Below are positions 1-64,000 of a stretch of DNA of 64,000 bases, piece by piece; the first letter of the stretch is position 1; each line of letters starts with the position of its first letter. Origin of the DNA: Lentzea atacamensis (GTDB lineage Bacteria > Actinomycetota > Actinomycetes > Mycobacteriales > Pseudonocardiaceae); NCBI RefSeq assembly GCF_003269295.1, contig NZ_QLTT01000010.1, forward strand, positions 57,958 through 121,957, written 5' to 3'. The notes beneath the pieces were generated by a model. It was not told the origin of the DNA. It saw only the letters and a list, made by a program, of their open reading frames with translations, and did no database searches. Position numbers and translations under genes: made by a program.

Positions 1-155
1 CTTCGCGTCCCTGATCAACGACGTGGAGGACCGCCTGTTCGCCGTCCTGCCCGACGACACCTGGTTCTACCCGGGCCACGGCGACGACTCGACGCTGGGC
101 AAGGAACGCCCGTCGCTCGCGGAGTGGCGCGCCCGCGGCTGGTGAGCTCGGCCGA
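1..155. repeat. Direct repeat copy 1 (3' end of MBL hydrolase)
   Basis: Bases 2-155 recur at 982-1137. The two copies look identical except for two extra bases (GC) at 1081-1082. Copy 2 reaches further upstream in coding content (from about 934), so the true repeat probably extends past the left edge of the window. The vapBC-like pair lies exactly between the copies. Confidence 0.9.
2..145 (+). CDS. MBL-fold metallo-hydrolase, C-terminal fragment (cut by window edge)
   Basis: The first 47 codons read the end of a metallo-beta-lactamase-fold hydrolase (glyoxalase II-like), including the motif WFYPGHGDDSTLG, whose PGHG histidine is a metal ligand in this family, and the usual ending EWRARGW before TGA. 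The N-terminal part lies outside the window. The same segment is repeated at 982-1137 with a frame-breaking insertion, so this is presumably the functional copy. The family normally hydrolyses thioesters or related small molecules with two zinc ions; the substrate here is unknown. Confidence 0.8.
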   Translation, partial: FASLINDVEDRLFAVLPDDTWFYPGHGDDSTLGKERPSLAEWRARGW

Positions 156-189
156 CCGAGGGGGCCGGTCACCGCGGGCTTCCTCGGTC
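154..189. terminator. Weak hairpin between convergent genes
   Basis: GACCGAG (154-160) and CTCGGTC (183-189) can pair across a 22-nt GC-rich loop between the stop codons of the MBL gene and vapC. There is no T-run. It may act as a bidirectional terminator, but the stem is short. Confidence 0.3.
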
Positions 190-193
190 ACAA

Positions 194-598
194 TCAGACT
201 TCGATGATCGTGACCATGCCGTCGAGCCCTTTGAAGTCATCGGCGTTACGCGTGTAGAGCGGTATTCCTCGCGATGACGCGACGGCGGCGATCATCAGGT
301 CCATCCGCCGGGGTTTCGGATTTCGATTCGCCGCCATCGTCAGCGCCACCAGCGTGCCGTACCGGGCGGCCGCTTGAGCATCGAATGGCAGTGGTTCGAA
401 GTCGACGATCGCTGCACCGAGTTTCTCGGTGCGAGCAGCCCTGGATGCGGTGTCCTTGGCCATCGCCACACTTTGATGCAACTCAGCCATCGTGATCGCT
501 GTGAGCTCCGGCACCTCCGGCAGCGCCGCCGGATCCAACAGGCCGAGGTCGATGTACGCACACGTGTCGAGCACTCCAGACTCGGGGCGCTCAGTCAC
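194..598 (-). CDS. PIN-domain toxin, VapC-like
   Basis: This 134-residue protein is a PIN-domain ribonuclease, the toxin of a type II toxin-antitoxin pair that typically cleaves tRNA or rRNA with Mg2+. The acidic active-site residues are present: D11 (VLDTCAYID), E39 (TMAELHQ), D100 (RRMDLMIAA) and D120/D121 (TRNADDF). The GTG start at 598 overlaps the TGA of the antitoxin gene (593-591) by 8 nt, which implies translational coupling. A longer in-frame ATG at 715 would bury the start inside the antitoxin gene and add residues not seen in PIN proteins, so it is rejected. Confidence 0.88.
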
Positions 599-869
599 GA
601 CTGCGCTCCCACGGGTCGAAGTCACCCACGCGGTCTTCATCGCCGAAGAACTCATCGGCTTCCCGACGCATGCGAGCATGGTCGACCCGAGGCAGAGTCC
701 TGTGGCGTTCGACAAGCTCTTCGGCCGTCAGCCGACGACGACGAGGCAAGGGCCGAAGTTCGGCAATCTCAACACCATTGCGCGTCACGTGGTATGTCTC
801 GCCCGCCTCCACCGCGTCCATGACGGCGGCGGAGTGGTTGCGGAACTCCCGCTGACTGATGACCTTCAC
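591..869 (-). CDS. Phd/YefM-family antitoxin, VapB-like
   Basis: This 92-residue protein begins with the Phd/YefM fold ([19 protein letters not shown]... [10 protein letters not shown]), a dimeric DNA-binding domain that represses its own operon. The charged C-terminal 45 residues would wrap the toxin. It is the first gene of the operon with the overlapping PIN toxin gene. The start is GTG at 869; the hexamer TACACT (881-876 on the minus strand) lies 6 nt upstream and there is no Shine-Dalgarno sequence, so the transcript is probably leaderless. Confidence 0.87.
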
Positions 870-933
870 ATCCCAAGTGTAGCCCCGCGTAGCACACCAC
901 GCTACAGCAGCTGGACTTGTTCACCGCTGGCGT

Positions 934-1127
934 GATTCACTCTTTCCGGGGGGAGTGGGAAAGACCACGTCCCCGGACAATTTCGCGTCCCTGATCAACG
1001 ACGTGGAGGACCGCCTGTTCGCCGTCCTGCCCGACGACACCTGGTTCTACCCGGGCCACGGCGACGACTCGACGCTGGGCGCAAGGAACGCCCGTCGCTC
1101 GCGGAGTGGCGCGCCCGCGGCTGGTGA
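934..1127 (+). pseudogene. Duplicated 3' fragment of MBL-fold hydrolase
   Basis: The frame reads DSLFPGGVGKTTSPDNFASL and continues as in the first copy to PGHGDDSTLG. An inserted GC at 1081-1082 then shifts the frame, so the EWRARGW ending is found only in another frame. There is no start codon or upstream domain; just before 934 the sequence stops resembling the family. It is a non-functional remnant of about 195 bp left by the duplication that flanks the toxin-antitoxin pair. Confidence 0.8.
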
Positions 1128-1137
1128 GCTCGGCCGA
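982..1137. repeat. Direct repeat copy 2
   Basis: This segment matches bases 2-155 with a 2-base insertion after 1080. Identity ends a few bases after the TGA stop codon in both copies (155 and 1137), so the right-hand border of the duplication is sharp. Confidence 0.9.
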
Positions 1138-1188
1138 GCGGGGCCTTCTGCCGACGACGTGGGCCGCTCCTCGGTGAACGTTTCCGCG

Positions 1189-1776
1189 CTAGGCGTGAGC
1201 CTGTGCGTCCAGCAGGTCGAGGTAGCCGGTGGTCGTGCGCCACAGCGCGTCCGAGTACGGGGTGAGCTTGCCGGGACTCCAGCGTCGGTCGGTGTAGTCC
1301 TGGTTCGCCCGCCGCAACGCCCGCAAGCTCACCTCCAGCTCGTCCTCGACCCGCCGTCGGAGCTCCTCCGGCGACGGCGCGGCCTGACGCACGAGCTCGG
1401 CCGTGCCGTCACTCACCGCCACAAGGGCTTCCTCGTCGATGCCGTCCGCGGCACTCCAGATCAGCGCGGGCCGCTCGACGCGGTGGTTCCACACCGGTGC
1501 GTCCTTCGACCGCCACACCGCCTCGAACGGGTTGCGCGACAACCGCGTGGAGTTGGCCCAGTGCTCGGCCCCGACCGGCTCGCTGAGCCACGGCACCTCG
1601 TCCACCGGCAGGTCCGTCACCAGGGCGACCTCGATGACGTCGAGATCTTTCGGCACGTCGAGCAGGCCACCGAAGACCCACAGCTCGACCACCTGGAACC
1701 GGAAGAACGAGGCAGGCAGCTCACCGCACTTCTCCGCGAGCTCAGCCAGGTGGTGCACAGCGCGAGTCCATTTCAC
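1189..1776 (-). CDS. Conserved actinobacterial protein of unknown function
   Basis: This protein of about 195 residues is not assigned to a function. It begins [20 protein letters not shown], contains a central alpha/beta stretch ([29 protein letters not shown]) and ends in a helical tail with [33 protein letters not shown]. The aspartate-rich strand after VFGGLL is reminiscent of a nucleotidyltransferase-like fold, but that is speculation. The GTG at 1776 is preferred because homologue-like sequence starts there; an in-frame ATG at 1788 would overlap the divergent amidase start codon. Confidence 0.7.
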
Positions 1777-1786
1777 GAGGTGGATC

Positions 1787-2734
1787 ATGCCTGACCTGGT
1801 TCGTGCGGCCTTGGCCCGGCTGGATCGCGTGGAACCGGCGCTGTGTGCATTCCACGAGGTCTTCCGCTCCTTCGCTCCGGTGGATCCCTCGTTGCCGCTG
1901 GCCGGCCTGCCCATCGCGGTGAAGCGCGGCGAGCGCCGCAGCCACCGCGAGTCGTTGATGGCTCTCGGTTGCGTCCCCATCGGCCTGACAACCACGCCCG
2001 ATGGCAGCACCCCGTGGCAGACGTGGGGCCGCAACTCTCGCGGCGTCACACGCAACCCGTGGAACCTCGACCGGACGCCGGGAGGCTCGTCCGCCGGGTC
2101 TGCCGTGGCTGTGGCTTCAGGGGTCGTGCCGCTGGCCACGGGCGTCGACGGGGCGGGCTCGATCCGCATCCCGGCGGCGTGGTGCGGGGTGTTCGGCCTG
2201 AAGACCACTTCCGCGGAAAGGGCTGCGGTCGGGGTGTTCACCCGCGACCCCGACCTGCTCGCGGCCTACCTGGGCACGTCGGAAGTCGGCTCGCCGACCG
2301 CGGTCTGGTCACCTGACCTCGGTTTCGCCTCGGTGGACGCGGAGCAGGCCGAGATCGCCTGGCGGGCGGCGGCGAAGCTGCGTCCGCGCCCCGTGGACCT
2401 GGTGCTGCCGAACCCCGCCGAGGACTGGTTCGCGAACCGCTGCGGCCCGAATCCCGCGCTGGACGAGCTGTTCGGGAGCACCGACCTGCTGCTCACCCCG
2501 GCAACGCCCGGTCCGCCGCACGGGCACGACGGGCCGGGTACGCGGATCAACACCTCACTGACGTGGGCGTTCAACCTCAGCGGGCATCCGGCGATCAGCA
2601 TCCCGGCGGGTTTCGACTCCTGCGGCCTGCCGGTCGGGCTGCAGGCCGTGGCGCGGCGCGGACGGGAAGCCGACCTGGTGGCGGCGGCGCGCTTGATCTC
2701 CGGTGCGGTCGGGGTCGCACCCTTCGCGAACTGA
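1787..2734 (+). CDS. Amidase-signature family hydrolase (short form)
   Basis: This 315-residue protein belongs to the amidase signature family, which hydrolyses C-N bonds with a Ser-cisSer-Lys triad. The lysine is in GLPIAVK near residue 45, the GGSSAGSA loop near 105 holds the cis-serine, and [10 protein letters not shown] supplies the nucleophile. At 315 residues it lacks about 100-150 residues of a usual family member, mainly the middle segment before [14 protein letters not shown]. The natural substrate cannot be read. The ATG at 1787 fits the start of the hydrophobic first helix ([14 protein letters not shown]). It is divergent from the upstream gene with almost no gap. Confidence 0.82.
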
Positions 2735-2813
2735 GCCGATCGGGTGGTTTGACCCCGATCCACCTCGCGCGCCACACCACGTGCGGTCTCCTCGTCGCTC
2801 GAGGAGGCCACGG

Positions 2814-3464
2814 ATGGCGCGACGAATCGGCGGCAAGGGCGGCGGATCGGATCCCGGCGCGGGCAAGGCGGGCGCGGTGGTGGCGGCGGGCGTGCTGGCG
2901 GTGTCCGTCGCGGCGGGCAGCGGAGGTCTGTCGGCCGGAGGTGGTGCGACTGCCGTGGACGCCGTCGGGACGAACCTGACGAGAGCGAAGTCCGAGGGCG
3001 GGAAGGCCGCCCGCAAAGGGGACGCGGACGGCGCGTGGCGGCAGCTGAACATGCGCACCCTGAAACGCACCGCCAAGCCGGCGCTGGAGTGCGTGTCGCA
3101 TTCGTTCGGCCAGGTGCGGGACCACTTCGTGCGCAACCCGTGCCGGTCGCTCGACCGCACGCTGTTCGCGATCGGCGACGACCGGGGCAACGTCGCGGTC
3201 GTGTCCGTGGCCCACGTCGGCTTCCGGAACCGCCGCGACGCCGGCGAGTTCAAGAAGCTGATCGACGTGCACGGCACCGGTGACATCACCCCGCTCGGGG
3301 CCCCTCTGCTCGGCCTGGCGGACATCCGCTTCACCGGCCTGCACTACCAGTCCCGGCCGTCCGGCAGCACCGTGGTGATCGCCGAGGCCGAGACCGCGTC
3401 CGGGCAGGTCAGCGGCGAGACGCTGGACGCGGTGGCCGACATGGCCAGCTGGCTGCCGCGCTAG
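2814..3464 (+). CDS. Hypothetical protein with N-terminal Gly/Ala-rich hydrophobic segment
   Basis: This 216-residue protein starts with a basic, glycine-rich stretch (MARRIGGKGGG), then one hydrophobic segment (AGAVVAAGVLAVSVAAGSGGL, about residues 20-42) that could be a signal anchor. The remainder is a soluble alpha/beta domain containing two cysteines (LECVSHSF, NPCRSL). No known family is recognised. The start is supported by GAGGAGG at 2801-2807, seven bases before the ATG; an upstream in-frame ATG at 2703 would overlap the amidase gene. It probably follows the amidase in one transcript. Confidence 0.65.
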   Translation: MARRIGGKGGGSDPGAGKAGAVVAAGVLAVSVAAGSGGLSAGGGATAVDAVGTNLTRAKSEGGKAARKGDADGAWRQLNMRTLKRTAKPALECVSHSFGQVRDHFVRNPCRSLDRTLFAIGDDRGNVAVVSVAHVGFRNRRDAGEFKKLIDVHGTGDITPLGAPLLGLADIRFTGLHYQSRPSGSTVVIAEAETASGQVSGETLDAVADMASWLPR

Positions 3465-3513
3465 GCCTTCCGGCACCATGTAGAGAACCGACGACCGGCT
3501 GCGACACAGGGCT

Positions 3514-3897
3514 ATGAGCACCGATCCGTGCGTTGACGACTACATCGCCGGGCTGCCGGACTGGCAACAGCACATCTGCTGCGAGGTCCGCAGGCTCGTC
3601 CACGAGGCCGACCCCGGCGTCGAGGAGACGATCAAGTTCACCAACCGGCCGTACTTCGTGCTGGACGGCAACATCTGCGCGTTGCTCGGCACCAAGGACC
3701 ACGTGAACGTGTTCCTCTACGACAAGGCGATCGTGCCGGACCCGGAGAACATCATCACGAGCGGCCACGCGAACAAGACGGCGCGCATGATCTCCGTGTA
3801 CCGCGACCAGCCCATCAACGGGCCGGCTCTGGTCGAGATGTTCCGCCGCATCATCGCCAACAACCGTCGGCGGAGGAGTGTCGGACCCCGTCGGTAA
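3514..3897 (+). CDS. DUF1801 (YdhG-like) protein
   Basis: This 127-residue protein resembles the DUF1801 family: [46 protein letters not shown] followed by strands [19 protein letters not shown]. Members are small soluble alpha/beta proteins of unsettled function, some linked to iron or stress responses. The stop codon TAA (3895-3897) overlaps the putative -10 hexamer of the downstream RNase H gene. Confidence 0.8.
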
Positions 3898-3908
3898 TCT
3901 CCTGGCGC

Positions 3909-4604
3909 ATGGAGGTCGAGATCTACACCGACGGTGCGTGCAGCCCCAATCCCGGTCCGGGTGGCTGGGGTGCCGTGTTGCGCTACGGCGAGCACGAGAA
4001 GGACATGTACGGCGGTGACATCGGCCCTACGACGAACAACCGCATGGAACTGATGGCGCCCATCGTGGCGTTGGAGAGCCTCACGCGACCATCCACCGTG
4101 AGGCTCTACACGGACAGCACGTACGTCCGCAACGGCATCACCTCATGGGTGCACGGGTGGAAGGCGAACGGCTGGCTCACGAAGGCACGTGAGCCGGTCA
4201 AGAACGTCGACCTGTGGCGCCGCCTGGAAGAAGCTGCCAACAGGCACGAGGTGGAGTGGCATTGGGTGAAAGGCCATGCGGGCCATCCGGAGAACGAGCG
4301 CGCGGACAGGCTGGCCGTGCGCGGAGTGGAGGAGGTGACGGGGCGGGAGATCACGCAGCCCCAGGCAAAACCGAAGAAAGCTGCCAAGCAGAAGCAACCG
4401 CGCGAGCTGAGCGGCGAACCGTGTGGCGCGGCCACGAAGAAGGGCACGCCGTGTCCGATCACCGCTGGGGCGAACGGACTGTGTCACGTGCACGACCCGG
4501 CGTTGCAGTGCGGTGCCGTCACGAAGAAGGGCACGCCCTGCACGATCGCGACCGGCGGCGGCCGGTGCGAGTACCACCAGGACGCACTGGAGCTGTTCAC
4601 GTGA
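3909..4604 (+). CDS. rnhA: Ribonuclease HI with tandem C-terminal zinc knuckles
   Basis: Residues 1-140 are a type I RNase H, which cuts the RNA strand of RNA-DNA hybrids. The catalytic set is complete: D8 (YTDGAC), E47 (NNRMELM), D69 (YTDST), H123 (GHAGHPENE) and D133 (RADRLA). After a basic linker (residues 150-168, rich in Lys and Gln) come two copies of a CCCH motif: C172, C182, C192, H195 and C201, C211, C220, H223, each with CGAxTKKGTPC. These should bind zinc and could contact nucleic acid. ATG 3909 lies 8 nt after TAATCT (3895-3900), a likely leaderless promoter. Confidence 0.88.
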
Positions 4605-5391
4605 CGGCGAGAGAAGCCAGTAGCCGCAACGCTTCCTCCGACGGGCTACCAGGCGCGGCCACGTAGGTCACCAACGCCTGCCCCGCGTCCGAGGTCAGCG
4701 TCTCCACGGCCAGTTCGAGCGGCCCCAGCTGCGGGTGGTTCATGCGCTTGAACATGGGCTCTCGCGCGCGCACCGGATGCTCCGCCCACAGCGCGCGGAA
4801 CAACGGCGACGCCTCGGACATCTCCTCGACCAGCGCCAGCAGCGCCGGGTCGTCCGGGTGGATGCCGTAGTCCGCCCGCAGGTAGCCGACGTTCTCACGC
4901 GCGCAGTCCGTCCAGCCGGGGTAGAGCTCCCGCGCGGCCGGGTCGGTGAACATGTACCGCACCATGTTCGGCTGCTCGCGGAAGTCCGTCACGAGCGCCG
5001 CGGCCAGCGGGTTCCAGGCGAGCACGTCGAGCCGCCGCCCGAGGACCATCGCGGGCACGCCCTGCAGCGCGTCGAGCAACCACCGCAACGCCGGCCGCAC
5101 CTCCTCCGACGGCGCCTCCACCCGAGCGGGCCGCGCCAGCCGGTAAAGATGCGCGCGCTCAGCGCTGTCCAGCCCGAGCGCCTGGGCCAGCGCGTCCAGG
5201 ATCGAGTCGGACGCGTTGGACGCGCGTCCCTGCTCCATGCGCGTGTAGTAGTCGACGCTGATCCCGGCCAGCTGCGCCAGCTCCTCACGCCGCAGGCCCG
5301 GCACCCGCCTCCGCGAAGCCCGCTCGGGCGGGTCCAGCGCCGCACGACGAGCCCGCAGGAACTCCCCCAACTCGCTCACGGCTCCCATCAT
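4597..5391 (-). CDS. XRE-family regulator with MmyB-like ligand-binding domain
   Basis: This 264-residue protein has an N-terminal helix-turn-helix ([12 protein letters not shown]... [18 protein letters not shown], residues 8-70) and a C-terminal MmyB-type domain ([20 protein letters not shown], then [19 protein letters not shown]), thought to bind a fatty-acid-like ligand. Such regulators usually control an adjacent dehydrogenase gene. The ATG at 5391 overlaps the TGA of the upstream SDR gene (ATGA), so the two are translationally coupled. Its 3' end overlaps that of the convergent RNase H gene by 8 bp. A dyad at 6128-6148 upstream of the SDR gene is a candidate binding site. Confidence 0.88.
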
Positions 5392-6079
5392 GCCGGGATC
5401 GCTCCGACCAGTCCGCCGTCCACGACGAAGTCCTGCCCCGTCACATATCCCGCACGCTCCGACAGCAGGAACGCCACGACGTGCGCCACGTCCTCCGGCT
5501 CCCCCAGCCGCCCCATCGCCACCTGCCGCCGGTACGGCTCGTCGTCGACGACGTTGTCGCGGAACATGTCCGTCGCGATGTACCCGGGACTCACCGTGTT
5601 GACCCGAACCCCGGGCAGCTCGGCCCCGAGCGTCCGCGCCAGGCTGTGCACCGCAGCCTTGCTGGCCGTGTAGAGCGACGCGCCGGTCAGCCCGCGATGC
5701 ACCGTCCACGACGCGTTGATCACCACCGACGCCCCCGGCTTCAACCGCGCCCGCTGCACCGTGAAGTACACGCCCTTGAAGTTCGTGGCGAGGACCAGGT
5801 CCACGTCCTCCTCGGTGACCTTCCCGAACTCCCGGAACACCCCGATCCCCGCGTTCGCGAAGACCCCGTCCACCTCCCCGGCCTGCTCCATCAACGCCTC
5901 GACGTCGGCCGCCTTCGACACGTCCGCGACACGGTCTCAACACCGAGCTCCTGACGCGCCACCGCCAACCGCTCCGGCGAACGCCCGGCCACCACGACCC
6001 GCGCACCGTCCTCGACCAGCACCCGCGCCGTCGCCAGGCCGATGCCGCTACCGCCACCCGTGATCAGAAACGTCTTCAC
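5388..6079 (-). pseudogene. SDR-family oxidoreductase, frameshifted
   Basis: The gene encodes a short-chain dehydrogenase/reductase of about 230 residues. The NAD(P)-binding TGGGSGIG motif (KTFLITGGGSGIGLA) is read in one frame from GTG 6079, whereas the NAG motif (FANAGIG), catalytic serine and YTASK, and the C-terminal [13 protein letters not shown] are in another. The shift falls around 5929-5935, where ETV should run into VADVSKAADVE; one missing base restores the frame. A short deletion may also exist near VQRARLKPGASVV. Either the gene is recently inactivated or one base was lost in assembly. It is the first gene of an operon with the XRE/MmyB regulator. Confidence 0.8.
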
Positions 6080-6127
6080 GGCTCCGAGACTCCAGCCCGC
6101 AGCGTCCTCCAACCAGACCCGCCGTTT

Positions 6128-6148
6128 CCTGGGTCTGCCAAGACCAGG
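6128..6148. promoter_or_regulatory. Candidate operator upstream of the SDR-XRE operon
   Basis: CCTGGGTCT and AAGACCAGG flank GCC to form an imperfect dyad about 50 bp upstream of the SDR start and 34 bp upstream of the divergent PPOX start. Position and symmetry suit the adjacent XRE/MmyB regulator, but binding is inferred. Confidence 0.5.
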
Positions 6149-6181
6149 CTGACCCGCGCGAACCGGCGTAGCGTCGCCGGC

Positions 6182-6595
6182 ATGCTTCCCGAATCCGCCG
6201 GGGCGGTGCTCGAGTCCAACGCGCTCGCCCACCTCGTGACGCTGGGCCAGGACGGCGCACCACAGGTCACCATCGTCTGGGTGGGCCTGGACGGCGACGA
6301 GATCGTCTCCGGTCACCTCTCCGAACACCAGAAGGTCCGCAACATCCGCAACGACAGCCGCGTGGTGCTCTCCCTGGAAACCCCGAACATCAACGACATG
6401 GGCCTGCAGGAGTACCTGGTCATCTACGGCACCGCCCGCATCACCGAGGGCGGGGCGCCGGAGCTGCTCCAACGCCTCGCGCACACCTACCTCGGCCCGG
6501 ACGTGAAGTTCCCGCCCTTCGACAACCCGCCGCCCGGCTTCATCACGCGCATCAAGGTCGACCGCGTGACCGGCGTCGGCCCCTGGGCCTCCTAG
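6182..6595 (+). CDS. PPOX-class, probably F420-dependent, oxidoreductase
   Basis: This 137-residue split-barrel protein belongs to the pyridoxamine-phosphate-oxidase-like family that in actinomycetes typically uses coenzyme F420 (Rv1155-like). Recognisable segments are LAHLVTLGQDGAPQVTIVWV, SGHLSEHQKVRNIRNDSRVVLSL and YLVIYGTARITEGG. The reaction is a hydride transfer on an unknown substrate. The hexamer TAGCGT (6169-6174) sits 7 nt before ATG 6182 without a Shine-Dalgarno sequence, suggesting a leaderless transcript. It is divergent from the SDR-XRE operon, with the candidate operator in between. Confidence 0.85.
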   Translation: MLPESAGAVLESNALAHLVTLGQDGAPQVTIVWVGLDGDEIVSGHLSEHQKVRNIRNDSRVVLSLETPNINDMGLQEYLVIYGTARITEGGAPELLQRLAHTYLGPDVKFPPFDNPPPGFITRIKVDRVTGVGPWAS

Positions 6596-6708
6596 ACCTC
6601 GTCGTGCAGGAGTGGACGGCGGTAGCTCGCCAGGCCTCGGTCCCGGTTCATCCAGCAGTTCGCGACAACCGGGGAACGCCACAGCGTCTCGTCGTCCAGC
6701 AGGCTCAC
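6592..6708 (-). CDS. Short coupled ORF, possible gene remnant
   Basis: A 38-residue ORF begins with GTG at 6708, overlapping the TGA stop of the aminotransferase gene (GTGA), and ends with TAG overlapping the convergent PPOX stop. Its peptide, starting SLLDDETLWRSPVVANCWMN, has normal actinomycete codon bias and looks like the beginning of a longer protein, with a distant resemblance to the start of some class I methyltransferases. It is probably the stump of a truncated second gene of the operon. Confidence 0.4.
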   Translation of the reverse strand: MSLLDDETLWRSPVVANCWMNRDRGLASYRRPLLHDEV

Positions 6709-7841
6709 CGGAACACCTTCGCCAGGCGAGCCATGCCCTCCGCGATCTCGTCCGGTGTGTTGGTGGTGAACGACATTCGGAACGTCGCGTGGTCCGGCGT
6801 GGTGGCGAAGAACGGCGCCCCCGGCACGAACGCGACGTCGTGCCGCAGCGCCTCCTGCAACAGCTCGGCAGTGTCCACGTCACCCGGCAACCGCAGCCAC
6901 ACGAACATGCCACCGTCCGGATCGGTCCACGTCGTGTCAACGGGAACCGTGCCCGGCAGCGCCTCGATCATCGCATCGCGGCGCGCCCCGTACTCGACGC
7001 ACAGCCTGGCGACGTGCGCGTCGAGGTCGTTGTCCTTCAGGTAAACCGCGGCGGCGGCTTGGTCCACTGTGGACGTGTGCAGATCTGCGGCCTGCTTCAC
7101 GATCACCAACGTCCGGAGCAGGTCCTCTGGCGCCCGCAGCCAGCCGAGCCGCATCCCGGGGGCGCCGATCTTCGAGAAGCTGCCCAGGTAGACGGTTCGA
7201 TCGCTGATGGATGCGAGCGGCGCGACAGCGGAACCCCGATACCGCAGCTCTCCGTAAGGATCGTCCTCGACGACCCAGAACGAGTGCTCCTCGGCCAGAG
7301 CGGCGATCTCCGCGCGACGTGCGGCGGACAACGTCCGGCCGGTCGGGTTCGCGAACGTCGGCACGAGGTACAGCATCGCCGGGCGTTCGGCTTCCACAAC
7401 GGATCGCAGTGCCGCGGGATCCAGGCCGTCGGCATCACCGGCAACGGGCACGATGCGGGCACCGGCCATCTGGAAACACTGCAGCGCGGCCAAATACGTC
7501 GGCTCCTCCACGGCCACGACGGCGCCCGGTTCCAGCAGCGCGGTGGCCACGAGGGTCAGCGCCTGCTGCGAGCCGGTGGTGATCAGGACGTCCGAAGTGG
7601 GCAGACCGCGACCCGTCAGACGTGCGGCGACCAGCGATCGCAGGGCGCGGTTTCCTTCTGTGGGAGCGTATTGCAGCACTGAGCGGTCCCGCAACGCGAC
7701 GTCGTAGGCGGCGCGCACACCGTCCAGGTCGAACAGTTCGGGGGCGGGAAGTCCACCCGCGAAGGAAATCACCTCGGGACGCGAGGTCAGCGCGAGCAGG
7801 TCGCGCACCGGAGAGCTGGCCACGGAGAGGGTGCGGTGCAT
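6705..7841 (-). CDS. PLP-dependent aminotransferase, class I (2-aminoadipate/LysN-like)
   Basis: This 378-residue fold-type I aminotransferase forms a Schiff base between PLP and K224 (GSFSKIGAPGMRLGW). Other cofactor contacts are visible: YAPTEGN (59-64), N165 in FANPTGRT and D194-Y196 in EDDPYGEL. The family includes LysN/2-aminoadipate and branched-chain or aromatic aminotransferases related to MocR C-terminal domains; the substrate is not decided by sequence. ATG 7841 is preceded at 6 nt by TAGCGT (7853-7848), so the message is probably leaderless. A 38-residue ORF is coupled to its stop. Confidence 0.88.
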   Translation of the reverse strand: MHRTLSVASSPVRDLLALTSRPEVISFAGGLPAPELFDLDGVRAAYDVALRDRSVLQYAPTEGNRALRSLVAARLTGRGLPTSDVLITTGSQQALTLVATALLEPGAVVAVEEPTYLAALQCFQMAGARIVPVAGDADGLDPAALRSVVEAERPAMLYLVPTFANPTGRTLSAARRAEIAALAEEHSFWVVEDDPYGELRYRGSAVAPLASISDRTVYLGSFSKIGAPGMRLGWLRAPEDLLRTLVIVKQAADLHTSTVDQAAAAVYLKDNDLDAHVARLCVEYGARRDAMIEALPGTVPVDTTWTDPDGGMFVWLRLPGDVDTAELLQEALRHDVAFVPGAPFFATTPDHATFRMSFTTNTPDEIAEGMARLAKVFR

Positions 7842-7918
7842 GAACGCACGCTAATCGGCGTGGTCTCCAGCCGGACTCGGATTTTCTGTCGGTGGTCGTG
7901 GCCAGCGTGGCGGGCATG

Positions 7919-8193
7919 GACATCGAGACCCGCGGCCGCCGGCGAGGTGTTCACGGCCACGCTGCCCGGCGGTCAGTACGCGGTGGAGGTGCACGAGGGC
8001 CACCCGGACGGGCTGATCGCCGTCACCGGGCGCATCCTCGCCGACGAGAGCCTGCGGTTCGACCGCGCCGGCGACGGCTGGGGTGCCCGGCTGGCGACGT
8101 TCTTCACCGACCCCGAGGTCGAGCCCGACCCGGCCAAGTGGACGACGGAGGTGGCCATCCGGCTCGCGGACCGAGTTCGTGCTTATATGCCGT
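7919..8193 (+). pseudogene. Degraded small gene of unknown family
   Basis: From 7940 to about 8180 one frame has strong coding character (GEVFTATLPGGQYAVEVHEG ... ADESLRFDRAGDGWGARLATFFTDPEVEPDPAKWTTEVAIRLADR). The only good start, ATG 7919 (MDIETR, 7 nt after a CAGCGT hexamer), is in a different frame, and no stop follows before the arsR promoter. The simplest reading is a gene of about 85 codons with a frameshift near 7935 and a lost 3' end. Function is unknown. Confidence 0.4.
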
Positions 8194-8211
8194 ATGAGCT
8201 ATATTGCTGGC

Positions 8212-8523
8212 ATGGCATCAACGTTCGCCGTGCTGGCCGACCCGAGTCGCCGGGAGATCCTCGACCTGCTGCGTGAACGCGAGCGGCCGGTCGGCGACCT
8301 CGTCGACCGGCTGACACTGACCCAGCCGACCGTCTCGAAGCACCTCAAGGTGCTGCGCGAGGCCGGTCTGGTCGAGGTGCGCACCGACGCCCAGCGGCGC
8401 TGGTACCGGCTCGCCCCAGGCCCGCTGGCGGAGGTCGACGCCTGGCTCGCGCCCTACCGGCGGATGTGGGAGCAGAGCCTGGACGCGCTCGAACGACGAC
8501 TTGACGAGATCGAAGGGGACTGA
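8212..8523 (+). CDS. ArsR-family winged-helix repressor
   Basis: This 103-residue regulator has the SmtB/ArsR fold: STFAVLADPSRREILDLLRE, the recognition region LTQPTVSKHLKVLREAGLV and wing RTDAQRRWYRLAPG. It lacks the cysteine metal sites of ArsR/SmtB metal sensors and belongs to the subgroup paired with SRPBCC proteins. ATG 8212 follows TATATT (8200-8205) by 6 nt, so the transcript is probably leaderless; an in-frame ATG at 8194 would lie inside the promoter. The SRPBCC gene follows 3 bp after the stop. Confidence 0.88.
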   Translation: MASTFAVLADPSRREILDLLRERERPVGDLVDRLTLTQPTVSKHLKVLREAGLVEVRTDAQRRWYRLAPGPLAEVDAWLAPYRRMWEQSLDALERRLDEIEGD

Positions 8524-8526
8524 CCC

Positions 8527-9594
8527 GTGGACGCCGAACTGCAGATGATCGAGGGCAAGCCCGTCCTGCGCTTCGAGCGCAGGCTGCGGCACTCGCCGGA
8601 GAAGGTCTGGCGGGTGGTCACGGAGCCGGGCGAGATGAAGCACTGGTTCCCGGCGGAGGTCGAGATCGACGGCCGGACGATGCGCTTCACGTTCCCGGAC
8701 GCGGCCCCTGTCGACGCCGACGGTGGCGAGGGCGAGCTGCTCGAGTCCGACCCGCCGAAGGTCTTCGCGTTCCGCTGGATCAACGACGTGCTGCGCTTCG
8801 AGATCCTGCCGCGCGAGGACGGCTGCCTGCTGGTCTTCACCGCCGTGGTCACCAACAAGCTCTCCGTCGGCCGCGACGCGCCCGGCTGGACCACCTGCCT
8901 GGACGCACTGGTCGCCCACGCCGACGGCAGGAAGTTCGAGCCACCGACGGACTGGCTGCCGCGCATCGAGCACTACATCGCCAAGTTCGGCCTGGACGAG
9001 GGCACCGACGGGCCCGACGGCGTGCTGTTCGTCCGCGACCTGGTCTGGAAGCCGCTCGACGAGGTCTGGCAGCTGCTCACCGAGGGCACCGAGAACGAGG
9101 TTCCGGTGCGCGCCGCCCACCCCGGTCTCACGCCGGGCAGGATCACGCGGTCCGAGGCGCCGCGCCTGCTGGAGTTCGAGTGGCTCCAGGACGGTGCACC
9201 GAAGGGCGTCGTGCGCTGGGAGTTCGAGCACATCCCGTTGCAGGGCACCACTGTCACGCTGTTCCAGGAGAACGCCCACGGTCCAGAGGCCCTCGCCGCG
9301 TGGCACGTGCACCTGGAGTTGTTCTTCGCCGCCACGCAGGGCGAGATCCGCTGCCCGTGGCCGAAGGGAGCGGGAGGACGAACTGACGAAGCGCTACGCC
9401 GAGCGCTGAAGAGCGAAACCGGCGCGGCCGCTGGGGAGAACGGCCGCGCCAACAGGTGTCACTCGTGCTGCACGCGATCGACGAGCCGGGCCCAATCCGG
9501 CGCAGAGCGGCCCAGCCGCCTCGGCGCCGTCGACTCGTGCTCGAGCACCGCACGCCGCCGATCCCCCGGATCCGGCGCGAGGGCTTCGAGCTGA
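8527..9594 (+). CDS. SRPBCC (AHSA1-type) protein with frameshifted 3' end
   Basis: Two START-like AHSA1 lobes are visible, residues 1-155 (FERRLRHSPEKVWRVVTEPGEMKHWFPAEVEIDGRTM) and 160-280. The hydrophobic cavity of this family binds small ligands; the adjacent ArsR regulator presumably controls it. An extra G at about 9363-9365 (AAGGGAG for AAGGAG) shifts the frame after RCPWPK. Without it the protein would end EREDELTKRYAER at TGA 9407-9409, the expected family ending. As printed, the frame runs to 9594 and its last 60 codons are antisense to the next gene, so they are very likely artefactual. Confidence 0.8.
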   Translation: MDAELQMIEGKPVLRFERRLRHSPEKVWRVVTEPGEMKHWFPAEVEIDGRTMRFTFPDAAPVDADGGEGELLESDPPKVFAFRWINDVLRFEILPREDGCLLVFTAVVTNKLSVGRDAPGWTTCLDALVAHADGRKFEPPTDWLPRIEHYIAKFGLDEGTDGPDGVLFVRDLVWKPLDEVWQLLTEGTENEVPVRAAHPGLTPGRITRSEAPRLLEFEWLQDGAPKGVVRWEFEHIPLQGTTVTLFQENAHGPEALAAWHVHLELFFAATQGEIRCPWPKGAGGRTDEALRRALKSETGAAAGENGRANRCHSCCTRSTSRAQSGAERPSRLGAVDSCSSTARRRSPGSGARASS

Positions 9595-11045
9595 CCGAGG
9601 TCGGCGGCGGTGAGGGGAACGTCGGTCACCTGCGAGGCGTCGTACTTCGCGATCGTCCACCAGCACATGTCGGCGGCGTAGTCGCAGCCGAGCCTGCGGA
9701 ACGACTCCTCCGCGGCGATGAGATCGCGCACCGCCGCGGCTCTCTTCCTGGTGGCGAGCATGAGGTCGGCCCGCACCTGCCGGGCCCTCGCCACAACCTC
9801 GGGGAAGTCCGCCGTGGCGATAACGGCCGTGGCCAGCTTCTTGCCCTCGTCGTACCTCTTGTCCGCGAGGCACAGCCGGGCCTGGAGCACGGTGACCCAG
9901 TGGTACGGCTCCGTACCAGGAGTCAGCAGTTTCTCGGCCTCCTGGGCTCGTCGCACCGCTGCGTCGAGCAGGTCGCGTTCACCCGTCTCGTCGTACCGCA
10001 GCAACTGCATCTCGGCGTGCAGCGAGGCGCACACCCCGAGCTCCTCGCTCGCCGGCCCACCGATCGAGCGGAACAGCGTCTTGGCGACCATGAGCAGGTG
10101 TTCGCACTTGGCCAGGTAGTGCGCGCGGTCCTGCCCCCGCCCCGCTGCCGCGATGTGCAGCGCAACCCGTGCCTGGGCACGTTTCCCGCGCGCGACCGTC
10201 TTCAGATCGCGGCATTTCTCCGCGATCAGCGTCCCGTCCTCGGCCACCGAGACCGCCAGGCTGAAGCGGCGCTCGCGGAGCAGGTGCCAGGACTGCCCGG
10301 CGATGAGCACTTTCGCCTCAAGCTCCCCCTTGCCCTTCAGCGGCGGCATCGACGACAACGTCCGCAGGCACAGCTCGGACAAACGCCGGACCAGCCGCAC
10401 GTCCCCGTGTGCCTTGGCCACGGCCACCACCGACTCGAACGCCCAGACCAGTTCGAAATCGCCAGTGCCGCGCTCCGCCAGTTCCTGCGCCAGCGCGTGG
10501 GCATGATCTGAGAAGGGCGGCAGGGCCTGCAGGGCGCTCAGGATCGTGCGGGTGTGCCGTACCCCCTCACCTTCCGTCACCGCGGACGGTGCGTCTCCGT
10601 TCTGCCCCTCGAGTGCTCTGAGACTCCGCACCAGTTCCTCCTCACCGCTGCGAGTGCCCGGATCGAACGAGTGAGCCACCAGCTGCTGGAGCACGGCCGG
10701 CAGTGAGTTCATCTCGATACCCGGCGGCACGACCACCACAACGCCACACCCGTTCGCGCTGTCGTGGTGGTAGAGCTTCTGGCGAATCAGGCCCAACTCG
10801 TAGCGCACCCCGCGGCGCTCAACGAAGTCGTTGGACAGCAACGCTTTCAGGTAGGCTGGCGACACGATGACCACCACGATCCGGTCCCGGACAGCGGTTT
10901 CCATCCAGGCCTGAATGGACATCGGGTGGATGGCGCTCAGATCAGCGTCCCAGAGCACGTCGAAAGTGTGCTCTCGCAACACGTCGACCACCGCGGCCGC
11001 GGCGGGACGTCCATCGCTACAGCTGTAGCTAACGAATATGGCCAT
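9459..11045 (-). CDS. SEFIR/TIR-like domain protein with helical-repeat C-terminus
   Basis: This 528-residue protein starts with a SEFIR domain (residues 1 to about 150; IFVSYSCSDG, VVDVLREHTFDVLWDADL, MSIQAWMETAVRDRIVVVIVSPAYLKA, GLIRQKLY), a relative of TIR. In bacteria such domains are found in immune and NAD-degrading effectors; whether this one is catalytic is unknown. Residues 180-528 are predicted all-helical with TPR-like pairs. ATG 11045 is preceded by GGGAGAGG; longer in-frame starts extend into non-conserved sequence. The adjacent XRE/DUF397 pair lies upstream on the same strand behind a terminator. Confidence 0.75.
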   Translation of the reverse strand: MAIFVSYSCSDGRPAAAAVVDVLREHTFDVLWDADLSAIHPMSIQAWMETAVRDRIVVVIVSPAYLKALLSNDFVERRGVRYELGLIRQKLYHHDSANGCGVVVVVPPGIEMNSLPAVLQQLVAHSFDPGTRSGEEELVRSLRALEGQNGDAPSAVTEGEGVRHTRTILSALQALPPFSDHAHALAQELAERGTGDFELVWAFESVVAVAKAHGDVRLVRRLSELCLRTLSSMPPLKGKGELEAKVLIAGQSWHLLRERRFSLAVSVAEDGTLIAEKCRDLKTVARGKRAQARVALHIAAAGRGQDRAHYLAKCEHLLMVAKTLFRSIGGPASEELGVCASLHAEMQLLRYDETGERDLLDAAVRRAQEAEKLLTPGTEPYHWVTVLQARLCLADKRYDEGKKLATAVIATADFPEVVARARQVRADLMLATRKRAAAVRDLIAAEESFRRLGCDYAADMCWWTIAKYDASQVTDVPLTAADLGQLEALAPDPGDRRRAVLEHESTAPRRLGRSAPDWARLVDRVQHE

Positions 11046-11298
11046 CGCAGCGGCCTCTCCCGTCACAGGCACGGGGAACGAGGGGCTGGATGAGCTTTCT
11101 GGTGCTGTTGAACATGGTGCGCCTCCAGGGGTGGGGTCGGCGAACAGATCCGGCTGGATCGGTGCGGCGAGGACCACAGGACCAATCACCTGAACGGGAC
11201 CTGGATGGCGGCACTCATCAGGGGTCGAACGTCATACGCTGACGGACGGCGACATCGCCTCGCCTCACTGGACTTGGGGTTCGGTTGCGGTTGCCACC
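11046..11298. other. Intergenic region before the SEFIR gene
   Basis: About 250 bp upstream of the SEFIR gene holds its Shine-Dalgarno sequence (GGGAGAGG, minus strand) and presumably its promoter. No further ORF with convincing codon bias and no clear -35/-10 pair was found. Confidence 0.4.
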
Positions 11299-11330
11299 GG
11301 GCGGGCGGCTGTTGGCGCAGCCACCCGCCC
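11299..11330 (-). terminator. Hairpin terminator after the XRE gene
   Basis: A 13-bp stem with one mismatch (11299-11311 and 11318-11330, loop TTGGCG) follows the XRE stop codon by 11 bp. There is no T-tract, which is common for actinomycete terminators. Confidence 0.65.
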
Positions 11331-11341
11331 TGTCACATCGG

Positions 11342-12220
11342 TCAATGTCCTCCCAGTTCTGCCAGTCGTCGGTCGATCACGTTCGGGGTCTCGTTCGCGG
11401 GCAGAGCGAACTTCTCCAGCTGGTAGAAGTAGTTCAGGAACTCCTTGAGCTCCGGCCCCGCGGTGAGCAGCGCGTCCTTGTACGGCTGCTCGATCAGCAG
11501 AGCGAAGTCCTCCTCGCCCTCGGAAAATTCGAGGATGGAGAACGAGCTCTTCATCGCCGGGTGGAAGCCCGCGGAGAACGGCAGGATCTGGATCGTCACG
11601 TGCGGCAGTGCGGCGACCTCCTTGATCCTCAGCAGCTGGCGCCGCATGATGTCCTCGCTGCCGATCACCCGGTGCAGCACGGCTTCGTCCATGATGATGA
11701 AGATCTCGGGACCATCCGGCTCCAAGACCACCTGGCGGTGCAGGCGGATCTCGACGCCGCGCGCGACGCTCTCCTCGCTTTGGGCGTTGGCCCCGACCAG
11801 GACGCGTGCGTAGTCCGAGATCTGGACCAAACCGGGGATGACGTTCAGCTGACACTGCCGGACTCGAATGGCCGAGGTCTCCAGCTCCACGAACTTCGCG
11901 AACTGCTCGGTGAAGAAGCCCTTGTACTTGTCCATCCACGCCGAACGCGAGCGTTTGATGGCTCTGGCCAGGCCGACGAGCTCGTCAACGCGCTCTTTGT
12001 CCGTCACCCCGTAGTGCAGCAGGAGGGCTTGGACGTCGGTGACCGAGATCTTGTTCTCGCCCTTCTCGACCCTGATGAGCTTCGACACGGACCAGTCAAG
12101 CGCGTCCGCGACCGCCTGCTGGGTGAGGCCAAGATCGTCCCTCGTCTGCTTCAGCTCGCCGAGCAGGCGTTTCTGCAGAACAACGGGACTGTCCACGGTG
12201 GGCAACACGTCTCCCTTCAT
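11342..12220 (-). CDS. XRE regulator with DUF5753 domain (WhiJ-like)
   Basis: This 292-residue regulator has an HTH (QTRDDLGLTQQAVADALDWS then KLIRVEKGENKISV, residues 22-68) and a C-terminal DUF5753 domain (VIPGLVQISDYARVLVG, VEIRLHRQVVL, ALPHVTIQILPF). The family pairs with small DUF397 proteins and affects development in Streptomyces; databases also label it Scr1-type antitoxin-like. The promoter TTGACT-17-TATGTG lies at 12275-12247, and a perfect palindrome spans the start codon, so autoregulation is likely. ATG 12220 has no good Shine-Dalgarno sequence. Confidence 0.9.
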   Translation of the reverse strand: MKGDVLPTVDSPVVLQKRLLGELKQTRDDLGLTQQAVADALDWSVSKLIRVEKGENKISVTDVQALLLHYGVTDKERVDELVGLARAIKRSRSAWMDKYKGFFTEQFAKFVELETSAIRVRQCQLNVIPGLVQISDYARVLVGANAQSEESVARGVEIRLHRQVVLEPDGPEIFIIMDEAVLHRVIGSEDIMRRQLLRIKEVAALPHVTIQILPFSAGFHPAMKSSFSILEFSEGEEDFALLIEQPYKDALLTAGPELKEFLNYFYQLEKFALPANETPNVIDRRLAELGGH

Positions 12221-12238
12221 TCTGCTACATAGCAGAAT
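12219..12238. promoter_or_regulatory. Palindromic operator at the XRE start
   Basis: ATTCTGCTACATAGCAGAAT has perfect 9-bp arms around a CA spacer and covers the region from the expected transcription start to the start codon. A half-site TAGCAGAA recurs at 12288-12295 just upstream of the -35 box. The pattern suggests repression by the XRE protein itself. Confidence 0.65.
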
Positions 12239-12246
12239 GGTACCTG

Positions 12247-12275
12247 CACATAGCGTAGTCGCGTAGTGCAGTCAA
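12247..12275 (-). promoter_or_regulatory. Sigma-A type promoter of the XRE gene
   Basis: TTGACT (12275-12270) and TATGTG (12252-12247) are separated by 17 bp on the minus strand, 27 bp before the start codon of the XRE gene. It is the best -35/-10 pair in the surrounding 400 bp. Confidence 0.65.
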
Positions 12276-12375
12276 CTGTTTGGCGGATAGCAGAAGGAGA
12301 GCTATCAAAGACGGGGTCAAATGAAGAGATGACACGCCGGTGATCGAGACATCACCCGTCGATCGGGTAATGCCG

Positions 12376-12549
12376 TCAGACCAGGGTGGCCAAGAACGCG
12401 AGCCAGCTCACGAGCGGCACCGCGAGCCGGGTACCGGCATCCTTGGAGTCTCGAACCCACACGGTGGTGCCGTCACTCGCACACTCAAGGCAATTCGAAC
12501 CGGTCGAACCGCTGTACGAACTGCGGATCCACCTGAACTCTGCCGCCAT
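12376..12549 (-). CDS. DUF397 small protein
   Basis: This 57-residue protein carries the DUF397 signature FRWIRSSYSGSTGSNCLECA followed by VWVRDSKD and the hydrophobic end WLAFLATL. Members work with XRE/DUF5753 regulators, either as partner or as the modulated component. Here it is upstream of its regulator by 155 bp rather than directly downstream, the usual order, and the XRE gene has its own promoter in the gap. GAGGAGG lies 7 nt before ATG 12549. Confidence 0.85.
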   Translation of the reverse strand: MAAEFRWIRSSYSGSTGSNCLECASDGTTVWVRDSKDAGTRLAVPLVSWLAFLATLV

Positions 12550-12776
12550 CGTCGTCCTCCTCGCACGGTCCCCGACCACAACCGCCGCGTTCGGCCCGGT
12601 TCCCCCGTGCGCCCCGGAAGAGGGGCGGAGGGAACGCCTCCGGCCCGACGAGGCCCACATCTGAGGGTAAATCGGCGAAGTTGATCCCCACACCGCCAGA
12701 GGTGCGCCACCCAGTAGACAGAAAGGGGTCATTTCGATGACATAGCAGGCCCAAAACCTGTTGGCATCACATGGAA

Positions 12777-13613
12777 TCAGAGCGTGGCGAGCCGGTCAAC
12801 GCCGAGACCGGTGATCAGCAGCCGCTCCTTGCGGTTGCCCGTCAGCCGTTGCGTCCAGTCGGCGAACCCGCCGTCGCCGATCTCCACGCCGTCGCGGAAA
12901 ACCTTGTAGCACAAGCCTTTGTAGTACCCGGTGCGCCGCGACGGGTCCGCGGGCAGGTCACCGCGCACCACCTCGAACCGGGGATCCAGCACCGTCACCC
13001 GCACCTCGACGTCCCCGCACGCCTCACGCAGGAACTCGACGTGTTCCTGAAAGTGCTGTCGCTCAAAGGCGAGCGACCCCCGGTCACGTCCGGCGGACAC
13101 CGCGGCGAACAACGTGAAGTGCGCGAACCGGCCCGCGCCCTCGAACAGCTGCGCGCGCACCACCCGCTGCACCGCGGCGAGCCGCACGTCCTCACCCGAA
13201 GCCTGCCTGCGCACCGCGGCTTCAAGCGCCAGCGCGTTGGTCGTGTCGGCCGCGACCTCGGTGCCGCGGATCGTCGTCAGGACGTTGTTCTGGTCCATCT
13301 CGGCGACCGCGGAACACGTCCCGAGCGGCACCACCGGCGCGAGTCCCAGCACCTCGAACGACGAGGGCAGCGCGTCCAGCAGCCGGTCCTCCGCCGCCCG
13401 CAGCACGCCGAACGGCACCGCGGCCGGCGCCACGAAGCGGTCGGACCGGTACTGCCGCAGCACATTCGGCCCGGACAACGCACTCGCACGACGCCGCATC
13501 AGTTCGAGCAGCACGCTGGTGAGGTCGCTACCGCGCAACCGCGCCAGCCGCTCCAACGCCTCCTCGCCACCCAACGACCGCAGCACCCGCGTCAAGAGAG
13601 CCATGTTCACCAT
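12777..13613 (-). CDS. Conserved protein of unknown function
   Basis: This protein of about 278 residues is not assigned to a family with confidence. It has an N-terminal helical part (LLTRVLRSLGGEEALERLARL), a central LGLAPVVPLGTCSAVAEMDQNN segment, the basic ALEAAVRRQ helix and a C-terminal GYYKGLCYKVF... GDGGFADWTQRL stretch. The last recalls the YYTG motif region of class II HisRS/HisZ proteins, which is a suggestion only. Starts at 13643, 13613 or 13604 are possible; 13613 is an arbitrary middle choice. It is divergent from the methyltransferase fusion. Confidence 0.6.
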   Translation of the reverse strand: MVNMALLTRVLRSLGGEEALERLARLRGSDLTSVLLELMRRRASALSGPNVLRQYRSDRFVAPAAVPFGVLRAAEDRLLDALPSSFEVLGLAPVVPLGTCSAVAEMDQNNVLTTIRGTEVAADTTNALALEAAVRRQASGEDVRLAAVQRVVRAQLFEGAGRFAHFTLFAAVSAGRDRGSLAFERQHFQEHVEFLREACGDVEVRVTVLDPRFEVVRGDLPADPSRRTGYYKGLCYKVFRDGVEIGDGGFADWTQRLTGNRKERLLITGLGVDRLATL

Positions 13614-13678
13614 GATCCGCACAACGGCCAGTGGATTTCGCAAGCGCCGCGGTGGATCACCTGACTAGGGTCGCGGGC

Positions 13679-14797
13679 ATGACCCGCGATCTCGGCGACG
13701 CCACCCGTTTCCTGCCCGGCGAGCTCGTCGTGGGCACGGACGCACGGATCCGGTTCGCCGACCGCGTCGAGATGATCCACCCGTGGGACGGCAGGGTGTT
13801 CTTCTCGGTCGAGATCACCGCTCCCCGGTTCGGCGCACGCCTCGACCGCGTCACCACCTTCGCGGACGGGCAGGCGCTCGCGGACTTCCTGGCCTGCCGC
13901 GAGGACGGGGAGTGGGTCAGCCCGAACCGCGACCTCGCCGTCACGGCCGGCCGCGACGAGCTGACGTGGCGGATCCAGACCGCCGGGTGCCGGGCGGAGG
14001 TCACCACGATCTGGCCGGCGGACCTCGCCGATCAGCTGCGCGAGTTCCTGATCGACACCGGCACCGTGGACACCACGTCGATCAGCGAGGGCGGGCTGTG
14101 GGGACGGCGGGCGGCGCAACGGGCCGCGCTCGGCGCGAAGATGTCCCTGCCCGCCTGGCGAACCGCCGTCGCGCGCACGAAGATCAGCGAAGGCACGACA
14201 GTGCTCGACCTGGCGTGCGGCAGCGGTGAGTTCTGCGCTCTGGCAACGGAAGCAGGCGCGAGAGCAACCGGGATCGACGCGTCGCACGAGATGATCGAGC
14301 TGGCCCGGCGCACCGCGCCCGAAGCCGAGTTCCACGTGTGGCCACTGGGGCGGTTGCCTTGGGACGACGGCACGTTCGACGTCGTCACGGCGTTCAACGC
14401 GCTGTTCTTCGCGGCGGACCCCGAAACCGCGTTCGCCGAGGCCGTCAGGGTCAGCAGGGACCACGTGGTCGTGTGCGACTGGCACCCGGAGCACCCGAGC
14501 GACATCCTCACCGTCGGGCGGGCCGTCCTGGGATCAGGCGGACGCAGGCGCGCGAAGATGCCGGAACCACAGGAAGAACTCGCGATCGACATTCCTCAGG
14601 ATCATCCCGACGAGGACACGATGCTGCGTGCCTTCCTGAGCACAGGCGGCTACCAGCGGCTCATCGAGAGCGAAGGTGAAGAAAGTGTCGCGGAGAAGAT
14701 CAGGATTGCGGCTGAACCGTTCCGGACCGCGGACGGCGGTTATCGGTTCGCGAACAAGTACCTGATGTCCATCTTCTGCAAGAACCCCAGAATGTGA
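13679..14797 (+). CDS. SAM-dependent methyltransferase with N-terminal DUF6228-like domain
   Basis: This 372-residue protein seems to be a fusion. Residues 1-135 (RVEMIHPWDGRVFFSVEI ... RVTTFADGQALADFLA) resemble the small DUF6228 family found alone in actinomycetes, while residues 140-372 are a class I methyltransferase with motif I VLDLACGSGEFCALA, motif II GIDASHEMIELA and TFDVVTAFNALFF. Substrate is unknown. TAGGGT (13666-13671) lies 7 nt before ATG 13679, consistent with a leaderless message; the longer ORF starting at 13631 is therefore rejected. Confidence 0.78.
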   Translation: MTRDLGDATRFLPGELVVGTDARIRFADRVEMIHPWDGRVFFSVEITAPRFGARLDRVTTFADGQALADFLACREDGEWVSPNRDLAVTAGRDELTWRIQTAGCRAEVTTIWPADLADQLREFLIDTGTVDTTSISEGGLWGRRAAQRAALGAKMSLPAWRTAVARTKISEGTTVLDLACGSGEFCALATEAGARATGIDASHEMIELARRTAPEAEFHVWPLGRLPWDDGTFDVVTAFNALFFAADPETAFAEAVRVSRDHVVVCDWHPEHPSDILTVGRAVLGSGGRRRAKMPEPQEELAIDIPQDHPDEDTMLRAFLSTGGYQRLIESEGEESVAEKIRIAAEPFRTADGGYRFANKYLMSIFCKNPRM

Positions 14798-14798
14798 A

Positions 14799-15014
14799 TC
14801 AAGCCGCGGCGAGGACCTCGTAGCCGGCTGTGGTGAGCGCTGCCGGCCCTGGACGTGCGCTGATCAGGCCCGCTGAGGTCAGGCGCAGGCCGACGAACTG
14901 GTCGGCGCAGCACAGGCCGTCGACGAGCAGTGAGCTTCCGGCGATCTCGCAACGGCCGTCGGCAACGGCTCTGAGAACCGCGCGGTCGCGGTGTGTGAGC
15001 GATGAGGCGGTCAT
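14799..15014 (-). CDS. Small winged-helix-like protein
   Basis: This 71-residue protein (LTHRDRAVLRAVADGRCEIA, GLRLTSAGLISARPG, ALTTAGYEVLAA) looks like a minimal winged-helix domain of a type common and uncharacterised in actinomycetes. AGGAGAAGAAG immediately precedes ATG 15014. It ends one base from the convergent methyltransferase stop. Confidence 0.7.
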   Translation of the reverse strand: MTASSLTHRDRAVLRAVADGRCEIAGSSLLVDGLCCADQFVGLRLTSAGLISARPGPAALTTAGYEVLAAA

Positions 15015-15042
15015 CTTCTTCTCCTAGCGGTAAAGCTTCTGC

Positions 15043-16104
15043 TTACTGATACGTCGAAGAAGAAGGCTTCGGTTCGACATCATCGCCGGAGAATTCCGCG
15101 CGTACCCCCAAAAGACGTACCGCACGGCCGTGTTCGAAGCGGTCCAGCACGGTCAGCGCGGCCTCCGCCAGATCGTCCGCGGACGACGTCGGCGCAGGCA
15201 GCTTCATCAAACGCACCTTCGTGAAGAAGGGCACGAAGCGCACCTTCACCCCCACCCGCACGACCGGGCGGCCCTCGGCGGCCACGTCCGCGGCCACCTG
15301 GCGGGCCAGCGCCACGACCTCGCGCCGGATGTCGTCGAGCGAGACGAGGTCCTGCTGATAGGTCTTCTCGCGGCTGCGGGACTTCACCACCCACGGCGTC
15401 GCGCTCACGACCGTGTCGCCCGCTCCCAGCGCCAGGGTCCGGTAGTACGGGCCCATCCGCGGGCCGAACCGCGCGGCCAGGGCGTCCGGTGACGCGGCTG
15501 CCAGGTCCGTCACCGTCGAGAAGCCGAGCTCGGCCAGCTTGCGCTCGGTCTTCGCGCCGATGCCCCACAACGCGGACGTCGGCCGGTGCCCCATCACCTC
15601 GACCCAGTTCGCACGGGTCAGCTGGAACACGCCGGCGGGCTTGCCGAAGTCGGTCGCGAGCTTGGCGCGCAGCTTGTTGTCGCCGATGCCGACCGAGCAG
15701 TGCAGCCCGGTCGACTCGAGCACCGCGGCCTGCAGCGACCGGGCCAGTTCGAAGGGATCGTCGACGCAGGCACCGACGAACGCCTCGTCCCAGCCCATCA
15801 CCTCGACGACGACCGGGAACGACCTCAGCACGGCCATCACGTCCGCCGACGCCGCCTCGTACAGGGCGTGGTCGGCAGGCAGGAACACAGCGTCGGGCAG
15901 CTTCTTGAACGCGGTCCGCAACGGCATCCCGGAGCGCACGCCGAACTCGCGCGCCTCGTAGGAGGCGGTGGCGACGACCGCGCGCTCGGTCGGATCGCCG
16001 TTGCCGCCGACGACCACGGGCCTGCCGCGCAGCGACGGATCGCGGAGGACCTCCACCGCCGCGATGAACTGGTCGAGGTCCACGTGCAGGACCCAGTCCG
16101 CCAT
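15043..16104 (-). CDS. dinB: DNA polymerase IV (Y family)
   Basis: This 353-residue translesion polymerase has the N-terminal catalytic aspartate in HVDLDQFIAAVE (D9) and the second acidic pair in GWDEAFVG near residue 107, then the thumb helix-hairpin-helix (LWGIGAKTERKLAELGFSTV) and the little-finger domain ending EFSGDDVEPKP. It inserts opposite lesions with low fidelity. No beta-clamp motif of the QLxLF type is obvious at the C-terminus. ATG 16104 is preceded at 7 nt by CATACT (16117-16112). The gene is divergent from a Nudix gene with only 10 bp between start codons. Confidence 0.9.
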   Translation of the reverse strand: MADWVLHVDLDQFIAAVEVLRDPSLRGRPVVVGGNGDPTERAVVATASYEAREFGVRSGMPLRTAFKKLPDAVFLPADHALYEAASADVMAVLRSFPVVVEVMGWDEAFVGACVDDPFELARSLQAAVLESTGLHCSVGIGDNKLRAKLATDFGKPAGVFQLTRANWVEVMGHRPTSALWGIGAKTERKLAELGFSTVTDLAAASPDALAARFGPRMGPYYRTLALGAGDTVVSATPWVVKSRSREKTYQQDLVSLDDIRREVVALARQVAADVAAEGRPVVRVGVKVRFVPFFTKVRLMKLPAPTSSADDLAEAALTVLDRFEHGRAVRLLGVRAEFSGDDVEPKPSSSTYQ

Positions 16105-16114
16105 GCTGGACAGT

Positions 16115-16561
16115 ATGAAACGGTCGGCGGGAATCCTGCTCTTCAGGCGAAACGAGCAGCTGGAGGTCCTTCTCGGGCACATGGGCGGCCCGTTCTGGGC
16201 CCGCAAGGACGCCGGCGCGTGGTCGGTGCCGAAGGGCGAGTACACCGACGACGAGACGCCGGAGGCGGCGGCGAGGCGAGAGTTCGAGGAAGAGCTCGGG
16301 CTCCCGGTGCCCGAGGGCGAGCTGATCCCGCTCGGCGAGGCCAAGGGCTCCGGCAAGGTCATCACGGTGTGGGCACTGGAGGGCGACCTGGATCCGGAGG
16401 CCGTCACGCCGGGCACGTTCGAGCTGGAGTGGCCGCCGAAGTCGGGTCAGCGCAAGACGTTCCCCGAGGTGGACCGGGTGCGGTGGTTCAGCGTGGAAGA
16501 GGCGAGCGCGAAGATCGTCTCCGCGCAACGCCCCTTCCTCGACCGGCTCAGCTCCAGATGA
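16115..16561 (+). CDS. Nudix hydrolase
   Basis: This 148-residue protein carries a full Nudix box, GEYTDDETPEAAARREFEEE followed by LGL, within a typical fold (SAGILLFRR, WSVPKGE). The family hydrolyses nucleoside diphosphates linked to another moiety; the length and the ending RVRWFSVEEASAKI match a diadenosine-polyphosphate/NTP-cleaning type often described as DUF-free NUDIX. The start ATG 16115 sits 10 bp from the divergent dinB start, so their promoters must overlap the opposite gene. The 3' end overlaps the next convergent gene by 14 bp. Confidence 0.85.
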   Translation: MKRSAGILLFRRNEQLEVLLGHMGGPFWARKDAGAWSVPKGEYTDDETPEAAARREFEEELGLPVPEGELIPLGEAKGSGKVITVWALEGDLDPEAVTPGTFELEWPPKSGQRKTFPEVDRVRWFSVEEASAKIVSAQRPFLDRLSSR

Positions 16562-17699
16562 GGCTCGCCCACTCCGGGTGATCGATGAACGGGTTGCGGT
16601 TGCGCTGGTAGTTCTCGTAGATCATCTTGTTGCGCCGCTGCTCGAACGCGTCCACCGGGTCCTCGGCGTGCCACTGCAGCAGCACCGACAGCTTGCCGTG
16701 GTAGGGCGCGGTGCCGTTGGACACGGAGTTGTTGAGTTCCAGGTTCGCGAAGCCGTCCGTGCCCTCGTAGCGCACAGCCATGTAGAACAGCATGCGTGCG
16801 ACGTCGCCCTTCACGGCGTCACGCGGCTCGAACGAGTCGCCGTCGGCGAAGCTGCCCGATGCCTCGCTGACCGCCGAACCGCCGTTGTCGAAGTCCAGGT
16901 TGCCGCGCGCCGCGTTCACGGACACGTCCTCAGGGCGCAGGTGGTGGATGTCGGTGCCCGGACCGGTGGCCGTGCCGAAGTCACCGTGCGACTTGGCCCA
17001 GACGTGCTCGCGGTTCCAGTCGTCGGCGCCGCCTCCGTTGGTCGACTTCGGCTGCGAACGGCCGCTGTACAGCAGGATCACGTTGTTCGAGTTGTTCGGA
17101 TCCTCGTCCGTCACCTTCAGCGCGTCCCAGACCGCCTCGTAGCTCAGCTTGGTCTGGTCGCGGATGATGCTGTTCAGAGCGTTCTTCAACGCCGAGCCGG
17201 TCTTGTTGCAGGCCGCCGCGTAGTAGCCGGCGCAGGCCGGTGGTGTTGTTGTCGACGAGGTGGGCGGGGCCGACGAGGTGGGTGTCGCGCTGGTGAACGC
17301 GAACGCCGTGGACGAGACCAGGCCGGGATGCGAGAAGTACGAGCTCAACGAGCCCGTGACGTCGATCCGCCTGCCCAGCAACGACGGGTTGGACCTGAGC
17401 CCCCACGAAGCGCGGAACGCCGTCGGGATCTGCACGTAGATCATGCGCGACGTGCCGGTCTCGGACGCCGAGTCGGCCAGCGCGAGCGCGTAGTCGCTGG
17501 GGTAGTTCGAACGAACGACCGTGTTCGTGGCCGTGGGCTGACCGACGACGTACCCGCTCACGGTCGCCGACGACCCGTTCTGCTGACTGATCGCCTGAGC
17601 AACGGTGAGCGGAGCTGCTGCGGAAGCGGCGGTCGACCCGTACAGGCCGACCGCCGCCAACAAACCGATGATCAACGCCAGTGGACTCCACCGCGCCAT
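16548..17699 (-). CDS. Secreted endonuclease I family nuclease with DUF6359 domain
   Basis: This 383-residue exported nuclease has a signal peptide (residues 1-31, ending TAASA-AA), an N-terminal DUF6359/OB-like domain (LTVAQAISQQNGSSATVSGYVVGQ, about 33-130), a Ser/Thr/Pro linker and an endonuclease I domain (155-383) with DDWNREHVWAKSHGDFG, TDIHHLRPEDV and ARGNLDF, the metal and catalytic histidine region. It would degrade DNA or RNA outside the cell for nutrient uptake. ATG 17699 is preceded by GGGGAG; the longer ORF start at 17735 lacks a site. Confidence 0.88.
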   Translation of the reverse strand: MARWSPLALIIGLLAAVGLYGSTAASAAAPLTVAQAISQQNGSSATVSGYVVGQPTATNTVVRSNYPSDYALALADSASETGTSRMIYVQIPTAFRASWGLRSNPSLLGRRIDVTGSLSSYFSHPGLVSSTAFAFTSATPTSSAPPTSSTTTPPACAGYYAAACNKTGSALKNALNSIIRDQTKLSYEAVWDALKVTDEDPNNSNNVILLYSGRSQPKSTNGGGADDWNREHVWAKSHGDFGTATGPGTDIHHLRPEDVSVNAARGNLDFDNGGSAVSEASGSFADGDSFEPRDAVKGDVARMLFYMAVRYEGTDGFANLELNNSVSNGTAPYHGKLSVLLQWHAEDPVDAFEQRRNKMIYENYQRNRNPFIDHPEWASLIWS

Positions 17700-17770
17700 T
17701 TGCTCTCCCCGATCGTGTGAATGTTTCGCACACAATCAGGTGCAATGGTCAACGCGCGGTAAACGCAGTG

Positions 17771-18685
17771 TCACGGCACCAGGACGACCTTGCCCGTGGT
17801 CCTCTTCGACTCGACGAGCTCGTGCGCCTTCGCGGCGTCCGCGAGCGGCACCACGTGGTCGAGCTGCACCTTGACCTGCGGCAACGCCTCCAGATCGGCG
17901 CCGGAGGCGGACACGCTGCCGAAGAGCTCGAACCGGATGCCGAGGTCGGCAGCTCGGTCAACGTCAAAACCCGGGTTGCCGGGAATGGTCGACACGAGCA
18001 CGCCGCCGGGCTTCAGCACCTTGGCGGACCGCTCGGCGTACTCACCGCCGACGAGGTCGAACACCACGTCGACCGGCTCGATCTCGGTGAAGTCCTGGTG
18101 CCGGTAGTCGACGACCTCGTCGGCGCCGAGCGAGCGCACGAAGTCGTGCTTGGCCGCGGAGGCCGTGCCGATCACGTACGCGCCGCGCGCCTTGGCGAGC
18201 TGCACCGCCACGTGCCCGACGCCACCGGCCGCCGCGTGGATCAACACGCGCTGACCGGCGGAGACACCGCCCCGCCCGAGAAGCGCCTGCCACGCCGTGA
18301 GCGCCACCAACGGCAGCGCGCCCGCTTCCTCGACGGTCAGCCACGAGGGCCGGCGGGCGAGGTCGGACTCGTCCGCCACGACGTACTCGGCGTAGCCACC
18401 GCCCGTGCCGGGGAAGGGAAGCATCCCGTACGCGTCGTCGCCGGCCGCGAACCCCCGCACGCCCTCACCGGCCTGCTCCACGGTGCCCGCAACGTCCCAG
18501 CCCAGCGTGAACGGCGGCTCCCCGAGCGCCGGGAACCCGCCGGCCCGGATGTAGGTGTCGACCGGGTTCACACCGGCCGCGCCCACCTTGACCAGCACCT
18601 GACCCGGTCCTGGCACGGGCTTCGCGACTTCCGCGACCTCCAGCACGGACGCGCCCCCGACGGTCTTCTGCGTGATGACTCGCAT
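17771..18685 (-). CDS. NADPH:quinone oxidoreductase-like MDR protein
   Basis: This 304-residue medium-chain dehydrogenase/reductase of the zinc-free quinone oxidoreductase type has the GroES-like domain (PGPGQVLVKVGAAGVNPVD) and the Rossmann motif HAAAGGVGHVAVQLAKA. It lacks the cysteine ligands of zinc-dependent alcohol dehydrogenases. It reduces quinones or enones with NADPH. ATG 18685 has AAGGGG 7 nt upstream. A 25-bp dyad 45 bp upstream is a candidate repressor site, so expression is probably induced by electrophiles. Confidence 0.88.
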   Translation of the reverse strand: MRVITQKTVGGASVLEVAEVAKPVPGPGQVLVKVGAAGVNPVDTYIRAGGFPALGEPPFTLGWDVAGTVEQAGEGVRGFAAGDDAYGMLPFPGTGGGYAEYVVADESDLARRPSWLTVEEAGALPLVALTAWQALLGRGGVSAGQRVLIHAAAGGVGHVAVQLAKARGAYVIGTASAAKHDFVRSLGADEVVDYRHQDFTEIEPVDVVFDLVGGEYAERSAKVLKPGGVLVSTIPGNPGFDVDRAADLGIRFELFGSVSASGADLEALPQVKVQLDHVVPLADAAKAHELVESKRTTGKVVLVP

Positions 18686-18729
18686 CTTGATCCCCTTCGA
18701 TGTTCTCGATGCGGATCATCTTGCAGTTA

Positions 18730-18754
18730 GCGCCAACTTCTAGAAAGTAGGCAC
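18730..18754. promoter_or_regulatory. Dyad operator upstream of the quinone oxidoreductase gene
   Basis: GCGCCAACTT and AAGTAGGCAC flank CTAGA to give a 25-bp near-perfect dyad centred on TTCTAGAA. Sites of this kind are bound by HxlR/MarR-type redox regulators in front of quinone reductase genes. No such regulator gene is adjacent. Confidence 0.55.
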
Positions 18755-18764
18755 TTCTGAGTAA

Positions 18765-19268
18765 CTAACTCTCCCTCAGGTAGAGATCACGAAGCAGGGC
18801 GATCTCCGCGCCGTGGTGGATCACCTCCCGGTTGATGTGCAGCACCAGCGTGGCCATCGGCTCCTCGGCGAACGGCCCTTCCGCCGGACCGACAGCAAGC
18901 GAGAGATCCGCCTTGCGCGCACCGTCCATCCACGCCGCATAGGCGTCGTCCAACTGCTTCAACGCCTCGTCCGCGCTCAGCGCGTACTGCCACGTCCTGT
19001 AGTCGGCGGACGGGCCACCGAAGTGTGAGGCCGTGCGCATGTTGAACACGCCCACGATGATGTGCGCCATTCGCCACGCGATCGTGGTCACCGGCTCCGG
19101 CGAGGGCAGCGGGAGCTCCCAGTCGATCGAGCCGTCCCGCCGCACCGTCCACACGTCGGACACGGGCTCCCAGAAGTACTCGTCGTCGGTCAGGCCCTCC
19201 AGCCGCGGCCGCAACTGCATCTGCCAATGCCAGTCGAGCTGGTCCGTCAACTGCTTGTTCCAGTCCAT
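18765..19268 (-). CDS. DinB-like four-helix metalloprotein
   Basis: This 167-residue protein belongs to the DinB/YfiT-like superfamily. The three histidines expected for a metal site are in LDWHWQMQ, WRMAHIIVGVFN and INREVIHHGAEI. In actinomycetes relatives are thiol-dependent (mycothiol) transferases, but substrate is unknown. The hexamer TACCGT (19281-19276) is 7 nt before ATG 19268, so it is probably leaderless, and the motif at 19293-19307 upstream is shared with the VOC gene at 53281. Confidence 0.82.
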   Translation of the reverse strand: MDWNKQLTDQLDWHWQMQLRPRLEGLTDDEYFWEPVSDVWTVRRDGSIDWELPLPSPEPVTTIAWRMAHIIVGVFNMRTASHFGGPSADYRTWQYALSADEALKQLDDAYAAWMDGARKADLSLAVGPAEGPFAEEPMATLVLHINREVIHHGAEIALLRDLYLRES

Positions 19269-19292
19269 GCCGGCGACGGTAGGCCCGACTGC

Positions 19293-19307
19293 GGACAACC
19301 ACTGTCC
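19293..19307 (-). promoter_or_regulatory. GGACA-N5-TGTCC element, copy 1
   Basis: GGACAGTGGTTGTCC (minus strand) ends 24 nt before the start codon of the DinB-like gene. The same 15 bases occur at 53305-53319 in the same position before a VOC gene. It would overlap the -35 region, so it is a candidate operator for a common regulator. Confidence 0.5.
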
Positions 19308-19319
19308 TGAAACTAATAA

Positions 19320-19340
19320 ACCGAGCGCTCGGTCTAGTAT
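19320..19340 (+). promoter_or_regulatory. TetR-type operator and -10 box
   Basis: The perfect palindrome ACCGAGCGCTCGGT (19320-19333) ends one base before TAGTAT (19335-19340), which lies 7 nt before the ATG at 19348. A repressor bound here would block the promoter of the operon that contains a tetR-family gene as its second member. Confidence 0.65.
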
Positions 19341-19347
19341 TGAGCAC

Positions 19348-20013
19348 ATGACGACTGTGCAGGAGACCGCGGCGGTCCGGTACGGCATCTGGGTGTTGTG
19401 CCCGGTGCTGGGAGCGGCTGTGGTGTGGGGGCTCAAGCTGGCAGCCGTGTGGATCACGACGTTGAGGTGGTTCCCGTTTCAGGGCGTGTTCGAGCTGGTC
19501 ACGGACATCCCGGAGCCGTGGGTGACGATCGCGGCGCTCGCCGTGGGCGCACTCGGCGGCGGGGTGCTCGCTCTGTTGTGGGCCGCCGAGATGATGTCGG
19601 TCGAGGTCTCACACGACCGCGTCAGGCTGAAGAAGGACGACAAGATCTTCGACTTCGGCCGCAACCAGATCGAGTCGGTGTTCACCGAAGGCAAGCAACT
19701 CGTGCTGCTGTCACCCAGCGGAGCCGAGCTCGCCCGCGAGAGTTCGGACCTGAGCAGGGCCAGGCTCGAACAGGCCTTCACCGGCCAGGGCTACCGGTGG
19801 CTCGACGCGGACCCGTTCGCGGACGACTACCGCATGTGGGTCGAGCACGCGCCCGATCTTCCGGCGGACGTGAACGCCCTGTTCACGGCGCGGCGGAAGG
19901 CCATCTCGAAGTACGAGCACGAGGAGGCCGCAGAATTGGCGCGGGAGATCCGCAAGCGCGGAGTCTGCGTCAAGGACGAGAAGAAGAGGCAGTACTACAG
20001 GTGCGAACGGTAG
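19348..20013 (+). CDS. Membrane protein of unknown function
   Basis: This 221-residue protein has two transmembrane segments (about residues 13-38 and 60-80) and a cytoplasmic PH-like domain (VEVSHDRVRLKKDDKIFDFGRNQIESVF, then SPSGAELARESSDLSRARLEQAF), ending in a basic tail. It resembles uncharacterised actinobacterial YqeB-type proteins. It is the first gene of an operon with a TetR regulator whose start overlaps its end by 13 bp. The ATG at 19348 follows TAGTAT by 7 nt: leaderless. Confidence 0.75.
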   Translation: MTTVQETAAVRYGIWVLCPVLGAAVVWGLKLAAVWITTLRWFPFQGVFELVTDIPEPWVTIAALAVGALGGGVLALLWAAEMMSVEVSHDRVRLKKDDKIFDFGRNQIESVFTEGKQLVLLSPSGAELARESSDLSRARLEQAFTGQGYRWLDADPFADDYRMWVEHAPDLPADVNALFTARRKAISKYEHEEAAELAREIRKRGVCVKDEKKRQYYRCER

Positions 20014-20597
20014 ATCCGGTCAAGCACGCCGCGAAGAAGCGCCACATCACCGACACGGCCGCGGGCCTGTTCGCGGAGAAGGGCTTCGATCGGACGACCG
20101 TCGCGGACATCTGCAAGGCCGCCGACATCAGCACCGGCAGCCTGTTCCACTACTTCCCCACCAAGCGGGCGATCTTCCGCGAGATCTTCGAGCAGGACGG
20201 CAAGGACAACGCGGAGATCCTGGCGCGGGCCGGGGAGCTGAGCCCGTGGGACGGCGTGCTGATGGTGATCGACCACCTGTGCGTGCCCGCGCTCGACCGG
20301 TCCGTGGCCGGGCTGGTGCTGGAGGTCGTGGCGCAGGCGAGCCGTGATCCAGAGCTGTGGGAGCTGGTCGCCCGCAACGAACAGGCGGTGCGCGACGAAC
20401 TGGCCGTCCTGCTGCAGCGGGCGCACGACGCGGGCCAGATCAAGCTCCCGGTGAGCGCTCGGACGGCCGCGACCTGGGCGCAGGGTCTGGTCGACGGCCT
20501 GTACGGCAGGCTCGTCGACCCGGACTTCGACGCGACCGCTCAGGTGAGCACCCTCCGGTTGATCCTTTCCCGGTTCGTGGGTGCTCAAGCACCATGA
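20001..20597 (+). CDS. TetR/AcrR-family repressor
   Basis: This 198-residue regulator has the typical TetR HTH (ITDTAAGLFAEKGFDRTTVADICKAADISTGSLFHYF, residues 15-55) and a helical ligand-binding domain with a TetR C-terminal end (ATWAQGLVDGLYGRLVDP). It probably represses its own operon through the palindrome at 19320. GTG 20001 overlaps the end of the membrane protein gene. The next gene starts 5 bp after its stop. Confidence 0.9.
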   Translation: MRTVDPVKHAAKKRHITDTAAGLFAEKGFDRTTVADICKAADISTGSLFHYFPTKRAIFREIFEQDGKDNAEILARAGELSPWDGVLMVIDHLCVPALDRSVAGLVLEVVAQASRDPELWELVARNEQAVRDELAVLLQRAHDAGQIKLPVSARTAATWAQGLVDGLYGRLVDPDFDATAQVSTLRLILSRFVGAQAP

Positions 20598-20601
20598 GGA
20601 C

Positions 20602-21744
20602 ATGGCCTACGACGTCGCCGCGGTCCGCGCCCACTTCCCCGCGTTGCGCGAGGGTGCCGCGCACTTCGACGGACCCGGCGGCTCGCAGACGCCGGACGTC
20701 GTCGCCGACGCGGTCAGGGAAACCCTGACCTCGGCGATCGCCAACCGCGGCAGCGTCACTGCCGCCGAGCGCAGGGCCGAGGAGATCGTCCGGACCGCGC
20801 GCCGCACGATGAGCGAGTTCCTCAACGCGGGCAGCATCGTGTTCGGGCGCAGCATGACCCAGCTGACCTACGACATCTCCCGCACGCTCGCGAAGAACTG
20901 GCGGCCCGGCGACGAGATCATCGTGACCAGGCTCGACCACGACGCCAACGTACGGCCGTGGGTGCAGGCGGCCGAGTCGGCACGGGCCACGGTGCGCTGG
21001 GCGCCGTTCGACCGCACCACCGGCGAACTGCCCGTCGAAGCGGTGACGAACCTGCTGTCCGACCGCACCCGCGTCGTCGCGATCACGGCGGCGTCGAACC
21101 TGCTCGGCACGCGTCCGGACGTGGCGGCGATCGCGGCGGCGGCGCACGAGATGGCGGCGTTCGTGTACGTCGACGGCGTGCACTACACACCACATCTACC
21201 GGTCGACGTCGAGGCGATGGACGCGGACTTCTTCGTGTGCTCGCCGTACAAGTTCCTCGGCCCGCACCTCGGCGTGCTGGCGGCCGCGCCGGAACTGCTG
21301 GAGACGCTGCGGCCGGACAAGCTGCTGCCGTCGACGAACGCCGTGCCGGAACGGTTCGAGCTGGGCACGCTGCCGTACGAGCTGCTGGCGGGCACAACCG
21401 CGGCGGTGGAGTTCATGCGCGGCCTCGACGGGCTGGAGGAGCACGAGTCCGGGCTGCGCGACCAGCTCGAGGCGGGCCTGCGCGAGCTCGGCGTGCGGAT
21501 CTACAGCAAGGCGTCCGCGCGCACTCCGACCGTGCTGTTCTCGGTCGACGGGCTGGAGCCGGCCGAGGTGTACCGCAGGCTCGGAGCCGAGGGTGTCAAC
21601 GCGCCCGCTGGCCACTTCTACGCGATCGAGTGCTCGCGGTGGCTCGGCCTCGGCGACAAGGGCGCCGTGCGGGCCGGCATCGGGCCGTACAACGACGAGT
21701 CCGATGTGGACCGTCTGCTCAAGGCCGTCGCGAAACTCAGATGA
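20602..21744 (+). CDS. Cysteine desulfurase-like class V aminotransferase
   Basis: This 380-residue PLP enzyme of the SufS/CsdA-like family has the lysine in SPYKFLGPHLGV, the aspartate in VYVDGVHYTPH and the conserved N-terminal FDGPGGSQTP. The catalytic cysteine loop of true desulfurases (RxGxHC) is replaced by VNAPAGHFYAIE, so it may act on another substrate. The start ATG 20602 is chosen over GTG 20581, which lies inside tetR. It is the third gene of the TetR operon and overlaps the convergent next gene by 8 bp. Confidence 0.83.
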   Translation: MAYDVAAVRAHFPALREGAAHFDGPGGSQTPDVVADAVRETLTSAIANRGSVTAAERRAEEIVRTARRTMSEFLNAGSIVFGRSMTQLTYDISRTLAKNWRPGDEIIVTRLDHDANVRPWVQAAESARATVRWAPFDRTTGELPVEAVTNLLSDRTRVVAITAASNLLGTRPDVAAIAAAAHEMAAFVYVDGVHYTPHLPVDVEAMDADFFVCSPYKFLGPHLGVLAAAPELLETLRPDKLLPSTNAVPERFELGTLPYELLAGTTAAVEFMRGLDGLEEHESGLRDQLEAGLRELGVRIYSKASARTPTVLFSVDGLEPAEVYRRLGAEGVNAPAGHFYAIECSRWLGLGDKGAVRAGIGPYNDESDVDRLLKAVAKLR

Positions 21745-23350
21745 ACAGGATCAACCCGACGTAGGCGATCCCGACGAGCACGCTGATGTTGAGCTTGCGG
21801 CCGACGCGCTCGCCGGGGTGGTCGGCGATCAACGACCGTGCACGGGCCCACATCAGCTTCTCGCCCGCCTGCCGGTCCGGCAGGTGCGGTGTTGTGATCA
21901 CGTCGCCGTGCGGGCCGAACGCGAGCATGAGCTGCGGACCGGCGCGACGGACCCCGTGCAGCTGCGCCCACGGCACGCGGTAGGTCCAGATGCCGGTGTA
22001 CAGCACGACCGAGCGGTGGTCGAAGCGCAGCAGCGGCTGGAACCGTGTCACCGCGGCCAGCACGCACTGCACGCCGATCAGGCCGACGACGAACAGGTCC
22101 GGGTACTGCTTCAGCACGATCAGCGCGCCGGCCGCGCCCAGCAGCAGCAACACGCCCTCGGTCCGTCGCCGGTCACCCGGCCACATCGCGTGCGGCAGCT
22201 CGACGGGCGTACCGGCGGTGACCGGCTCCCCCGGAAGATGTGCACTGTGGACGGTGTGGCGCGGGCGCACCCGGCTGAGGGTGCTGGTGGCCACGACCTC
22301 CCCCTCGACCAGGAGCGCGACCTGACCGCCGTGGTGCCACTCACCCGCGACGAGGATCTCCGCGGGCTCGAGCCTCACCGGCGGGTCCTCCTCACCGCGC
22401 CACACCCGGCCGAACTGCTCGGTGTCGTGGTAGAGCGGCGACTCAAGCCCGAGGTCGGCGAACGTGGTGACGGTCGCGATGTCGTCCTTGTTGTGCCGCA
22501 ACAGGATTCGCCGCTGGCCGACGGGGTGGGCCTGCAGCCGGACCGCCTTCACCGGACCGGTCCACAACGCGCGGCGGCGACGTTCCCGCGCGGCCAGCAG
22601 GATCGCGAGGAACACGGCCGCGCCGCCCAGCGCCAGCCACCAGGTGAAGTCCTCGGGCTCGCTCACCATCTGCACCCACGCGCCGTCCTCCAGCATCGGG
22701 ACCTTGTCGCCGACCTGGTACTCCTCCGGCGCGAGCGGATGGAGCTCGATCCGCCGGTGGCCGGGCAGTTCCACCCACACGTCGTAGGTGTCCTTGACCT
22801 CGACGACCTCGGCATCAACCCGGCTGGCGTTCGCGACGTGCTGCGCGACCTCGTCGTTCCTGAGGTCGTACTGCACGAACGTCAGGAACCCGAACACCAC
22901 TAGCAGCACGGCGACGATGCGTAGAACTCCGCGTTGTGGCGGCATGTCCGGCAACGACACGAGGGCGTCGCCCGCCGCCGCGTGCTGGTCCGCGCGTGAC
23001 CTGATCGTCCATGCCGCAACGATCCCGCACGCGACGGCGTACAGCCCGAACGGAACGTTGGTGGGTGCCGAGGGGTCGAACACGATGTCCAGCACACCGA
23101 AAGTCACGCCCATCGCGCAGCCGGTGAGCACACGGCCGAACAACAACAGCAGCGGTGTGGCCAGCCACGGCACCATGGCGATCGAGAAGAACGGGTTGGG
23201 CTCGCAGGGCTGCGCGACCGTGCACGGCGCACCGCTCCCGCTCAGGGCGAAGTAGAAGGCGACGACCCAGCCGCCGACGAGCCCGACCTTGGTCACCCAC
23301 CACGGAACCGCGGCCGCCTGCCACCGCTGGACATCCATAGCGCGGATCAT
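21737..23350 (-). CDS. Multi-domain membrane protein, DUF3592-like segments
   Basis: This protein of about 537 residues has four N-terminal hydrophobic segments (20-140), a fifth near 150-175, an extracytoplasmic SH3/beta segment (RVDAEVVEVKDTYDVWVELPG ... YQVGDKVPML, DUF3592-like), a sixth segment (WWLALGGAAVFLAILLA), a long soluble part, two more segments (LLLLGAAGALIVL, FVVGLIGVQCVLA) and a PH-like end (VPWAQLHGVRRAGPQLML). Function is unknown. ATG 23350 and ATG 23338 are both possible; the former is preceded by GGAG at a long spacing. Confidence 0.68.
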   Translation of the reverse strand: MIRAMDVQRWQAAAVPWWVTKVGLVGGWVVAFYFALSGSGAPCTVAQPCEPNPFFSIAMVPWLATPLLLLFGRVLTGCAMGVTFGVLDIVFDPSAPTNVPFGLYAVACGIVAAWTIRSRADQHAAAGDALVSLPDMPPQRGVLRIVAVLLVVFGFLTFVQYDLRNDEVAQHVANASRVDAEVVEVKDTYDVWVELPGHRRIELHPLAPEEYQVGDKVPMLEDGAWVQMVSEPEDFTWWLALGGAAVFLAILLAARERRRRALWTGPVKAVRLQAHPVGQRRILLRHNKDDIATVTTFADLGLESPLYHDTEQFGRVWRGEEDPPVRLEPAEILVAGEWHHGGQVALLVEGEVVATSTLSRVRPRHTVHSAHLPGEPVTAGTPVELPHAMWPGDRRRTEGVLLLLGAAGALIVLKQYPDLFVVGLIGVQCVLAAVTRFQPLLRFDHRSVVLYTGIWTYRVPWAQLHGVRRAGPQLMLAFGPHGDVITTPHLPDRQAGEKLMWARARSLIADHPGERVGRKLNISVLVGIAYVGLILFI

Positions 23351-23430
23351 GACACGCCCATTGCTCCGAACGGTGTGATTCCGGCACAACAAAACGGGTA
23401 TCCGCAGCTCAGAACCTAGGAGGTGGACAC

Positions 23431-23616
23431 ATGCTGGCCATCATCGCCGCAGTGGCATTCGGGCTCGCCCTGATCCTCGACCTGGCGAAGGCAGCGCTCG
23501 GTGGAGTGATCACCGTCAACACGCTGGTGGTGCTCGGGCTGCTGCTCCTAGCCCTGCACCTCGCCGGTGTTGGTTCCAGCACGCGTTCCTGGAGCTGGCG
23601 CCGTGCCCGCAGGTAA
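23431..23616 (+). CDS. Small membrane protein
   Basis: This 61-residue protein is two hydrophobic helices (IIAAVAFGLALILDLA and VNTLVVLGLLLLALHLAGV) followed by a basic tail. AGGAGG lies 8 nt before ATG 23431, the strongest Shine-Dalgarno sequence in the area. Its 3' end overlaps the start of the YihY gene, so the two are likely coupled. Confidence 0.75.
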   Translation: MLAIIAAVAFGLALILDLAKAALGGVITVNTLVVLGLLLLALHLAGVGSSTRSWSWRRARR

Positions 23617-24523
23617 GACTGTCGACCGCCCCACCAGGCTGCCGAAAGGCGCCTGGTGGGGCGTTCTCAAACGGACGGTCAAAGAGTTCAACGACGACAA
23701 CCTGACGGACTGGGCGGCTGCGCTCACCTACTACGCGGTGCTGTCGTTGTTCCCGGGCCTGATCGTCCTGACGTCCGTGCTCGCACTGCTCGGCGAAACG
23801 ACCACGCAAGAGCTGATGAAGTACGTCGACCAGGTCGCGCCGGGCGAGGCCGGTGAGCTGGTGAAGACCTCCATCGAAGAGCTGCAGAGGGGCCAGGGCG
23901 CCGCCGGGCTGCTGGGCATCATCGGTCTGCTGACGGCGTTCTGGACCGCGTCGGGCTACCTCGGCGCGTTCATGCGCGCGTGCAACGCCGTCTACGACGT
24001 CGAGGAGGGCAGGCCGTTCTGGAAGACGGTGCCGCTGCGTCTCCTGCTGACGCTGGGCTCGGTGGTGGTGATCTCACTGACGCTCGGGGCGCTCGTGCTG
24101 ACGGGTGGCGTCGCGGACGCGGTGGGCAATCTGCTGGGACTGGGCGACACCGTCGTCACCGTGTGGGACATCGCGAAGTGGCCGGTCATCCTGCTGCTGG
24201 TGGCGCTCGCGTTCGCGGTGCTCTACTGGGCCGCGCCGAACGTGCGGCAGCCCGCCTTCCGCTGGGTCACGCCCGGCAGCCTGCTCGCGATCGCGCTGTG
24301 GGCGCTTGCGACCGTCGGTTTCGCGATCTACGTGGCGAACTTCGCGTCCTACAACAAGACCTACGGCTCGCTCGGTGGTGTGATCGTCTTCCTGGTGTGG
24401 CTGTGGATCTCCAACATCGCCGTGCTGCTCGGCGCCGAGTTCGACGCGGAGCTGGAGCGCGGCCGCCGACTCGCGCAGGGCGAGAAGGACGCCTCAGCCG
24501 AGCCGCGTGATCTCCCCGGGTAG
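23603..24523 (+). CDS. YihY/virulence factor BrkB family membrane protein
   Basis: This 306-residue integral membrane protein matches the YihY family: FNDDNLTDWAAALTYYAVLSLFPGLIVL, the GFWTASGYL-like segment (LTAFWTASGYLGAFMRACNAVYDV), YWAAPN and a final VWLWISNIAVLLGAEFDAEL. The former name RNase BN is wrong for the family; role may be transport or envelope integrity. Six helices are visible. GTG 23603 has GGAG 8 nt upstream. The upstream small membrane protein is coupled. It overlaps a convergent lipoprotein gene by 30 bp. Confidence 0.87.
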   Translation: MPAGKTVDRPTRLPKGAWWGVLKRTVKEFNDDNLTDWAAALTYYAVLSLFPGLIVLTSVLALLGETTTQELMKYVDQVAPGEAGELVKTSIEELQRGQGAAGLLGIIGLLTAFWTASGYLGAFMRACNAVYDVEEGRPFWKTVPLRLLLTLGSVVVISLTLGALVLTGGVADAVGNLLGLGDTVVTVWDIAKWPVILLLVALAFAVLYWAAPNVRQPAFRWVTPGSLLAIALWALATVGFAIYVANFASYNKTYGSLGGVIVFLVWLWISNIAVLLGAEFDAELERGRRLAQGEKDASAEPRDLPG

Positions 24524-24862
24524 TTCGGCCTCGACCGCCGTCCACACCCCGTCCGGTCCCGGCTCGATGCGCTCGCTCATGCGCCCGCCGGGTACGAGCA
24601 CCCACAGCTGGTCCTTGGTGGACAGCCACACCACGCCGATGCCGTCGGCGCGGTAGCTGGTGGCGTATTCGTACGACTTCTGGAAGATGTCACCGCCGTC
24701 GTGATCGGTGATCCGCACACCGCTGGAACCCTCGGCGTGCGCGATGAACTTCCCGCTCGGCGAAGCCTTGGGCGCGCCGGGGCGGGCGAACCGGTCCTCA
24801 CCGTCGCCGCCGCAGCCGGTGAGGACGAGCAGGAGGGCGACGACCGCCGCCAGGAGCCTCAT
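24494..24862 (-). CDS. Small lipoprotein
   Basis: This 122-residue protein has a lipoprotein signal peptide with lipobox LTGC (cysteine at residue 17) and a beta-rich domain (GKFIAHAEGSSGVRITDHDG, DGIGVVWLSTKDQLWVLVPG) that recalls a repeat of a WD/propeller. Function is unknown. It would be anchored to the outer face of the membrane. Confidence 0.72.
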   Translation of the reverse strand: MRLLAAVVALLLVLTGCGGDGEDRFARPGAPKASPSGKFIAHAEGSSGVRITDHDGGDIFQKSYEYATSYRADGIGVVWLSTKDQLWVLVPGGRMSERIEPGPDGVWTAVEAELPGEITRLG

Positions 24863-24923
24863 GCCGGCTCAGAACGGAAACTGCGGTGCGTCATGTCCCC
24901 AACGGTAGCTAGCGTGATCGTCC

Positions 24924-25676
24924 GTGTGGGACGTTCTCGAACAGTTTTACGACTCCGTGCCCCGACCGGGATCTCGCGTTGAGGATCACGGCGAGCTGGT
25001 GCTCTTCGTCCAGGCCGGCGAGGGCTATCCGTACTACGCGCGGCCGCGGTTCCCCGGCGGGCGACCGACGGTCGCGGACGTGGTGAAGATGCGCGAACGC
25101 CAGCGCGAGCTCGGCGTGCCCGAGGCCCTCGAGTGGGTGCACGAGACCACGCCGGACCTGTACGACGCGGCGATCACGGCCGGTCTGGAGGTGCTCCGGG
25201 CGCCGCTGATGGTGCTCGACCCGGAGCAGCTGCCGGAACCGCACCCGCACGTGCGCGTGCTCGGCACGCGGCCGGCCGAGGTGTCGGTGGTGGCGGAGCT
25301 GGCGTTCTCGTCGCCGGGCACCGCGCCGGGTGACGTCGGTGCCGCGGAACGGGACGCGGCGCTCGCGGAGGCCGTCCCGCTGAGCACCCGGCACCGCCAC
25401 GCGGTGGCCGACCTGCCAGGCGAGGGCGTGCTGGCGGTGGGCACCGCGCAACGGGCGGGTGATGTAGTGGAGATCGCGGGAATCGGCACGTTGCCGGCGG
25501 CACGGCGACGTGGCCTCGGTGGTGCGGTCACTGCGGAGCTCGCGCGGGATGCCCTGGCACGGGGCGCGAAGCTCGTGTTCCTGTCGGCGGGAAGCCCGGA
25601 GATCGCGCGGGTCTACGAGCGTGTCGGGTTCAGGCACGCCGGAACGGCCTGCATCGCGTCACCAGTCGTGGGCTAG
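24924..25676 (+). CDS. GNAT-family N-acetyltransferase
   Basis: This 250-residue protein ends with a GNAT domain: VEIAGIGTLPAARRRGLGGAVTAELARDAL (acetyl-CoA loop, R/Q-x-x-G-x-G/A region as RRRGLGGA) and FLSAGSPEIARVYERVGFRHAGTA. The N-terminal 110 residues form a degenerate second lobe. Substrate is unknown. TAGCGT (24910-24915) is 8 nt before GTG 24924, indicating a leaderless transcript. Confidence 0.86.
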   Translation: MWDVLEQFYDSVPRPGSRVEDHGELVLFVQAGEGYPYYARPRFPGGRPTVADVVKMRERQRELGVPEALEWVHETTPDLYDAAITAGLEVLRAPLMVLDPEQLPEPHPHVRVLGTRPAEVSVVAELAFSSPGTAPGDVGAAERDAALAEAVPLSTRHRHAVADLPGEGVLAVGTAQRAGDVVEIAGIGTLPAARRRGLGGAVTAELARDALARGAKLVFLSAGSPEIARVYERVGFRHAGTACIASPVVG

Positions 25677-25925
25677 TTCGCCGTCTCTGGGCATCGGTAC
25701 GCGAAACAGGCAGCCAACGCACGGCATTCCGGACGGCTGGGCGAGCAGTTCGGCCTCGCCGCGGTGGATGAGCTCGCCGCAGTACGCGGTCATCGCGAGC
25801 GGTGTGCTGTCGTCGTCGGGCATGGGAACGAGGTGGCACGTGCGTTGTGTCTCGCCTACGACACCCGCACGCTTGCGGACCAGCAACACAGGCATGCGCG
25901 CTTCCGTTCGCCCTTGAGTGCTCAT
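25659..25925 (-). CDS. Small CxxC protein
   Basis: This 88-residue protein contains AYCGELIHRG and MPCVGCLFRVPMP, giving cysteines that could bind zinc. Similar small proteins follow XRE regulator genes in Pseudonocardiales; function is unknown. ATG 25925 overlaps the TGA of the 53-residue upstream ORF (ATGA). Its 3' end overlaps the GNAT gene by 18 bp. Confidence 0.65.
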   Translation of the reverse strand: MSTQGRTEARMPVLLVRKRAGVVGETQRTCHLVPMPDDDSTPLAMTAYCGELIHRGEAELLAQPSGMPCVGCLFRVPMPRDGELAHDW

Positions 25926-26083
25926 GCCTTCACCTCGACATCGTCGACCACACACACGACGGCGTGCGTGGTCGCGTAGAACTTGAGCCGGTACGGGCCC
26001 GCGTTCCGCTCTGCCACTGCCGCGCAGAACTTCTCGGCGCTGACCTCGTCCGAGCGCGGCGTTCGTTCGGCTAGGTCGATCAC
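25922..26083 (-). CDS. 53-residue ORF coupled to the CxxC protein
   Basis: A short gene from GTG 26083 (IDLAERTPRSDEVSAEKFCA ... LKFYATTHAVVCVVDDVEVKA) ends in TGA overlapping the ATG of the next gene. Codon bias is typical and the coupling supports expression. No family was recognised; it looks like a small alpha/beta domain with the pattern helix-strand-strand. Confidence 0.55.
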   Translation of the reverse strand: MIDLAERTPRSDEVSAEKFCAAVAERNAGPYRLKFYATTHAVVCVVDDVEVKA

Positions 26084-26141
26084 ACCTAGATCGTGCGGGG
26101 AGCGCCCGGAAATGAGGAGGGTCGCAGACCAATTGCGGGTC

Positions 26142-26164
26142 GCGTATGCGGAACTCGCATACGC
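26142..26164. terminator. Perfect hairpin after the XRE/TPR gene
   Basis: GCGTATGCG and CGCATACGC form a perfect 9-bp stem with a GAACT loop, starting 1 bp after the XRE stop codon. It can be a terminator for that gene or an operator for the two small downstream genes; there is no T-run. Confidence 0.55.
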
Positions 26165-26165
26165 C

Positions 26166-27497
26166 TTACCGCAGCTGGGTGACCTCGGCGGTGAGTTCGG
26201 CGATCGCGGGCGTCTCGTGCCACGGGCCGAGCTTGGCCAGCTCGGTCACGATCAGCTGGGAGCCTGTCGCACGGGCGAGGTCCAGTGCCGTGAACCCGAA
26301 GCCGACCGCCTGCTCCACGTCACCGCTGGCGGCGTACGCGTAGGCGAGCTTGGCCGTGTGCACTCCCTGCTCCCACTGGCAGATGCGGCCCCACCTGGGC
26401 ATGAGCTGCGTGTACGCGGTGATCGCCCGGCGGTGGTCGGCGAGGTCGACCATGCTGGCGGCGCGCTGGATCTCCACGTGCAGGTCGGTGAAGCAGTAAC
26501 CGATGGAGTACTCGTCGCTCTGCGGCCGTTCCGCGCTCAACGCCAGTGACTGCGCGAGGTCGAACCGCGGCATGCACGCGTCGTAGCCCGCACGTGCGAG
26601 ACCTCGTGCTTCCTGCCGCAACGCCATCGCGCGCACGATCGGGCTCACGCCGGTCTCGCGCTGGGCGGCGCGCGCCAGGCCGATGACGCGGTCGTCGTCG
26701 CCGTCGACCTCGGCGAGCTGGCTCATCCGCACGTAGCAGTACGCGACGACATCCCTGTCGTCCGCGGCCTGACCCTGCTCGAGAGCCCTGGACGTCCACG
26801 CCCCCGCGCCGCGCAGGTCGCCGATCTCCTCGTGCAACCAGCCGTAGAACTCCGCGTACATCGCACCCGTGCCGAGCAACCGCCGACGGACCTCCCCGCG
26901 CGCGTTGCGGCGCAGTGCGTCGATGAAGTCGTACATGTTGCGGACGGCGGGCATGAGCGCGCCGGTGCCACGCCAGTTGTGCGCGTCGTTGACGATCCGT
27001 CGCAGCACGAGCAGCTGGCTCACGGCGTCGTTGGCCAGCACGCCGTCGCCGTTCGCACCGAAGGCAGCGGAGGCGCACAACGCCATCAGCGCCTTGCCCT
27101 CCATGCCCACGACCAGGTCTTTCGCCACGGCCTCCAGCCCGCCGGCGCCCAGGCTCCTGGCCTCACCCGACCGCATCGGCACGGTGCGGTCGGTCAGGCC
27201 GAGCAGGTGGGCGGGGATGCCGAGCAACCGCTGCATCGTCCTGAGCACGCGCAGGTCGTAGGCGATGTTGCTGCCGGCTTCCAGGCGCGAGATCGCCGAC
27301 TGCGAGAACCCGGCGAGCGTGCCCAGCTCGTCCTGACGCAGGCCGTGCGCCTTGCGCGCGATCGCGACCACGGCGCCGGGTGACTCCGCGGCGACCGCGT
27401 CCCGCACTTCCTTCGACTCCCAGATGGCGGGCGGCAGCACCGGCAGCGGCCCGTCCGGGACGACGACGGCGTTCTTAGCTGGGTTGCTCAACCTCAA
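26166..27497 (-). CDS. XRE-family regulator with TPR-like sensor domain
   Basis: This 443-residue regulator has an HTH at about residues 45-95 (AHGLRQDELGTLAGFSQSAISRLEAGSNIAYDLRVL) and a long helical TPR-like C-terminal domain, the architecture of Streptomyces regulators of secondary metabolism and quorum-type sensing (for example with WYL-free TPR). Ligand and targets are unknown. It may start at ATG 27497 or a few codons later. Two small genes follow on the same strand. Confidence 0.85.
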   Translation of the reverse strand: MRLSNPAKNAVVVPDGPLPVLPPAIWESKEVRDAVAAESPGAVVAIARKAHGLRQDELGTLAGFSQSAISRLEAGSNIAYDLRVLRTMQRLLGIPAHLLGLTDRTVPMRSGEARSLGAGGLEAVAKDLVVGMEGKALMALCASAAFGANGDGVLANDAVSQLLVLRRIVNDAHNWRGTGALMPAVRNMYDFIDALRRNARGEVRRRLLGTGAMYAEFYGWLHEEIGDLRGAGAWTSRALEQGQAADDRDVVAYCYVRMSQLAEVDGDDDRVIGLARAAQRETGVSPIVRAMALRQEARGLARAGYDACMPRFDLAQSLALSAERPQSDEYSIGYCFTDLHVEIQRAASMVDLADHRRAITAYTQLMPRWGRICQWEQGVHTAKLAYAYAASGDVEQAVGFGFTALDLARATGSQLIVTELAKLGPWHETPAIAELTAEVTQLR

Positions 27498-27587
27498 CGC
27501 CTCCCGCGTTCACCACGCATCATGCCGGTCTTGCCGAAATCGCGCTTCCTCCATCTCAACTGGGCCGGCACCGACTATTCTGCGCGC

Positions 27588-28343
27588 GTGATCAAGGACT
27601 TCGGGGCTGGTGTCGCACTGCTGCTGCGCGGGTTCAGGCTGGTGTTCAGCTCGCCGAAGCGCGTGCTCGTCGGGGCGTTGCCCGCGGTCATCACCGCTGT
27701 GCTGATGATCACCGGCTGGGTGCTGCTCCTCACCCACATCGACTCGATCTCCGGGTGGCTGACGGGTTTCGCGGACTCGTGGAGCGAGACCTGGCGCAAC
27801 GTCGTCGAGGTCGCCGTCGGAATTTCGGTGATCGCGGCGACCCTCGGCCTGAGCGTGCTGCTGTTCACCGCGATCACGATCATGATCGGCGGCCCGTTCT
27901 ACGAGTACATCGCAGAAGAGGTCGAGGACGAGCTCGGCGGCGTGCCCGGTACCGAGCAGGTCGGCTGGTGGCGCGGGTTCCTGGTCGGGCTGCGCAGCAC
28001 GATCCTGCTGGTCGGCACGTCGATCCTGTTCGCGATCCCGCTGTTCTTCTGCGGGTTCATCCCCGTCGTCGGGCAGACCGTGGTGCCGGTGCTCGCCGTG
28101 TGCATCAACGGCTACCTGCTGGGCATCGAGCTGACCGGCATCCCGTTCACGCGGCGCGGCAAGTCGTTCAAGCAGCGCAGGCAGGTCCTCGCGACGCGGC
28201 GGGCGATGGTGCTCGGGTTCGCCGTCCCCGCGTACCTGCTGTGCCTGGTCCCGCTGGCCGCGATCGTCGTGCTCCCGGCGGCGATGGCAGGCGGCACGGT
28301 GTTGTCGCACCGCCTGCTCACCGGTGACCGCTCGGCCGCCTAG
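27588..28343 (+). CDS. EI24/CysZ-family membrane protein
   Basis: This 251-residue protein matches the EI24 domain family, with LLLRGFRLVFSSPKRVLVGALPAVITAVL, the re-entrant ITIMIGGPFYEYIAEEVEDELG and ELTGIPFTRRGKSFKQRR. CysZ homologues carry sulfate; substrate here is not established. Four to five hydrophobic helices are visible. GTG 27588 lies 6 nt after TATTCT (27576-27581), hence leaderless; the ATG at 27522 lies within the promoter region. Its stop overlaps that of the convergent next gene. Confidence 0.83.
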   Translation: MIKDFGAGVALLLRGFRLVFSSPKRVLVGALPAVITAVLMITGWVLLLTHIDSISGWLTGFADSWSETWRNVVEVAVGISVIAATLGLSVLLFTAITIMIGGPFYEYIAEEVEDELGGVPGTEQVGWWRGFLVGLRSTILLVGTSILFAIPLFFCGFIPVVGQTVVPVLAVCINGYLLGIELTGIPFTRRGKSFKQRRQVLATRRAMVLGFAVPAYLLCLVPLAAIVVLPAAMAGGTVLSHRLLTGDRSAA

Positions 28344-30289
28344 AAGGGCAGCCAGGCCTGCTGCGCCAGGCCGCTGCGGGCGTTGATCTGCACGCCCGAC
28401 GCGGAGATCGACCACAGCTGGTCGCCGATCACGATCGTGCGCCTGGCTCCGCCGTGGTTCTGCCCGCTCGCCGGCTCGACGATCTTGCCCGTCTCCCGGA
28501 TCTGGTTGCCCTCGACCCGCAGCACCAGTGACGACGCCTCGAAGTTCGTCTTGTACTGCGTCACCGGGATGACCAGCGTGCCGTCGGGCGGCCAGTACAG
28601 GAACGCGTGCGGGTCGAACTGGGCCTCGGAGTTCGAGCCCGGCAGGTGGTGCTGCGCGAGCCGTTGCGGTGCCGCGGGGTTGCTCACGTCGAACAGCGAC
28701 ACCTGCGTTCCGGTGGTGCGGCCCTGGTCGGTGGCCTCCTGACCGACGCCGATCAGCTTCCCGTCGCCAGCGGGGTGCAGGTAGGCGGAGTAGCCGGTGA
28801 TCTTCAGCTCGCCCATCACCCTGGGCTGCCTGGGATCGCTCAGGTCCAGCGTGTAGAGCGGGTCGGTCTGCCGGAACGTGACGACGTAGCCCATCTTGCC
28901 GATGAAGCGCACGCTGTAGATGCGCTCGCCCTTGCCGAGCCCGCCGATCTGACCTTCCTTGGTCAGCTGGTTCCCGTTGCGGCGCAACGTGGTGACGAAG
29001 CTCTCCGACGGCGGCGGTTGCTGCTGTGGCGCGATGTCGCCGGGCATGCGCCAGCAGCAACGGATCTCGGTGCCCGTCGTGGTGGCGACGCGCAGCACTC
29101 CGTCGTGTTCGGACAACGAGTACTGGTTCAGCAGCGTGCCGTTGACGTCACCGGACGCGACGTGCTTCGGCGGGCCCGCCTGGCTGATGTCGAACTGGTG
29201 GATCGCCGTGGTGATCGGGCGCTGCACCGTTGGCTTGCCGGGGAGTTCCGGCAGCAGGCGGTGGTCGTCGGCGATGTAGAGGTTGCGGTCGGTGCCGTAG
29301 ACCGTGTCACCGTCGGCCACGATCGACACCGGCTGGCCGGTGCCTAGCTGGCCGGACAGCTCGAACGTGAGCACGGTCAGCATCGACGTCGCCGAGTGCA
29401 CGGCGGGGTGGCTGATGTTGGGGCAGTCGACCAGGGTTCCGCTGGACTTGGCACCGTTCTGGTCCAGCTCGTAGCGCGGCAGCCACGAGGTGATCGGCTC
29501 GCTCTGCAGGATCTCCTTGTTGCGGCGCAACGCTCCCGCTTCGTTGGTCGTCATGTCCGGGTAGACCCACTGCAGCCGCGGCTGCGAGCGGACGACGACG
29601 CGGGCGGTGCCGCCGATCTGGCGGGCGTCGAGGTAGAAGCCGTCGGTCTTGAGGCTGCCGATCTGCTTGAGCGCCTTGAGGTCCACGAGCAGGATCTCGG
29701 TGGCGCTGTCGAACACCGGCATCGTCGGTTTGCCGCGCTCGAGGGCAATGGCGTCGGTGTGGCCGACGATCACCAGCGCGCGGTCACCGGCGACGAGGAG
29801 CTGGGTGGCGTGGCGGTTGCCGATGTCGACCGTGCCCGTGATGGTCCTGCTCGCCACGTCGACCACGCGCAGCTTGCCGTCCGCGACGGAGACGACGCGC
29901 TTTCCGTCCGTCTTCACGATGTCCGGCTCGTCGACGCCCTGTTCGTGGACGTTCGTCGTCGAGTGCCCCTGCTGCTGCGTCGGAGGCGTGGCGGCCTTCT
30001 GCTCCGCATGGCTCCGCTGCGGGGTGCCTGCGCTCAGGTCCGTCGCCATGCCTTCACCGGCGGCGAAGATGTCGGGGCCGCCCCCGATGCCGTAGGCGGT
30101 GACGTACGGGGCCATGGCGCGGCGCAGTTCGGCCACCGCGTTGTCGCACGAGTCGAACGCGACGAGACGCACCGGCCCGTAGTCCACGACCGGTGGTGGT
30201 GCGAGGGTTTCGTCCCTCACCGCGGAGCTCACACACACTCCGGCGACGGCCAGCACGGCGGCGCCGGCCAACAGCTTTCTGCCGTTCAT
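28340..30289 (-). CDS. Secreted or anchored beta-propeller protein
   Basis: This 649-residue protein has an N-terminal signal or anchor segment (KLLAGAAVLAVAGVCVSS), a Gln/Thr linker and a beta-propeller domain of the bacterial Beta_propel (DUF2077-like) family, starting TNVHEQGVDEPDIVKTDGKRVVSVADG. VDEPDIVKTDG is the family hallmark. It is outside the membrane and binding function is unknown. ATG 30289 is chosen because the hydrophobic segment begins there. Confidence 0.82.
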   Translation of the reverse strand: MNGRKLLAGAAVLAVAGVCVSSAVRDETLAPPPVVDYGPVRLVAFDSCDNAVAELRRAMAPYVTAYGIGGGPDIFAAGEGMATDLSAGTPQRSHAEQKAATPPTQQQGHSTTNVHEQGVDEPDIVKTDGKRVVSVADGKLRVVDVASRTITGTVDIGNRHATQLLVAGDRALVIVGHTDAIALERGKPTMPVFDSATEILLVDLKALKQIGSLKTDGFYLDARQIGGTARVVVRSQPRLQWVYPDMTTNEAGALRRNKEILQSEPITSWLPRYELDQNGAKSSGTLVDCPNISHPAVHSATSMLTVLTFELSGQLGTGQPVSIVADGDTVYGTDRNLYIADDHRLLPELPGKPTVQRPITTAIHQFDISQAGPPKHVASGDVNGTLLNQYSLSEHDGVLRVATTTGTEIRCCWRMPGDIAPQQQPPPSESFVTTLRRNGNQLTKEGQIGGLGKGERIYSVRFIGKMGYVVTFRQTDPLYTLDLSDPRQPRVMGELKITGYSAYLHPAGDGKLIGVGQEATDQGRTTGTQVSLFDVSNPAAPQRLAQHHLPGSNSEAQFDPHAFLYWPPDGTLVIPVTQYKTNFEASSLVLRVEGNQIRETGKIVEPASGQNHGGARRTIVIGDQLWSISASGVQINARSGLAQQAWLPF

Positions 30290-30310
30290 GCCACCAGGAC
30301 GGAAACAAGG

Positions 30311-30350
30311 CCGGGAAGGGTTGCGCGCCGTCCGCGGCAACCCTTCCCGG
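30311..30350 (-). terminator. Hairpin terminator after the trypsin gene
   Basis: CCGGGAAGGGTTGC (30311-30324) pairs perfectly with GCAACCCTTCCCGG (30337-30350), a 14-bp stem with a 12-nt loop, 8 bp after the protease stop codon. Confidence 0.8.
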
Positions 30351-30358
30351 AGGTGGTG

Positions 30359-31171
30359 CTAGGAGTTGATCTGCGCCTGGATCTGCGTCGCGTACGTGGA
30401 GACGCGGGCGTAGATGCCGGGCCAGCCGGCGTCCGCGCAGCCCTCGCCCCACGACGTGATGCCGATCAGCTTGCCACCGGCCACGAGCGGGCCACCGGAG
30501 TCGCCCTGGCAGGTGTCGGTACCGCCCTGGGCGTACCCGGCGCACACCATGTGGGTGGCGTTGAAGCGGCTGCCGTACGAGCTGGCGCAGCTGGAGTTGC
30601 TGGTCAGCGGCACGGTGGCCTTGAGCAGGTAGCGCGAGTCCGTACCGCCGGACGAGGTGTCGCCCCAGCCGAGGATCGTCGAGCTGGTGCCCTCCGCGTA
30701 CAGCGCGCTGTCCGCGGAGGTGGCGAACTTGATCGGGGTCTGCGGCAGGTTGCGGTCGAGCGTGAGGACCGAGACGTCGTAGCCGCGGGTCACGTCGGTG
30801 TAGCTCGGGTGGATCCAGATCCTCGTGACGCGGGCGACGGTGCCCGCGGTGGAGTTCTTGTCGTCGCGGCCGGCCACGACGCGCACGGCGGACGCCGAGT
30901 CGCCGACGGTGCAGTGCGCCGCGGTGACGACCTTGTTGGGAGCCACGAGCGTGCCACCGCAGTACTGGAAGCCGCTGCTGGTCGCCAGATAGACGACCCA
31001 CGGGTAGGTGGACGTGCTCGCACGCGTGCCACCGACGACCTGGACGCCGACTCCGCCGTCGACGGTCGGGGTCGGAGCTGCTTCGGCCACGCTGACGCAC
31101 GCCATCGGCAGCGTTGCCGCCACCAATGCCGCGCCGAGCCATGACCGGAGGCGGTGCAGGGTTGCCGCCAT
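30359..31171 (-). CDS. Secreted trypsin-like serine protease (S1A)
   Basis: This 270-residue protease has a signal peptide (1-33), a short propeptide and the mature start near VVGGTRAS. The triad is H86 (VTAAHC), D132 (GYDVSVL) and S225 (CQGDSGGP). D219, six residues before the serine, corresponds to D189 of trypsin and predicts cleavage after Arg or Lys. Cysteines for three disulfides are present. AAGGAG lies 8 nt before ATG 31171, so the upstream ATG 31177 is not used. Confidence 0.93.
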   Translation of the reverse strand: MAATLHRLRSWLGAALVAATLPMACVSVAEAAPTPTVDGGVGVQVVGGTRASTSTYPWVVYLATSSGFQYCGGTLVAPNKVVTAAHCTVGDSASAVRVVAGRDDKNSTAGTVARVTRIWIHPSYTDVTRGYDVSVLTLDRNLPQTPIKFATSADSALYAEGTSSTILGWGDTSSGGTDSRYLLKATVPLTSNSSCASSYGSRFNATHMVCAGYAQGGTDTCQGDSGGPLVAGGKLIGITSWGEGCADAGWPGIYARVSTYATQIQAQINS

Positions 31172-31341
31172 GATCATTCTCCTTTTTCTGTTGTGTCCCC
31201 CCGGTGCAGGGCCGGGAGTTCGTATAGATCAACACGGCCTTTCGAGACCGGGTAGGGCTGGTCTTCGTAGGCCATTCGGCCGCGTCCGCGCTCGCGTGAT
31301 TGGATCGAGCACGAACAACCCCGTTCCGAGAGGAAGTTGTG

Positions 31342-31716
31342 ATGGCCCCCACGAAGCCCGACGTCGACCCGCACGACGGCCCGGCGCCCGCAGACCTGGT
31401 GATCGAGGACATCGCGGTTGGTGACGGCGAGGAGGCCAAGGCCGGTCAGCGCGTTCTCGTGCACTACGTCGGTGTGTCGCACTCGACCGGTGAGCAGTTC
31501 GACGCGTCCTGGGACCGCGGCGAGCCGTTCCAGTTCCCGCTCGGTGGCGGCCGCGTCATCCAGGGCTGGGACCAGGGCGTCGCCGGCATGAAGGTCGGCG
31601 GTCGCCGCAAGCTGGTCATCCCGCCGCACCTGGGCTACGGCTCGCGCGGTGCCGGTGGCGTGATCAAGCCCAACGAGACCCTGATCTTCGTGGTCGACCT
31701 GCTCGGTGTCGCCTAG
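31342..31716 (+). CDS. FKBP-type peptidyl-prolyl isomerase
   Basis: This 124-residue cytoplasmic FKBP shows GQRVLVHYVGVSHSTGEQFDASW, VIQGWDQGVAGMKVGGRRKLVIPPHLGYG and ETLIFVVDLLGV, the complete FKBP fold with the binding-pocket Tyr, Asp and Trp. It speeds cis-trans isomerisation of X-Pro bonds and can bind FK506. GAGAGGAAG precedes ATG 31342. A strong terminator follows. Confidence 0.94.
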   Translation: MAPTKPDVDPHDGPAPADLVIEDIAVGDGEEAKAGQRVLVHYVGVSHSTGEQFDASWDRGEPFQFPLGGGRVIQGWDQGVAGMKVGGRRKLVIPPHLGYGSRGAGGVIKPNETLIFVVDLLGVA

Positions 31717-31728
31717 AACACAGCTCTG

Positions 31729-31763
31729 ACGGCGTTCCACTGGTCCGCCCAGTGGAACGCCGT
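31729..31763 (+). terminator. Hairpin terminator after FKBP gene
   Basis: ACGGCGTTCCACTG (31729-31742) pairs perfectly with CAGTGGAACGCCGT (31750-31763), a 14-bp stem with a 7-nt loop, 12 bp after the FKBP stop. It separates FKBP from the effector locus. Confidence 0.82.
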
Positions 31764-31855
31764 TGGTCTGTGCGGCCGATTTGCCGTGCGGGCGGAACTG
31801 GATCAGGCCCGCCTGCGTCATCCTTTGAGTCCGCTGCCGAAGAGAGGGAACACGC

Positions 31856-32389
31856 GTGCCCGAGGACATCGCCGGGTCGGAGCAGATGCTCGCGAACTGG
31901 AACCAGAACATCCAGGAACGCGCCGCGCGTTACCAGGACATGGCGACGCGCGTGCAGGGCATGACGATCTCCGAGCGGTCCTCCGACGGCGCAGTCGAAC
32001 TGACCATCGGCTCCAACGGGATCCTGCAGAACCTCGTGATCAACGAGTCGGCCGCGGGACGCCGGATGTCCGAGATCAGCGGCGAGATCATGAAGCTGCT
32101 GCAGCGCGCGCAGTCGAAGATCCCCGCGCTGCTGCAGGAGGCGATGGCGGAGACCATCGGCACGCAGGACGAGACGGCCAACGTGCTGTTCAACGAGGCC
32201 AAGAAGAACTTCCCGGCGCCGCCGCCGGAGGACCCGCCCGCGCGAGCGCCGTACGACAACAACGAAATGAACTTCCGGGTGGAGGACGACGCGCCGCCAC
32301 CTCCTCCGCGCGCCACGCCACCTCCCGCGCGCCGCCGTCCGCCGTCGGATGACGACGACGACTTCGGCGGTCAGTCGGTGCTGTCCTGA
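31856..32389 (+). CDS. YbaB/EbfC-family protein of a T7SS effector locus
   Basis: Residues 1-115 match the YbaB/EbfC DNA-binding fold (RVQGMTISERSSDGAVELTI, then GSNGILQNLVINESAAGRRM and a long helix); residues 120-177 are a Pro/Asp-rich tail. In actinomycetes YbaB paralogues are regularly the first gene of small WXG/EspC effector operons, where their role is unknown. GTG 31856 is preceded by GAGGG. The next gene, an EspC-like protein, starts 34 bp after its stop. Confidence 0.82.
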   Translation: MPEDIAGSEQMLANWNQNIQERAARYQDMATRVQGMTISERSSDGAVELTIGSNGILQNLVINESAAGRRMSEISGEIMKLLQRAQSKIPALLQEAMAETIGTQDETANVLFNEAKKNFPAPPPEDPPARAPYDNNEMNFRVEDDAPPPPPRATPPPARRRPPSDDDDDFGGQSVLS

Positions 32390-32423
32390 TCTTCTGTCCA
32401 CTGCTCGAACTTGAGGGGGTTCG

Positions 32424-32728
32424 ATGACTGCCGGCGGTTTCAACGTCACGTCGGACGTGCTGGAAGCGCACGCCAAGGCCCTGGAGGGCCTGCACGGCCG
32501 GTTGCAGGGAGCAGTGGACGCGGCGAACACCGTGTCGATGCCGACCGACGCGTACGGGATCATCTGCCAGCCGTTCCGCATGCTGCTCGATCCCGTTGAG
32601 CAGTGGGGCCTGGACGCGCTGAAGGGCGTCGCCGAGGCGATGGACTCCACCGCGAAGCGCGTCACCGAGACCGCGAAGCACTACCAGGCCGTCGAGGACC
32701 AGATCGCCAACACGCTGAAGGGCTTCTG

Positions 32729-32729
<1 letters not shown>
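32424..32729 (+). CDS. EspC-like type VII secretion target
   Basis: This 101-residue helical hairpin protein (FNVTSDVLEAHAKALEGLHG, central AYGIICQPFRMLL, ending YQAVEDQIANTLKGF) belongs to the ESX EspC-like family, similar in role to WXG100 substrates, and would dimerise with or chaperone the downstream toxin for export. Its TGA overlaps the ATG of the toxin gene (TGATG), so translation is coupled. Confidence 0.82.
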
Positions 32730-37180
<4,451 letters not shown>

Positions 37181-37204
37181 TCAACCGGAAGGAACTGTTT
37201 CGTC

Positions 37205-37654
37205 ATGTCGGAACCCGGTCCGCTCTCTCCGCCCGAGCAGGAGGAAGTAGTCCAGAACGCCTGCGCGGCCCTCGTGCGGGAAGCCCCAAACGGCTGGCAG
37301 CAGATCCGGTTCGAGTTCTACTCGACGGTCGGCATCGACAGCGCCAGGTTCGAGGTCACGGCGCAGGACGGGAGCGAGGTCAAGCTCGCCCCTCCGATGA
37401 GCGCCATGGACCCGCTCGGCGACCTGCGGACAGAAATGTACGAAGAGGGCAAGGGCAGTTGGTTCACGGCCAGGATCGTGATCAACCCACCCGGCAGCTA
37501 CTCCGTCGAGTACGACTACGACGGCGAGCCGGCCTTCAAGCCGCCGCTGCAGGCCGACGTGTACGCCCTCGACTTCGAGCACTTCCCGCGCTCGGAGGAG
37601 AACACGCCCGACTGGCTTCGCGCGAAACTCGCCGAAGCGGCCAAGACCGAGTAA
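37205..37654 (+). CDS. YezG-family (DUF600) immunity protein
   Basis: This 149-residue acidic protein matches the YezG/DUF600 immunity family: GWQQIRFEFYSTVGIDSARFE, LRTEMYEEGKGSWFTARIVI, YSVEYDYDGEPAF and FPRSEENTPDWLRAKL. YezG neutralises the YeeF-type nuclease in Bacillus, and the same pairing is seen here 24 bp after a toxin with that nuclease type. It probably protects the producer and kin in the cytoplasm. Confidence 0.85.
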   Translation: MSEPGPLSPPEQEEVVQNACAALVREAPNGWQQIRFEFYSTVGIDSARFEVTAQDGSEVKLAPPMSAMDPLGDLRTEMYEEGKGSWFTARIVINPPGSYSVEYDYDGEPAFKPPLQADVYALDFEHFPRSEENTPDWLRAKLAEAAKTE

Positions 37655-37843
37655 CGGAACCGAGCCACCCGGACGCGCCCACGCCTCACCCCGATCGCTT
37701 CGCCACGCCGCCCGCTGTGCGAATGCTCCTGGCCACCTGGCTCGTGACCACGTGAACGGGTGGAGGTGCCCGACCGGCCCGCGCGCGCGACGGCCGCCCG
37801 ATAAGATCAGCGGGCGTTTTACGGGGAGAGGGGCGAGAACCAC

Positions 37844-38743
37844 ATGAGCCAGCCGGCGACACCGCTGAGCGAGCAGGACCAGCAGCAGCTGGTGCGGCAG
37901 ATCGGCCGTGCCATGCTGCCGGCCGTACCGCAGGGCTGGCAGCGCATCCGGGCCGAGTACCGGGCGGCGGGCAGGCACATCGAGGTCGACCTGGCGTTCG
38001 CGGGTCCCGACGGCCAGCTGCGGCCGGTGCGGCCGCCGATGGACGTGGTGCAGATGTTCGGCCAGCTGCGCGCGGGCATGTACCACCCGGACCGCGGCAC
38101 GTGGCTGAGCGCGACCTACGAGATCGAGGCGCCCGCGGCGTTCACGGTCGACTTCAACGCCGAGGACGAGCCGCGCTGGCGCAACATGCCGCCGCCCATC
38201 GGCTTCCGCGACGAGCTGCAGACGTTCCCTCGCCCGGACCGGCTGATCCCGGACTGGTGGCGTCAGCGCGTCGGCCTGCCGCCGCTGCCCGCGCCCGAGC
38301 CGGAACCGCAGCAGGAGTACCAGGTTCCGCCGCCGAGCCAGGCGGCGCCGCAGCCGGACCAGCAGCAGCCGGGCGAGCTGCGGACCGCGAAGGTGTACGA
38401 CGGCAAGAACGACGACGGCCGCATCATCGTCAACCGCCAGCCGATCGACCCGCAGCTGGTGGACAGCCTGCTCAACTACCTCGAGTCGGCGCCGGTCGTG
38501 CTGGCCGCGCGCAGCTACGACCTCGACGAGTTCTCGCAGAGCGGTGAGCAGGACGTGCCGCTCAACTTCCGCACCGACGGCACCTGGATCTGGGCCGGCG
38601 CCGTGCCGCACTACCTGCGCAAGTACGGCCTCCCGCCGGAGCCGGAGCTGGTCGCGCACGCGGCGGCGCGCGGTTTCCAGGTCGGCGAGGTCAGCAACCA
38701 GACGCAGGACCGCGCGGTGTCGATCATCACGGGCCAGAGTTAG
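37844..38743 (+). CDS. Second immunity-like protein: YezG-type N-terminus with extra C-terminal domain
   Basis: Residues 1-145 of this 299-residue protein repeat the YezG pattern (GWQRIRAEYRAAGRHIEVDL, LRAGMYHPDRGTWLSATYEI, FPRPDRLIPDWW). A Pro/Gln linker follows, then a C-terminal domain (RIIVNRQPIDPQLVDSLLNYLESAPVVLAARSYDLDEFSQ ... GTWIWAGAVPHYLRKYGLPPEPELVAHA) that is common at the ends of actinobacterial immunity-like proteins. It may neutralise the same toxin or be an orphan immunity gene. The stop TAG lies in the left arm of a large inverted repeat. Confidence 0.72.
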   Translation: MSQPATPLSEQDQQQLVRQIGRAMLPAVPQGWQRIRAEYRAAGRHIEVDLAFAGPDGQLRPVRPPMDVVQMFGQLRAGMYHPDRGTWLSATYEIEAPAAFTVDFNAEDEPRWRNMPPPIGFRDELQTFPRPDRLIPDWWRQRVGLPPLPAPEPEPQQEYQVPPPSQAAPQPDQQQPGELRTAKVYDGKNDDGRIIVNRQPIDPQLVDSLLNYLESAPVVLAARSYDLDEFSQSGEQDVPLNFRTDGTWIWAGAVPHYLRKYGLPPEPELVAHAAARGFQVGEVSNQTQDRAVSIITGQS

Positions 38744-38844
38744 TGGTGTGGCCGGAACGTTGCCGGGGGGATTCGCGGTCAGACGGGTGCATCGCGCCCT
38801 GCTGAGCGTGAATCACCTCGCCAACGTTCCGGGACGCGCCACTA
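38741..38844. terminator. Nested inverted repeat between convergent stop codons
   Basis: TAGTGGTGTGGCCGGAACGT at 38741-38760 (continuing TG) pairs, with a few mismatches and one bulge, with 38822-38844; inside it GATTCGCGGTCAG (38770-38782) and CTGAGCGTGAATC (38802-38814) can pair as well. Each stop codon lies at the outer end of one arm. The whole should fold into a long hairpin usable as a bidirectional terminator. Confidence 0.6.
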
Positions 38845-39366
38845 GGTATCAAGCGTTCGCAGGTACGCCTCTCCCCGCGGGGAGAGGCGATAGCCCACCT
38901 CCAGCGACTCGGTGAGCCCCTTCGCCTTGAGCTTGCGGACGTCCGCCTTGAACGGCAGCTTCTCCCTGCCCACCGACGCGGCCAGGTCAGCGGCCCGCAC
39001 ACCGGGGTTCGCCGCGATCAGGCGCAGCAACGCCACCGCGGCCTCGGACAGCTCAAGCCCGTCCACATCGGACGATGAGCGCAACGCGATCCGCGGATCG
39101 TCACCCACGAAACGCAGGCGGATCCGGTAAAGCGAACCCTCACGTCCCTCCACAGAGGACATGAGTGCCGCGACCGTGGGAAACCCGGCGGCAACGGCCT
39201 CGGCACGGGAGACCCGCGACACGACGTCCACGGCGTCGATCGCCAGCACGCCCAGCGACGTCCGCAAGGTCCCGCCCGCGCGCACCGTCGGCCGCTTCCA
39301 CCGCCGGAACTGCAGCGTGACCTCACCGGAACGGATCCGCTGCCAGTCAGCCACCCGGATCAGCAC
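38842..39366 (-). CDS. ASCH-like domain with winged-helix C-terminus
   Basis: This 174-residue protein begins with an ASCH-like, RNA-binding-type domain (DWQRIRSGEVTLQFRRWKRP, TLRTSLGVLAIDAVDVVSRVSRAEAVAAGF) and ends with a winged helix (LRLIAANPGVRAADLAASVGREKLPFKADVRKLKAKGLTESLEVGYRLSPRG). The pairing suggests nucleic acid binding or modification sensing. GTG 39366 is assumed as start; GTG at the VADWQ codon is possible. Confidence 0.68.
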   Translation of the reverse strand: MLIRVADWQRIRSGEVTLQFRRWKRPTVRAGGTLRTSLGVLAIDAVDVVSRVSRAEAVAAGFPTVAALMSSVEGREGSLYRIRLRFVGDDPRIALRSSSDVDGLELSEAAVALLRLIAANPGVRAADLAASVGREKLPFKADVRKLKAKGLTESLEVGYRLSPRGEAYLRTLDT

Positions 39367-39420
39367 CGGACGAGGGTCTCAGGTTGCGGGCCCCACCGAC
39401 AGCCGAGACGATCCGGAACC

Positions 39421-39966
39421 ATGCAACGCTGGTGGCTCTTCACGGTGCGCGGAGTGTTCGCTGTCCTCTTCGGTCTGGCCGCCCTCATCTGGCCAGGCCT
39501 CACCCTGCTCGCCCTGATCATCCTGTGGGGCGCCTACGCGTTCGTCGACGGCGCGACGATGCTGTACCTGACCCTCACCCACAAGGAGTGGCCCGCCCGC
39601 TGGGCACTCGGCCTGATCGGCGTGCTGGGCCTGGTCACGGGCTTGGTCGCGTTGTTCTGGCCGGGCATCACCGCGGGCGCGTTGCTGCTGCTGATCGCGG
39701 CGTGGGCGCTGGTCACCGGTGTGCTGCAGATCGTCGACGCCATCCGCCTGCGCAAGGTGATGACGAACGAGTGGTTCTACATCATCACCGGCGCGCTGAC
39801 GGTGCTGCTCGGCATCATCCTGATCGCGAACCCGGCTGCGGGCGTGATGGCGCTCGTGATCACCATCGGGGTGTTCGCGATCCTGTGGGGCGTGGTGCTG
39901 GTGCTGTTCAGCCTGCGGTTGAAGCAGCACGACGGCGGTCTCGTACAACCCGTACCGCGAGCGTGA
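39421..39966 (+). CDS. HdeD-like (DUF308) membrane protein
   Basis: This 181-residue protein has six short hydrophobic segments with repeated DUF308 pattern (FAVLFGLAALIWPGLTLLALIILWGAYAFVDG and LIGVLGLVTGLVALFWPGITAGALLLLIAAW). HdeD is linked to acid resistance in E. coli; role here is unknown. The 3' end overlaps the convergent mannosyltransferase gene by 59 bp. Confidence 0.85.
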   Translation: MQRWWLFTVRGVFAVLFGLAALIWPGLTLLALIILWGAYAFVDGATMLYLTLTHKEWPARWALGLIGVLGLVTGLVALFWPGITAGALLLLIAAWALVTGVLQIVDAIRLRKVMTNEWFYIITGALTVLLGIILIANPAAGVMALVITIGVFAILWGVVLVLFSLRLKQHDGGLVQPVPRA

Positions 39967-41077
39967 CCAGCACGGCGACCCCGACGAACACGTAGAGGTT
40001 GCCGATCACCTGCTGCCACCACGCCCACTGCTGCTCGACGTCGTTGTCGCGAGGGAACAGCCAGTGCGGCCCGACGGCGAACACCGCCACGACCGCCCAC
40101 GGCGCCCAGTGGCGGCGCAACGAGGCGCGCGACAGCAGCACGAGCGCGGGCGCGATCCAGATCCAGTGGTGTCCCCACGACACCGGCGAGATCAACAGCC
40201 CGCCGATCGCGACCACGAAGAACGCCTCGACGTCGCCCAGCCGTGAGGCCAGCCACCACACGGTGGCCACGACCAGCAGTGACAGCACGACCCACACCGC
40301 GACCTGGGCACCGCTATCCAGCCCGAAACGCGCCAGCGTGCCGCGCATGGCCTGGTTCGACGCGTAGGTGAGGCGCCCGACGCGGCTCGGGTCGAGCAAC
40401 GCGTGCGTCCAGTACTCCTTCGCGTCGCCGAACGCGATCACGAACCCGAGCAGCCCGAAGAAGAAGAACGACGCGATCGACACGAACACGGGCTTCCACT
40501 GCCGCCGCGCCACGAAGTACAACGCGAAGAACGCCGGCGTCAGCTTGATCGCGGCCGCCAGCCCGATGAGCGCGCCCCGCGGCCACCACCGGGTGCGTTC
40601 CAGCAGGCAGTCGGCCATCACGAGCACGGCGAGCAACAGGTTGATCTGGCCGAACCAAAGCGTCTCGCGCAGCGGGTCGAAGATCGACGACACCGCGGCC
40701 GCGCCCAGGCCCCACTTCACGGCCTGAGGCCCCCAGCCGAGCACGCGCTGCGCCGCGATCAGGCACAGCGCCGTGAGCATCGCGAGGTTCGCCACCGCCA
40801 CCGCGAAGATCGCGACGACCAGCGGCACGAGCGCCAGCAGGCTGAACAGCGCCGCGGCGATCGGCGGGTACGTGAACGGCAGGTCAGGACCACCGAGAGG
40901 CTTCGCGAAACCCTCGGCGTAGAGCGGGAGGCCCTGCAGCAGCGCGTCGCCACCGTTGCGGTAGACCCGCAGGTCGAGCGACCAACCCGGCGGGCGGGAC
41001 AGCACGTACGCGAGCGTGGCGACCATGACGGCGGCCCACGCGACGATGGCCCGCTTGGCGCCCCGGTCCAGCTGCAT
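39908..41077 (-). CDS. GT87 family (DUF2029) polyprenol-phosphomannose-dependent mannosyltransferase
   Basis: This 389-residue membrane protein has about ten hydrophobic helices and the GT87 hallmarks LDLRVYRNGGDALLQGLPLY, FTYPPIAAALF, WFGQINLLLAVLVMAD and VSWGHHWIW. GT87 enzymes extend phosphatidylinositol mannosides or lipoarabinomannan at the outer face of the membrane using polyprenyl-phosphate mannose. TACGAT (41089-41084) is 6 nt before ATG 41077, suggesting a leaderless transcript. Confidence 0.83.
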   Translation of the reverse strand: MQLDRGAKRAIVAWAAVMVATLAYVLSRPPGWSLDLRVYRNGGDALLQGLPLYAEGFAKPLGGPDLPFTYPPIAAALFSLLALVPLVVAIFAVAVANLAMLTALCLIAAQRVLGWGPQAVKWGLGAAAVSSIFDPLRETLWFGQINLLLAVLVMADCLLERTRWWPRGALIGLAAAIKLTPAFFALYFVARRQWKPVFVSIASFFFFGLLGFVIAFGDAKEYWTHALLDPSRVGRLTYASNQAMRGTLARFGLDSGAQVAVWVVLSLLVVATVWWLASRLGDVEAFFVVAIGGLLISPVSWGHHWIWIAPALVLLSRASLRRHWAPWAVVAVFAVGPHWLFPRDNDVEQQWAWWQQVIGNLYVFVGVAVLVTLAVRVVRDRRRAASTAG

Positions 41078-41205
41078 CGGGGAATCGTAGCGATGCGTCA
41101 GATGAGGTCCACGTCACCGCTCCGCACCGGGAAATCTCACGTAGCGTCGTTGCGTGAACGCGCAACGTCGAACGTTTAGGGTCAATGCCCTGACAAGGCG
41201 CACAA

Positions 41206-41235
41206 ATGCGCACGCGCGAGATATTCTGTGCGCAT
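41206..41235 (+). promoter_or_regulatory. Inverted repeat flanking the -10 box of the RES operon
   Basis: ATGCGCAC (41206-41213) and GTGCGCAT (41228-41235) are perfect inverted copies on either side of TATTCT (41222-41227), 6 nt before the ATG. Binding of the antitoxin dimer would cover the promoter and start codon; this indicates autoregulation. Confidence 0.6.
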
Positions 41236-41818
41236 GAGTCCCGCGCTGGAGACGGTGCTGGCCAAGGCCGGCCTGCAGGTGACCCCCGACGAGTTCATGG
41301 CCCTCGTGACCGACGCGGCGCGCCGGCTCGCCCCACCGCACCCGGAACCGGCCACCTACTTCACGCCGGACCAGCAGGCGGCGCTCACCGACGTGGGTCT
41401 CGACCTGTCCCCGGCGGGCGCGTCCGACGCCCTCCCGCGCACCCGCACCGTCGTCGCACACGCCGTGCTGCGCGACTCGGCGCTGACCGTCGCCGAGGCG
41501 GCGCGCCAGCTTCAGGTGGACACGAGCCGCATCCGGCACCGGCTCGGCGTCGGCAGGCTCGTGGGCTGGAAGGACAGGGGCAGCTGGCGGCTGCCCGCGT
41601 GGCAGTTCGCGGGCACCGGCGTCCTGCCGGGCCTGGAAACCGTGCTGGCGGCGGTCCCGTCGGACCAACCGGCGCTGGTCGTCGCCGCGTTCATGACCAC
41701 CCTCCAGGAGGACCTGCCCGTCGACGGCAAGCCCGCGACCCCGCGCGACTGGCTCCTCGCCGGAGGAGACCCGCGCCGCGTCGCCGATCTGGTCTCCGTG
41801 CTCGGCACCCCCGCCTGA
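41234..41818 (+). CDS. MbcA/ParS-like antitoxin of the RES system
   Basis: This 194-residue protein has a helical N-terminal part, a central HTH-like segment (ALTVAEAARQLQVDTSRIRHRLGVGRLVGW) and an MbcA/ParS-like toxin-binding end (PALVVAAFMTTLQEDL, RDWLLAGGDPRRVADLV). It should neutralise the next gene's RES toxin and bind the operator at its start. ATG 41234 is 6 nt after TATTCT; GTG 41228 is an alternative two codons earlier. Confidence 0.82.
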   Translation: MSPALETVLAKAGLQVTPDEFMALVTDAARRLAPPHPEPATYFTPDQQAALTDVGLDLSPAGASDALPRTRTVVAHAVLRDSALTVAEAARQLQVDTSRIRHRLGVGRLVGWKDRGSWRLPAWQFAGTGVLPGLETVLAAVPSDQPALVVAAFMTTLQEDLPVDGKPATPRDWLLAGGDPRRVADLVSVLGTPA

Positions 41819-41846
41819 GCGCTCCCGAACACCCGACAGGACCCGA

Positions 41847-42503
41847 ATGTCACGGCTTCCGCAGCCGCCTGCCCCTGCCGTGCTGCAAGCACACCTGCGC
41901 CGCACCGAGGACGTGGTGGCGGTGCACCGGGCAACCCGCCTGGTCCGCGTCTTCACGGCCAAGGGCTCCCACCCGCAGCGCTGGAACACGTTCCGCTACA
42001 CGGGCCCGCTCCCCCACGCCCGCTTCGACGCGCAACAGCCGGCCGCCGACGGCAGTCCGGTCCAGGACCACGAGAACGGCGTCCTCTACTTCGGGTTGTC
42101 CGTGCGCACCTCCATCGCCGAGGTCTTCCAGGCCACCTCGATCGTCGACCGCCGCACCCGCAGCCCGTTCCTCGTCGTCCTGCGGCCGCGCCGGACGTTG
42201 AGGTTGCTGGACCTCGGCGGCCTCTGGCCCACCCGCGTCGGCGCCTCGCAGGAGATCTCGACGGGTCCCAAGCTCGTGACGCAGGCCTGGTCGCGCGCGA
42301 TCCGTGCCGCCTACCCGGAACTGGACGGTCTCTGGTACCGCTCTTCCATGGATTCCGGTGACCCGGCCATCTGCCTGTGGGATCCTCCCGGGGCATCAGG
42401 CCTCCCAGCGGCACCGGACGTGCTGCTGCCGCTGGACCACCCCGGCCTCGACCTGCCGCTGGCGCGGGTGTGCGAGGAGCTCAACTACACGCTGCTGGGG
42501 TGA
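41847..42503 (+). CDS. RES-domain toxin (NAD+-consuming)
   Basis: This 218-residue protein carries the RES domain: R59 region (HARFDAQ), E92 (TSIAEVFQATS) and S166/S167 (WYRSSMDSGDPAICLW), the residues for which the family is named. RES toxins (for example MbcT) degrade NAD+ by phosphorolysis or hydrolysis, halting growth. The antitoxin lies 28 bp upstream; a third gene begins 4 bp downstream. Confidence 0.86.
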   Translation: MSRLPQPPAPAVLQAHLRRTEDVVAVHRATRLVRVFTAKGSHPQRWNTFRYTGPLPHARFDAQQPAADGSPVQDHENGVLYFGLSVRTSIAEVFQATSIVDRRTRSPFLVVLRPRRTLRLLDLGGLWPTRVGASQEISTGPKLVTQAWSRAIRAAYPELDGLWYRSSMDSGDPAICLWDPPGASGLPAAPDVLLPLDHPGLDLPLARVCEELNYTLLG

Positions 42504-42507
42504 CGAA

Positions 42508-42861
42508 GTGCGGGACGACCTGCCGGAGACCGTGCCGAGCGCGCACCGCCTCGAAGCCTGGACCACCGCCGGTGACCTGCTCGGCTGCTGGGACGGCACC
42601 GAGGCGGCGGCGGTTCTCGAGCTCGTCGCCACCTTCCCCGGCGAGGAAGGGATGCGGTGCTTCAACCCCGGCTACGCGATCTGGGCGTACTCGGCCGACG
42701 GGGAGTTCCTGTTCGACCTGGAGTTCTGCTACCGGTGCCACTGGGTGGGCGTGCGGGAGCAGGGGCAACGGCAGCGCCTCGTGCCGTTCGACCCGGAGTC
42801 CGTGCCGGCAAAGGAACTCCTGGCCCGCTTCCTGGCCTTCGAGCCGTCCACTCGGGACTGA
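42508..42861 (+). CDS. Third gene of the RES operon, unknown function
   Basis: This 117-residue acidic protein starts with GTG 42508, 4 bp after the toxin stop. It reads AWTTAGDLLGCWDGTEAAAVLELVATFPG, MRCFNPGYAIWAYSADGEFLFDLEFCYRCHWVGV. YRCHW holds a CxxCxH-like cluster with the other cysteines. It could form a beta-sandwich. Its position suggests an accessory role in the toxin-antitoxin module but this is inference. Confidence 0.65.
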   Translation: MRDDLPETVPSAHRLEAWTTAGDLLGCWDGTEAAAVLELVATFPGEEGMRCFNPGYAIWAYSADGEFLFDLEFCYRCHWVGVREQGQRQRLVPFDPESVPAKELLARFLAFEPSTRD

Positions 42862-42891
42862 CAGGGCCTGACGACCCTGTCCGCCGTCAGG
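42860..42891 (+). terminator. Two alternative hairpins after the RES operon
   Basis: GACAGGG (42860-42866) pairs with CCCTGTC (42875-42881), and CCTGACG (42867-42873) pairs with CGTCAGG (42885-42891); the two stems overlap, so they are mutually exclusive or form a pseudoknot. They overlap the stop codon of the third gene. Confidence 0.5.
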
Positions 42892-42912
42892 GCGCGTACC
42901 TAGCCTGAACGG

Positions 42913-44277
42913 ATGCGCTTCGCGATCGCCGGGGGTGGTGTCGCCGGGCTGGCCGCCGGCCTGGCGGTGGCGCGTGCCGGGCACTCGGCCGTCGTGGTCG
43001 AGCGCGACCACGTGACTTCCCAGGACGACCCGGAGGGCGCGTTCGACGTCGTGCGCAAGGGCATCCCGCACTTCCAGCAGCCGCACACCTTCCTGCCGCG
43101 CGGCCGCCGGGTCCTGCGCGACCTCGCCCCCGACGTCATCGCCACCCTGCTCGACGCCGGCGCCGAAGAACAGGACGTGGCCGCCAAGCTGTCAGGCCCG
43201 CGGCAGCCGGGCGACGAGGACCTGGTCTACCTCTGGGTGCGCCGCCCGATGATCGAATGGGCCCTGCGCCGCGCCGCCGCGGCCGAACCCGCGGTGCGCC
43301 TGGTCGCGGGCAGGCAGATCGCCGGCCTGATGCCCGGTGCGAGCGGCCTGCACCTCGACGACGGGCAGGAGATCCGCGCCGACGTCGTGGTCGACGCGCT
43401 GGGCCGGTACCGCTGCCCTCCCGGCTGGCCACGCGCCTCCGCCCAGCCGAGCGAGTGCGGCGCGATCTACTACTGCCGCTACTTCGAACTCGCTCCCGGC
43501 GCCAAGCACCTCGACGGCCCCTGGCTGCTGAACCCCCGCGGCGACCTCGGCTACATGGGCTTCAACACCTTCCGCGGCGACAACAACACCTTCGCGGTGA
43601 TCTTCCTGGTGCCCAGCGCGGACCACGACCTCCGAGTGCTGCGCGACGACCACGCGTGGATGGCCGCGGCCAGAGCCATCACCCCGCTGGACGTGATGAC
43701 CTCTCCCGACCACGCCCGCCCCATCACCGGCGTGATGCCGATGGGCGGCCTGGCCAACATCGACCGCACCGCGGGCCCCGGCGTGCCGGGGCTCATCCCC
43801 GTCGGCGACGCCTTGTGCCACACCGATCCCGCGTTCGCCTACGGACTGTCGTTCGCCCTGGTGCACGCCCAGGTGCTGGGCCGCGCCAGCACCACGCACA
43901 CCACCCCGGCCGACCTCACGGAGGCCTACCTCGCCGACGTCGGCCCGGAAGCCCGCGAACGCCACACCTTCGCGCTGGAGACCGACGCGGCGCGCACCCT
44001 CGCGTGGAGCGGCACACCGGTCGACATCAGCCGGCGCGACGGCTGCTATCCGTTGTTCGCCTTCGGTGCGGCGCTGGCCGCGGCACCACACGACGACCAC
44101 GTGCTGCGCCGGATCATCGGCCGCATCGGGCTGCTCGACCGGGTCTCCGTCTTCGACACCGACAGCGACCTGCACGACCGCATCGAACGGATCTGGGCGG
44201 GCCTGCCCCGCACGCGACCGGGACCGCCTCGGGAGGAGCTGCTCCGGGCGGTCACGGCCGAACGGGTCAGCTCTTGA
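42913..44277 (+). CDS. FAD-dependent oxidoreductase
   Basis: This 454-residue flavoprotein has the dinucleotide motif RFAIAGGGVAGLAAGLAVARAGH (GxGxxG), the ribityl contact near VVVERDHV, and the second FAD motif GLIPVGDALCHTDPAFAYGLSFAL. The architecture is that of group A flavin monooxygenases or geranylgeranyl-reductase-like enzymes; the substrate is unknown. TAGCCT (42901-42906) is 6 nt before ATG 42913. The 3' end overlaps the convergent peptidase gene by 11 bp. Confidence 0.85.
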   Translation: MRFAIAGGGVAGLAAGLAVARAGHSAVVVERDHVTSQDDPEGAFDVVRKGIPHFQQPHTFLPRGRRVLRDLAPDVIATLLDAGAEEQDVAAKLSGPRQPGDEDLVYLWVRRPMIEWALRRAAAAEPAVRLVAGRQIAGLMPGASGLHLDDGQEIRADVVVDALGRYRCPPGWPRASAQPSECGAIYYCRYFELAPGAKHLDGPWLLNPRGDLGYMGFNTFRGDNNTFAVIFLVPSADHDLRVLRDDHAWMAAARAITPLDVMTSPDHARPITGVMPMGGLANIDRTAGPGVPGLIPVGDALCHTDPAFAYGLSFALVHAQVLGRASTTHTTPADLTEAYLADVGPEARERHTFALETDAARTLAWSGTPVDISRRDGCYPLFAFGAALAAAPHDDHVLRRIIGRIGLLDRVSVFDTDSDLHDRIERIWAGLPRTRPGPPREELLRAVTAERVSS

Positions 44278-46129
44278 GGTAGCGGCCCCACCACTCCAGC
44301 ACCGCGTCGAAGCGCTGCTTGCGGTGCCGCGGCTGCCCGGAGCGCGTCAGCTCGTGCCCCTCGCCCGGGAAGATCAGCATCTCGGCCTCGACGCCACGCC
44401 GCTTCAGTGCCACGAACATGCGTTGGGCCTGTTCGAGCGGGCAACGCCAGTCCTGCTCGGAGTGGACGACGGCGAACGGGAGGTTGATCTTCTCGACGTA
44501 GGTCAGCGGCGACATCACGCGGTGGGCCTCGGGGTCGGTGCCGCAGTAGGCGTCGGTGAAGAAGTAGCCGATGTCCGACGAGCCCGAGAACGAGTCCCAG
44601 GCGTTGACGGCGCGTTCGCTCCACGCCGCCTTGAAGCGCTCGCCGTGGTGAGCGGAGAGCCACGACGTCATGAAGCCGCCGTAGGAGCCACCCATCACGC
44701 CGACGCGTTCGGCATCGCAGTCGGCGCGGGCGAGCGCAACGTCCAGAACGGACAGGACGTCGTCGACGTCGACGGTGCCGAACCTGCCGATGACCGCCTG
44801 GCCGTGGGACTGGCCATAGCCCGCCGAGCCGCGCGGGTTCGGCAGCACGACGGCGTAGCCCGCGGTGGCGTAGACCTGGGCCTCGTCGAAGAAGCCCCAG
44901 CTGTGGTACATGAACGGGCCGCCGTGCACCGCCAGGACGACCGGGTGCGGGCCCTCGCCGTCCGGCAGCACGAGCCAGCCGTGCACCGGGTAGCCGTCGG
45001 AGGCCGAACCGGAGAGTTCGACGACGCGGCGGGCCGGCACCGACGAGAACGCCGTGCGCACACCGGTTCCGACGAACTCCACCTGACCGGGGCTGTCCGG
45101 AGTGGACACCACGGCGACCACAGTGGACCCGTCCGTGGCGAACGAGCGAACCGCGGCCTCGGAGCCCGTGAGCACCTCGCCGGGGCCGCCGTCGAACGGG
45201 ATCCGCCGCAGCTCCAGCGCGCCGCGGTTGCGCACGACGAGCAGCACACCCTCGGCGTCCGCCACGGGCTGGCCGGAAAGCCGTTCCACGTCAACGGTTT
45301 CGACGTCGGTCAGCCGGACCGGGGAAGCGGAGCCGTCCAGCGGCGCCTTCCACAGACCGTGGTTGCGCGCCACCGCGTCGATCCCGGTGAAGTCGGTGCC
45401 CAGCCAGTACAGCGAAGTCCCCGCCACGAACGGCATCGAGGTCTCGCCGGCACCGCGCACCAGCAAGGACACCTCGCCACCGGCAGCGGGAACCGTGTAC
45501 AGGTCGGAGTGCAGCGTCTCGACCGCGCCGAGGTCGCGCGGCGCCACGAACACCAGGGTCGAGTCGTCGAGCCACGCCGGGTCGGACACGTCGTGCGAGC
45601 CGTCGGTCAGCTCGGAAACCGTGCCGTCCAGGTCCACCACGTGCAGGCGCGAGCGGCGGTCGGCGAGGAAGCCGACGTCGTCGACGCGGTAGTCGAGGCG
45701 CGTGATGCGGCGCGGCGCCTCGGCCTCGGGGCCGTCGTCGGTCGTGCCGTAGCGGCCGGCCTCAGGCACGCGCGCCACGAAGGCGATCCGCGTGGAGTCC
45801 GGCGACCACACCGGGGCACCGGCGCCCAGCGGCAGATCGGTCAGCCGGCGGGGCTCACCGCCGTCCACCGGCATGACGTACAGCTGCGGCTTGGACTTTC
45901 CGGTGACACGCAGGAACGCGACCGAACGACCGTCCGGGGAAATGCGCTGCGCATTGTCGCGATCACCGTGTGTCCACGGCATTGTCGTGCCGTCGGGGAA
46001 CACCCGGTGCAGACCGCCCCGGTAGGTGTTCGAGTCGAGATCGGGCGTGGCGATGCTGACCAGCACCAGGTCTCCCGACACGGCGACGGTGCCGGGTGTG
46101 GTGAGCAGCGACAGGTCTTCGGGGCGCAC
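44267..46129 (-). CDS. S9-family prolyl oligopeptidase-like peptidase
   Basis: This 620-residue protein has a beta-propeller part (PEDLSLLTTPGTVAVSGDLV ... WSPDSTRIAFVARV, residues 1-370) and an alpha/beta hydrolase part with the nucleophile in VMGGSYGGFMTSWL, aspartate near EQDWRCPLEQ and histidine in GEGHEL. It cleaves peptides in the cytoplasm, of the acylaminoacyl peptidase type. TAACGT (46142-46137) lies 7 nt before GTG 46129, so this start is preferred over TTG 46159. Confidence 0.85.
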   Translation of the reverse strand: MRPEDLSLLTTPGTVAVSGDLVLVSIATPDLDSNTYRGGLHRVFPDGTTMPWTHGDRDNAQRISPDGRSVAFLRVTGKSKPQLYVMPVDGGEPRRLTDLPLGAGAPVWSPDSTRIAFVARVPEAGRYGTTDDGPEAEAPRRITRLDYRVDDVGFLADRRSRLHVVDLDGTVSELTDGSHDVSDPAWLDDSTLVFVAPRDLGAVETLHSDLYTVPAAGGEVSLLVRGAGETSMPFVAGTSLYWLGTDFTGIDAVARNHGLWKAPLDGSASPVRLTDVETVDVERLSGQPVADAEGVLLVVRNRGALELRRIPFDGGPGEVLTGSEAAVRSFATDGSTVVAVVSTPDSPGQVEFVGTGVRTAFSSVPARRVVELSGSASDGYPVHGWLVLPDGEGPHPVVLAVHGGPFMYHSWGFFDEAQVYATAGYAVVLPNPRGSAGYGQSHGQAVIGRFGTVDVDDVLSVLDVALARADCDAERVGVMGGSYGGFMTSWLSAHHGERFKAAWSERAVNAWDSFSGSSDIGYFFTDAYCGTDPEAHRVMSPLTYVEKINLPFAVVHSEQDWRCPLEQAQRMFVALKRRGVEAEMLIFPGEGHELTRSGQPRHRKQRFDAVLEWWGRYLKS

Positions 46130-46218
46130 GGCCAGGACGTTAACAGAGCTTGTTAGCAAAGCTCATAACCGTTTGTTGACCGATCACAAAAATTGACTCG
46201 CCGCATAGATTTCCGCGT

Positions 46219-47421
46219 ATGACGCGCATCGTGTTCTCTGGGGGCAGGGTCTTCACCGGCTCGACGGCCGAGCCCGGCGACGTGGTGGTCGAGGACGGCC
46301 GCATCGTCGACGTGGGCATCGGACTCGACGGCGACACCGTGGTCGACGCGACCGGCCACACGGTCCTGCCGGGGCTGTTCGACTGCCACGTGCACTTCAT
46401 GTTCAGCGGCGCCGACCTGGTGCGGTCGCTGAACACGCCGTTCTCGCTGCCGTTCTACGAGGCGATCGGGAACATGAAAGCAACGCTGCAGTGCGGCATC
46501 ACCACGGTCCGTGACGCGCTCGGCGCGGACCTCGGTGTGGCGGAGGCGGTCCGGCGCGGCCTGATCCAGGGGCCGCGCATGCAGATCGCGGTCAACATGG
46601 TGTCGCAGACCGGCGGCCACAACGACGACTGGATGCAGTGCGGCGCGCACATCTCGCCACCGCTGCACCCCGGCCTGCCGAACACCGTCGCCGACGGTCC
46701 CGAGGAGCTGCGCAAGGTCGTCCGCACGCTGGTGCGCCACGGCGCGGACATCATCAAGATCGCTTCCAGCGGTGGCGTGATGTCGCCGCGCAGCAACCCT
46801 CGTCACGCGCACTTCCGCGACGAGGAGATCGCGATGATCGTGCAGGAGGCGAACGCCGCGGGCATCGCGGTCATGTCGCACGCCATGAGCGGTGACGGCA
46901 TCCTCACGGCCGTGCGCAACGGTGTCAGGTCCATCGAGCACGGCGTGTTCCTCACCGACGAGGGCGTCGAGGAGATGATCAAGCACGGGACGTGGCTGGT
47001 GCCGACGCTGATGGCGCCGCGCATGGTGCTGGACCAGGCCGCGGCCGGCATGGCGATCTCGGACGTCATCCTGGACAAGGCGAAGTCCGTTGTCGCGCAA
47101 CACTTCCAGGCGTTCCAGAAGGCGCACCAGGCCGGAGTGAAGATCGCGATGGGCACCGACTCCGGCGTCGGGCCGCACGGCGACAACCTCAACGAGCTCA
47201 CGCTGATGGTCGAGTACGGCATGTCGCCCGCCGAGGCGATCCAGGCGACCACCACGTCCGCCGCCGAGCTGATGCGCCTCGGAAACGAACTCGGCGAGCT
47301 CGCCCCTGGCAAGCTCGCCGATCTCGTACTCGTGGAGGGTGACGCCGAGCAGCACGTGAAGGCCGGAACGCTGAAGCAGGCCATCCGCGCCGTCTACCAG
47401 AACGGCGTCCCCGTGATCTAG
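46219..47421 (+). CDS. Metal-dependent amidohydrolase (Xaa-Pro dipeptidase/imidazolonepropionase-like)
   Basis: This 400-residue TIM-barrel enzyme has the metal motif FDCHVHF, the carboxylated lysine in DIIKIASSGGVMS, further histidines in VMSHAMSGDG and SIEHGVF, and the aspartate in AMGTDSGV. It looks like the Sgx9260-type group that hydrolyses N-acyl or Xaa-Pro/Arg dipeptides. It is divergent from the S9 peptidase gene, so the two may act in peptide recycling. TAGATT (46206-46211) is 7 nt before ATG 46219: leaderless. Confidence 0.85.
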   Translation: MTRIVFSGGRVFTGSTAEPGDVVVEDGRIVDVGIGLDGDTVVDATGHTVLPGLFDCHVHFMFSGADLVRSLNTPFSLPFYEAIGNMKATLQCGITTVRDALGADLGVAEAVRRGLIQGPRMQIAVNMVSQTGGHNDDWMQCGAHISPPLHPGLPNTVADGPEELRKVVRTLVRHGADIIKIASSGGVMSPRSNPRHAHFRDEEIAMIVQEANAAGIAVMSHAMSGDGILTAVRNGVRSIEHGVFLTDEGVEEMIKHGTWLVPTLMAPRMVLDQAAAGMAISDVILDKAKSVVAQHFQAFQKAHQAGVKIAMGTDSGVGPHGDNLNELTLMVEYGMSPAEAIQATTTSAAELMRLGNELGELAPGKLADLVLVEGDAEQHVKAGTLKQAIRAVYQNGVPVI

Positions 47422-48419
47422 TGGTTGGCGCCCACGTGCTTCTGGGCTTCCGGGTCGCGCCTCACCTTGAGCAGGCTGGCGATCGTCGTGATCGCCAGCA
47501 CGCCGATGATCACCGACAGCGAGACCTCGATGCCGATCGTCGGCACGTGGAACGGCTCGCCGCCGTTGAGGAACGACAGGCTGTTGGTGTGCAGCGCCTC
47601 GAGGATCAGCTTCACGCCGATGAAGCCGAGGATCACCGAGAGGCCGATCGAGAGGTAGACGAGCTTCGACAGCAGGCCACCGAGCAGGAAGTACAGCTGG
47701 CGCAGGCCCATCAGCGCGAACGCGTTGGCCGTGAACACCAGGAACGGCTCCTTGGTGAGGCCGAAGATCGCGGGGATCGAGTCGAGCGCGAAGAGCAGGT
47801 CGGTGGAGCCGATCGCGACCATCACGATGAACATCGGGGTCACGAAGCGCTTGCCGTCGATCTTGATGAACGACTTGGAGCCGTGGTAGTCGGGCGTCAC
47901 CGGGAAAACCTTGCGCACCATGCGCAGCATCAGGTTCTCCTTGAACTCCTCTTCCTCTTCCTCGTGGTTCTCCCGCGCCAGCTTCCAGCCGGTGTAGATG
48001 AGGAACGCGCCGAAGATGTAGAAGACCCAGCTGAACTGGCTGATCAGCGCCGCGCCGGCCGCAATGAAGATGCCGCGCATGATGAGGGCGAGCAGGATGC
48101 CGATCAGCAGCACCTTGTGCTGGTGGATCGCGGGCACCTTGAACGTCGTCATGATGATCAAGAAGATGAACAGGTTGTCGACGCTCAACGAGTACTCGGT
48201 GATGTACCCGGCGAAGAACTCGCCCGCGTAGACGCCACCGGAGAAGTACCAGATCCCGAGGCCGAACAGCACGGCCATCGCGATGTAGAAGATGACCCAG
48301 CGGGCGGCTTCCCCGATCGTCACCTCATGGGGTTTTCGATCGACGATGACGAGGTCGACGGCGAGCAGAACGAGCAGACCCACGATCGTCGCGATCCACA
48401 TCCATGCGGGGACGTTCAC
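47418..48419 (-). CDS. TerC/Alx-family membrane protein, probable Mn2+ exporter
   Basis: This 333-residue protein has nine to ten transmembrane segments and TerC hallmarks: YSLSVDNLFIFLIIMT, the acidic loop NHEEEEEEFKE, and VAIGSTDLLFALDSIPAIFGLT with aspartates for metal transport. E. coli Alx and related proteins export manganese. GTG 48419 is preceded by GGAGG (48431-48427). The upstream leader resembles the yybP-ykoY manganese riboswitch, which supports the role. Confidence 0.88.
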   Translation of the reverse strand: MNVPAWMWIATIVGLLVLLAVDLVIVDRKPHEVTIGEAARWVIFYIAMAVLFGLGIWYFSGGVYAGEFFAGYITEYSLSVDNLFIFLIIMTTFKVPAIHQHKVLLIGILLALIMRGIFIAAGAALISQFSWVFYIFGAFLIYTGWKLARENHEEEEEEFKENLMLRMVRKVFPVTPDYHGSKSFIKIDGKRFVTPMFIVMVAIGSTDLLFALDSIPAIFGLTKEPFLVFTANAFALMGLRQLYFLLGGLLSKLVYLSIGLSVILGFIGVKLILEALHTNSLSFLNGGEPFHVPTIGIEVSLSVIIGVLAITTIASLLKVRRDPEAQKHVGANH

Positions 48420-48425
48420 AATCCA

Positions 48426-48585
48426 ACCTCCGGGATAATCAGCGCACGCCAAATGACCCGGAGGTCTCCTCCGCCGCTGAGACGATCTCTCGAACGCGAC
48501 CGACGGCACCGGAAGCTCCACGCTGAGCTTCGTACTGACGACACCGCCGCTTAGGGAGTACTCCCCTCCATCCTGCGTGAATATT
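48426..48585 (-). promoter_or_regulatory. Probable yybP-ykoY-type Mn2+ riboswitch of the TerC gene
   Basis: The leader holds GGGGAGTA (48566-48559), the conserved L1 loop of the yybP-ykoY class, then GTCAGTACG (48539-48531) and the element GGAGACCTCC. ACCTCCGGG (48465-48457) is perfectly complementary to CCCGGAGGT (48434-48426), which includes the Shine-Dalgarno sequence of terC; a 9-bp hairpin with a 22-nt loop would hide it. Metal binding upstream should open it. The class assignment rests on motif memory, not a covariance search. Confidence 0.72.
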
Positions 48586-48778
48586 GTGCTCTACAAGGTC
48601 CGGTTAGCGCCACACAGGGTGAGCATGCCCACGCAACCTGGAGCAATGGGAATACGGAGCGTGTCGTTCGGGCCGGAACCTGTCGTTACCTGAAGCCCTG
48701 CTGAAGATCGACTCTTGCTGAGACCGGGGGCGGATCCCGACAGGCCGTTCTCAGCAAAACTCGCATATCGTCATCAAC
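48586..48778. other. Divergent promoter region terC / hydrolase-ABC
   Basis: The rest of the 359-bp gap between start codons must hold the terC promoter and that of the hydrolase-ABC gene. TATCGT (48766-48771) is 7 nt before GTG 48779, consistent with a leaderless message. A clear terC -35/-10 pair was not found. Confidence 0.4.
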
Positions 48779-51610
48779 GTGTCCCGCCTCTCCCGCCTTC
48801 GCGGCAGGTGGACGATCCCCGCATTGATCGTGGTCCTCGCCCTCGTCGCAGGCGGCGTGTACTTCACTCGATCCGGGGACGACCCCGTGGCCGTTCCCTA
48901 CAAAGAAGCGAACATCGACGCACCTGAGAGCCCTGACAGCACTCAGACGGTGACGATCGAGACGCGTCTTTACCTCCCCCAGCAGACACCCGCGCCCGCG
49001 ATCATGCTCGCGCACGGTTTCGGCGGCAGCCTCCGCAGCGTGCACACCCAGGCCGAGGAGTTCGCTCGCCGCGGCTTCGTGGTCCTGACGTGGTCCGCTC
49101 GCGGTTTCGGCCGCAGCACCGGCCAGATCGCGCTCAACTCGCTCGACCGCGAGGTCCGCGACGCCCAGAAGCTCCTCGACTTCCTCGGCACCCGTGACGA
49201 GGTGCAGAAGGACACCGGCGGCGACCCGCGCGTCGGCGTGACGGGCGCGTCGTACGGCGGCGCTCTCTCGTTGCTGCTCGCAGGTGTCGACAAGCGCGTC
49301 GACACGCTCGTCCCCGTCATCACCTACAACGACCTCGCCCAGGCGCTGCTGCCGAACTCCTCTTCGGCGACGCAGCGTCCGGACGTCACCCCTGCCGCCA
49401 CCGCGTTCGGCGAGGACGGCGTCTTCAAGCGCTCGTGGGCGGGCATCTTCTTCTCGGCGGGCATGACGTCGATCGACCTCTCGTCGCCCACCGGCGAGGC
49501 GCCCGAAATGGGCCAGACGGAGTCGAACCAGCCCGCCACGCAGCAACAGCCGGGCGGGAACTCGGGTGCCGCCGGTCAGCCGCCGACGCCTTCACTGGGC
49601 GCGTGCGGGCGCTTCACCCCCGAGGTGTGCGCCGCGTACACGGAGGTCGCCACGACGGGCCGCGCCTCGCAGCAGACCCTGGAGCTGCTGCGCAGGTCGT
49701 CCCCGGTCGCCGTGACCGACCAGATCAAGCAGCCGGCGATGCTGGTGCAGGGCGAGCAGGACACCCTGTTCGGCCTCGACCAGTCCGACGCGACCGCGCG
49801 TCAGATCACCGCGGCCGGCGGCAAGGTGAAGATGGTCTGGTACGCGGGCGGCCACGACGGCGGCAACCCCGGCACCGCACTGCGCGGCGAGATCGCCGAC
49901 TGGATGGCGTTCCACCTGCAGGGCAAGGGAACCGATCCCGGCACGGGCTTCGAGTACACGGTGCAGGGCGCGTTCCGCTCGTCGGGCACGCCGTCGCTGC
50001 GCACCGTCGTCGCACCCTCCTACCCCGGTCTCTCCGGCGCCGCCACCGAGCGCCGCACGGTGAAGCTGAGCGGGCGGGAGCAGGTCGCGGTGAACCCGGC
50101 GGGCGGCAACCCGGCGGCGATCAGCAACCTGCCCGGCCTCGGTTCCGCTCTGGCGCGCTCGTCGTCGATCTCCTCGCGGTTGTCGATCGACCTGCCCGGC
50201 CAGGCCGCGGTGTTCACGTCGGACGCGCTGGACTCGCAGCTGCTGCTGACCGGTTCGTCGACGGTCCGTCTGCGCGTCGCGCGCGGCGACCAGTCGTCCG
50301 GCGAAGCGATCCTGTTCGCGAAGCTCTACGACGTGTCGGGCGACGGAACTCGGGTCCTGCCCGGCTCCGCTGTCGCGCCGTTCCGCGTGGCGCTGCCTCC
50401 GGACGGTTCCGCCGCCGAGGTGACCGTGACGCTGCCGCCGGCCGTGCGTCCCGTCGAGAGTGAGCACAAGCTCGCGCTGGTCGTCTCGACGACGGACCAG
50501 GCGTTCGCGAACGCCGAGCAGCCGGCCGCGTACCGGATCTCGCTGGCGTCCGACGAGCTCTCGGTGCCCGTCGTGCCCGGCCGCAACGTGACGACGGGCT
50601 TCCCGACGAGTGCCCTGTGGGGCATCTTGATCACGCTGCTGGTGCTCATCGGCGCCGGTGTCATCGCGATGTTCCGTCGCCGCCTGGCCCACGACTCCGA
50701 TCCTTCGCTGTCCGACGTGCCGCTGGTGATCTCAAACCTGACGAAGTCCTACCCCGGCGGCCTGACCGCGGTGAAGGATCTGTCGTTCCGCGTGGAGCAC
50801 GGCCAGGTGCTGGGTCTGCTGGGTCCCAACGGCGCCGGCAAGACCACGACCCTGCGGATGGTGATGGGCCTGATCCACCCGTCCGAGGGCAACATCCGGG
50901 TCTTCGGCCACAAGGTGACGCCGGGCGCGCCCGTGCTGTCGCGCATCGGTTCCTTCGTCGAGGGTTCCGGCTTCCTGCCGCACCTGTCCGGCGCGGCAAA
51001 CCTGCGCCTGTACTGGGCGGCGACGGGCAGGCCGCTGGAAGAGGCGCACATCGAGGAGGCGCTGGAGATCGCCGGCCTCGGCGACGCCGTGCACCGCCGC
51101 GTGCGCACGTACAGCCAGGGGATGCGCCAGCGGCTCGCGATCGCCCAGGCGATGCTCGGTCTCCCGGACCTGCTGATCCTGGACGAACCGACCAACGGAC
51201 TCGACCCGCCCCAGATCCACCAGATGCGCGAGGTCCTGCGCCGCTACGCCGCGGCGGGCCGCACGGTGCTGGTGTCGTCGCACCTGCTGGCCGAGGTGGA
51301 GCAGACCTGTTCGCACGTGGTCGTGATGCACAAGGGCCAGCTCGTCGCCGCGGGCGAGGTGGCCGACATCGCGGCGGGAGGCGGCGAGGCGACGTTCCGC
51401 GTCGACTCCCCCTCGAAGGCGGCCGATGTCCTGCGGGGCCTCGAAGGCGTGCACGACGTGCACGAGGACGAGGGTGCCGTGCACGCGTCGATGAACGGCG
51501 TCCCGCGCGCCGCGGCACTGTCTGCTCTCGTGGCAGCCGGTGTGGCCGTGGACCAGGCGGGTCCGCGGCGAAGGCTGGAAGACGCGTTCTTGGAGCTGGT
51601 CGGTGAATGA
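48779..51610 (+). CDS. Alpha/beta hydrolase (S15/CocE-like) fused to ABC transporter ATPase
   Basis: This 943-residue protein has a signal-anchor helix (12-29), an X-Pro peptidase/CocE-type hydrolase (60-400; S158 in GASYGG, QGEQDTLFGLD, YAGGHDGG), a jelly-roll part (405-605), a second helix (TSALWGILITLLVLIGAGVIAMF, about 617-640) and an ABC ATPase (650-943; GPNGAGKTT, YSQGMRQR, LLILDEPTNG). The topology puts the hydrolase outside and the ATPase inside. With the downstream permease it should form one export complex whose role is unknown. Confidence 0.87.
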   Translation: MSRLSRLRGRWTIPALIVVLALVAGGVYFTRSGDDPVAVPYKEANIDAPESPDSTQTVTIETRLYLPQQTPAPAIMLAHGFGGSLRSVHTQAEEFARRGFVVLTWSARGFGRSTGQIALNSLDREVRDAQKLLDFLGTRDEVQKDTGGDPRVGVTGASYGGALSLLLAGVDKRVDTLVPVITYNDLAQALLPNSSSATQRPDVTPAATAFGEDGVFKRSWAGIFFSAGMTSIDLSSPTGEAPEMGQTESNQPATQQQPGGNSGAAGQPPTPSLGACGRFTPEVCAAYTEVATTGRASQQTLELLRRSSPVAVTDQIKQPAMLVQGEQDTLFGLDQSDATARQITAAGGKVKMVWYAGGHDGGNPGTALRGEIADWMAFHLQGKGTDPGTGFEYTVQGAFRSSGTPSLRTVVAPSYPGLSGAATERRTVKLSGREQVAVNPAGGNPAAISNLPGLGSALARSSSISSRLSIDLPGQAAVFTSDALDSQLLLTGSSTVRLRVARGDQSSGEAILFAKLYDVSGDGTRVLPGSAVAPFRVALPPDGSAAEVTVTLPPAVRPVESEHKLALVVSTTDQAFANAEQPAAYRISLASDELSVPVVPGRNVTTGFPTSALWGILITLLVLIGAGVIAMFRRRLAHDSDPSLSDVPLVISNLTKSYPGGLTAVKDLSFRVEHGQVLGLLGPNGAGKTTTLRMVMGLIHPSEGNIRVFGHKVTPGAPVLSRIGSFVEGSGFLPHLSGAANLRLYWAATGRPLEEAHIEEALEIAGLGDAVHRRVRTYSQGMRQRLAIAQAMLGLPDLLILDEPTNGLDPPQIHQMREVLRRYAAAGRTVLVSSHLLAEVEQTCSHVVVMHKGQLVAAGEVADIAAGGGEATFRVDSPSKAADVLRGLEGVHDVHEDEGAVHASMNGVPRAAALSALVAAGVAVDQAGPRRRLEDAFLELVGE

Positions 51611-51740
51611 CTTCCTGATGGCAGCGGCGTCCGCCACGGCGGGCGCCCCGAACCCCGGCGCGCTCGAGGTGCTGGCGGAGGCCGGCCTCGACGTGGCCGG
51701 CGAGGTGGCGGAAACGCACGACGAGGAGGGCACCGAATGA
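51603..51740 (+). CDS. 45-residue coupled ORF
   Basis: GTG 51603 overlaps the stop of the fusion gene and the TGA at 51738-51740 overlaps the ATG of the next ORF. The peptide NDFLMAAASATAGAPNPGAL ... EVAETHDEEGTE is acidic and unlike known families. Unbroken start-stop overlaps argue that it is translated. Confidence 0.5.
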   Translation: MNDFLMAAASATAGAPNPGALEVLAEAGLDVAGEVAETHDEEGTE

Positions 51741-51964
51741 ACGCCGCGCAAGCTCCCGCAGGCGTCCCCTCCCCGAATGCGCACACGCCGCCCACCGGGC
51801 AAGGGGGACCCCTGATTCCATTCTCCCAGCCGGCACCGACAGTTCCGGGCCGGGCGCGTCGCGAACGGACCGTTCACAACAGCGGTTCGCGCACGGCCGA
51901 ATCCATCCTCACCGCGAACCCGAACCGCACGAAGGCGCCAGCCCGGCAGGAGTTGGACCGGTGA
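51737..51964 (+). CDS. 75-residue Pro-rich coupled ORF
   Basis: ATG 51737 overlaps the previous stop (ATGA) and its own stop overlaps the permease start (GTGA). The product is Pro/Ala/Arg-rich and hydrophilic (HTPPTGQGGPLIPF, RARRERTVHNSG). No function can be given; it may mainly relay ribosomes to the permease gene. Confidence 0.45.
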   Translation: MNAAQAPAGVPSPNAHTPPTGQGGPLIPFSQPAPTVPGRARRERTVHNSGSRTAESILTANPNRTKAPARQELDR

Positions 51965-52887
51965 ACGAACACGACGTCCACACCGACCCCGGCGCGATCA
52001 CCGAGCTGACCGACGCGGCCGCCAACCAGCACACCGAGGTGGCACCGGACGGTTCCTCGAAGGGCTACAGGGCGCGCAGAACGCTCCGCATCCGGGTGGA
52101 GCTGCAACGGCAGATCCGCCGCCGCAGGACCCAGCTCGTGCTGGGCTTCCTGGTGCTGCTGCCGTTCATCCTCGCGCTGAGCTTCGAAATCGGTCAGTCC
52201 GACCCGAACCGCCGCTCCGGCGGCTTCGTGGACCTCGCGACGGCCAGCGGCATCAACTTCGTGGTGCTCACGCTGTTCGTGAGCGGCAGCTTCCTGCTGC
52301 CGATGATCGTGGCGCTGTTCTTCGGCGACACGATCGCGTCCGAGGCCTCCTGGTCGAGCCTCAAGTACCTGCTGGCGGCGCCGATCCCCCGGCACCGCCT
52401 GCTCCGGCAGAAGGCGATCAGCAGCGGCATCCTCAGCTTCTTCGCGCTGGCACTCCTACCGGCGGTCGCCCTCGCCGTGGGCGTCGTCTGGTACGGCGCG
52501 GGCGAGGTCGTGAGCCCGACCGGCGAGGCGGCACCGTTCGCCGACGGCGTCCTCGGTGTCGCCCTCGCCGTCTGCTACATCGCGATCAACCTGTTCTGGG
52601 TAGCCGGACTGGCGCTGTTCCTGTCCGTGTCCACCGACGCGCCGCTCGGTGCGGTCGGCGGCACGGTGCTCGTGTCGATCCTGTCGCAGATCCTCGACCA
52701 GATCGAACCGCTCGGGGACCTGCGCAACTACCTGCCGACGCACTACGCGATGTCGTGGGCCGACCTGCTCTCGACCGATGTGGACTGGTCGGAGATGACG
52801 CGCGGGACGTTCTCGGCGCTCGTCTACGGCGGCATCTTCACGCTGCTCGCGGCGCGCCGGTTCAAGACCAAGGACATCACGAGCTAG
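51961..52887 (+). CDS. ABC transporter permease (ABC-2 type)
   Basis: This 308-residue protein has a hydrophilic N-terminus with a basic juxtamembrane stretch (RVELQRQIRRRRTQLVLGFL) and six transmembrane helices typical of ABC-2 permeases, with SLKYLLAAPIPRHRLLRQKAIS between the second and third. It pairs with the ATPase domain of the upstream fusion protein. GTG 51961 overlaps the previous stop. Substrate is unknown. Confidence 0.85.
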   Translation: MNEHDVHTDPGAITELTDAAANQHTEVAPDGSSKGYRARRTLRIRVELQRQIRRRRTQLVLGFLVLLPFILALSFEIGQSDPNRRSGGFVDLATASGINFVVLTLFVSGSFLLPMIVALFFGDTIASEASWSSLKYLLAAPIPRHRLLRQKAISSGILSFFALALLPAVALAVGVVWYGAGEVVSPTGEAAPFADGVLGVALAVCYIAINLFWVAGLALFLSVSTDAPLGAVGGTVLVSILSQILDQIEPLGDLRNYLPTHYAMSWADLLSTDVDWSEMTRGTFSALVYGGIFTLLAARRFKTKDITS

Positions 52888-52888
52888 C

Positions 52889-53281
52889 TCACTGCACGCA
52901 GAACTCGTTGCCCTCGGGGTCGAGCATGGTCACCCAGTGGCCCTTGCCGTCCTTGAACTCCTGGACCTTCGTCGCGCCGAGGGCAACGAGACGATCAACA
53001 GCGTCGAGACCCGCGTTCACATCGAGGTGGACGCGGTTCTTGGCCGTCTTGCCCTCCGGCACCCGCTGGAAGAAGAACCGCGGCCCCTCGCCCTCCGGGT
53101 CGATGATCGCCGAGTAGTCGTTCAGCGACTCGTAGGGGATGTTGTTCTTGACGGCGAAGTCCTCCCACGACTCGAAGCCGGGCGGTGGCGGCTGCACCAC
53201 GTAACCGAGTGCCTCCGCCCAGAACTCAGCCAGCTTCCCGGGGTCCGCCGCGTCCATCGTCACCTGGATTCCGATTGCCAT
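52889..53281 (-). CDS. VOC-family (glyoxalase/bleomycin-resistance fold) protein
   Basis: This 130-residue protein has two VOC beta-alpha-beta modules: IQVTMDAADPGKLAEFWAEALGY and RVHLDVNAGLDAVDRLVALGATKV ... HWVTMLDPEGNEFCV. Metal ligands would be the histidine of HLDV and the C-terminal glutamate. Substrate is unknown. TACGGT (53293-53288) lies 6 nt before ATG 53281 and the GGACA-N5-TGTCC motif lies further upstream, as in the DinB-like gene. Confidence 0.86.
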   Translation of the reverse strand: MAIGIQVTMDAADPGKLAEFWAEALGYVVQPPPPGFESWEDFAVKNNIPYESLNDYSAIIDPEGEGPRFFFQRVPEGKTAKNRVHLDVNAGLDAVDRLVALGATKVQEFKDGKGHWVTMLDPEGNEFCVQ

Positions 53282-53304
53282 GAAGCAACCGTAGGACCCA
53301 ATGC

Positions 53305-53319
53305 GGACAACCACTGTCC
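53305..53319 (-). promoter_or_regulatory. GGACA-N5-TGTCC element, copy 2
   Basis: GGACAGTGGTTGTCC (minus strand), identical to 19307-19293, ends 23 nt before the VOC start codon. It lies between the divergent VOC genes, so it could affect both. Confidence 0.5.
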
Positions 53320-53337
53320 GGAGTAGCGTCCCGTCTC

Positions 53338-53718
53338 ATGTCACGTCCTGTGCACTTCGAGATCCACGCCGCAGATCCCGATCGCGCGCGGCGCTTCTAC
53401 TCCGCCGTCTTCGGCTGGAAGATCGAGAAGTGGGGCGACATCCCCTACTGGGTCATCACGACCGGCAACGACGACCAGCCGGGCGTCAACGGCGGCCTGC
53501 TGCCGCGCAGGGGCCCCGACCCGGCGCCCGACGCGCCCGTCCACGGCTACGTCATGACGATCAGCGTCACCGACATCGACGCCACGATCGCCGCCATCGA
53601 CCTCAACAACGGCACGGTGGCGCTGCCCAAGGACAAGGTGCCCGGTGTCGGCCTGCTCGCCTACTACAAGGACACCGAGGGCAACATCTTCGGCATCCTG
53701 CAGCCGGAAGAACGTTAG
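53338..53718 (+). CDS. VOC-family protein
   Basis: This 126-residue protein has the VOC fold, with HFEIHAADPDRARRFYSAVFGWKIEKW and a second module ending YYKDTEGNIFGILQ. The histidine of HFEI and the last-strand region match the usual metal positions; substrate is unknown. TAGCGT (53324-53329) is 8 nt before ATG 53338. It is divergent from another VOC gene. Confidence 0.86.
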   Translation: MSRPVHFEIHAADPDRARRFYSAVFGWKIEKWGDIPYWVITTGNDDQPGVNGGLLPRRGPDPAPDAPVHGYVMTISVTDIDATIAAIDLNNGTVALPKDKVPGVGLLAYYKDTEGNIFGILQPEER

Positions 53719-54062
53719 GCCGGCCGCTTCCGCTTCGGCAGCCGCGCGACGACAGCCTCGTAGGAGCCGTCGACCAGCTCCAGCAGGTCGTCGTCCGGCA
53801 CCGATCCCTTGAGCGCGATGGTGTTCCAGCCGTAGCGCCCGACGTACCCGCTGACCGTGATGTCGTCGGGAAAGCGCTCCCGCCACGGCGCGGCGGCCTC
53901 GGCGTCGACCCCGCACTTGAGCCCCACGGTGTGCACATCGAGGCCGATGAACGCGAATGCTTTGCCTCCCACCTTGCACACCAGCTCTGCCTCGCCCCAC
54001 GGATACGTCTCCTCCGCGCCCGGCTTGCCGGCGCAGTAGGCGATCAGTTCGTCCAGTGTCAC
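53715..54062 (-). CDS. MmcQ/YjbR-family protein
   Basis: This 115-residue protein is a MmcQ/YjbR-like double-wing DNA-binding fold: ELIAYCAGKPGAEETYPWGEAELVCKVGGKAFAFI, then GYVGRYGWNTIALKGSVPDDDLLELVDGSYEAVVARLPK. Function is unsettled. GTG 54062 lies 6 nt after GATAAT (54074-54069), which overlaps the stop codon of the upstream marR gene. Its stop overlaps the convergent VOC gene. Confidence 0.86.
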   Translation of the reverse strand: MTLDELIAYCAGKPGAEETYPWGEAELVCKVGGKAFAFIGLDVHTVGLKCGVDAEAAAPWRERFPDDITVSGYVGRYGWNTIALKGSVPDDDLLELVDGSYEAVVARLPKRKRPA

Positions 54063-54069
54063 AACGGGA

Positions 54070-54501
54070 TTATCGCGCGCCGAACACCGAGACGAAACGT
54101 GTGAGCAGCTCCGCGAACACCGCCCGCTCCTCGTCAGTCCAGTCCGCCATGGCCGCCGCGCACGCCGTCTGCCGCGCCCGGTGCAGCTCAGCCGACGTGG
54201 CGCGCCCCCGCGGCGTGCGCACGAGCAGCACGCGCCGCCCGTCCGCCTTGTCCGCGACCCGCGACACCAGCCCGGCGTCGACCGCGCTCGTGACGAGCTT
54301 GCTGGCGCGTGGCTGATCGACGTGCAACGCCGACGCCACACTGGAAACCGTTGCCTGCGTGCCTGTTCGCTCAGCCATCTCGACAACGTCCAGCACGTCG
54401 AAAGCCGGTACGGCCAGCTCGGCGAGCGCTCGGCGTGACTGACTGCGCCGCATCGCGATCAGAGCCTGCTCCACCGCGGCGAGGTGGGAGTCCACATCCA
54501 C
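54070..54501 (-). CDS. MarR-family regulator
   Basis: This 143-residue regulator has a winged helix (TVSSVASALHVDQPRASKLVTSAVDAGLVSRVADKADGRRVLL) between dimerisation helices. It could control the downstream mmcQ-like gene 7 bp away or distant genes. GTG 54501 follows GGAGGG with a long spacing; GTG 54495 two codons on is possible, so the start is uncertain. Confidence 0.83.
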   Translation of the reverse strand: MDVDSHLAAVEQALIAMRRSQSRRALAELAVPAFDVLDVVEMAERTGTQATVSSVASALHVDQPRASKLVTSAVDAGLVSRVADKADGRRVLLVRTPRGRATSAELHRARQTACAAAMADWTDEERAVFAELLTRFVSVFGAR

Positions 54502-54847
54502 CGTGTGATCATTGCCCTCCTGTGCCGTGACGAAAGCTGTCAGCCGACATCTCACCCCAGAGAGCGATTTCTGCCGCGGGCACTGACCGTCACCCGGCCA
54601 CTCGATCACCCGCCGCATCCACCGACTTCACTAGGAGCGACACCAACTCGCTCCTAGGGGACAACGGGCGGGACGGTGCACCCGCAGGTGCCGGCGTGTT
54701 CCTGCGGACACCGGTGTCGTACCTGGGGCACGTGGCGGAGTGTGTCGCGGCGGAGGCCAAGGCGCGCGAAAGGAGCACGACAATCCATAATGGACAGTCG
54801 CGCCGGGACGCAACCACCGAACAAAGGGTTGAGACGGCCTACGGACA
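54502..54847. other. 346-bp region between marR and uvrB, no clear gene
   Basis: The stretch has a perfect hairpin, CTAGGAGCGA (54631-54640) and TCGCTCCTAG (54648-54657). A GTG-started 61-codon ORF (54696-54881, plus strand) begins VFLRTPVSYLGHVAECVAAEA with good codon bias but ends inside uvrB with poor bias. Bases 54780-54840 are less GC-rich than the surroundings. A small RNA or remnant gene is possible. Confidence 0.4.
54631..54657. terminator. Perfect 10-bp hairpin
   Basis: CTAGGAGCGA and TCGCTCCTAG pair around the loop CACCAAC. The hairpin lies between the marR promoter region and the uvrB 3' end and may end transcripts from either side. Confidence 0.5.
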
Positions 54848-54873
54848 GAGCGCGCCACCGGAACGGCGCACTC
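54848..54873 (-). terminator. Hairpin terminator of uvrB
   Basis: GAGCGCGCC (54848-54856) pairs with GGCGCACTC (54865-54873) with one mismatch, immediately after the uvrB stop codon. Confidence 0.6.
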
Positions 54874-57036
54874 TCACTTGACCCCTGCCGCGTCCATCCC
54901 CCGCAGTTCCTTCTTCAAATCCTGAATCTCATCCCGCAGCCGAGCCGCCAGCTCGAACTGCAGGTCCCGAGCAGCATTCATCATCTGATCAGTCAGCGAC
55001 TGCACCAGATCCGCGAGCTCCGACCGAGCCATCCCGGCCCGCTCGTGCGAGTGCACAACCCCGGAAGACCTGCCGCCCTCCCCGGTGGCCCGCTTGCCCC
55101 GGGACTGGTTCCGCCCAGACCCGCCGACCGGAACCTCGTCCTCGGCCTCGGAGTACACCGCCTCCAGAATGTCGGTGATCTTCTTCCGCAACGGCTGCGG
55201 ATCAAGCCCGCGTTCTTCGTTGTAAGCGATCTGCTTGGCCCGCCGCCGGTTGGTCTCTTCGATCGCGTGCCGCATGGAGTCCGTGATCCGGTCCGCGTAC
55301 ATGTGGACCTCACCGGACACGTTGCGAGCCGCGCGACCGATCGTCTGCACGAGAGAGGTGCCGGACCGCAGGAACCCTTCTTTGTCCGCATCGAGAATCG
55401 CCACCAGCGACACCTCTGGAAGGTCGAGCCCTTCCCGCAGCAGGTTGATGCCGATCAACACGTCGAACTCGCCGAGCCGCAGCTGGCGCAGCAGCTCCAC
55501 CCGGCGCAGGGTGTCGACCTCGGAGTGCAGGTACCGCACCCGGATTCCCAGCTCCAGCAGGTAGTCCGTCAGGTCCTCTGCCATCTTCTTCGTGAGCGTC
55601 GTGACGAGCACGCGCTCGTCCCGCTCCGCCCGTTCCCGGATCGAGTGCACCAGGTCGTCGATCTGCCCCTCGGTCGGCTTCACGACCACCTCGGGGTCGA
55701 CGAGCCCGGTGGGCCGGATGACCTGCTCGACGAACTCGCCGCCGGACTGCCCGAGCTCGTACGGGCCGGGCGTGGCCGACAGGTAGACGACCTGGCCGAT
55801 CCGGTCGGCGAACTCCTCCCACGTCAGCGGGCGGTTGTCCAGCGCAGAGGGCAGCCGGAAGCCGTGCTCGACGAGGTTGCGCTTGCGCGAGGCGTCACCC
55901 TCGTACATGCCGCCGATCTGTGGCACCGTCACGTGCGACTCGTCGATGACCATCAGGAAGTCGTCGGGGAAGTAGTCGAGCAGCGTCGCCGGCGCCGTGC
56001 CGGGGCCGCGGCCGTCGATGTGGCGCGAGTAGTTCTCGATGCCGTTGCAGAAGCCGACCTGACGCATCATCTCGATGTCGTACTGGGTGCGCATGCGCAG
56101 GCGCTGCGCCTCCAGGAGCTTGCCCTGGCGCTCCATCTGGGCGAGCGTCGACTCCAGCTCCACCTCGATGTCGCGGATGGCGCGCTCCATGCGCTCCGGG
56201 CCCGCGACGTAGTGGGTGGCGGGGAAGATCCGCAGCTCGTCGACCTCGCGGATGATGTCGCCGGTCAGCGGGTGGAGGTAGTAGAGCTTGTCGATCTCGT
56301 CGCCGAAGAACTCGACGCGGACCGCGAGTTCCTCGTAGGACGGAATGATCTCGACCGTGTCGCCGCGCACCCGGAACGAGCCACGGGTGAACGACATGTC
56401 GTTGCGGTTGTACTGGACGTCGACCAGCAGGCGCAGGAACGCGTCGCGGTCGACCTCCACGCCCGTCTCCAGCCGGATGGAGCGGTCGAGGTACGACTGG
56501 GGCGTGCCGAGGCCGTAGATGCACGACACCGAGGCGACCACGATGACGTCGCGCCGGGTGAGCAGCGACATCGTGGCCGAGTGGCGGAGACGCTCGACGT
56601 CCTCGTTGATCGAGGAGTCCTTCTCGATGTACGTGTCCGTCTGCGGGATGTACGCCTCTGGCTGGTAGTAGTCGTAGTAGCTGACGAAGTACTCCACCGC
56701 GTTGTGCGGGAAGAGCTCCTTCAGCTCGTTCGCCAGCTGCGCGGCCAGCGTCTTGTTCGGCGCCATGACCAGCGTGGGGCGCTGCAGCCGTTCGACCAGC
56801 CAGGCCGTGGTCGCCGACTTGCCGGTACCGGTGGCGCCGAGCAGCACCACGTCGCGCTCGCCCGCACGCACGCGGCGTTCCAGCTCGTCGATGGCCGCCG
56901 GCTGGTCGCCGGCCGGCTGGTAGTCGCTGACCACGCGGAACTGCCCGCCGGTGCGGACGATGTCGCCGACGGGACGGTGCTCGGAGTGCGCCTTGACGGT
57001 GCTCTCCTCTGGCGGGAGCTCGGTTGCGAAAGCCAC
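54874..57036 (-). CDS. uvrB: Excinuclease ABC subunit B
   Basis: This 720-residue nucleotide-excision repair helicase-like ATPase loads UvrC at damage recognised by UvrA. Walker A is [10 protein letters not shown] near residue 71, then [17 protein letters not shown], the beta-hairpin [30 protein letters not shown], helicase motifs SATPGPYE and [10 protein letters not shown], and the C-terminal UVR motif near 680-715 ([20 protein letters not shown]). TAACGT (57049-57044) is 7 nt before GTG 57036, so the longer ORF start at 57066 is rejected and the mRNA is probably leaderless. Confidence 0.97.
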
Positions 57037-57091
57037 GGGAAGCACGTTACGCCGGGGGTCTGACAATTTCAGATCGGGCCTGGTCAGGGCC

Positions 57092-58177
57092 CTAATCGCA
57101 CGGACAGCAGTTGCAGTCGCAGCAGTCGCACCCGTCGCAGTCGAGCGGGTTGTCCCGCCGCTTGTCGCTCCACGGGCCGGGGAACGGGTCGCGGCAGCAG
57201 AACTGGCAGGTCCCGCACATGTAGAGGAACGCCCCGCAGCCGCTGAAACACCCGCGCGGCCGTGGCTGCGGGTTCAGCCTCGGGTACGCCCACAACCCGC
57301 TGCCCGGATTCGACCAGCTCGGCTTCTCCGGAGCACGCCGGCGGCCGAACACCCGGATGATCGACTCCTCCAGCTCGTGCACCAGCAGCTTGTGCACGAG
57401 CCGCGCGTCGGTGAACTCGACCTCGTCCAGCGCCAGCCGGATCCCCGTCACGGCGTCCAGGCACAGCCTGTGCGCCTCGTCGACCGGCGTCCCGGTGGCC
57501 AGCAACGGGTTCCACGCACCCGACGCGCGGTCCTCCTCCAGGTCCTCGACGGCGTCGATCAGGTGCGCCACCCGTCCGAACAGCCGTCCCACCTCGCGCA
57601 ACGGCTCCGCGTTCTGCGGCCTGCCCGCGATCAGGGCCGTCTGCCCGACGGCGAACGCGGTCGCCGTCTCCGTCGGCTCCGTGACCACCAGCACCGAGCT
57701 GCCCAGCCCCGCCGCTGCCTCCACGAGGGGCTGCCGCCGCACCGAGTCGACCATCACCGAGGCGTCGAAGCCGAGATCGGACGCCGTCCCGATCCCCTTG
57801 GCGGCCCAGCGCTGCGCCACCGCGCGCCCCGCCCACCCCAGCCGGCCGGTCAGCCCGTCACCGTCGTCCACGTGGTCGTGGATCTTCAACGACGCCAGCA
57901 CCAGCGACACCGACGCCGCCAGCCGCGCACCGGATCCGATCGCCACGTCCGCGGACTTCAGCCCGCGCAACGCACACGGCCCGGCAGACCGCCGCGAGAG
58001 GCCGCTCTGCGCCTCGACCACGGCCGAGATCATCAGCCCGTCGTAGTTGGTGACGAGCCGCGACAGATGACCGTGCTCGTCACGCAACGACAGGCACATC
58101 CCGCACAGGTGCGCGAGCCACGCGGACCGCAGCTCAGCGCCCATCCTGTTGCGGCAGGGGCGAATGATCCCGAACAT
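57092..58177 (-). CDS. DUF5685 protein with cysteine-rich tail
   Basis: This 361-residue protein matches the actinobacterial DUF5685 family: [47 protein letters not shown], and helical repeats with DHVDDGDG and DAVEDLEED, reminiscent of prenyl-chain or haem-oxygenase-like helices. The end is remarkable: [18 protein letters not shown] and the last residues [15 protein letters not shown]. It may hold a metal cluster. TAGGAT (58190-58185) lies 7 nt before ATG 58177. Confidence 0.85.
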
Positions 58178-58227
58178 GCGGCGCATCCTAAGTGGCCGTC
58201 TCGGGTTTGGATGGCAGTATCGGCCCC

Positions 58228-58737
58228 GTGGCACACATCCATCCGCCGAAGATCGAGTACTTCGACCTGGACGCCAAGAGCAACACCGATCCCAAGGGAC
58301 AGCTGCGCAGCGTCGACGAGTACCGGCTCACCCCGACGGGCCTCTACATGTTCCGGCCGCTCAGCGGTCATCCGCAGATCAGCCACTTCGAGAGCTGGTT
58401 CCTGCCGAAGCTCAACGTCCGGGTGACCCGCCAGTCCTGGCACCCCGGCCACGAGCGCGACTACGACTTCTACGTCGACGTCGTCGAGATCACCGGGGTG
58501 GGCAGCGTCTGGAAGACCATCGACCTCTACCTCGACCTGATCGTCCGAACGGGTCGCAGCGTCACCGTTCTGGACACCGACGAATTGATCACCGCAGTTC
58601 AGCACAACCTGATCACCCCGGAACGAGCCCAATGGGCGCTGGAAACCACCTACTCAGCGGTGTCCGGTATTTCAGCGCACGGTCACGATGTGGTCAGGTG
58701 GCTCACCTCTTCGGGTTGTCCCACCTCCTGGCGTTGA
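58228..58737 (+). CDS. DUF402-family protein
   Basis: This 169-residue protein starts HIHPPKIEYFDLDAKSNTDP and contains GLYMFRPLSGHPQISHFESWFLP, then YDFYVDVVEI and WKTIDLYLDLIVRTGRSVTVLDTDEL, the DUF402 hallmarks. The fold binds RNA or nucleotide phosphates in some members (FAU-1, nucleoside diphosphatase). CAGTAT (58215-58220) lies 7 nt before GTG 58228. The longer ORF start at 58192 lies in the promoter. Confidence 0.83.
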   Translation: MAHIHPPKIEYFDLDAKSNTDPKGQLRSVDEYRLTPTGLYMFRPLSGHPQISHFESWFLPKLNVRVTRQSWHPGHERDYDFYVDVVEITGVGSVWKTIDLYLDLIVRTGRSVTVLDTDELITAVQHNLITPERAQWALETTYSAVSGISAHGHDVVRWLTSSGCPTSWR

Positions 58738-58825
58738 TACACAGAGTGTGTTCGTCATCTGACCGTGACGTAACGAATCGACCCGGCGTGTAACTGCGAG
58801 CACTTATTTGACTACCCTCGGCGGC

Positions 58826-59344
58826 GTGGGAGCGGTCACTACACCTCAGCTGGTCGACGTTGTCGACACCATTTCGGGCGTGCGCACTTATTCGTCCGGT
58901 GGCACGCGGACGCTCAGTTCGTGCGAGGTGGAGCGCTGGGGCCTGCGGATCGAGCACCCCACCCCGGAGGACCCGTTCTCGGACGCCGAAATCACCTGGC
59001 TGATGCCGGAACTGGGCCTGCGCCTCACGACCTACCGCGCCCGCTCCCGGCACTCCCGCAGCGGCCCGAGCGTGCTGTCCGCGGTCCGGGTCGAGCGCGA
59101 CCACCGCCACTGGCAGACCACGGACCTGTTGCTGGGCCTGGCGATTCCGGGCGGTACCACGCCCCGCATCGTGCGCAGCGAGGACTTCGCCGCCGCCGTG
59201 GCAGGCCGCGTCCTGCGCCCCGGCGACGCCGACCAGGCCCTGCGCACCGTGCACCGCACCCTCGAAGAGCTCAGCAACGTCAACCACAACCTGACGTCGT
59301 GGCTGACGTGGCACGGCATCTACGACACCTGGCCGCCCCTGTAG
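58826..59344 (+). CDS. DUF402-like paralogue, degenerate
   Basis: This 172-residue protein has the same layout as the preceding gene (WGLRIEHPTPEDPFSDAEITWLMPELGLRLTTYRARSRH, HWQTTDLLLGLAIPGG, RIVRSEDFAAAV) but lacks the N-terminal HPPKIEYFD part and the aspartate-rich DFYVDV strand. It is probably a diverged tandem copy that lost the metal site. TACCCT (58813-58818) is 7 nt before GTG 58826. It overlaps coaE by 25 bp. Confidence 0.7.
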   Translation: MGAVTTPQLVDVVDTISGVRTYSSGGTRTLSSCEVERWGLRIEHPTPEDPFSDAEITWLMPELGLRLTTYRARSRHSRSGPSVLSAVRVERDHRHWQTTDLLLGLAIPGGTTPRIVRSEDFAAAVAGRVLRPGDADQALRTVHRTLEELSNVNHNLTSWLTWHGIYDTWPPL

Positions 59345-60468
59345 GCCTGCACGCGCGCGACGGCAGCCACCATCCACGGCTCCTTCGCCTCACCGTAGGC
59401 AAACGCCGAGGAATCGGCCGCGAATCGCTGGGACAGCTCGAGTTTGAGCGCCGCGTACTCCTCACGAGCCTGCGTGTCGTGCCGCAGCCAGTCGCGGAAG
59501 TCGATCGCCCACCGCCAGTTGGCAGCACCCTCGACGCGCAGGTGAAGATTCACCCGCCGCCCCGGATCAGCCCCGGCGTGCAGCCGCTTGCTCCAGTCAC
59601 CCTCGCCGCGCGGCGTGTCCTCGTACGGCCCCACGTACGGAAACCCGGCGTGCGCCAACGTCTCCCGCAACGAGTCGGCGGTCGCCATGTCCTCGACAGC
59701 GAGCTGGAAGTCCAGCACGTCCTTGGCCGCGAGCCCTGGCACCGCCGTCGACCCGATGTGCTCGACCCGCCGCCCGCCGGCAGCCACGCTGATCCGCCGG
59801 GCAAGCCGCTTGGCCTGCGCGGGCCACCGCCCGTCGTACGGCACCACGATCGGCGACCCGGCCGCGTAGGACTGCGTCCGCACGTTCTTCTCGAACCCGA
59901 CCAGCCGGTCCCACAACCCGGTGATGTCCGGAACCTCCCCGGAGTTGTCCAGCCACACGTCCGCCACGGCCCGCCGCTGCTCGTCCGTGGCCTGCGCGGT
60001 GATCCGGTTCTCCGCGTCCCGCCGGTCCATCCCCCTGCTCGTGACCAGCCGCTCCAGCCGGGTGGCCGCATCCGCGTGCACCACGATCACGAGGTGGTAC
60101 GCCGCCGCCAGGTCCCGCTCCACCAGCAAGGGGATGTCGTGCACGACGATCGCGTCCTCGGGAGCCTCGGCCATCCGCTGCCCGGTCAACGCCCCGATGC
60201 GCGGATGCGTGATCCCGTTGAGCGTCTGCCGAGCCTCCTCACTGGCGAAGGCCTTGGCCGCCAACGCCGCCCGGTTCAACGTGCCGTCACCGTTGAGCAC
60301 GTCCTCACCGAACGCCTCGACGACCTCCTTGAGCCCGTCCGTACCGGGCTCAAGCACCTCACGCGCGAGCTTGTCCGCATCGATGACCACAGCGCCGTTC
60401 TCGGCGAGCAGCTTCGCGATCGTCGACTTCCCGGACCCGATTCCGCCGGTCAACCCCACCCTGAGCAT
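59320..60468 (-). CDS. coaE: Dephospho-CoA kinase fused to GrpB/UPF0157 domain
   Basis: This 382-residue protein joins dephospho-CoA kinase (1-200; P-loop GGIGSGKST at 8-16, DADKLAREVL, HDIPLLVE) to a C-terminal GrpB domain (205-382; VVPYDGRWPAQAKRLARRI, VEHIGSTAVPGLAAKDVLDFQL), a nucleotidyltransferase-like fold. The kinase completes CoA synthesis. The fusion is known from Mycobacterium and relatives. TAACCT (60481-60476) lies 7 nt before ATG 60468. Confidence 0.95.
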   Translation of the reverse strand: MLRVGLTGGIGSGKSTIAKLLAENGAVVIDADKLAREVLEPGTDGLKEVVEAFGEDVLNGDGTLNRAALAAKAFASEEARQTLNGITHPRIGALTGQRMAEAPEDAIVVHDIPLLVERDLAAAYHLVIVVHADAATRLERLVTSRGMDRRDAENRITAQATDEQRRAVADVWLDNSGEVPDITGLWDRLVGFEKNVRTQSYAAGSPIVVPYDGRWPAQAKRLARRISVAAGGRRVEHIGSTAVPGLAAKDVLDFQLAVEDMATADSLRETLAHAGFPYVGPYEDTPRGEGDWSKRLHAGADPGRRVNLHLRVEGAANWRWAIDFRDWLRHDTQAREEYAALKLELSQRFAADSSAFAYGEAKEPWMVAAVARVQAYRGGQVS

Positions 60469-60473
60469 GCCGG

Positions 60474-61739
60474 TCAGGTTAGCCGGGCAAGCCCGGCGAG
60501 CAGGACCGACACCACCACGGCGACGACCGCCACCGTGCCGAAGCCGCTCGCCGCCCCGACCGTCCCGATCACCGCGACCCCCAGCGCCAGCCCGAACTCC
60601 ATCCCGGTCTCCGACAACGCCGCCGCCGAGCCCGCCTTCTCCTCCGGCGCGGCACCCACGATCAGGTCCGTGCTCAACGCCATCACCGGCCCCTGTCCCA
60701 GGTAGATGACGACGATGCCGAGCACCGCGGCGTGCGGCACGATCGCTAACCCCGCGGCAGCCACGATCAGGGCCACCGACACAGTCCGCCCGGCACCGAA
60801 AGCGCCGGCGAGACGCGGAGCGAGCACCGACGTGACGATCATGGCAACAGACGCCGGAAGCAGCAGAAGCCCTGCCCGCAACGGCGAGAAGTGCTGCTGC
60901 AACTGCTGCGTCACCAGCAGATAGACCCCAGCCGTCACCGCGGCGTCCGCGACCAGCACCACGACCGCGCGCCCGAACCGCCCCCGGAACAACGCCGTCT
61001 CGATCAACGGATGCGCGATCCTCCGCTGCCGCCGCACGAACCAGCCGCCGACCGCAATACCCGCCACCGCCGCAACGACGTCGAAGTGCTTGACGCCGTA
61101 CACCGTCAGCACCGTCGCCACGAGCACGAGCGCCACACTCGGCAGATCAACCCGATGCACCGGCCCGTGGTGCTCCGGCAACACGAACGGCCCCGCGACC
61201 AGCAACAACACCATGACCGGCACCGCCACCAGGAACGCCGACCCCCACCACCACGTCTCCAGCAGCGCACCACCGACCACAGGACCAAGCGCGACACCAC
61301 CGGACATCGCCGCCGCCCAGATGCCGATCGCCGTACCGCGCCGGTCCCGGAACATCGTGCTGATCAACGCCAACGTCGACGGCATCAACGTCGACCCGGC
61401 AACCCCGAGCAACGCCCGAGCCGCGATCAACGTCTCAGGCGTGGGCGCGTAAGCAGCCACCACCGACCCACCTGCGAACGCCGCCGCCCCGATGAGCAAC
61501 AACCTGCGTCGCCCGATCCGGTCACCGAGCACACCCATCGGAATGAGCAGCGCGGCGATCACGAACCCGTAGCTGTCGAGAATCCAGAGCAGCTCGGTAC
61601 CGGTGGGCTGCAAGCTCTTCGCGAGATGCGGGGAGGCGAGGTAGAGGATGGTGACATCCATGGCGAGCATCGCCGTGGGCAGCGTGAGCACCGCGAGTCC
61701 GAGCCAGGACCGCACGCTCTCCTTTGATCGACTTGTCAT
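60474..61739 (-). CDS. MFS drug-efflux transporter (DHA2-like)
   Basis: This 421-residue proton-coupled efflux protein has 12-14 hydrophobic helices, the motif A-like GVLGDRIGRRRLLLIGAA between helices 2 and 3 and motif C (GPVVGGALLETWWWGSAFLV). Close types export antiseptics, dyes or antibiotics. The promoter has the unusual 20-bp spacer with a dyad that MerR proteins use, and the divergent gene encodes a MerR regulator, so it is probably drug-inducible. Confidence 0.88.
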   Translation of the reverse strand: MTSRSKESVRSWLGLAVLTLPTAMLAMDVTILYLASPHLAKSLQPTGTELLWILDSYGFVIAALLIPMGVLGDRIGRRRLLLIGAAAFAGGSVVAAYAPTPETLIAARALLGVAGSTLMPSTLALISTMFRDRRGTAIGIWAAAMSGGVALGPVVGGALLETWWWGSAFLVAVPVMVLLLVAGPFVLPEHHGPVHRVDLPSVALVLVATVLTVYGVKHFDVVAAVAGIAVGGWFVRRQRRIAHPLIETALFRGRFGRAVVVLVADAAVTAGVYLLVTQQLQQHFSPLRAGLLLLPASVAMIVTSVLAPRLAGAFGAGRTVSVALIVAAAGLAIVPHAAVLGIVVIYLGQGPVMALSTDLIVGAAPEEKAGSAAALSETGMEFGLALGVAVIGTVGAASGFGTVAVVAVVVSVLLAGLARLT

Positions 61740-61745
61740 GCCCAG

Positions 61746-61777
61746 ACGCTAAAGTCTCACACGGGTGTGAGAGTCAA
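61746..61777 (-). promoter_or_regulatory. MerR-type promoter of the MFS gene
   Basis: TTGACT (61777-61772) and TAGCGT (61751-61746) are separated by 20 bp, and the spacer holds the perfect dyad CTCACAC-N2-GTGTGAG (61756-61771). A MerR dimer would twist the spacer to activate. TAGCGT is 6 nt before the ATG of the MFS gene. Confidence 0.75.
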
Positions 61778-61789
61778 GGGAGAAATCGC

Positions 61790-62185
61790 GTGCGAATCGG
61801 GGAACTGGCACGGCGCACCGGCGTGAGCCAACGACTGTTGCGCTACTACGAGGAACAAGGCCTGCTCACGCCACAACGACTGCCCAGCGGCTACCGCGTC
61901 TACACCGACTCCGACGTGCTGCGTGTGGCACACATCCGCAGCCTCCTGGCCGCAGGCCTCTCCACCGACACGATCGCCGAAGTCCTGCCGTGCATGGGCG
62001 TGGACGGCGAGCGGCTGATCGCGTCCATCTGCCCAGAGCTGGTGGACGAACTGCTGGTGGAACGAGCCCGGATCTCCGCGTCGATCCAAGCCCTGCAGGA
62101 AGCTCAGTCCGCTTTGGACACGATCATCACCGCTAGACCGGCGGCGTCATCGACTGCTGCGCCAGCACCGGCAGGATCGCCATGA
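61790..62185 (+). CDS. MerR-family transcriptional regulator
   Basis: This 131-residue regulator starts RIGELARRTGVSQRLLRYYEEQGLLTPQRLPSGYRVYTDSDVLR, the MerR winged helix, followed by the dimerisation coiled coil (LVERARISASIQALQEAQSALDTII). No cysteine pair for metal is present near the C-terminus, so it may sense a drug. It is divergent from the MFS gene and probably controls it through the dyad between them. GTG 61790 follows AGGGAG. The 3' end overlaps the next gene by 53 bp. Confidence 0.9.
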   Translation: MRIGELARRTGVSQRLLRYYEEQGLLTPQRLPSGYRVYTDSDVLRVAHIRSLLAAGLSTDTIAEVLPCMGVDGERLIASICPELVDELLVERARISASIQALQEAQSALDTIITARPAASSTAAPAPAGSP

Positions 62186-62750
62186 GCTTCTCCTTCGGGA
62201 TGAAGTTGTGCCGGTTGCGCACCACGAACGTCGACTTGCCGAGCGACCCGACGAGCAACTGCTCCTCTTTCCCCTCGATCAACGTCCCCTTCTGCTTCCC
62301 GACGTCAACCTCGGTGATCTTCGCCCCGTCCTGCCGCTCAGCCTCGATGCTCTCCGTGACCCGAGTACGCGCCGTCAAATCGTCCGTGTAGGTGGACAGC
62401 CCGATGACGATCTTCGCGTCCGGCAGGTTCTTCTTCTCGGGAATCCCGTAGTAACAATCGATCTTCCCGGTCCGCCCGATCCCGGGCTCCTTGATCCCGA
62501 TGATGATCCGAGGCTCACCAGGCAACTCCTGCCCGAGCGTCGCGTTCATCATGTCGACCGGCACCACCAACTCGCAGTCGTCCGGCAACGCCCGATCCAC
62601 CATCGCCGGAACCCGCGACGCCGTGGTGGGCGGGGTGATCTTCGGGATCTGCGGCGGCGGCGCCTGAGTTTGCGGCGCAGAGCCGGAGCAGGCCGCGCAG
62701 ACCGCCAGCGCCACCGCGCCCAGTGCCACGAAGAACTTGTTCCCACGCAT
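62133..62750 (-). CDS. DUF3558-type lipoprotein
   Basis: This 205-residue protein has a lipoprotein signal peptide with lipobox CAACS (cysteine at residue 21), a Pro/Thr linker and a domain matching DUF3558 (PDDCELVVPVDMMNATLGQELPG, KIDCYYGIPEKK, RNRHNFIPKEKL). It is anchored on the outer face of the membrane. Function is unknown. The two cysteines DDC and DCY probably form a disulfide. Confidence 0.8.
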   Translation of the reverse strand: MRGNKFFVALGAVALAVCAACSGSAPQTQAPPPQIPKITPPTTASRVPAMVDRALPDDCELVVPVDMMNATLGQELPGEPRIIIGIKEPGIGRTGKIDCYYGIPEKKNLPDAKIVIGLSTYTDDLTARTRVTESIEAERQDGAKITEVDVGKQKGTLIEGKEEQLLVGSLGKSTFVVRNRHNFIPKEKLMAILPVLAQQSMTPPV

Positions 62751-62917
62751 AGGTTTGCCAACCTACACAACGAGGTTGAGCCTCCACCACAGAGTGAACG
62801 GGTGGCACCGTCGTGGCCACGCGCGGCACATCTCGCATTGGCGGGTCTGGCACGGAGCCCCAGGAAAACCCTCGCAACCGGCACGTCCGATGCCAACGCA
62901 CCCACCTGCGGACCCAA

Positions 62918-62961
62918 CAAAAACGGAGGCCCCCACACCCAAAGGGTGCAGGGGCCTCCGT
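62918..62961 (-). terminator. Intrinsic terminator of rpsA
   Basis: ACGGAGGCCCC (62923-62933) pairs with GGGGCCTCCGT (62951-62961), extended inside by CACCC/GGGTG around AAA, and on the minus strand is followed by TTTTTG. It is a classic stem with T-run, 28 bp after the rpsA stop. Confidence 0.9.
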
Positions 62962-62988
62962 CAGTCAGCTACAAGGAGCTGGAGCGGA

Positions 62989-64000
62989 TCACATACCGCC
63001 GGACAGCTTCTCCCGAAGCGCGGCCAGCTGCTCGTCCGAAGCGAGCGTGCCACCGGACTGAGCCGGCGCACCAACGGACGTGGTGCCGGAAGTGTCCCCA
63101 CCGGAGGTGTAGTTGCCCGCACCCTCGGCCGAAGCCTCTTCCTCAGCCTCAGCGGCCTTGCGGATCTGCTTCATGTGGGCCTCGTAACGAGTGTGGGCCT
63201 CAGCGTACTGACGCTCCCACTCCTCACGCTGCTTGTCGAAGCCGTCCTGCCACTCCTGGGTCTCCGGGTCGAAGCCCTCGGGGTAGATGTAGTTGCCCTG
63301 GTCGTCGTACTCGGCGGCCATGCCGTACTGGGTCGGGTCGAACTCGGTGTCGACCGTGAAGCCCTCGTTGGCCTGCTTGAGCGACAGCGAGATGCGGCGA
63401 CGGTCGAGGTCGATGTCGATGACCTTGACCATGACGTCGTCGCCGACCTGGACGACCTGCTCCGGAATCTCGACGTGGCGCTCGGCCAGCTCGGAGATGT
63501 GGACCAGGCCCTCGATGCCCTCGTCCACGCGGACGAACGCACCGAACGGAACCAGCTTGGTGACCTTGCCCGGCACGATCTGGCCGATCGCGTGGGTGCG
63601 GGCGAACTGGCGCCACGGGTCTTCCTGGGTCGCCTTCAGCGACAGGGAGACGCGCTCGCGCTCCATGTCGACGTCGAGGACCTCGACGGTGACTTCCTGG
63701 CCGACCTCGACAACCTCGGACGGGTGGTCGATGTGCTTCCAGGACAGCTCCGAGACGTGGACGAGACCGTCGACGCCACCCAGGTCCACGAAGGCACCGA
63801 AGTTGACGATCGAGGACACGACGCCCTTGCGGACCTGGCCCTTCTGCAGCTGGTTGAGGAACTCGCTGCGGACCTCGGACTGGGTCTGCTCCAGCCACGC
63901 ACGGCGGGACAGGACCACGTTGTTGCGGTTCTTGTCCAGCTCGATGATCTTCGCCTCGAGCTCACGGCCGACGTACGGCTGGAGGTCGCGGACGCGACGC
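62989..64000 (-). CDS. rpsA: 30S ribosomal protein S1, C-terminal part (cut by window edge)
   Basis: The last 336 residues of ribosomal protein S1 are present, with S1 (OB-fold) repeats such as KGVVSSIVNFGAFVDLGGVDGLVHVSELSW and GKVTKLVPFGAFVRVDEGIEGLVHISELA and an acidic, Gly/Thr-rich tail ending REKLSGGM. S1 helps mRNA binding to the small ribosomal subunit. The reading frame is open to the window edge, and the sequence VRDLQPYVGRELEAKIIELDKN shows it continues upstream. Confidence 0.96.
   Translation of the reverse strand, partial: RRVRDLQPYVGRELEAKIIELDKNRNNVVLSRRAWLEQTQSEVRSEFLNQLQKGQVRKGVVSSIVNFGAFVDLGGVDGLVHVSELSWKHIDHPSEVVEVGQEVTVEVLDVDMERERVSLSLKATQEDPWRQFARTHAIGQIVPGKVTKLVPFGAFVRVDEGIEGLVHISELAERHVEIPEQVVQVGDDVMVKVIDIDLDRRRISLSLKQANEGFTVDTEFDPTQYGMAAEYDDQGNYIYPEGFDPETQEWQDGFDKQREEWERQYAEAHTRYEAHMKQIRKAAEAEEEASAEGAGNYTSGGDTSGTTSVGAPAQSGGTLASDEQLAALREKLSGGM

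Follow-up and report, generated by a model that had tools for sequence, protein, structure and literature searches.

What are two very small reading frames doing between the genes of a bacterial transporter, and how did they come to be there? We analysed a 64,000-nucleotide stretch of Lentzea atacamensis DNA (the window), in which the ORF calls give a gene for a hydrolase-ATPase fusion, two micro-ORFs and a gene for an ABC-2 permease, chained by three start-stop overlaps. An earlier note on this DNA had proposed that the micro-ORFs link the fusion to its permease in this way. Our analysis confirms it: the overlaps are GTGAATGA between the fusion and micro-ORF 1 (8 nt, 51603-51610), ATGA between the two micro-ORFs (51737-51740) and GTGA between micro-ORF 2 and the permease (51961-51964). 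The permease matches ABC2_membrane_2 of Pfam with 44.2 bits (cut-off 27.2), and neither micro-ORF has any match to Pfam or NCBIfam families. The features of the locus are listed in Table 1.

Table 1. Features of the fusion-permease operon, in window coordinates.
Feature	Position	Strand	Details
Hydrolase - TM - ABC ATPase fusion	48779..51610	+	943 aa, GTG start; ORF calls, Pfam, fold
N-terminal hydrophobic segment, likely TM1 or signal anchor	48812..48868	+	residues 12-30; hydropathy
Peptidase_S15 (CocE) domain	48950..49819	+	residues 58-347; Pfam; S158, D328
PepX_C domain	50105..50518	+	residues 443-580; Pfam
Second hydrophobic segment, then RRR	50615..50671	+	residues 613-631; hydropathy
ABC_tran domain	50771..51196	+	residues 665-806; Pfam
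Micro-ORF 1	51603..51740	+	45 aa, GTG start; 8-nt overlap with fusion stop
Micro-ORF 2	51737..51964	+	75 aa, ATG start; overlaps both neighbours (micro-ORF 1, permease)
Element copy within micro-ORF 2	51752..51848	+	core 51820-51841; outer limits by eye
Permease Shine-Dalgarno region	51941..51960	+	CAGGAGTTGG; duplex -8.6 kcal/mol, weaker than in congeners
ABC-2 type permease	51961..52887	+	308 aa, GTG start; ORF calls, Pfam

The hydrolase-ATPase fusion

The fusion itself was considered as the new thing at this locus and rejected, because its hydrolase part is widespread in the family and the class. We found this part at E <= 1.2e-60 in 146 of the 150 family genomes, with weak matches alone in the other four, and at E <= 1e-40 in 48 of the 197 class genomes; among the matches listed, most hydrolase rows sit in open frames as long as the fusion. 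All 80 named relatives have the fusion in front of the permease. It is an ordinary protein, widespread in actinomycetes, and not a novel one. No paper on a hydrolase-ABC fusion was recognised in our literature search.

In Pfam the fusion scores 67.2 bits for Peptidase_S15 (PF02129, cut-off 23), 27.9 bits for PepX_C (cut-off 22.5) and 106.3 bits for ABC_tran, with the Walker A, signature and Walker B motifs all there. We aligned 80 fusion rows, i.e. 79 of the 80 named loci, one truncated locus being omitted, and the window. K688, S779 and E803 of the ATPase are kept in all 80 rows, as are D328 and H359 of the hydrolase, and S158 is kept in 79. S158, D328 and H359, the last just past the end of the Pfam Peptidase_S15 stretch, we take to be the catalytic Ser-Asp-His triad, an assignment made by motif. 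Residues 34-612 were modelled in a CocE-type fold (pLDDT 85.7), and the model matches 8yzn with Z 31.1 and cocaine esterase 1ju3 over its whole length with Z 26.7 and rmsd 3.2 (461 aligned). The earlier note had placed a CocE-like hydrolase outside the membrane and the ATPase inside; the predicted fold, the conserved Ser, Asp and His and the two hydrophobic segments flanking the hydrolase favour such an arrangement, in which the topology is a prediction. The hydrolase might then process an exported molecule, as that note suggested. The fusion shares with the CocE/NonD (S15) hydrolases the order of S15 and PepX_C, the catalytic residues and the whole-length match of the predicted fold, but differs in its two flanking hydrophobic segments and its junction to an ABC ATPase. 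The best NCBIfam match of this ATPase is drrA, at 178.9 bits and under the cut-off of 312.45. The system thus resembles the DrrA-type ABC-2 exporters in its ATPase affinity and its ABC-2 permease partner, and differs from them in the hydrolase joined to its ATPase.

Single origin of the insertion in the Lentzea lineage

The micro-ORFs lie in an insertion restricted to the Lentzea clade, in 19 of its 20 named loci and in the window; the remaining locus, of Lentzea sp. NBRC 105346 (L160), has no insertion and a bare GTGAATGA overlap between fusion and permease. The insertion at this overlap had a single origin in the Lentzea lineage, and the presence of micro-ORFs is one change on the tree. Near-copies of the 10-bp overlap (CGGTGAAYGA) flank it, with at most one mismatch in 14 of the 20 loci and two to three in the other six. 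Elsewhere in the 2.49 Mb of searched loci the insertion ends have weak matches at most and no repeat copy.

In other genera, the permease could start between -8 and +30 nt from the fusion stop in 57 of the 60 loci. Each of the remaining three (L198, L199 and L205) has an ORF of 22-26 aa, unrelated to the Lentzea micro-ORFs, with a 4-nt overlap at both ends; an alternative permease start is possible in L198 (-14 nt) and L199 (+40 nt). The first 11 residues of the small ORF are common to L199 and L205, and among 392 loci this ORF occurs only in those of this operon (L033, L036, L199 and L205), with none found in plasmids (E <= 0.01) or, by exact pattern, in viral contigs. In L229 a similar but shorter stretch is the beginning of a different gene.

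Number, length and peptide of the micro-ORFs differ among the Lentzea-clade loci. There is one micro-ORF in 12 of the 20 and two in the other eight (the window and seven more); this state has changed at least three times on the tree, and the deepest micro-ORF-bearing branches have two. The overlaps, whose conservation the earlier note had named as a test of its idea, are maintained in all 20 micro-ORF loci, an outcome that favours the note, and the start-stop chain is intact across 14 linker lengths. Every one-ORF linker is a multiple of 3, and every two-ORF linker is in the register needed by a 4-nt overlap. Since the chain is intact in all of these loci while the peptides vary, continuity of translation, not the peptide, seems to be the thing maintained.

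A chain can also arise by chance. For the linker of the window it does so in 0.28 of random linkers with fixed ends and about its composition and length, and in 0.24 of exact-length shuffles; across the loci the corresponding ranges are 0.15-0.50, about 0.3 per linker, and 0.14-0.62. The chain of the window alone is hence not improbable, one chain being cheap in GC-rich DNA. Its retention over 14 linker lengths in 20 loci exceeds chance, though the loci share ancestry and the lengths are not independent.

The permease Shine-Dalgarno averages -15.0 kcal/mol in the 20 micro-ORF loci versus -8.6 kcal/mol in 14 direct-overlap relatives. It is very strong, near-perfect, in 18 of the 20, and that of the window is weak. 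The idea of the earlier note that the micro-ORFs set the subunit ratio is plausible because of these 18 loci, though not from the window's own site. Attenuation by a hairpin was considered as well and found unsupported, the RNA folding of micro-ORF 2 being unremarkable (z -1.28) and the window having no terminator-like site at the element described below.

These results bear on the possibility that the linker is an untranslated spacer whose chain follows from high GC content, and that the permease is read independently, from a strong Shine-Dalgarno of its own. The frequency of chained random linkers and the 18 near-perfect sites agree with it. The unbroken chain over 14 lengths and the registers of both linker classes do not, and neither do the bridging ORFs of the three other-genus loci. 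In the one-ORF set, moreover, pN/pS is 0.61 in the true frame versus 1.28 and 1.13 in the shifted frames, a preference that is seen in this set only and in an alignment that mixes element-bearing and element-free forms. We consider a mere spacer unlikely.

A dispersed, apparently palindromic element

An element takes up 97 of the 228 bp of micro-ORF 2. Its core is in the linker of 15 of the 20 micro-ORF loci, five 177-bp linkers being without it, and the element is present in all 24 Lentzea genomes, in 2-32 places each. It also lies in frame inside lipoprotein, carboxylase, synthetase and transporter genes, and its copies have both orientations and fall in several reading frames. Of the carboxylase orthologues 16 of 24 are filled, of the synthetase orthologues 10 of 23, and both genes have empty orthologues as well, the empty synthetase orthologue of G123 being reported with an internal stop. 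All 13 copies in the Germane-domain lipoprotein gene are without an in-frame stop (the name lpqB for this gene was dropped after a family search), and the genome search reported no stop at the transporter locus of G155 (L355), where an extended translation showed one owing to a left anchor that ended early. The majority sequence is open in five of the six frames and folds at -29.8 kcal/mol, with the arms GGGGTCCCC..GGGGACCCC visible, and RNAalifold on the gapped alignment gave no consensus structure. The 102 copies used here are from 95 loci chosen among the pattern matches, not from all matches; grouping by flank similarity gave 42 sites, and the gene context of non-coding sites was taken from a home-made codon score. 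The pattern AAGGGGGWCCCC, with one match in the own genome, was uninformative.

Recombination may be the cause of the patchy insertion in the carboxylase gene. To the left of the site, the closest sequence to the 150 bp is that of the sister in three sister pairs; to the right this holds for G162/G123 alone, and G151 is there nearest to another empty genome, G154. On the carboxylase tree 10 of the 21 forks are weakly supported, the sister pair G162/G123 itself being weak (83/52), and the carboxylase label is as little clustered in most shuffles.

Our literature searches turned up no report of this element. It was rejected as a known RNA, with no Rfam match at gathering scores in nine element loci; as phage or plasmid DNA, with no match at E <= 0.01 and one exact pattern absent from viral contigs; and as a DUF222/13E12-linked repeat, the four DUF222 loci of the own genome being free of the core. 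A sub-threshold Rfam match in the window was taken as chance. One partial 8-mer was seen inside one DUF222 locus.

The element could instead be primarily regulatory. Its core on the other strand resembles a PafBC/RecA-NDp DNA-damage promoter, and transcription from it could therefore run antisense across the fusion gene. At the PafBC spacing given in the accessible part of PMC8151990, TGTCGG-N10-nA-NNN-T occurs in 101 of the 102 copies, an agreement partly built in because the search pattern covered those bases, and the missing T is present in three other-genus matches (L225, L227 and L234). The strict form TGTC[AG]G-N10-TA-NNN-T, however, is found in 0 of the 102 copies, several element sites lie between genes that are apparently convergent by the codon score, and 51300-53300 has no sigma-70-type promoter. 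A mainly regulatory role thus appears quite improbable.

Micro-ORF peptides and a probable translated relay

The dN/dS of the micro-ORFs is 0.94 and 0.96 in the two-ORF species and 0.54 in the one-ORF species, compared with 0.14 for the fusion end and 0.21 for the permease. By these ratios the predicted peptides are weakly constrained or unconstrained. A dN/dS near 1 is equally expected from untranslated DNA.

It is very unlikely, in our judgement, that the micro-ORFs code for small transporter subunits with a function. Codons 1-10 of micro-ORF 1, near-invariant in the 20 loci with most synonymous sites included, and the tail LTANPNRTKAPxRQEVDR, well conserved in most of them, would suit such subunits, but the head is the initiation region and the tail overlies the Shine-Dalgarno. 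The middle sequences and lengths diverge widely, dN/dS is near 1 in the two-ORF species, the one-versus-two state needs its three or more tree changes, and no family matches. L160 does without micro-ORFs, and nearly all the other-genus loci (57/60) have a possible permease start near the fusion stop. That one longer gene was split in two artificially, by a frameshift or in assembly, can practically be dismissed: a single ORF spans the same linker in 12 of the 20 loci, but seven further clade loci have two overlapping ORFs, of different lengths, and so do the deepest micro-ORF-bearing branches.

The comparison of loci makes it probable, we believe, that the insertion was tolerated through a translated relay of micro-ORFs that keeps fusion and permease coupled, the peptides themselves having little or no function. 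The ancestor would have been an ABC-2 transporter of the kind usual in actinomycetes, its ATPase joined to a CocE-type hydrolase outside the membrane and its two genes directly start-stop coupled. In the Lentzea lineage, DNA was inserted at the overlap and is bordered at each end by a near-copy of that overlap; the insertion would have been tolerated since it was translated. Ribosomes finishing the fusion would re-initiate on micro-ORF 1, then on micro-ORF 2 and then on the permease, and therefore no untranslated gap would uncouple the operon or expose it to Rho. According to the accessible part of PMC10666635, coupling needs overlaps, and a spacing of ~20 nt nearly abolishes it. The new 3' end would, in most species, have supplied the near-perfect Shine-Dalgarno, probably raising permease synthesis relative to the fusion. 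The dispersed element may either have brought the insertion in or have entered it later. More tentatively, and with some doubt, we speculate that the element is still being gained and lost and unites two behaviours known separately, MIRU-like in relay ORFs at overlaps and RPE-like in frame in genes in either orientation, and that unrelated relay ORFs have arisen several times in the family at the fusion-permease overlap, which would be a recurrent target.

This one junction offers a natural series: loci without the insertion, with a single relay ORF or with two, and, in other genera, with unrelated relay ORFs. The peptides drift with the start-stop register maintained, so that it can be asked directly why selection favours translational coupling in operons. 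The element is also a case of a repeat within the coding sequences of a high-GC genus, and for two metabolic enzymes the activities of filled and empty orthologues can be compared.

By analogy, the element would work like mycobacterial interspersed repetitive units (MIRUs) and Rickettsia palindromic elements (RPE). The accessible part of PMC12548453 describes MIRU as a short repeat that inserts at the start codon of a gene; its ORF is coupled to that following gene through a 4-nt overlap, and expression therefore suffers little from the insertion. The Lentzea insertion is likened to it by arrangement, not by sequence: it lies at a start-stop overlap, empty in L160, and has overlapping ORFs in 20 loci. 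It differs in its genus, in the tandem ORFs of 8 of the 20 loci, and in having a dispersed inner element between ends for which the 2.49 Mb of searched loci gave no further copy. RPE and intragenic REPs, as the accessible parts of PMC2229807 and PMC3733652 present them, are short palindromic repeats in frame within unrelated genes. The Lentzea element likewise lies in frame within conserved genes that are unrelated to each other and have empty counterparts in relatives, and is unlike them in its high-GC actinomycete hosts, its two orientations and several frames, and the empty congener orthologues for two genes.

Fusion protein and its operon

The micro-ORFs are a relay of the Lentzea clade (the proposed start-stop handover of ribosomes from the fusion gene to the permease gene), and in most species they contain a dispersed, coding-compatible element. 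In the window, taken from a genome of 9.3 Mb, the coordinates confirm the three consecutive start-stop overlaps that the earlier note had described from the fusion through both micro-ORFs to the permease.

Coordinates of the fusion operon in the window and of the small ORFs bridging the same junction in other genera
Feature	Locus	Position
fusion ORF	window	48779-51610
micro-ORF 1	window	51603-51740
micro-ORF 2	window	51737-51964
ABC-2 permease	window	51961-52887
bridging small ORF	L198	4882-4950
bridging small ORF	L199 (Kibdelosporangium)	4924-5004
bridging small ORF	L205 (Amycolatopsis)	4888-4968

Peptidase_S15, PepX_C and ABC_tran (Pfam) all lie on a single chain. The predicted structure of fusion residues 34-612 (mean pLDDT 85.7) resembles CocE-type enzymes along its full length, e.g. 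a lipase (8yzn, Z 31.1) and a cocaine esterase (1ju3, Z 26.7). We aligned 80 rows, i.e. 79 untruncated of the 80 named loci plus the window, and the putative catalytic Ser, Asp and His are retained in 79, 80 and 80 of them, respectively; we infer a hydrolase function for this part. Judging from the sequence, the hydrolase would lie outside the membrane, since two hydrophobic segments (12-30 and 613-631 in the window) bracket it and the ATPase would be cytoplasmic. Two such segments precede the ATPase in 61 of the 80 rows, three or four in 18 and one in 1. The fusion end is found upstream of a permease in all 80 named loci, and a TerC gene is present at 20/20 Lentzea-clade and 56/60 other loci. 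The hydrolase part is matched in 146 of 150 family genomes at E <= 1.2e-60 and in 48 of 197 class genomes at E <= 1e-40. The fusion arrangement is widespread and ordinary, and the novelty does not reside there.

Micro-ORFs at the fusion-permease junction

The Lentzea clade set has 20 named loci, 19 titled Lentzea plus L152, which is titled Nocardia sp. NRRL S-836 and falls within the clade on our tree. Micro-ORFs are present at 19 of them. The remaining locus, L160 of Lentzea sp. NBRC 105346, has no micro-ORFs and carries the bare overlap GTGAATGA, in which the fusion stop coincides with the permease start; it is sister to all other clade members with support 100/100, and one change on the tree explains micro-ORF presence. 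The insertion has a single origin and its empty site is known. A near-copy of the 10-bp overlap flanks it on each side, with at most 1 mismatch in 14/20 and 2-3 mismatches in the remaining six.

All 20 filled loci (the 19 named loci plus the window) have overlaps at each of their junctions. Twelve have one ORF, with linkers of 177-300 bp that are all multiples of 3 in length, and eight have two, with linkers of 350-692 bp; the difference between one and two ORFs requires at least 3 changes on the tree. When linkers similar in composition and length are drawn at random, the chain stays unbroken in 0.15-0.50 of trials (the mean being 0.30), and in exact-length shuffles in 0.14-0.62; therefore a single intact case says little. 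The 14 distinct linker lengths all in register weigh more, though they are not independent.

A tblastn search with both micro-ORF peptides covered the locus of the window plus 40 from other genomes and gave relatives in the six congeners only. Among the 60 named loci of other genera, 57 have a possible permease start -8 to +30 nt from the fusion stop, and each of the remaining three (L198, L199 and L205) has a small ORF of 22-26 aa overlapping both the fusion stop and a permease start by 4 nt; L198 and L199 also allow an alternative permease start. The ORFs of L199 and L205 have MSELASESFNT and its underlying DNA in common and diverge afterwards, and this stretch has the look of a second inserted unit. 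All three ORFs are unrelated to the Lentzea micro-ORFs. The junction seems to have acquired bridging ORFs more than once, and these cases in other genera raise our confidence in the relay somewhat.

The dN/dS of the micro-ORFs is 0.94 and 0.96 in two-ORF species and 0.54 in one-ORF species, where both shifted frames have pN/pS >1; the fusion end and the permease give 0.14 and 0.21 for comparison. The first ten codons are conserved, as are the last residues in most cases, and the permease Shine-Dalgarno sits within this conserved last part. Its mean strength is -15.0 kcal/mol in the 20 filled loci versus -8.6 in 14 direct-overlap relatives, L160 among them (-7.4), the exceptions among filled loci being the window (-8.6) and L146 (intermediate, -11.3 kcal/mol). 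Fusion and permease would be expected to lose their coupling across 177-692 bp of untranslated linker, because a spacing of ~20 nt is reported to abolish coupling almost completely both in E. coli and in an archaeon (PMC10666635); the overlap chain would avoid this. We infer that the micro-ORFs are translated, that their translation serves coupling and that the Shine-Dalgarno has an effect.

A dispersed element inside the linker and inside genes

Of the 228 bp of micro-ORF 2, 97 recur elsewhere in its own genome. The element has GC-rich arms followed by a 22-base core, which occurs at 7 places in this genome (<=3 mismatches) and at 2 to 32 places per genome across 24 genomes of the genus (<=2 mismatches), with 0 matches to the reversed pattern in each. 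G164, the genome of Lentzea sp. NBRC 105346 and the only one in the clade seen without micro-ORFs, has the most (32). In a family sample the core was matched in 34 of 150 genomes, 7 of them from the genus, the others having 1-4 places each; the reversed pattern gave 1 match across the whole sample. A similar GC arm is present in a few of the family genomes outside the genus. Within the linker, the core is found at 15/20 filled loci (double in 4) and is missing from all five 177-bp linkers.

We collected 102 distinct copies from 95 chosen loci, which form 42 sites when grouped by flanks. Downstream of the core, a DnaA-box-like 9-mer (TTRTCCACA or reverse) lies at a distance of 21-24 nt in 9/28 G164 copies (L248-L267 and L135) versus 0/74 other Lentzea copies, the background across these loci being 0.006 per 60 nt.

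In-frame copies with empty orthologues occur at two genes. The acyl-CoA carboxylase (L316-L339) is filled in 16/24 genomes and empty, with a 24-bp site, in 8; every gap is a multiple of 3 and no stop is introduced. The acyl-CoA synthetase (L363-L385) was matched in 23/24 genomes, 10 filled and 13 empty, with the element antisense to the gene. A CitMHS-type transporter was matched in 10/24 genomes, 9 with the core, the tenth not being shown as a clean empty site. All six proteins tested have Pfam domains spanning or flanking the insertion. Stops are found in the used frame of 0/8 carboxylase, 0/8 transporter and 0/5 synthetase copies, and in another same-strand frame of 6/8, 7/8 and 5/5, respectively; the in-frame copies use differing frames and both strands. 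The coding loop around insertions often grows low-complexity repeats, examples being PLAGHTQ for the transporter and both HNTVSR and AGLDV for micro-ORFs (L349, L353, L354, L150 and L152).

A further site is a gene for a Germane-domain lipoprotein (168-268 aa in three tested), preceded by a histidine kinase gene (one tested; best NCBIfam MtrB, below cut-off). In the four loci examined (L123, L274, L284 and L301), the lipoprotein start and the stop of the preceding gene share 4 nt, and the core starts 14 nt downstream, which makes this a second start-stop overlap associated with the element. The lipoprotein frame is stop-free across the element in 13/13 copies and 52/89 other copies have a stop (Fisher p 4e-5, the copies not being independent). 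A lipobox-like CGIRPT comes up in this frame within the stretch covered in 9/13; the other 4 pass through different sequence first, one of them (L123) with the Germane domain downstream.

On the carboxylase gene tree, the carboxylase insertion and the synthetase insertion each require 7 changes; for the carboxylase, well-supported branches force at least 6 of these. In three empty genomes the left flank is closest to that of the filled sister (3/3), and the right flank is so in only 1/3; the patchy presence between close species therefore fits gain, loss and short recombination tracts alike.

A possible regulatory motif, and known systems

On the minus strand of the core, the PafBC motif (PMC8151990) is matched in its strict form in 0/102 copies and in its relaxed form in 101/102. 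In the window, the minus strand of 51820-51841 resembles a PafBC/RecA-NDp-like promoter one base short, pointing antisense into the fusion gene. This likeness may serve as a lead rather than as membership.

In the open-access literature on Lentzea palindromic repeats, actinobacterial in-frame palindromes and intragenic palindromic elements, we recognised no report of the Lentzea element. The Lentzea relay resembles MIRU (PMC12548453), and the Lentzea element resembles RPE in its in-frame insertion (PMC2229807, PMC3733652).
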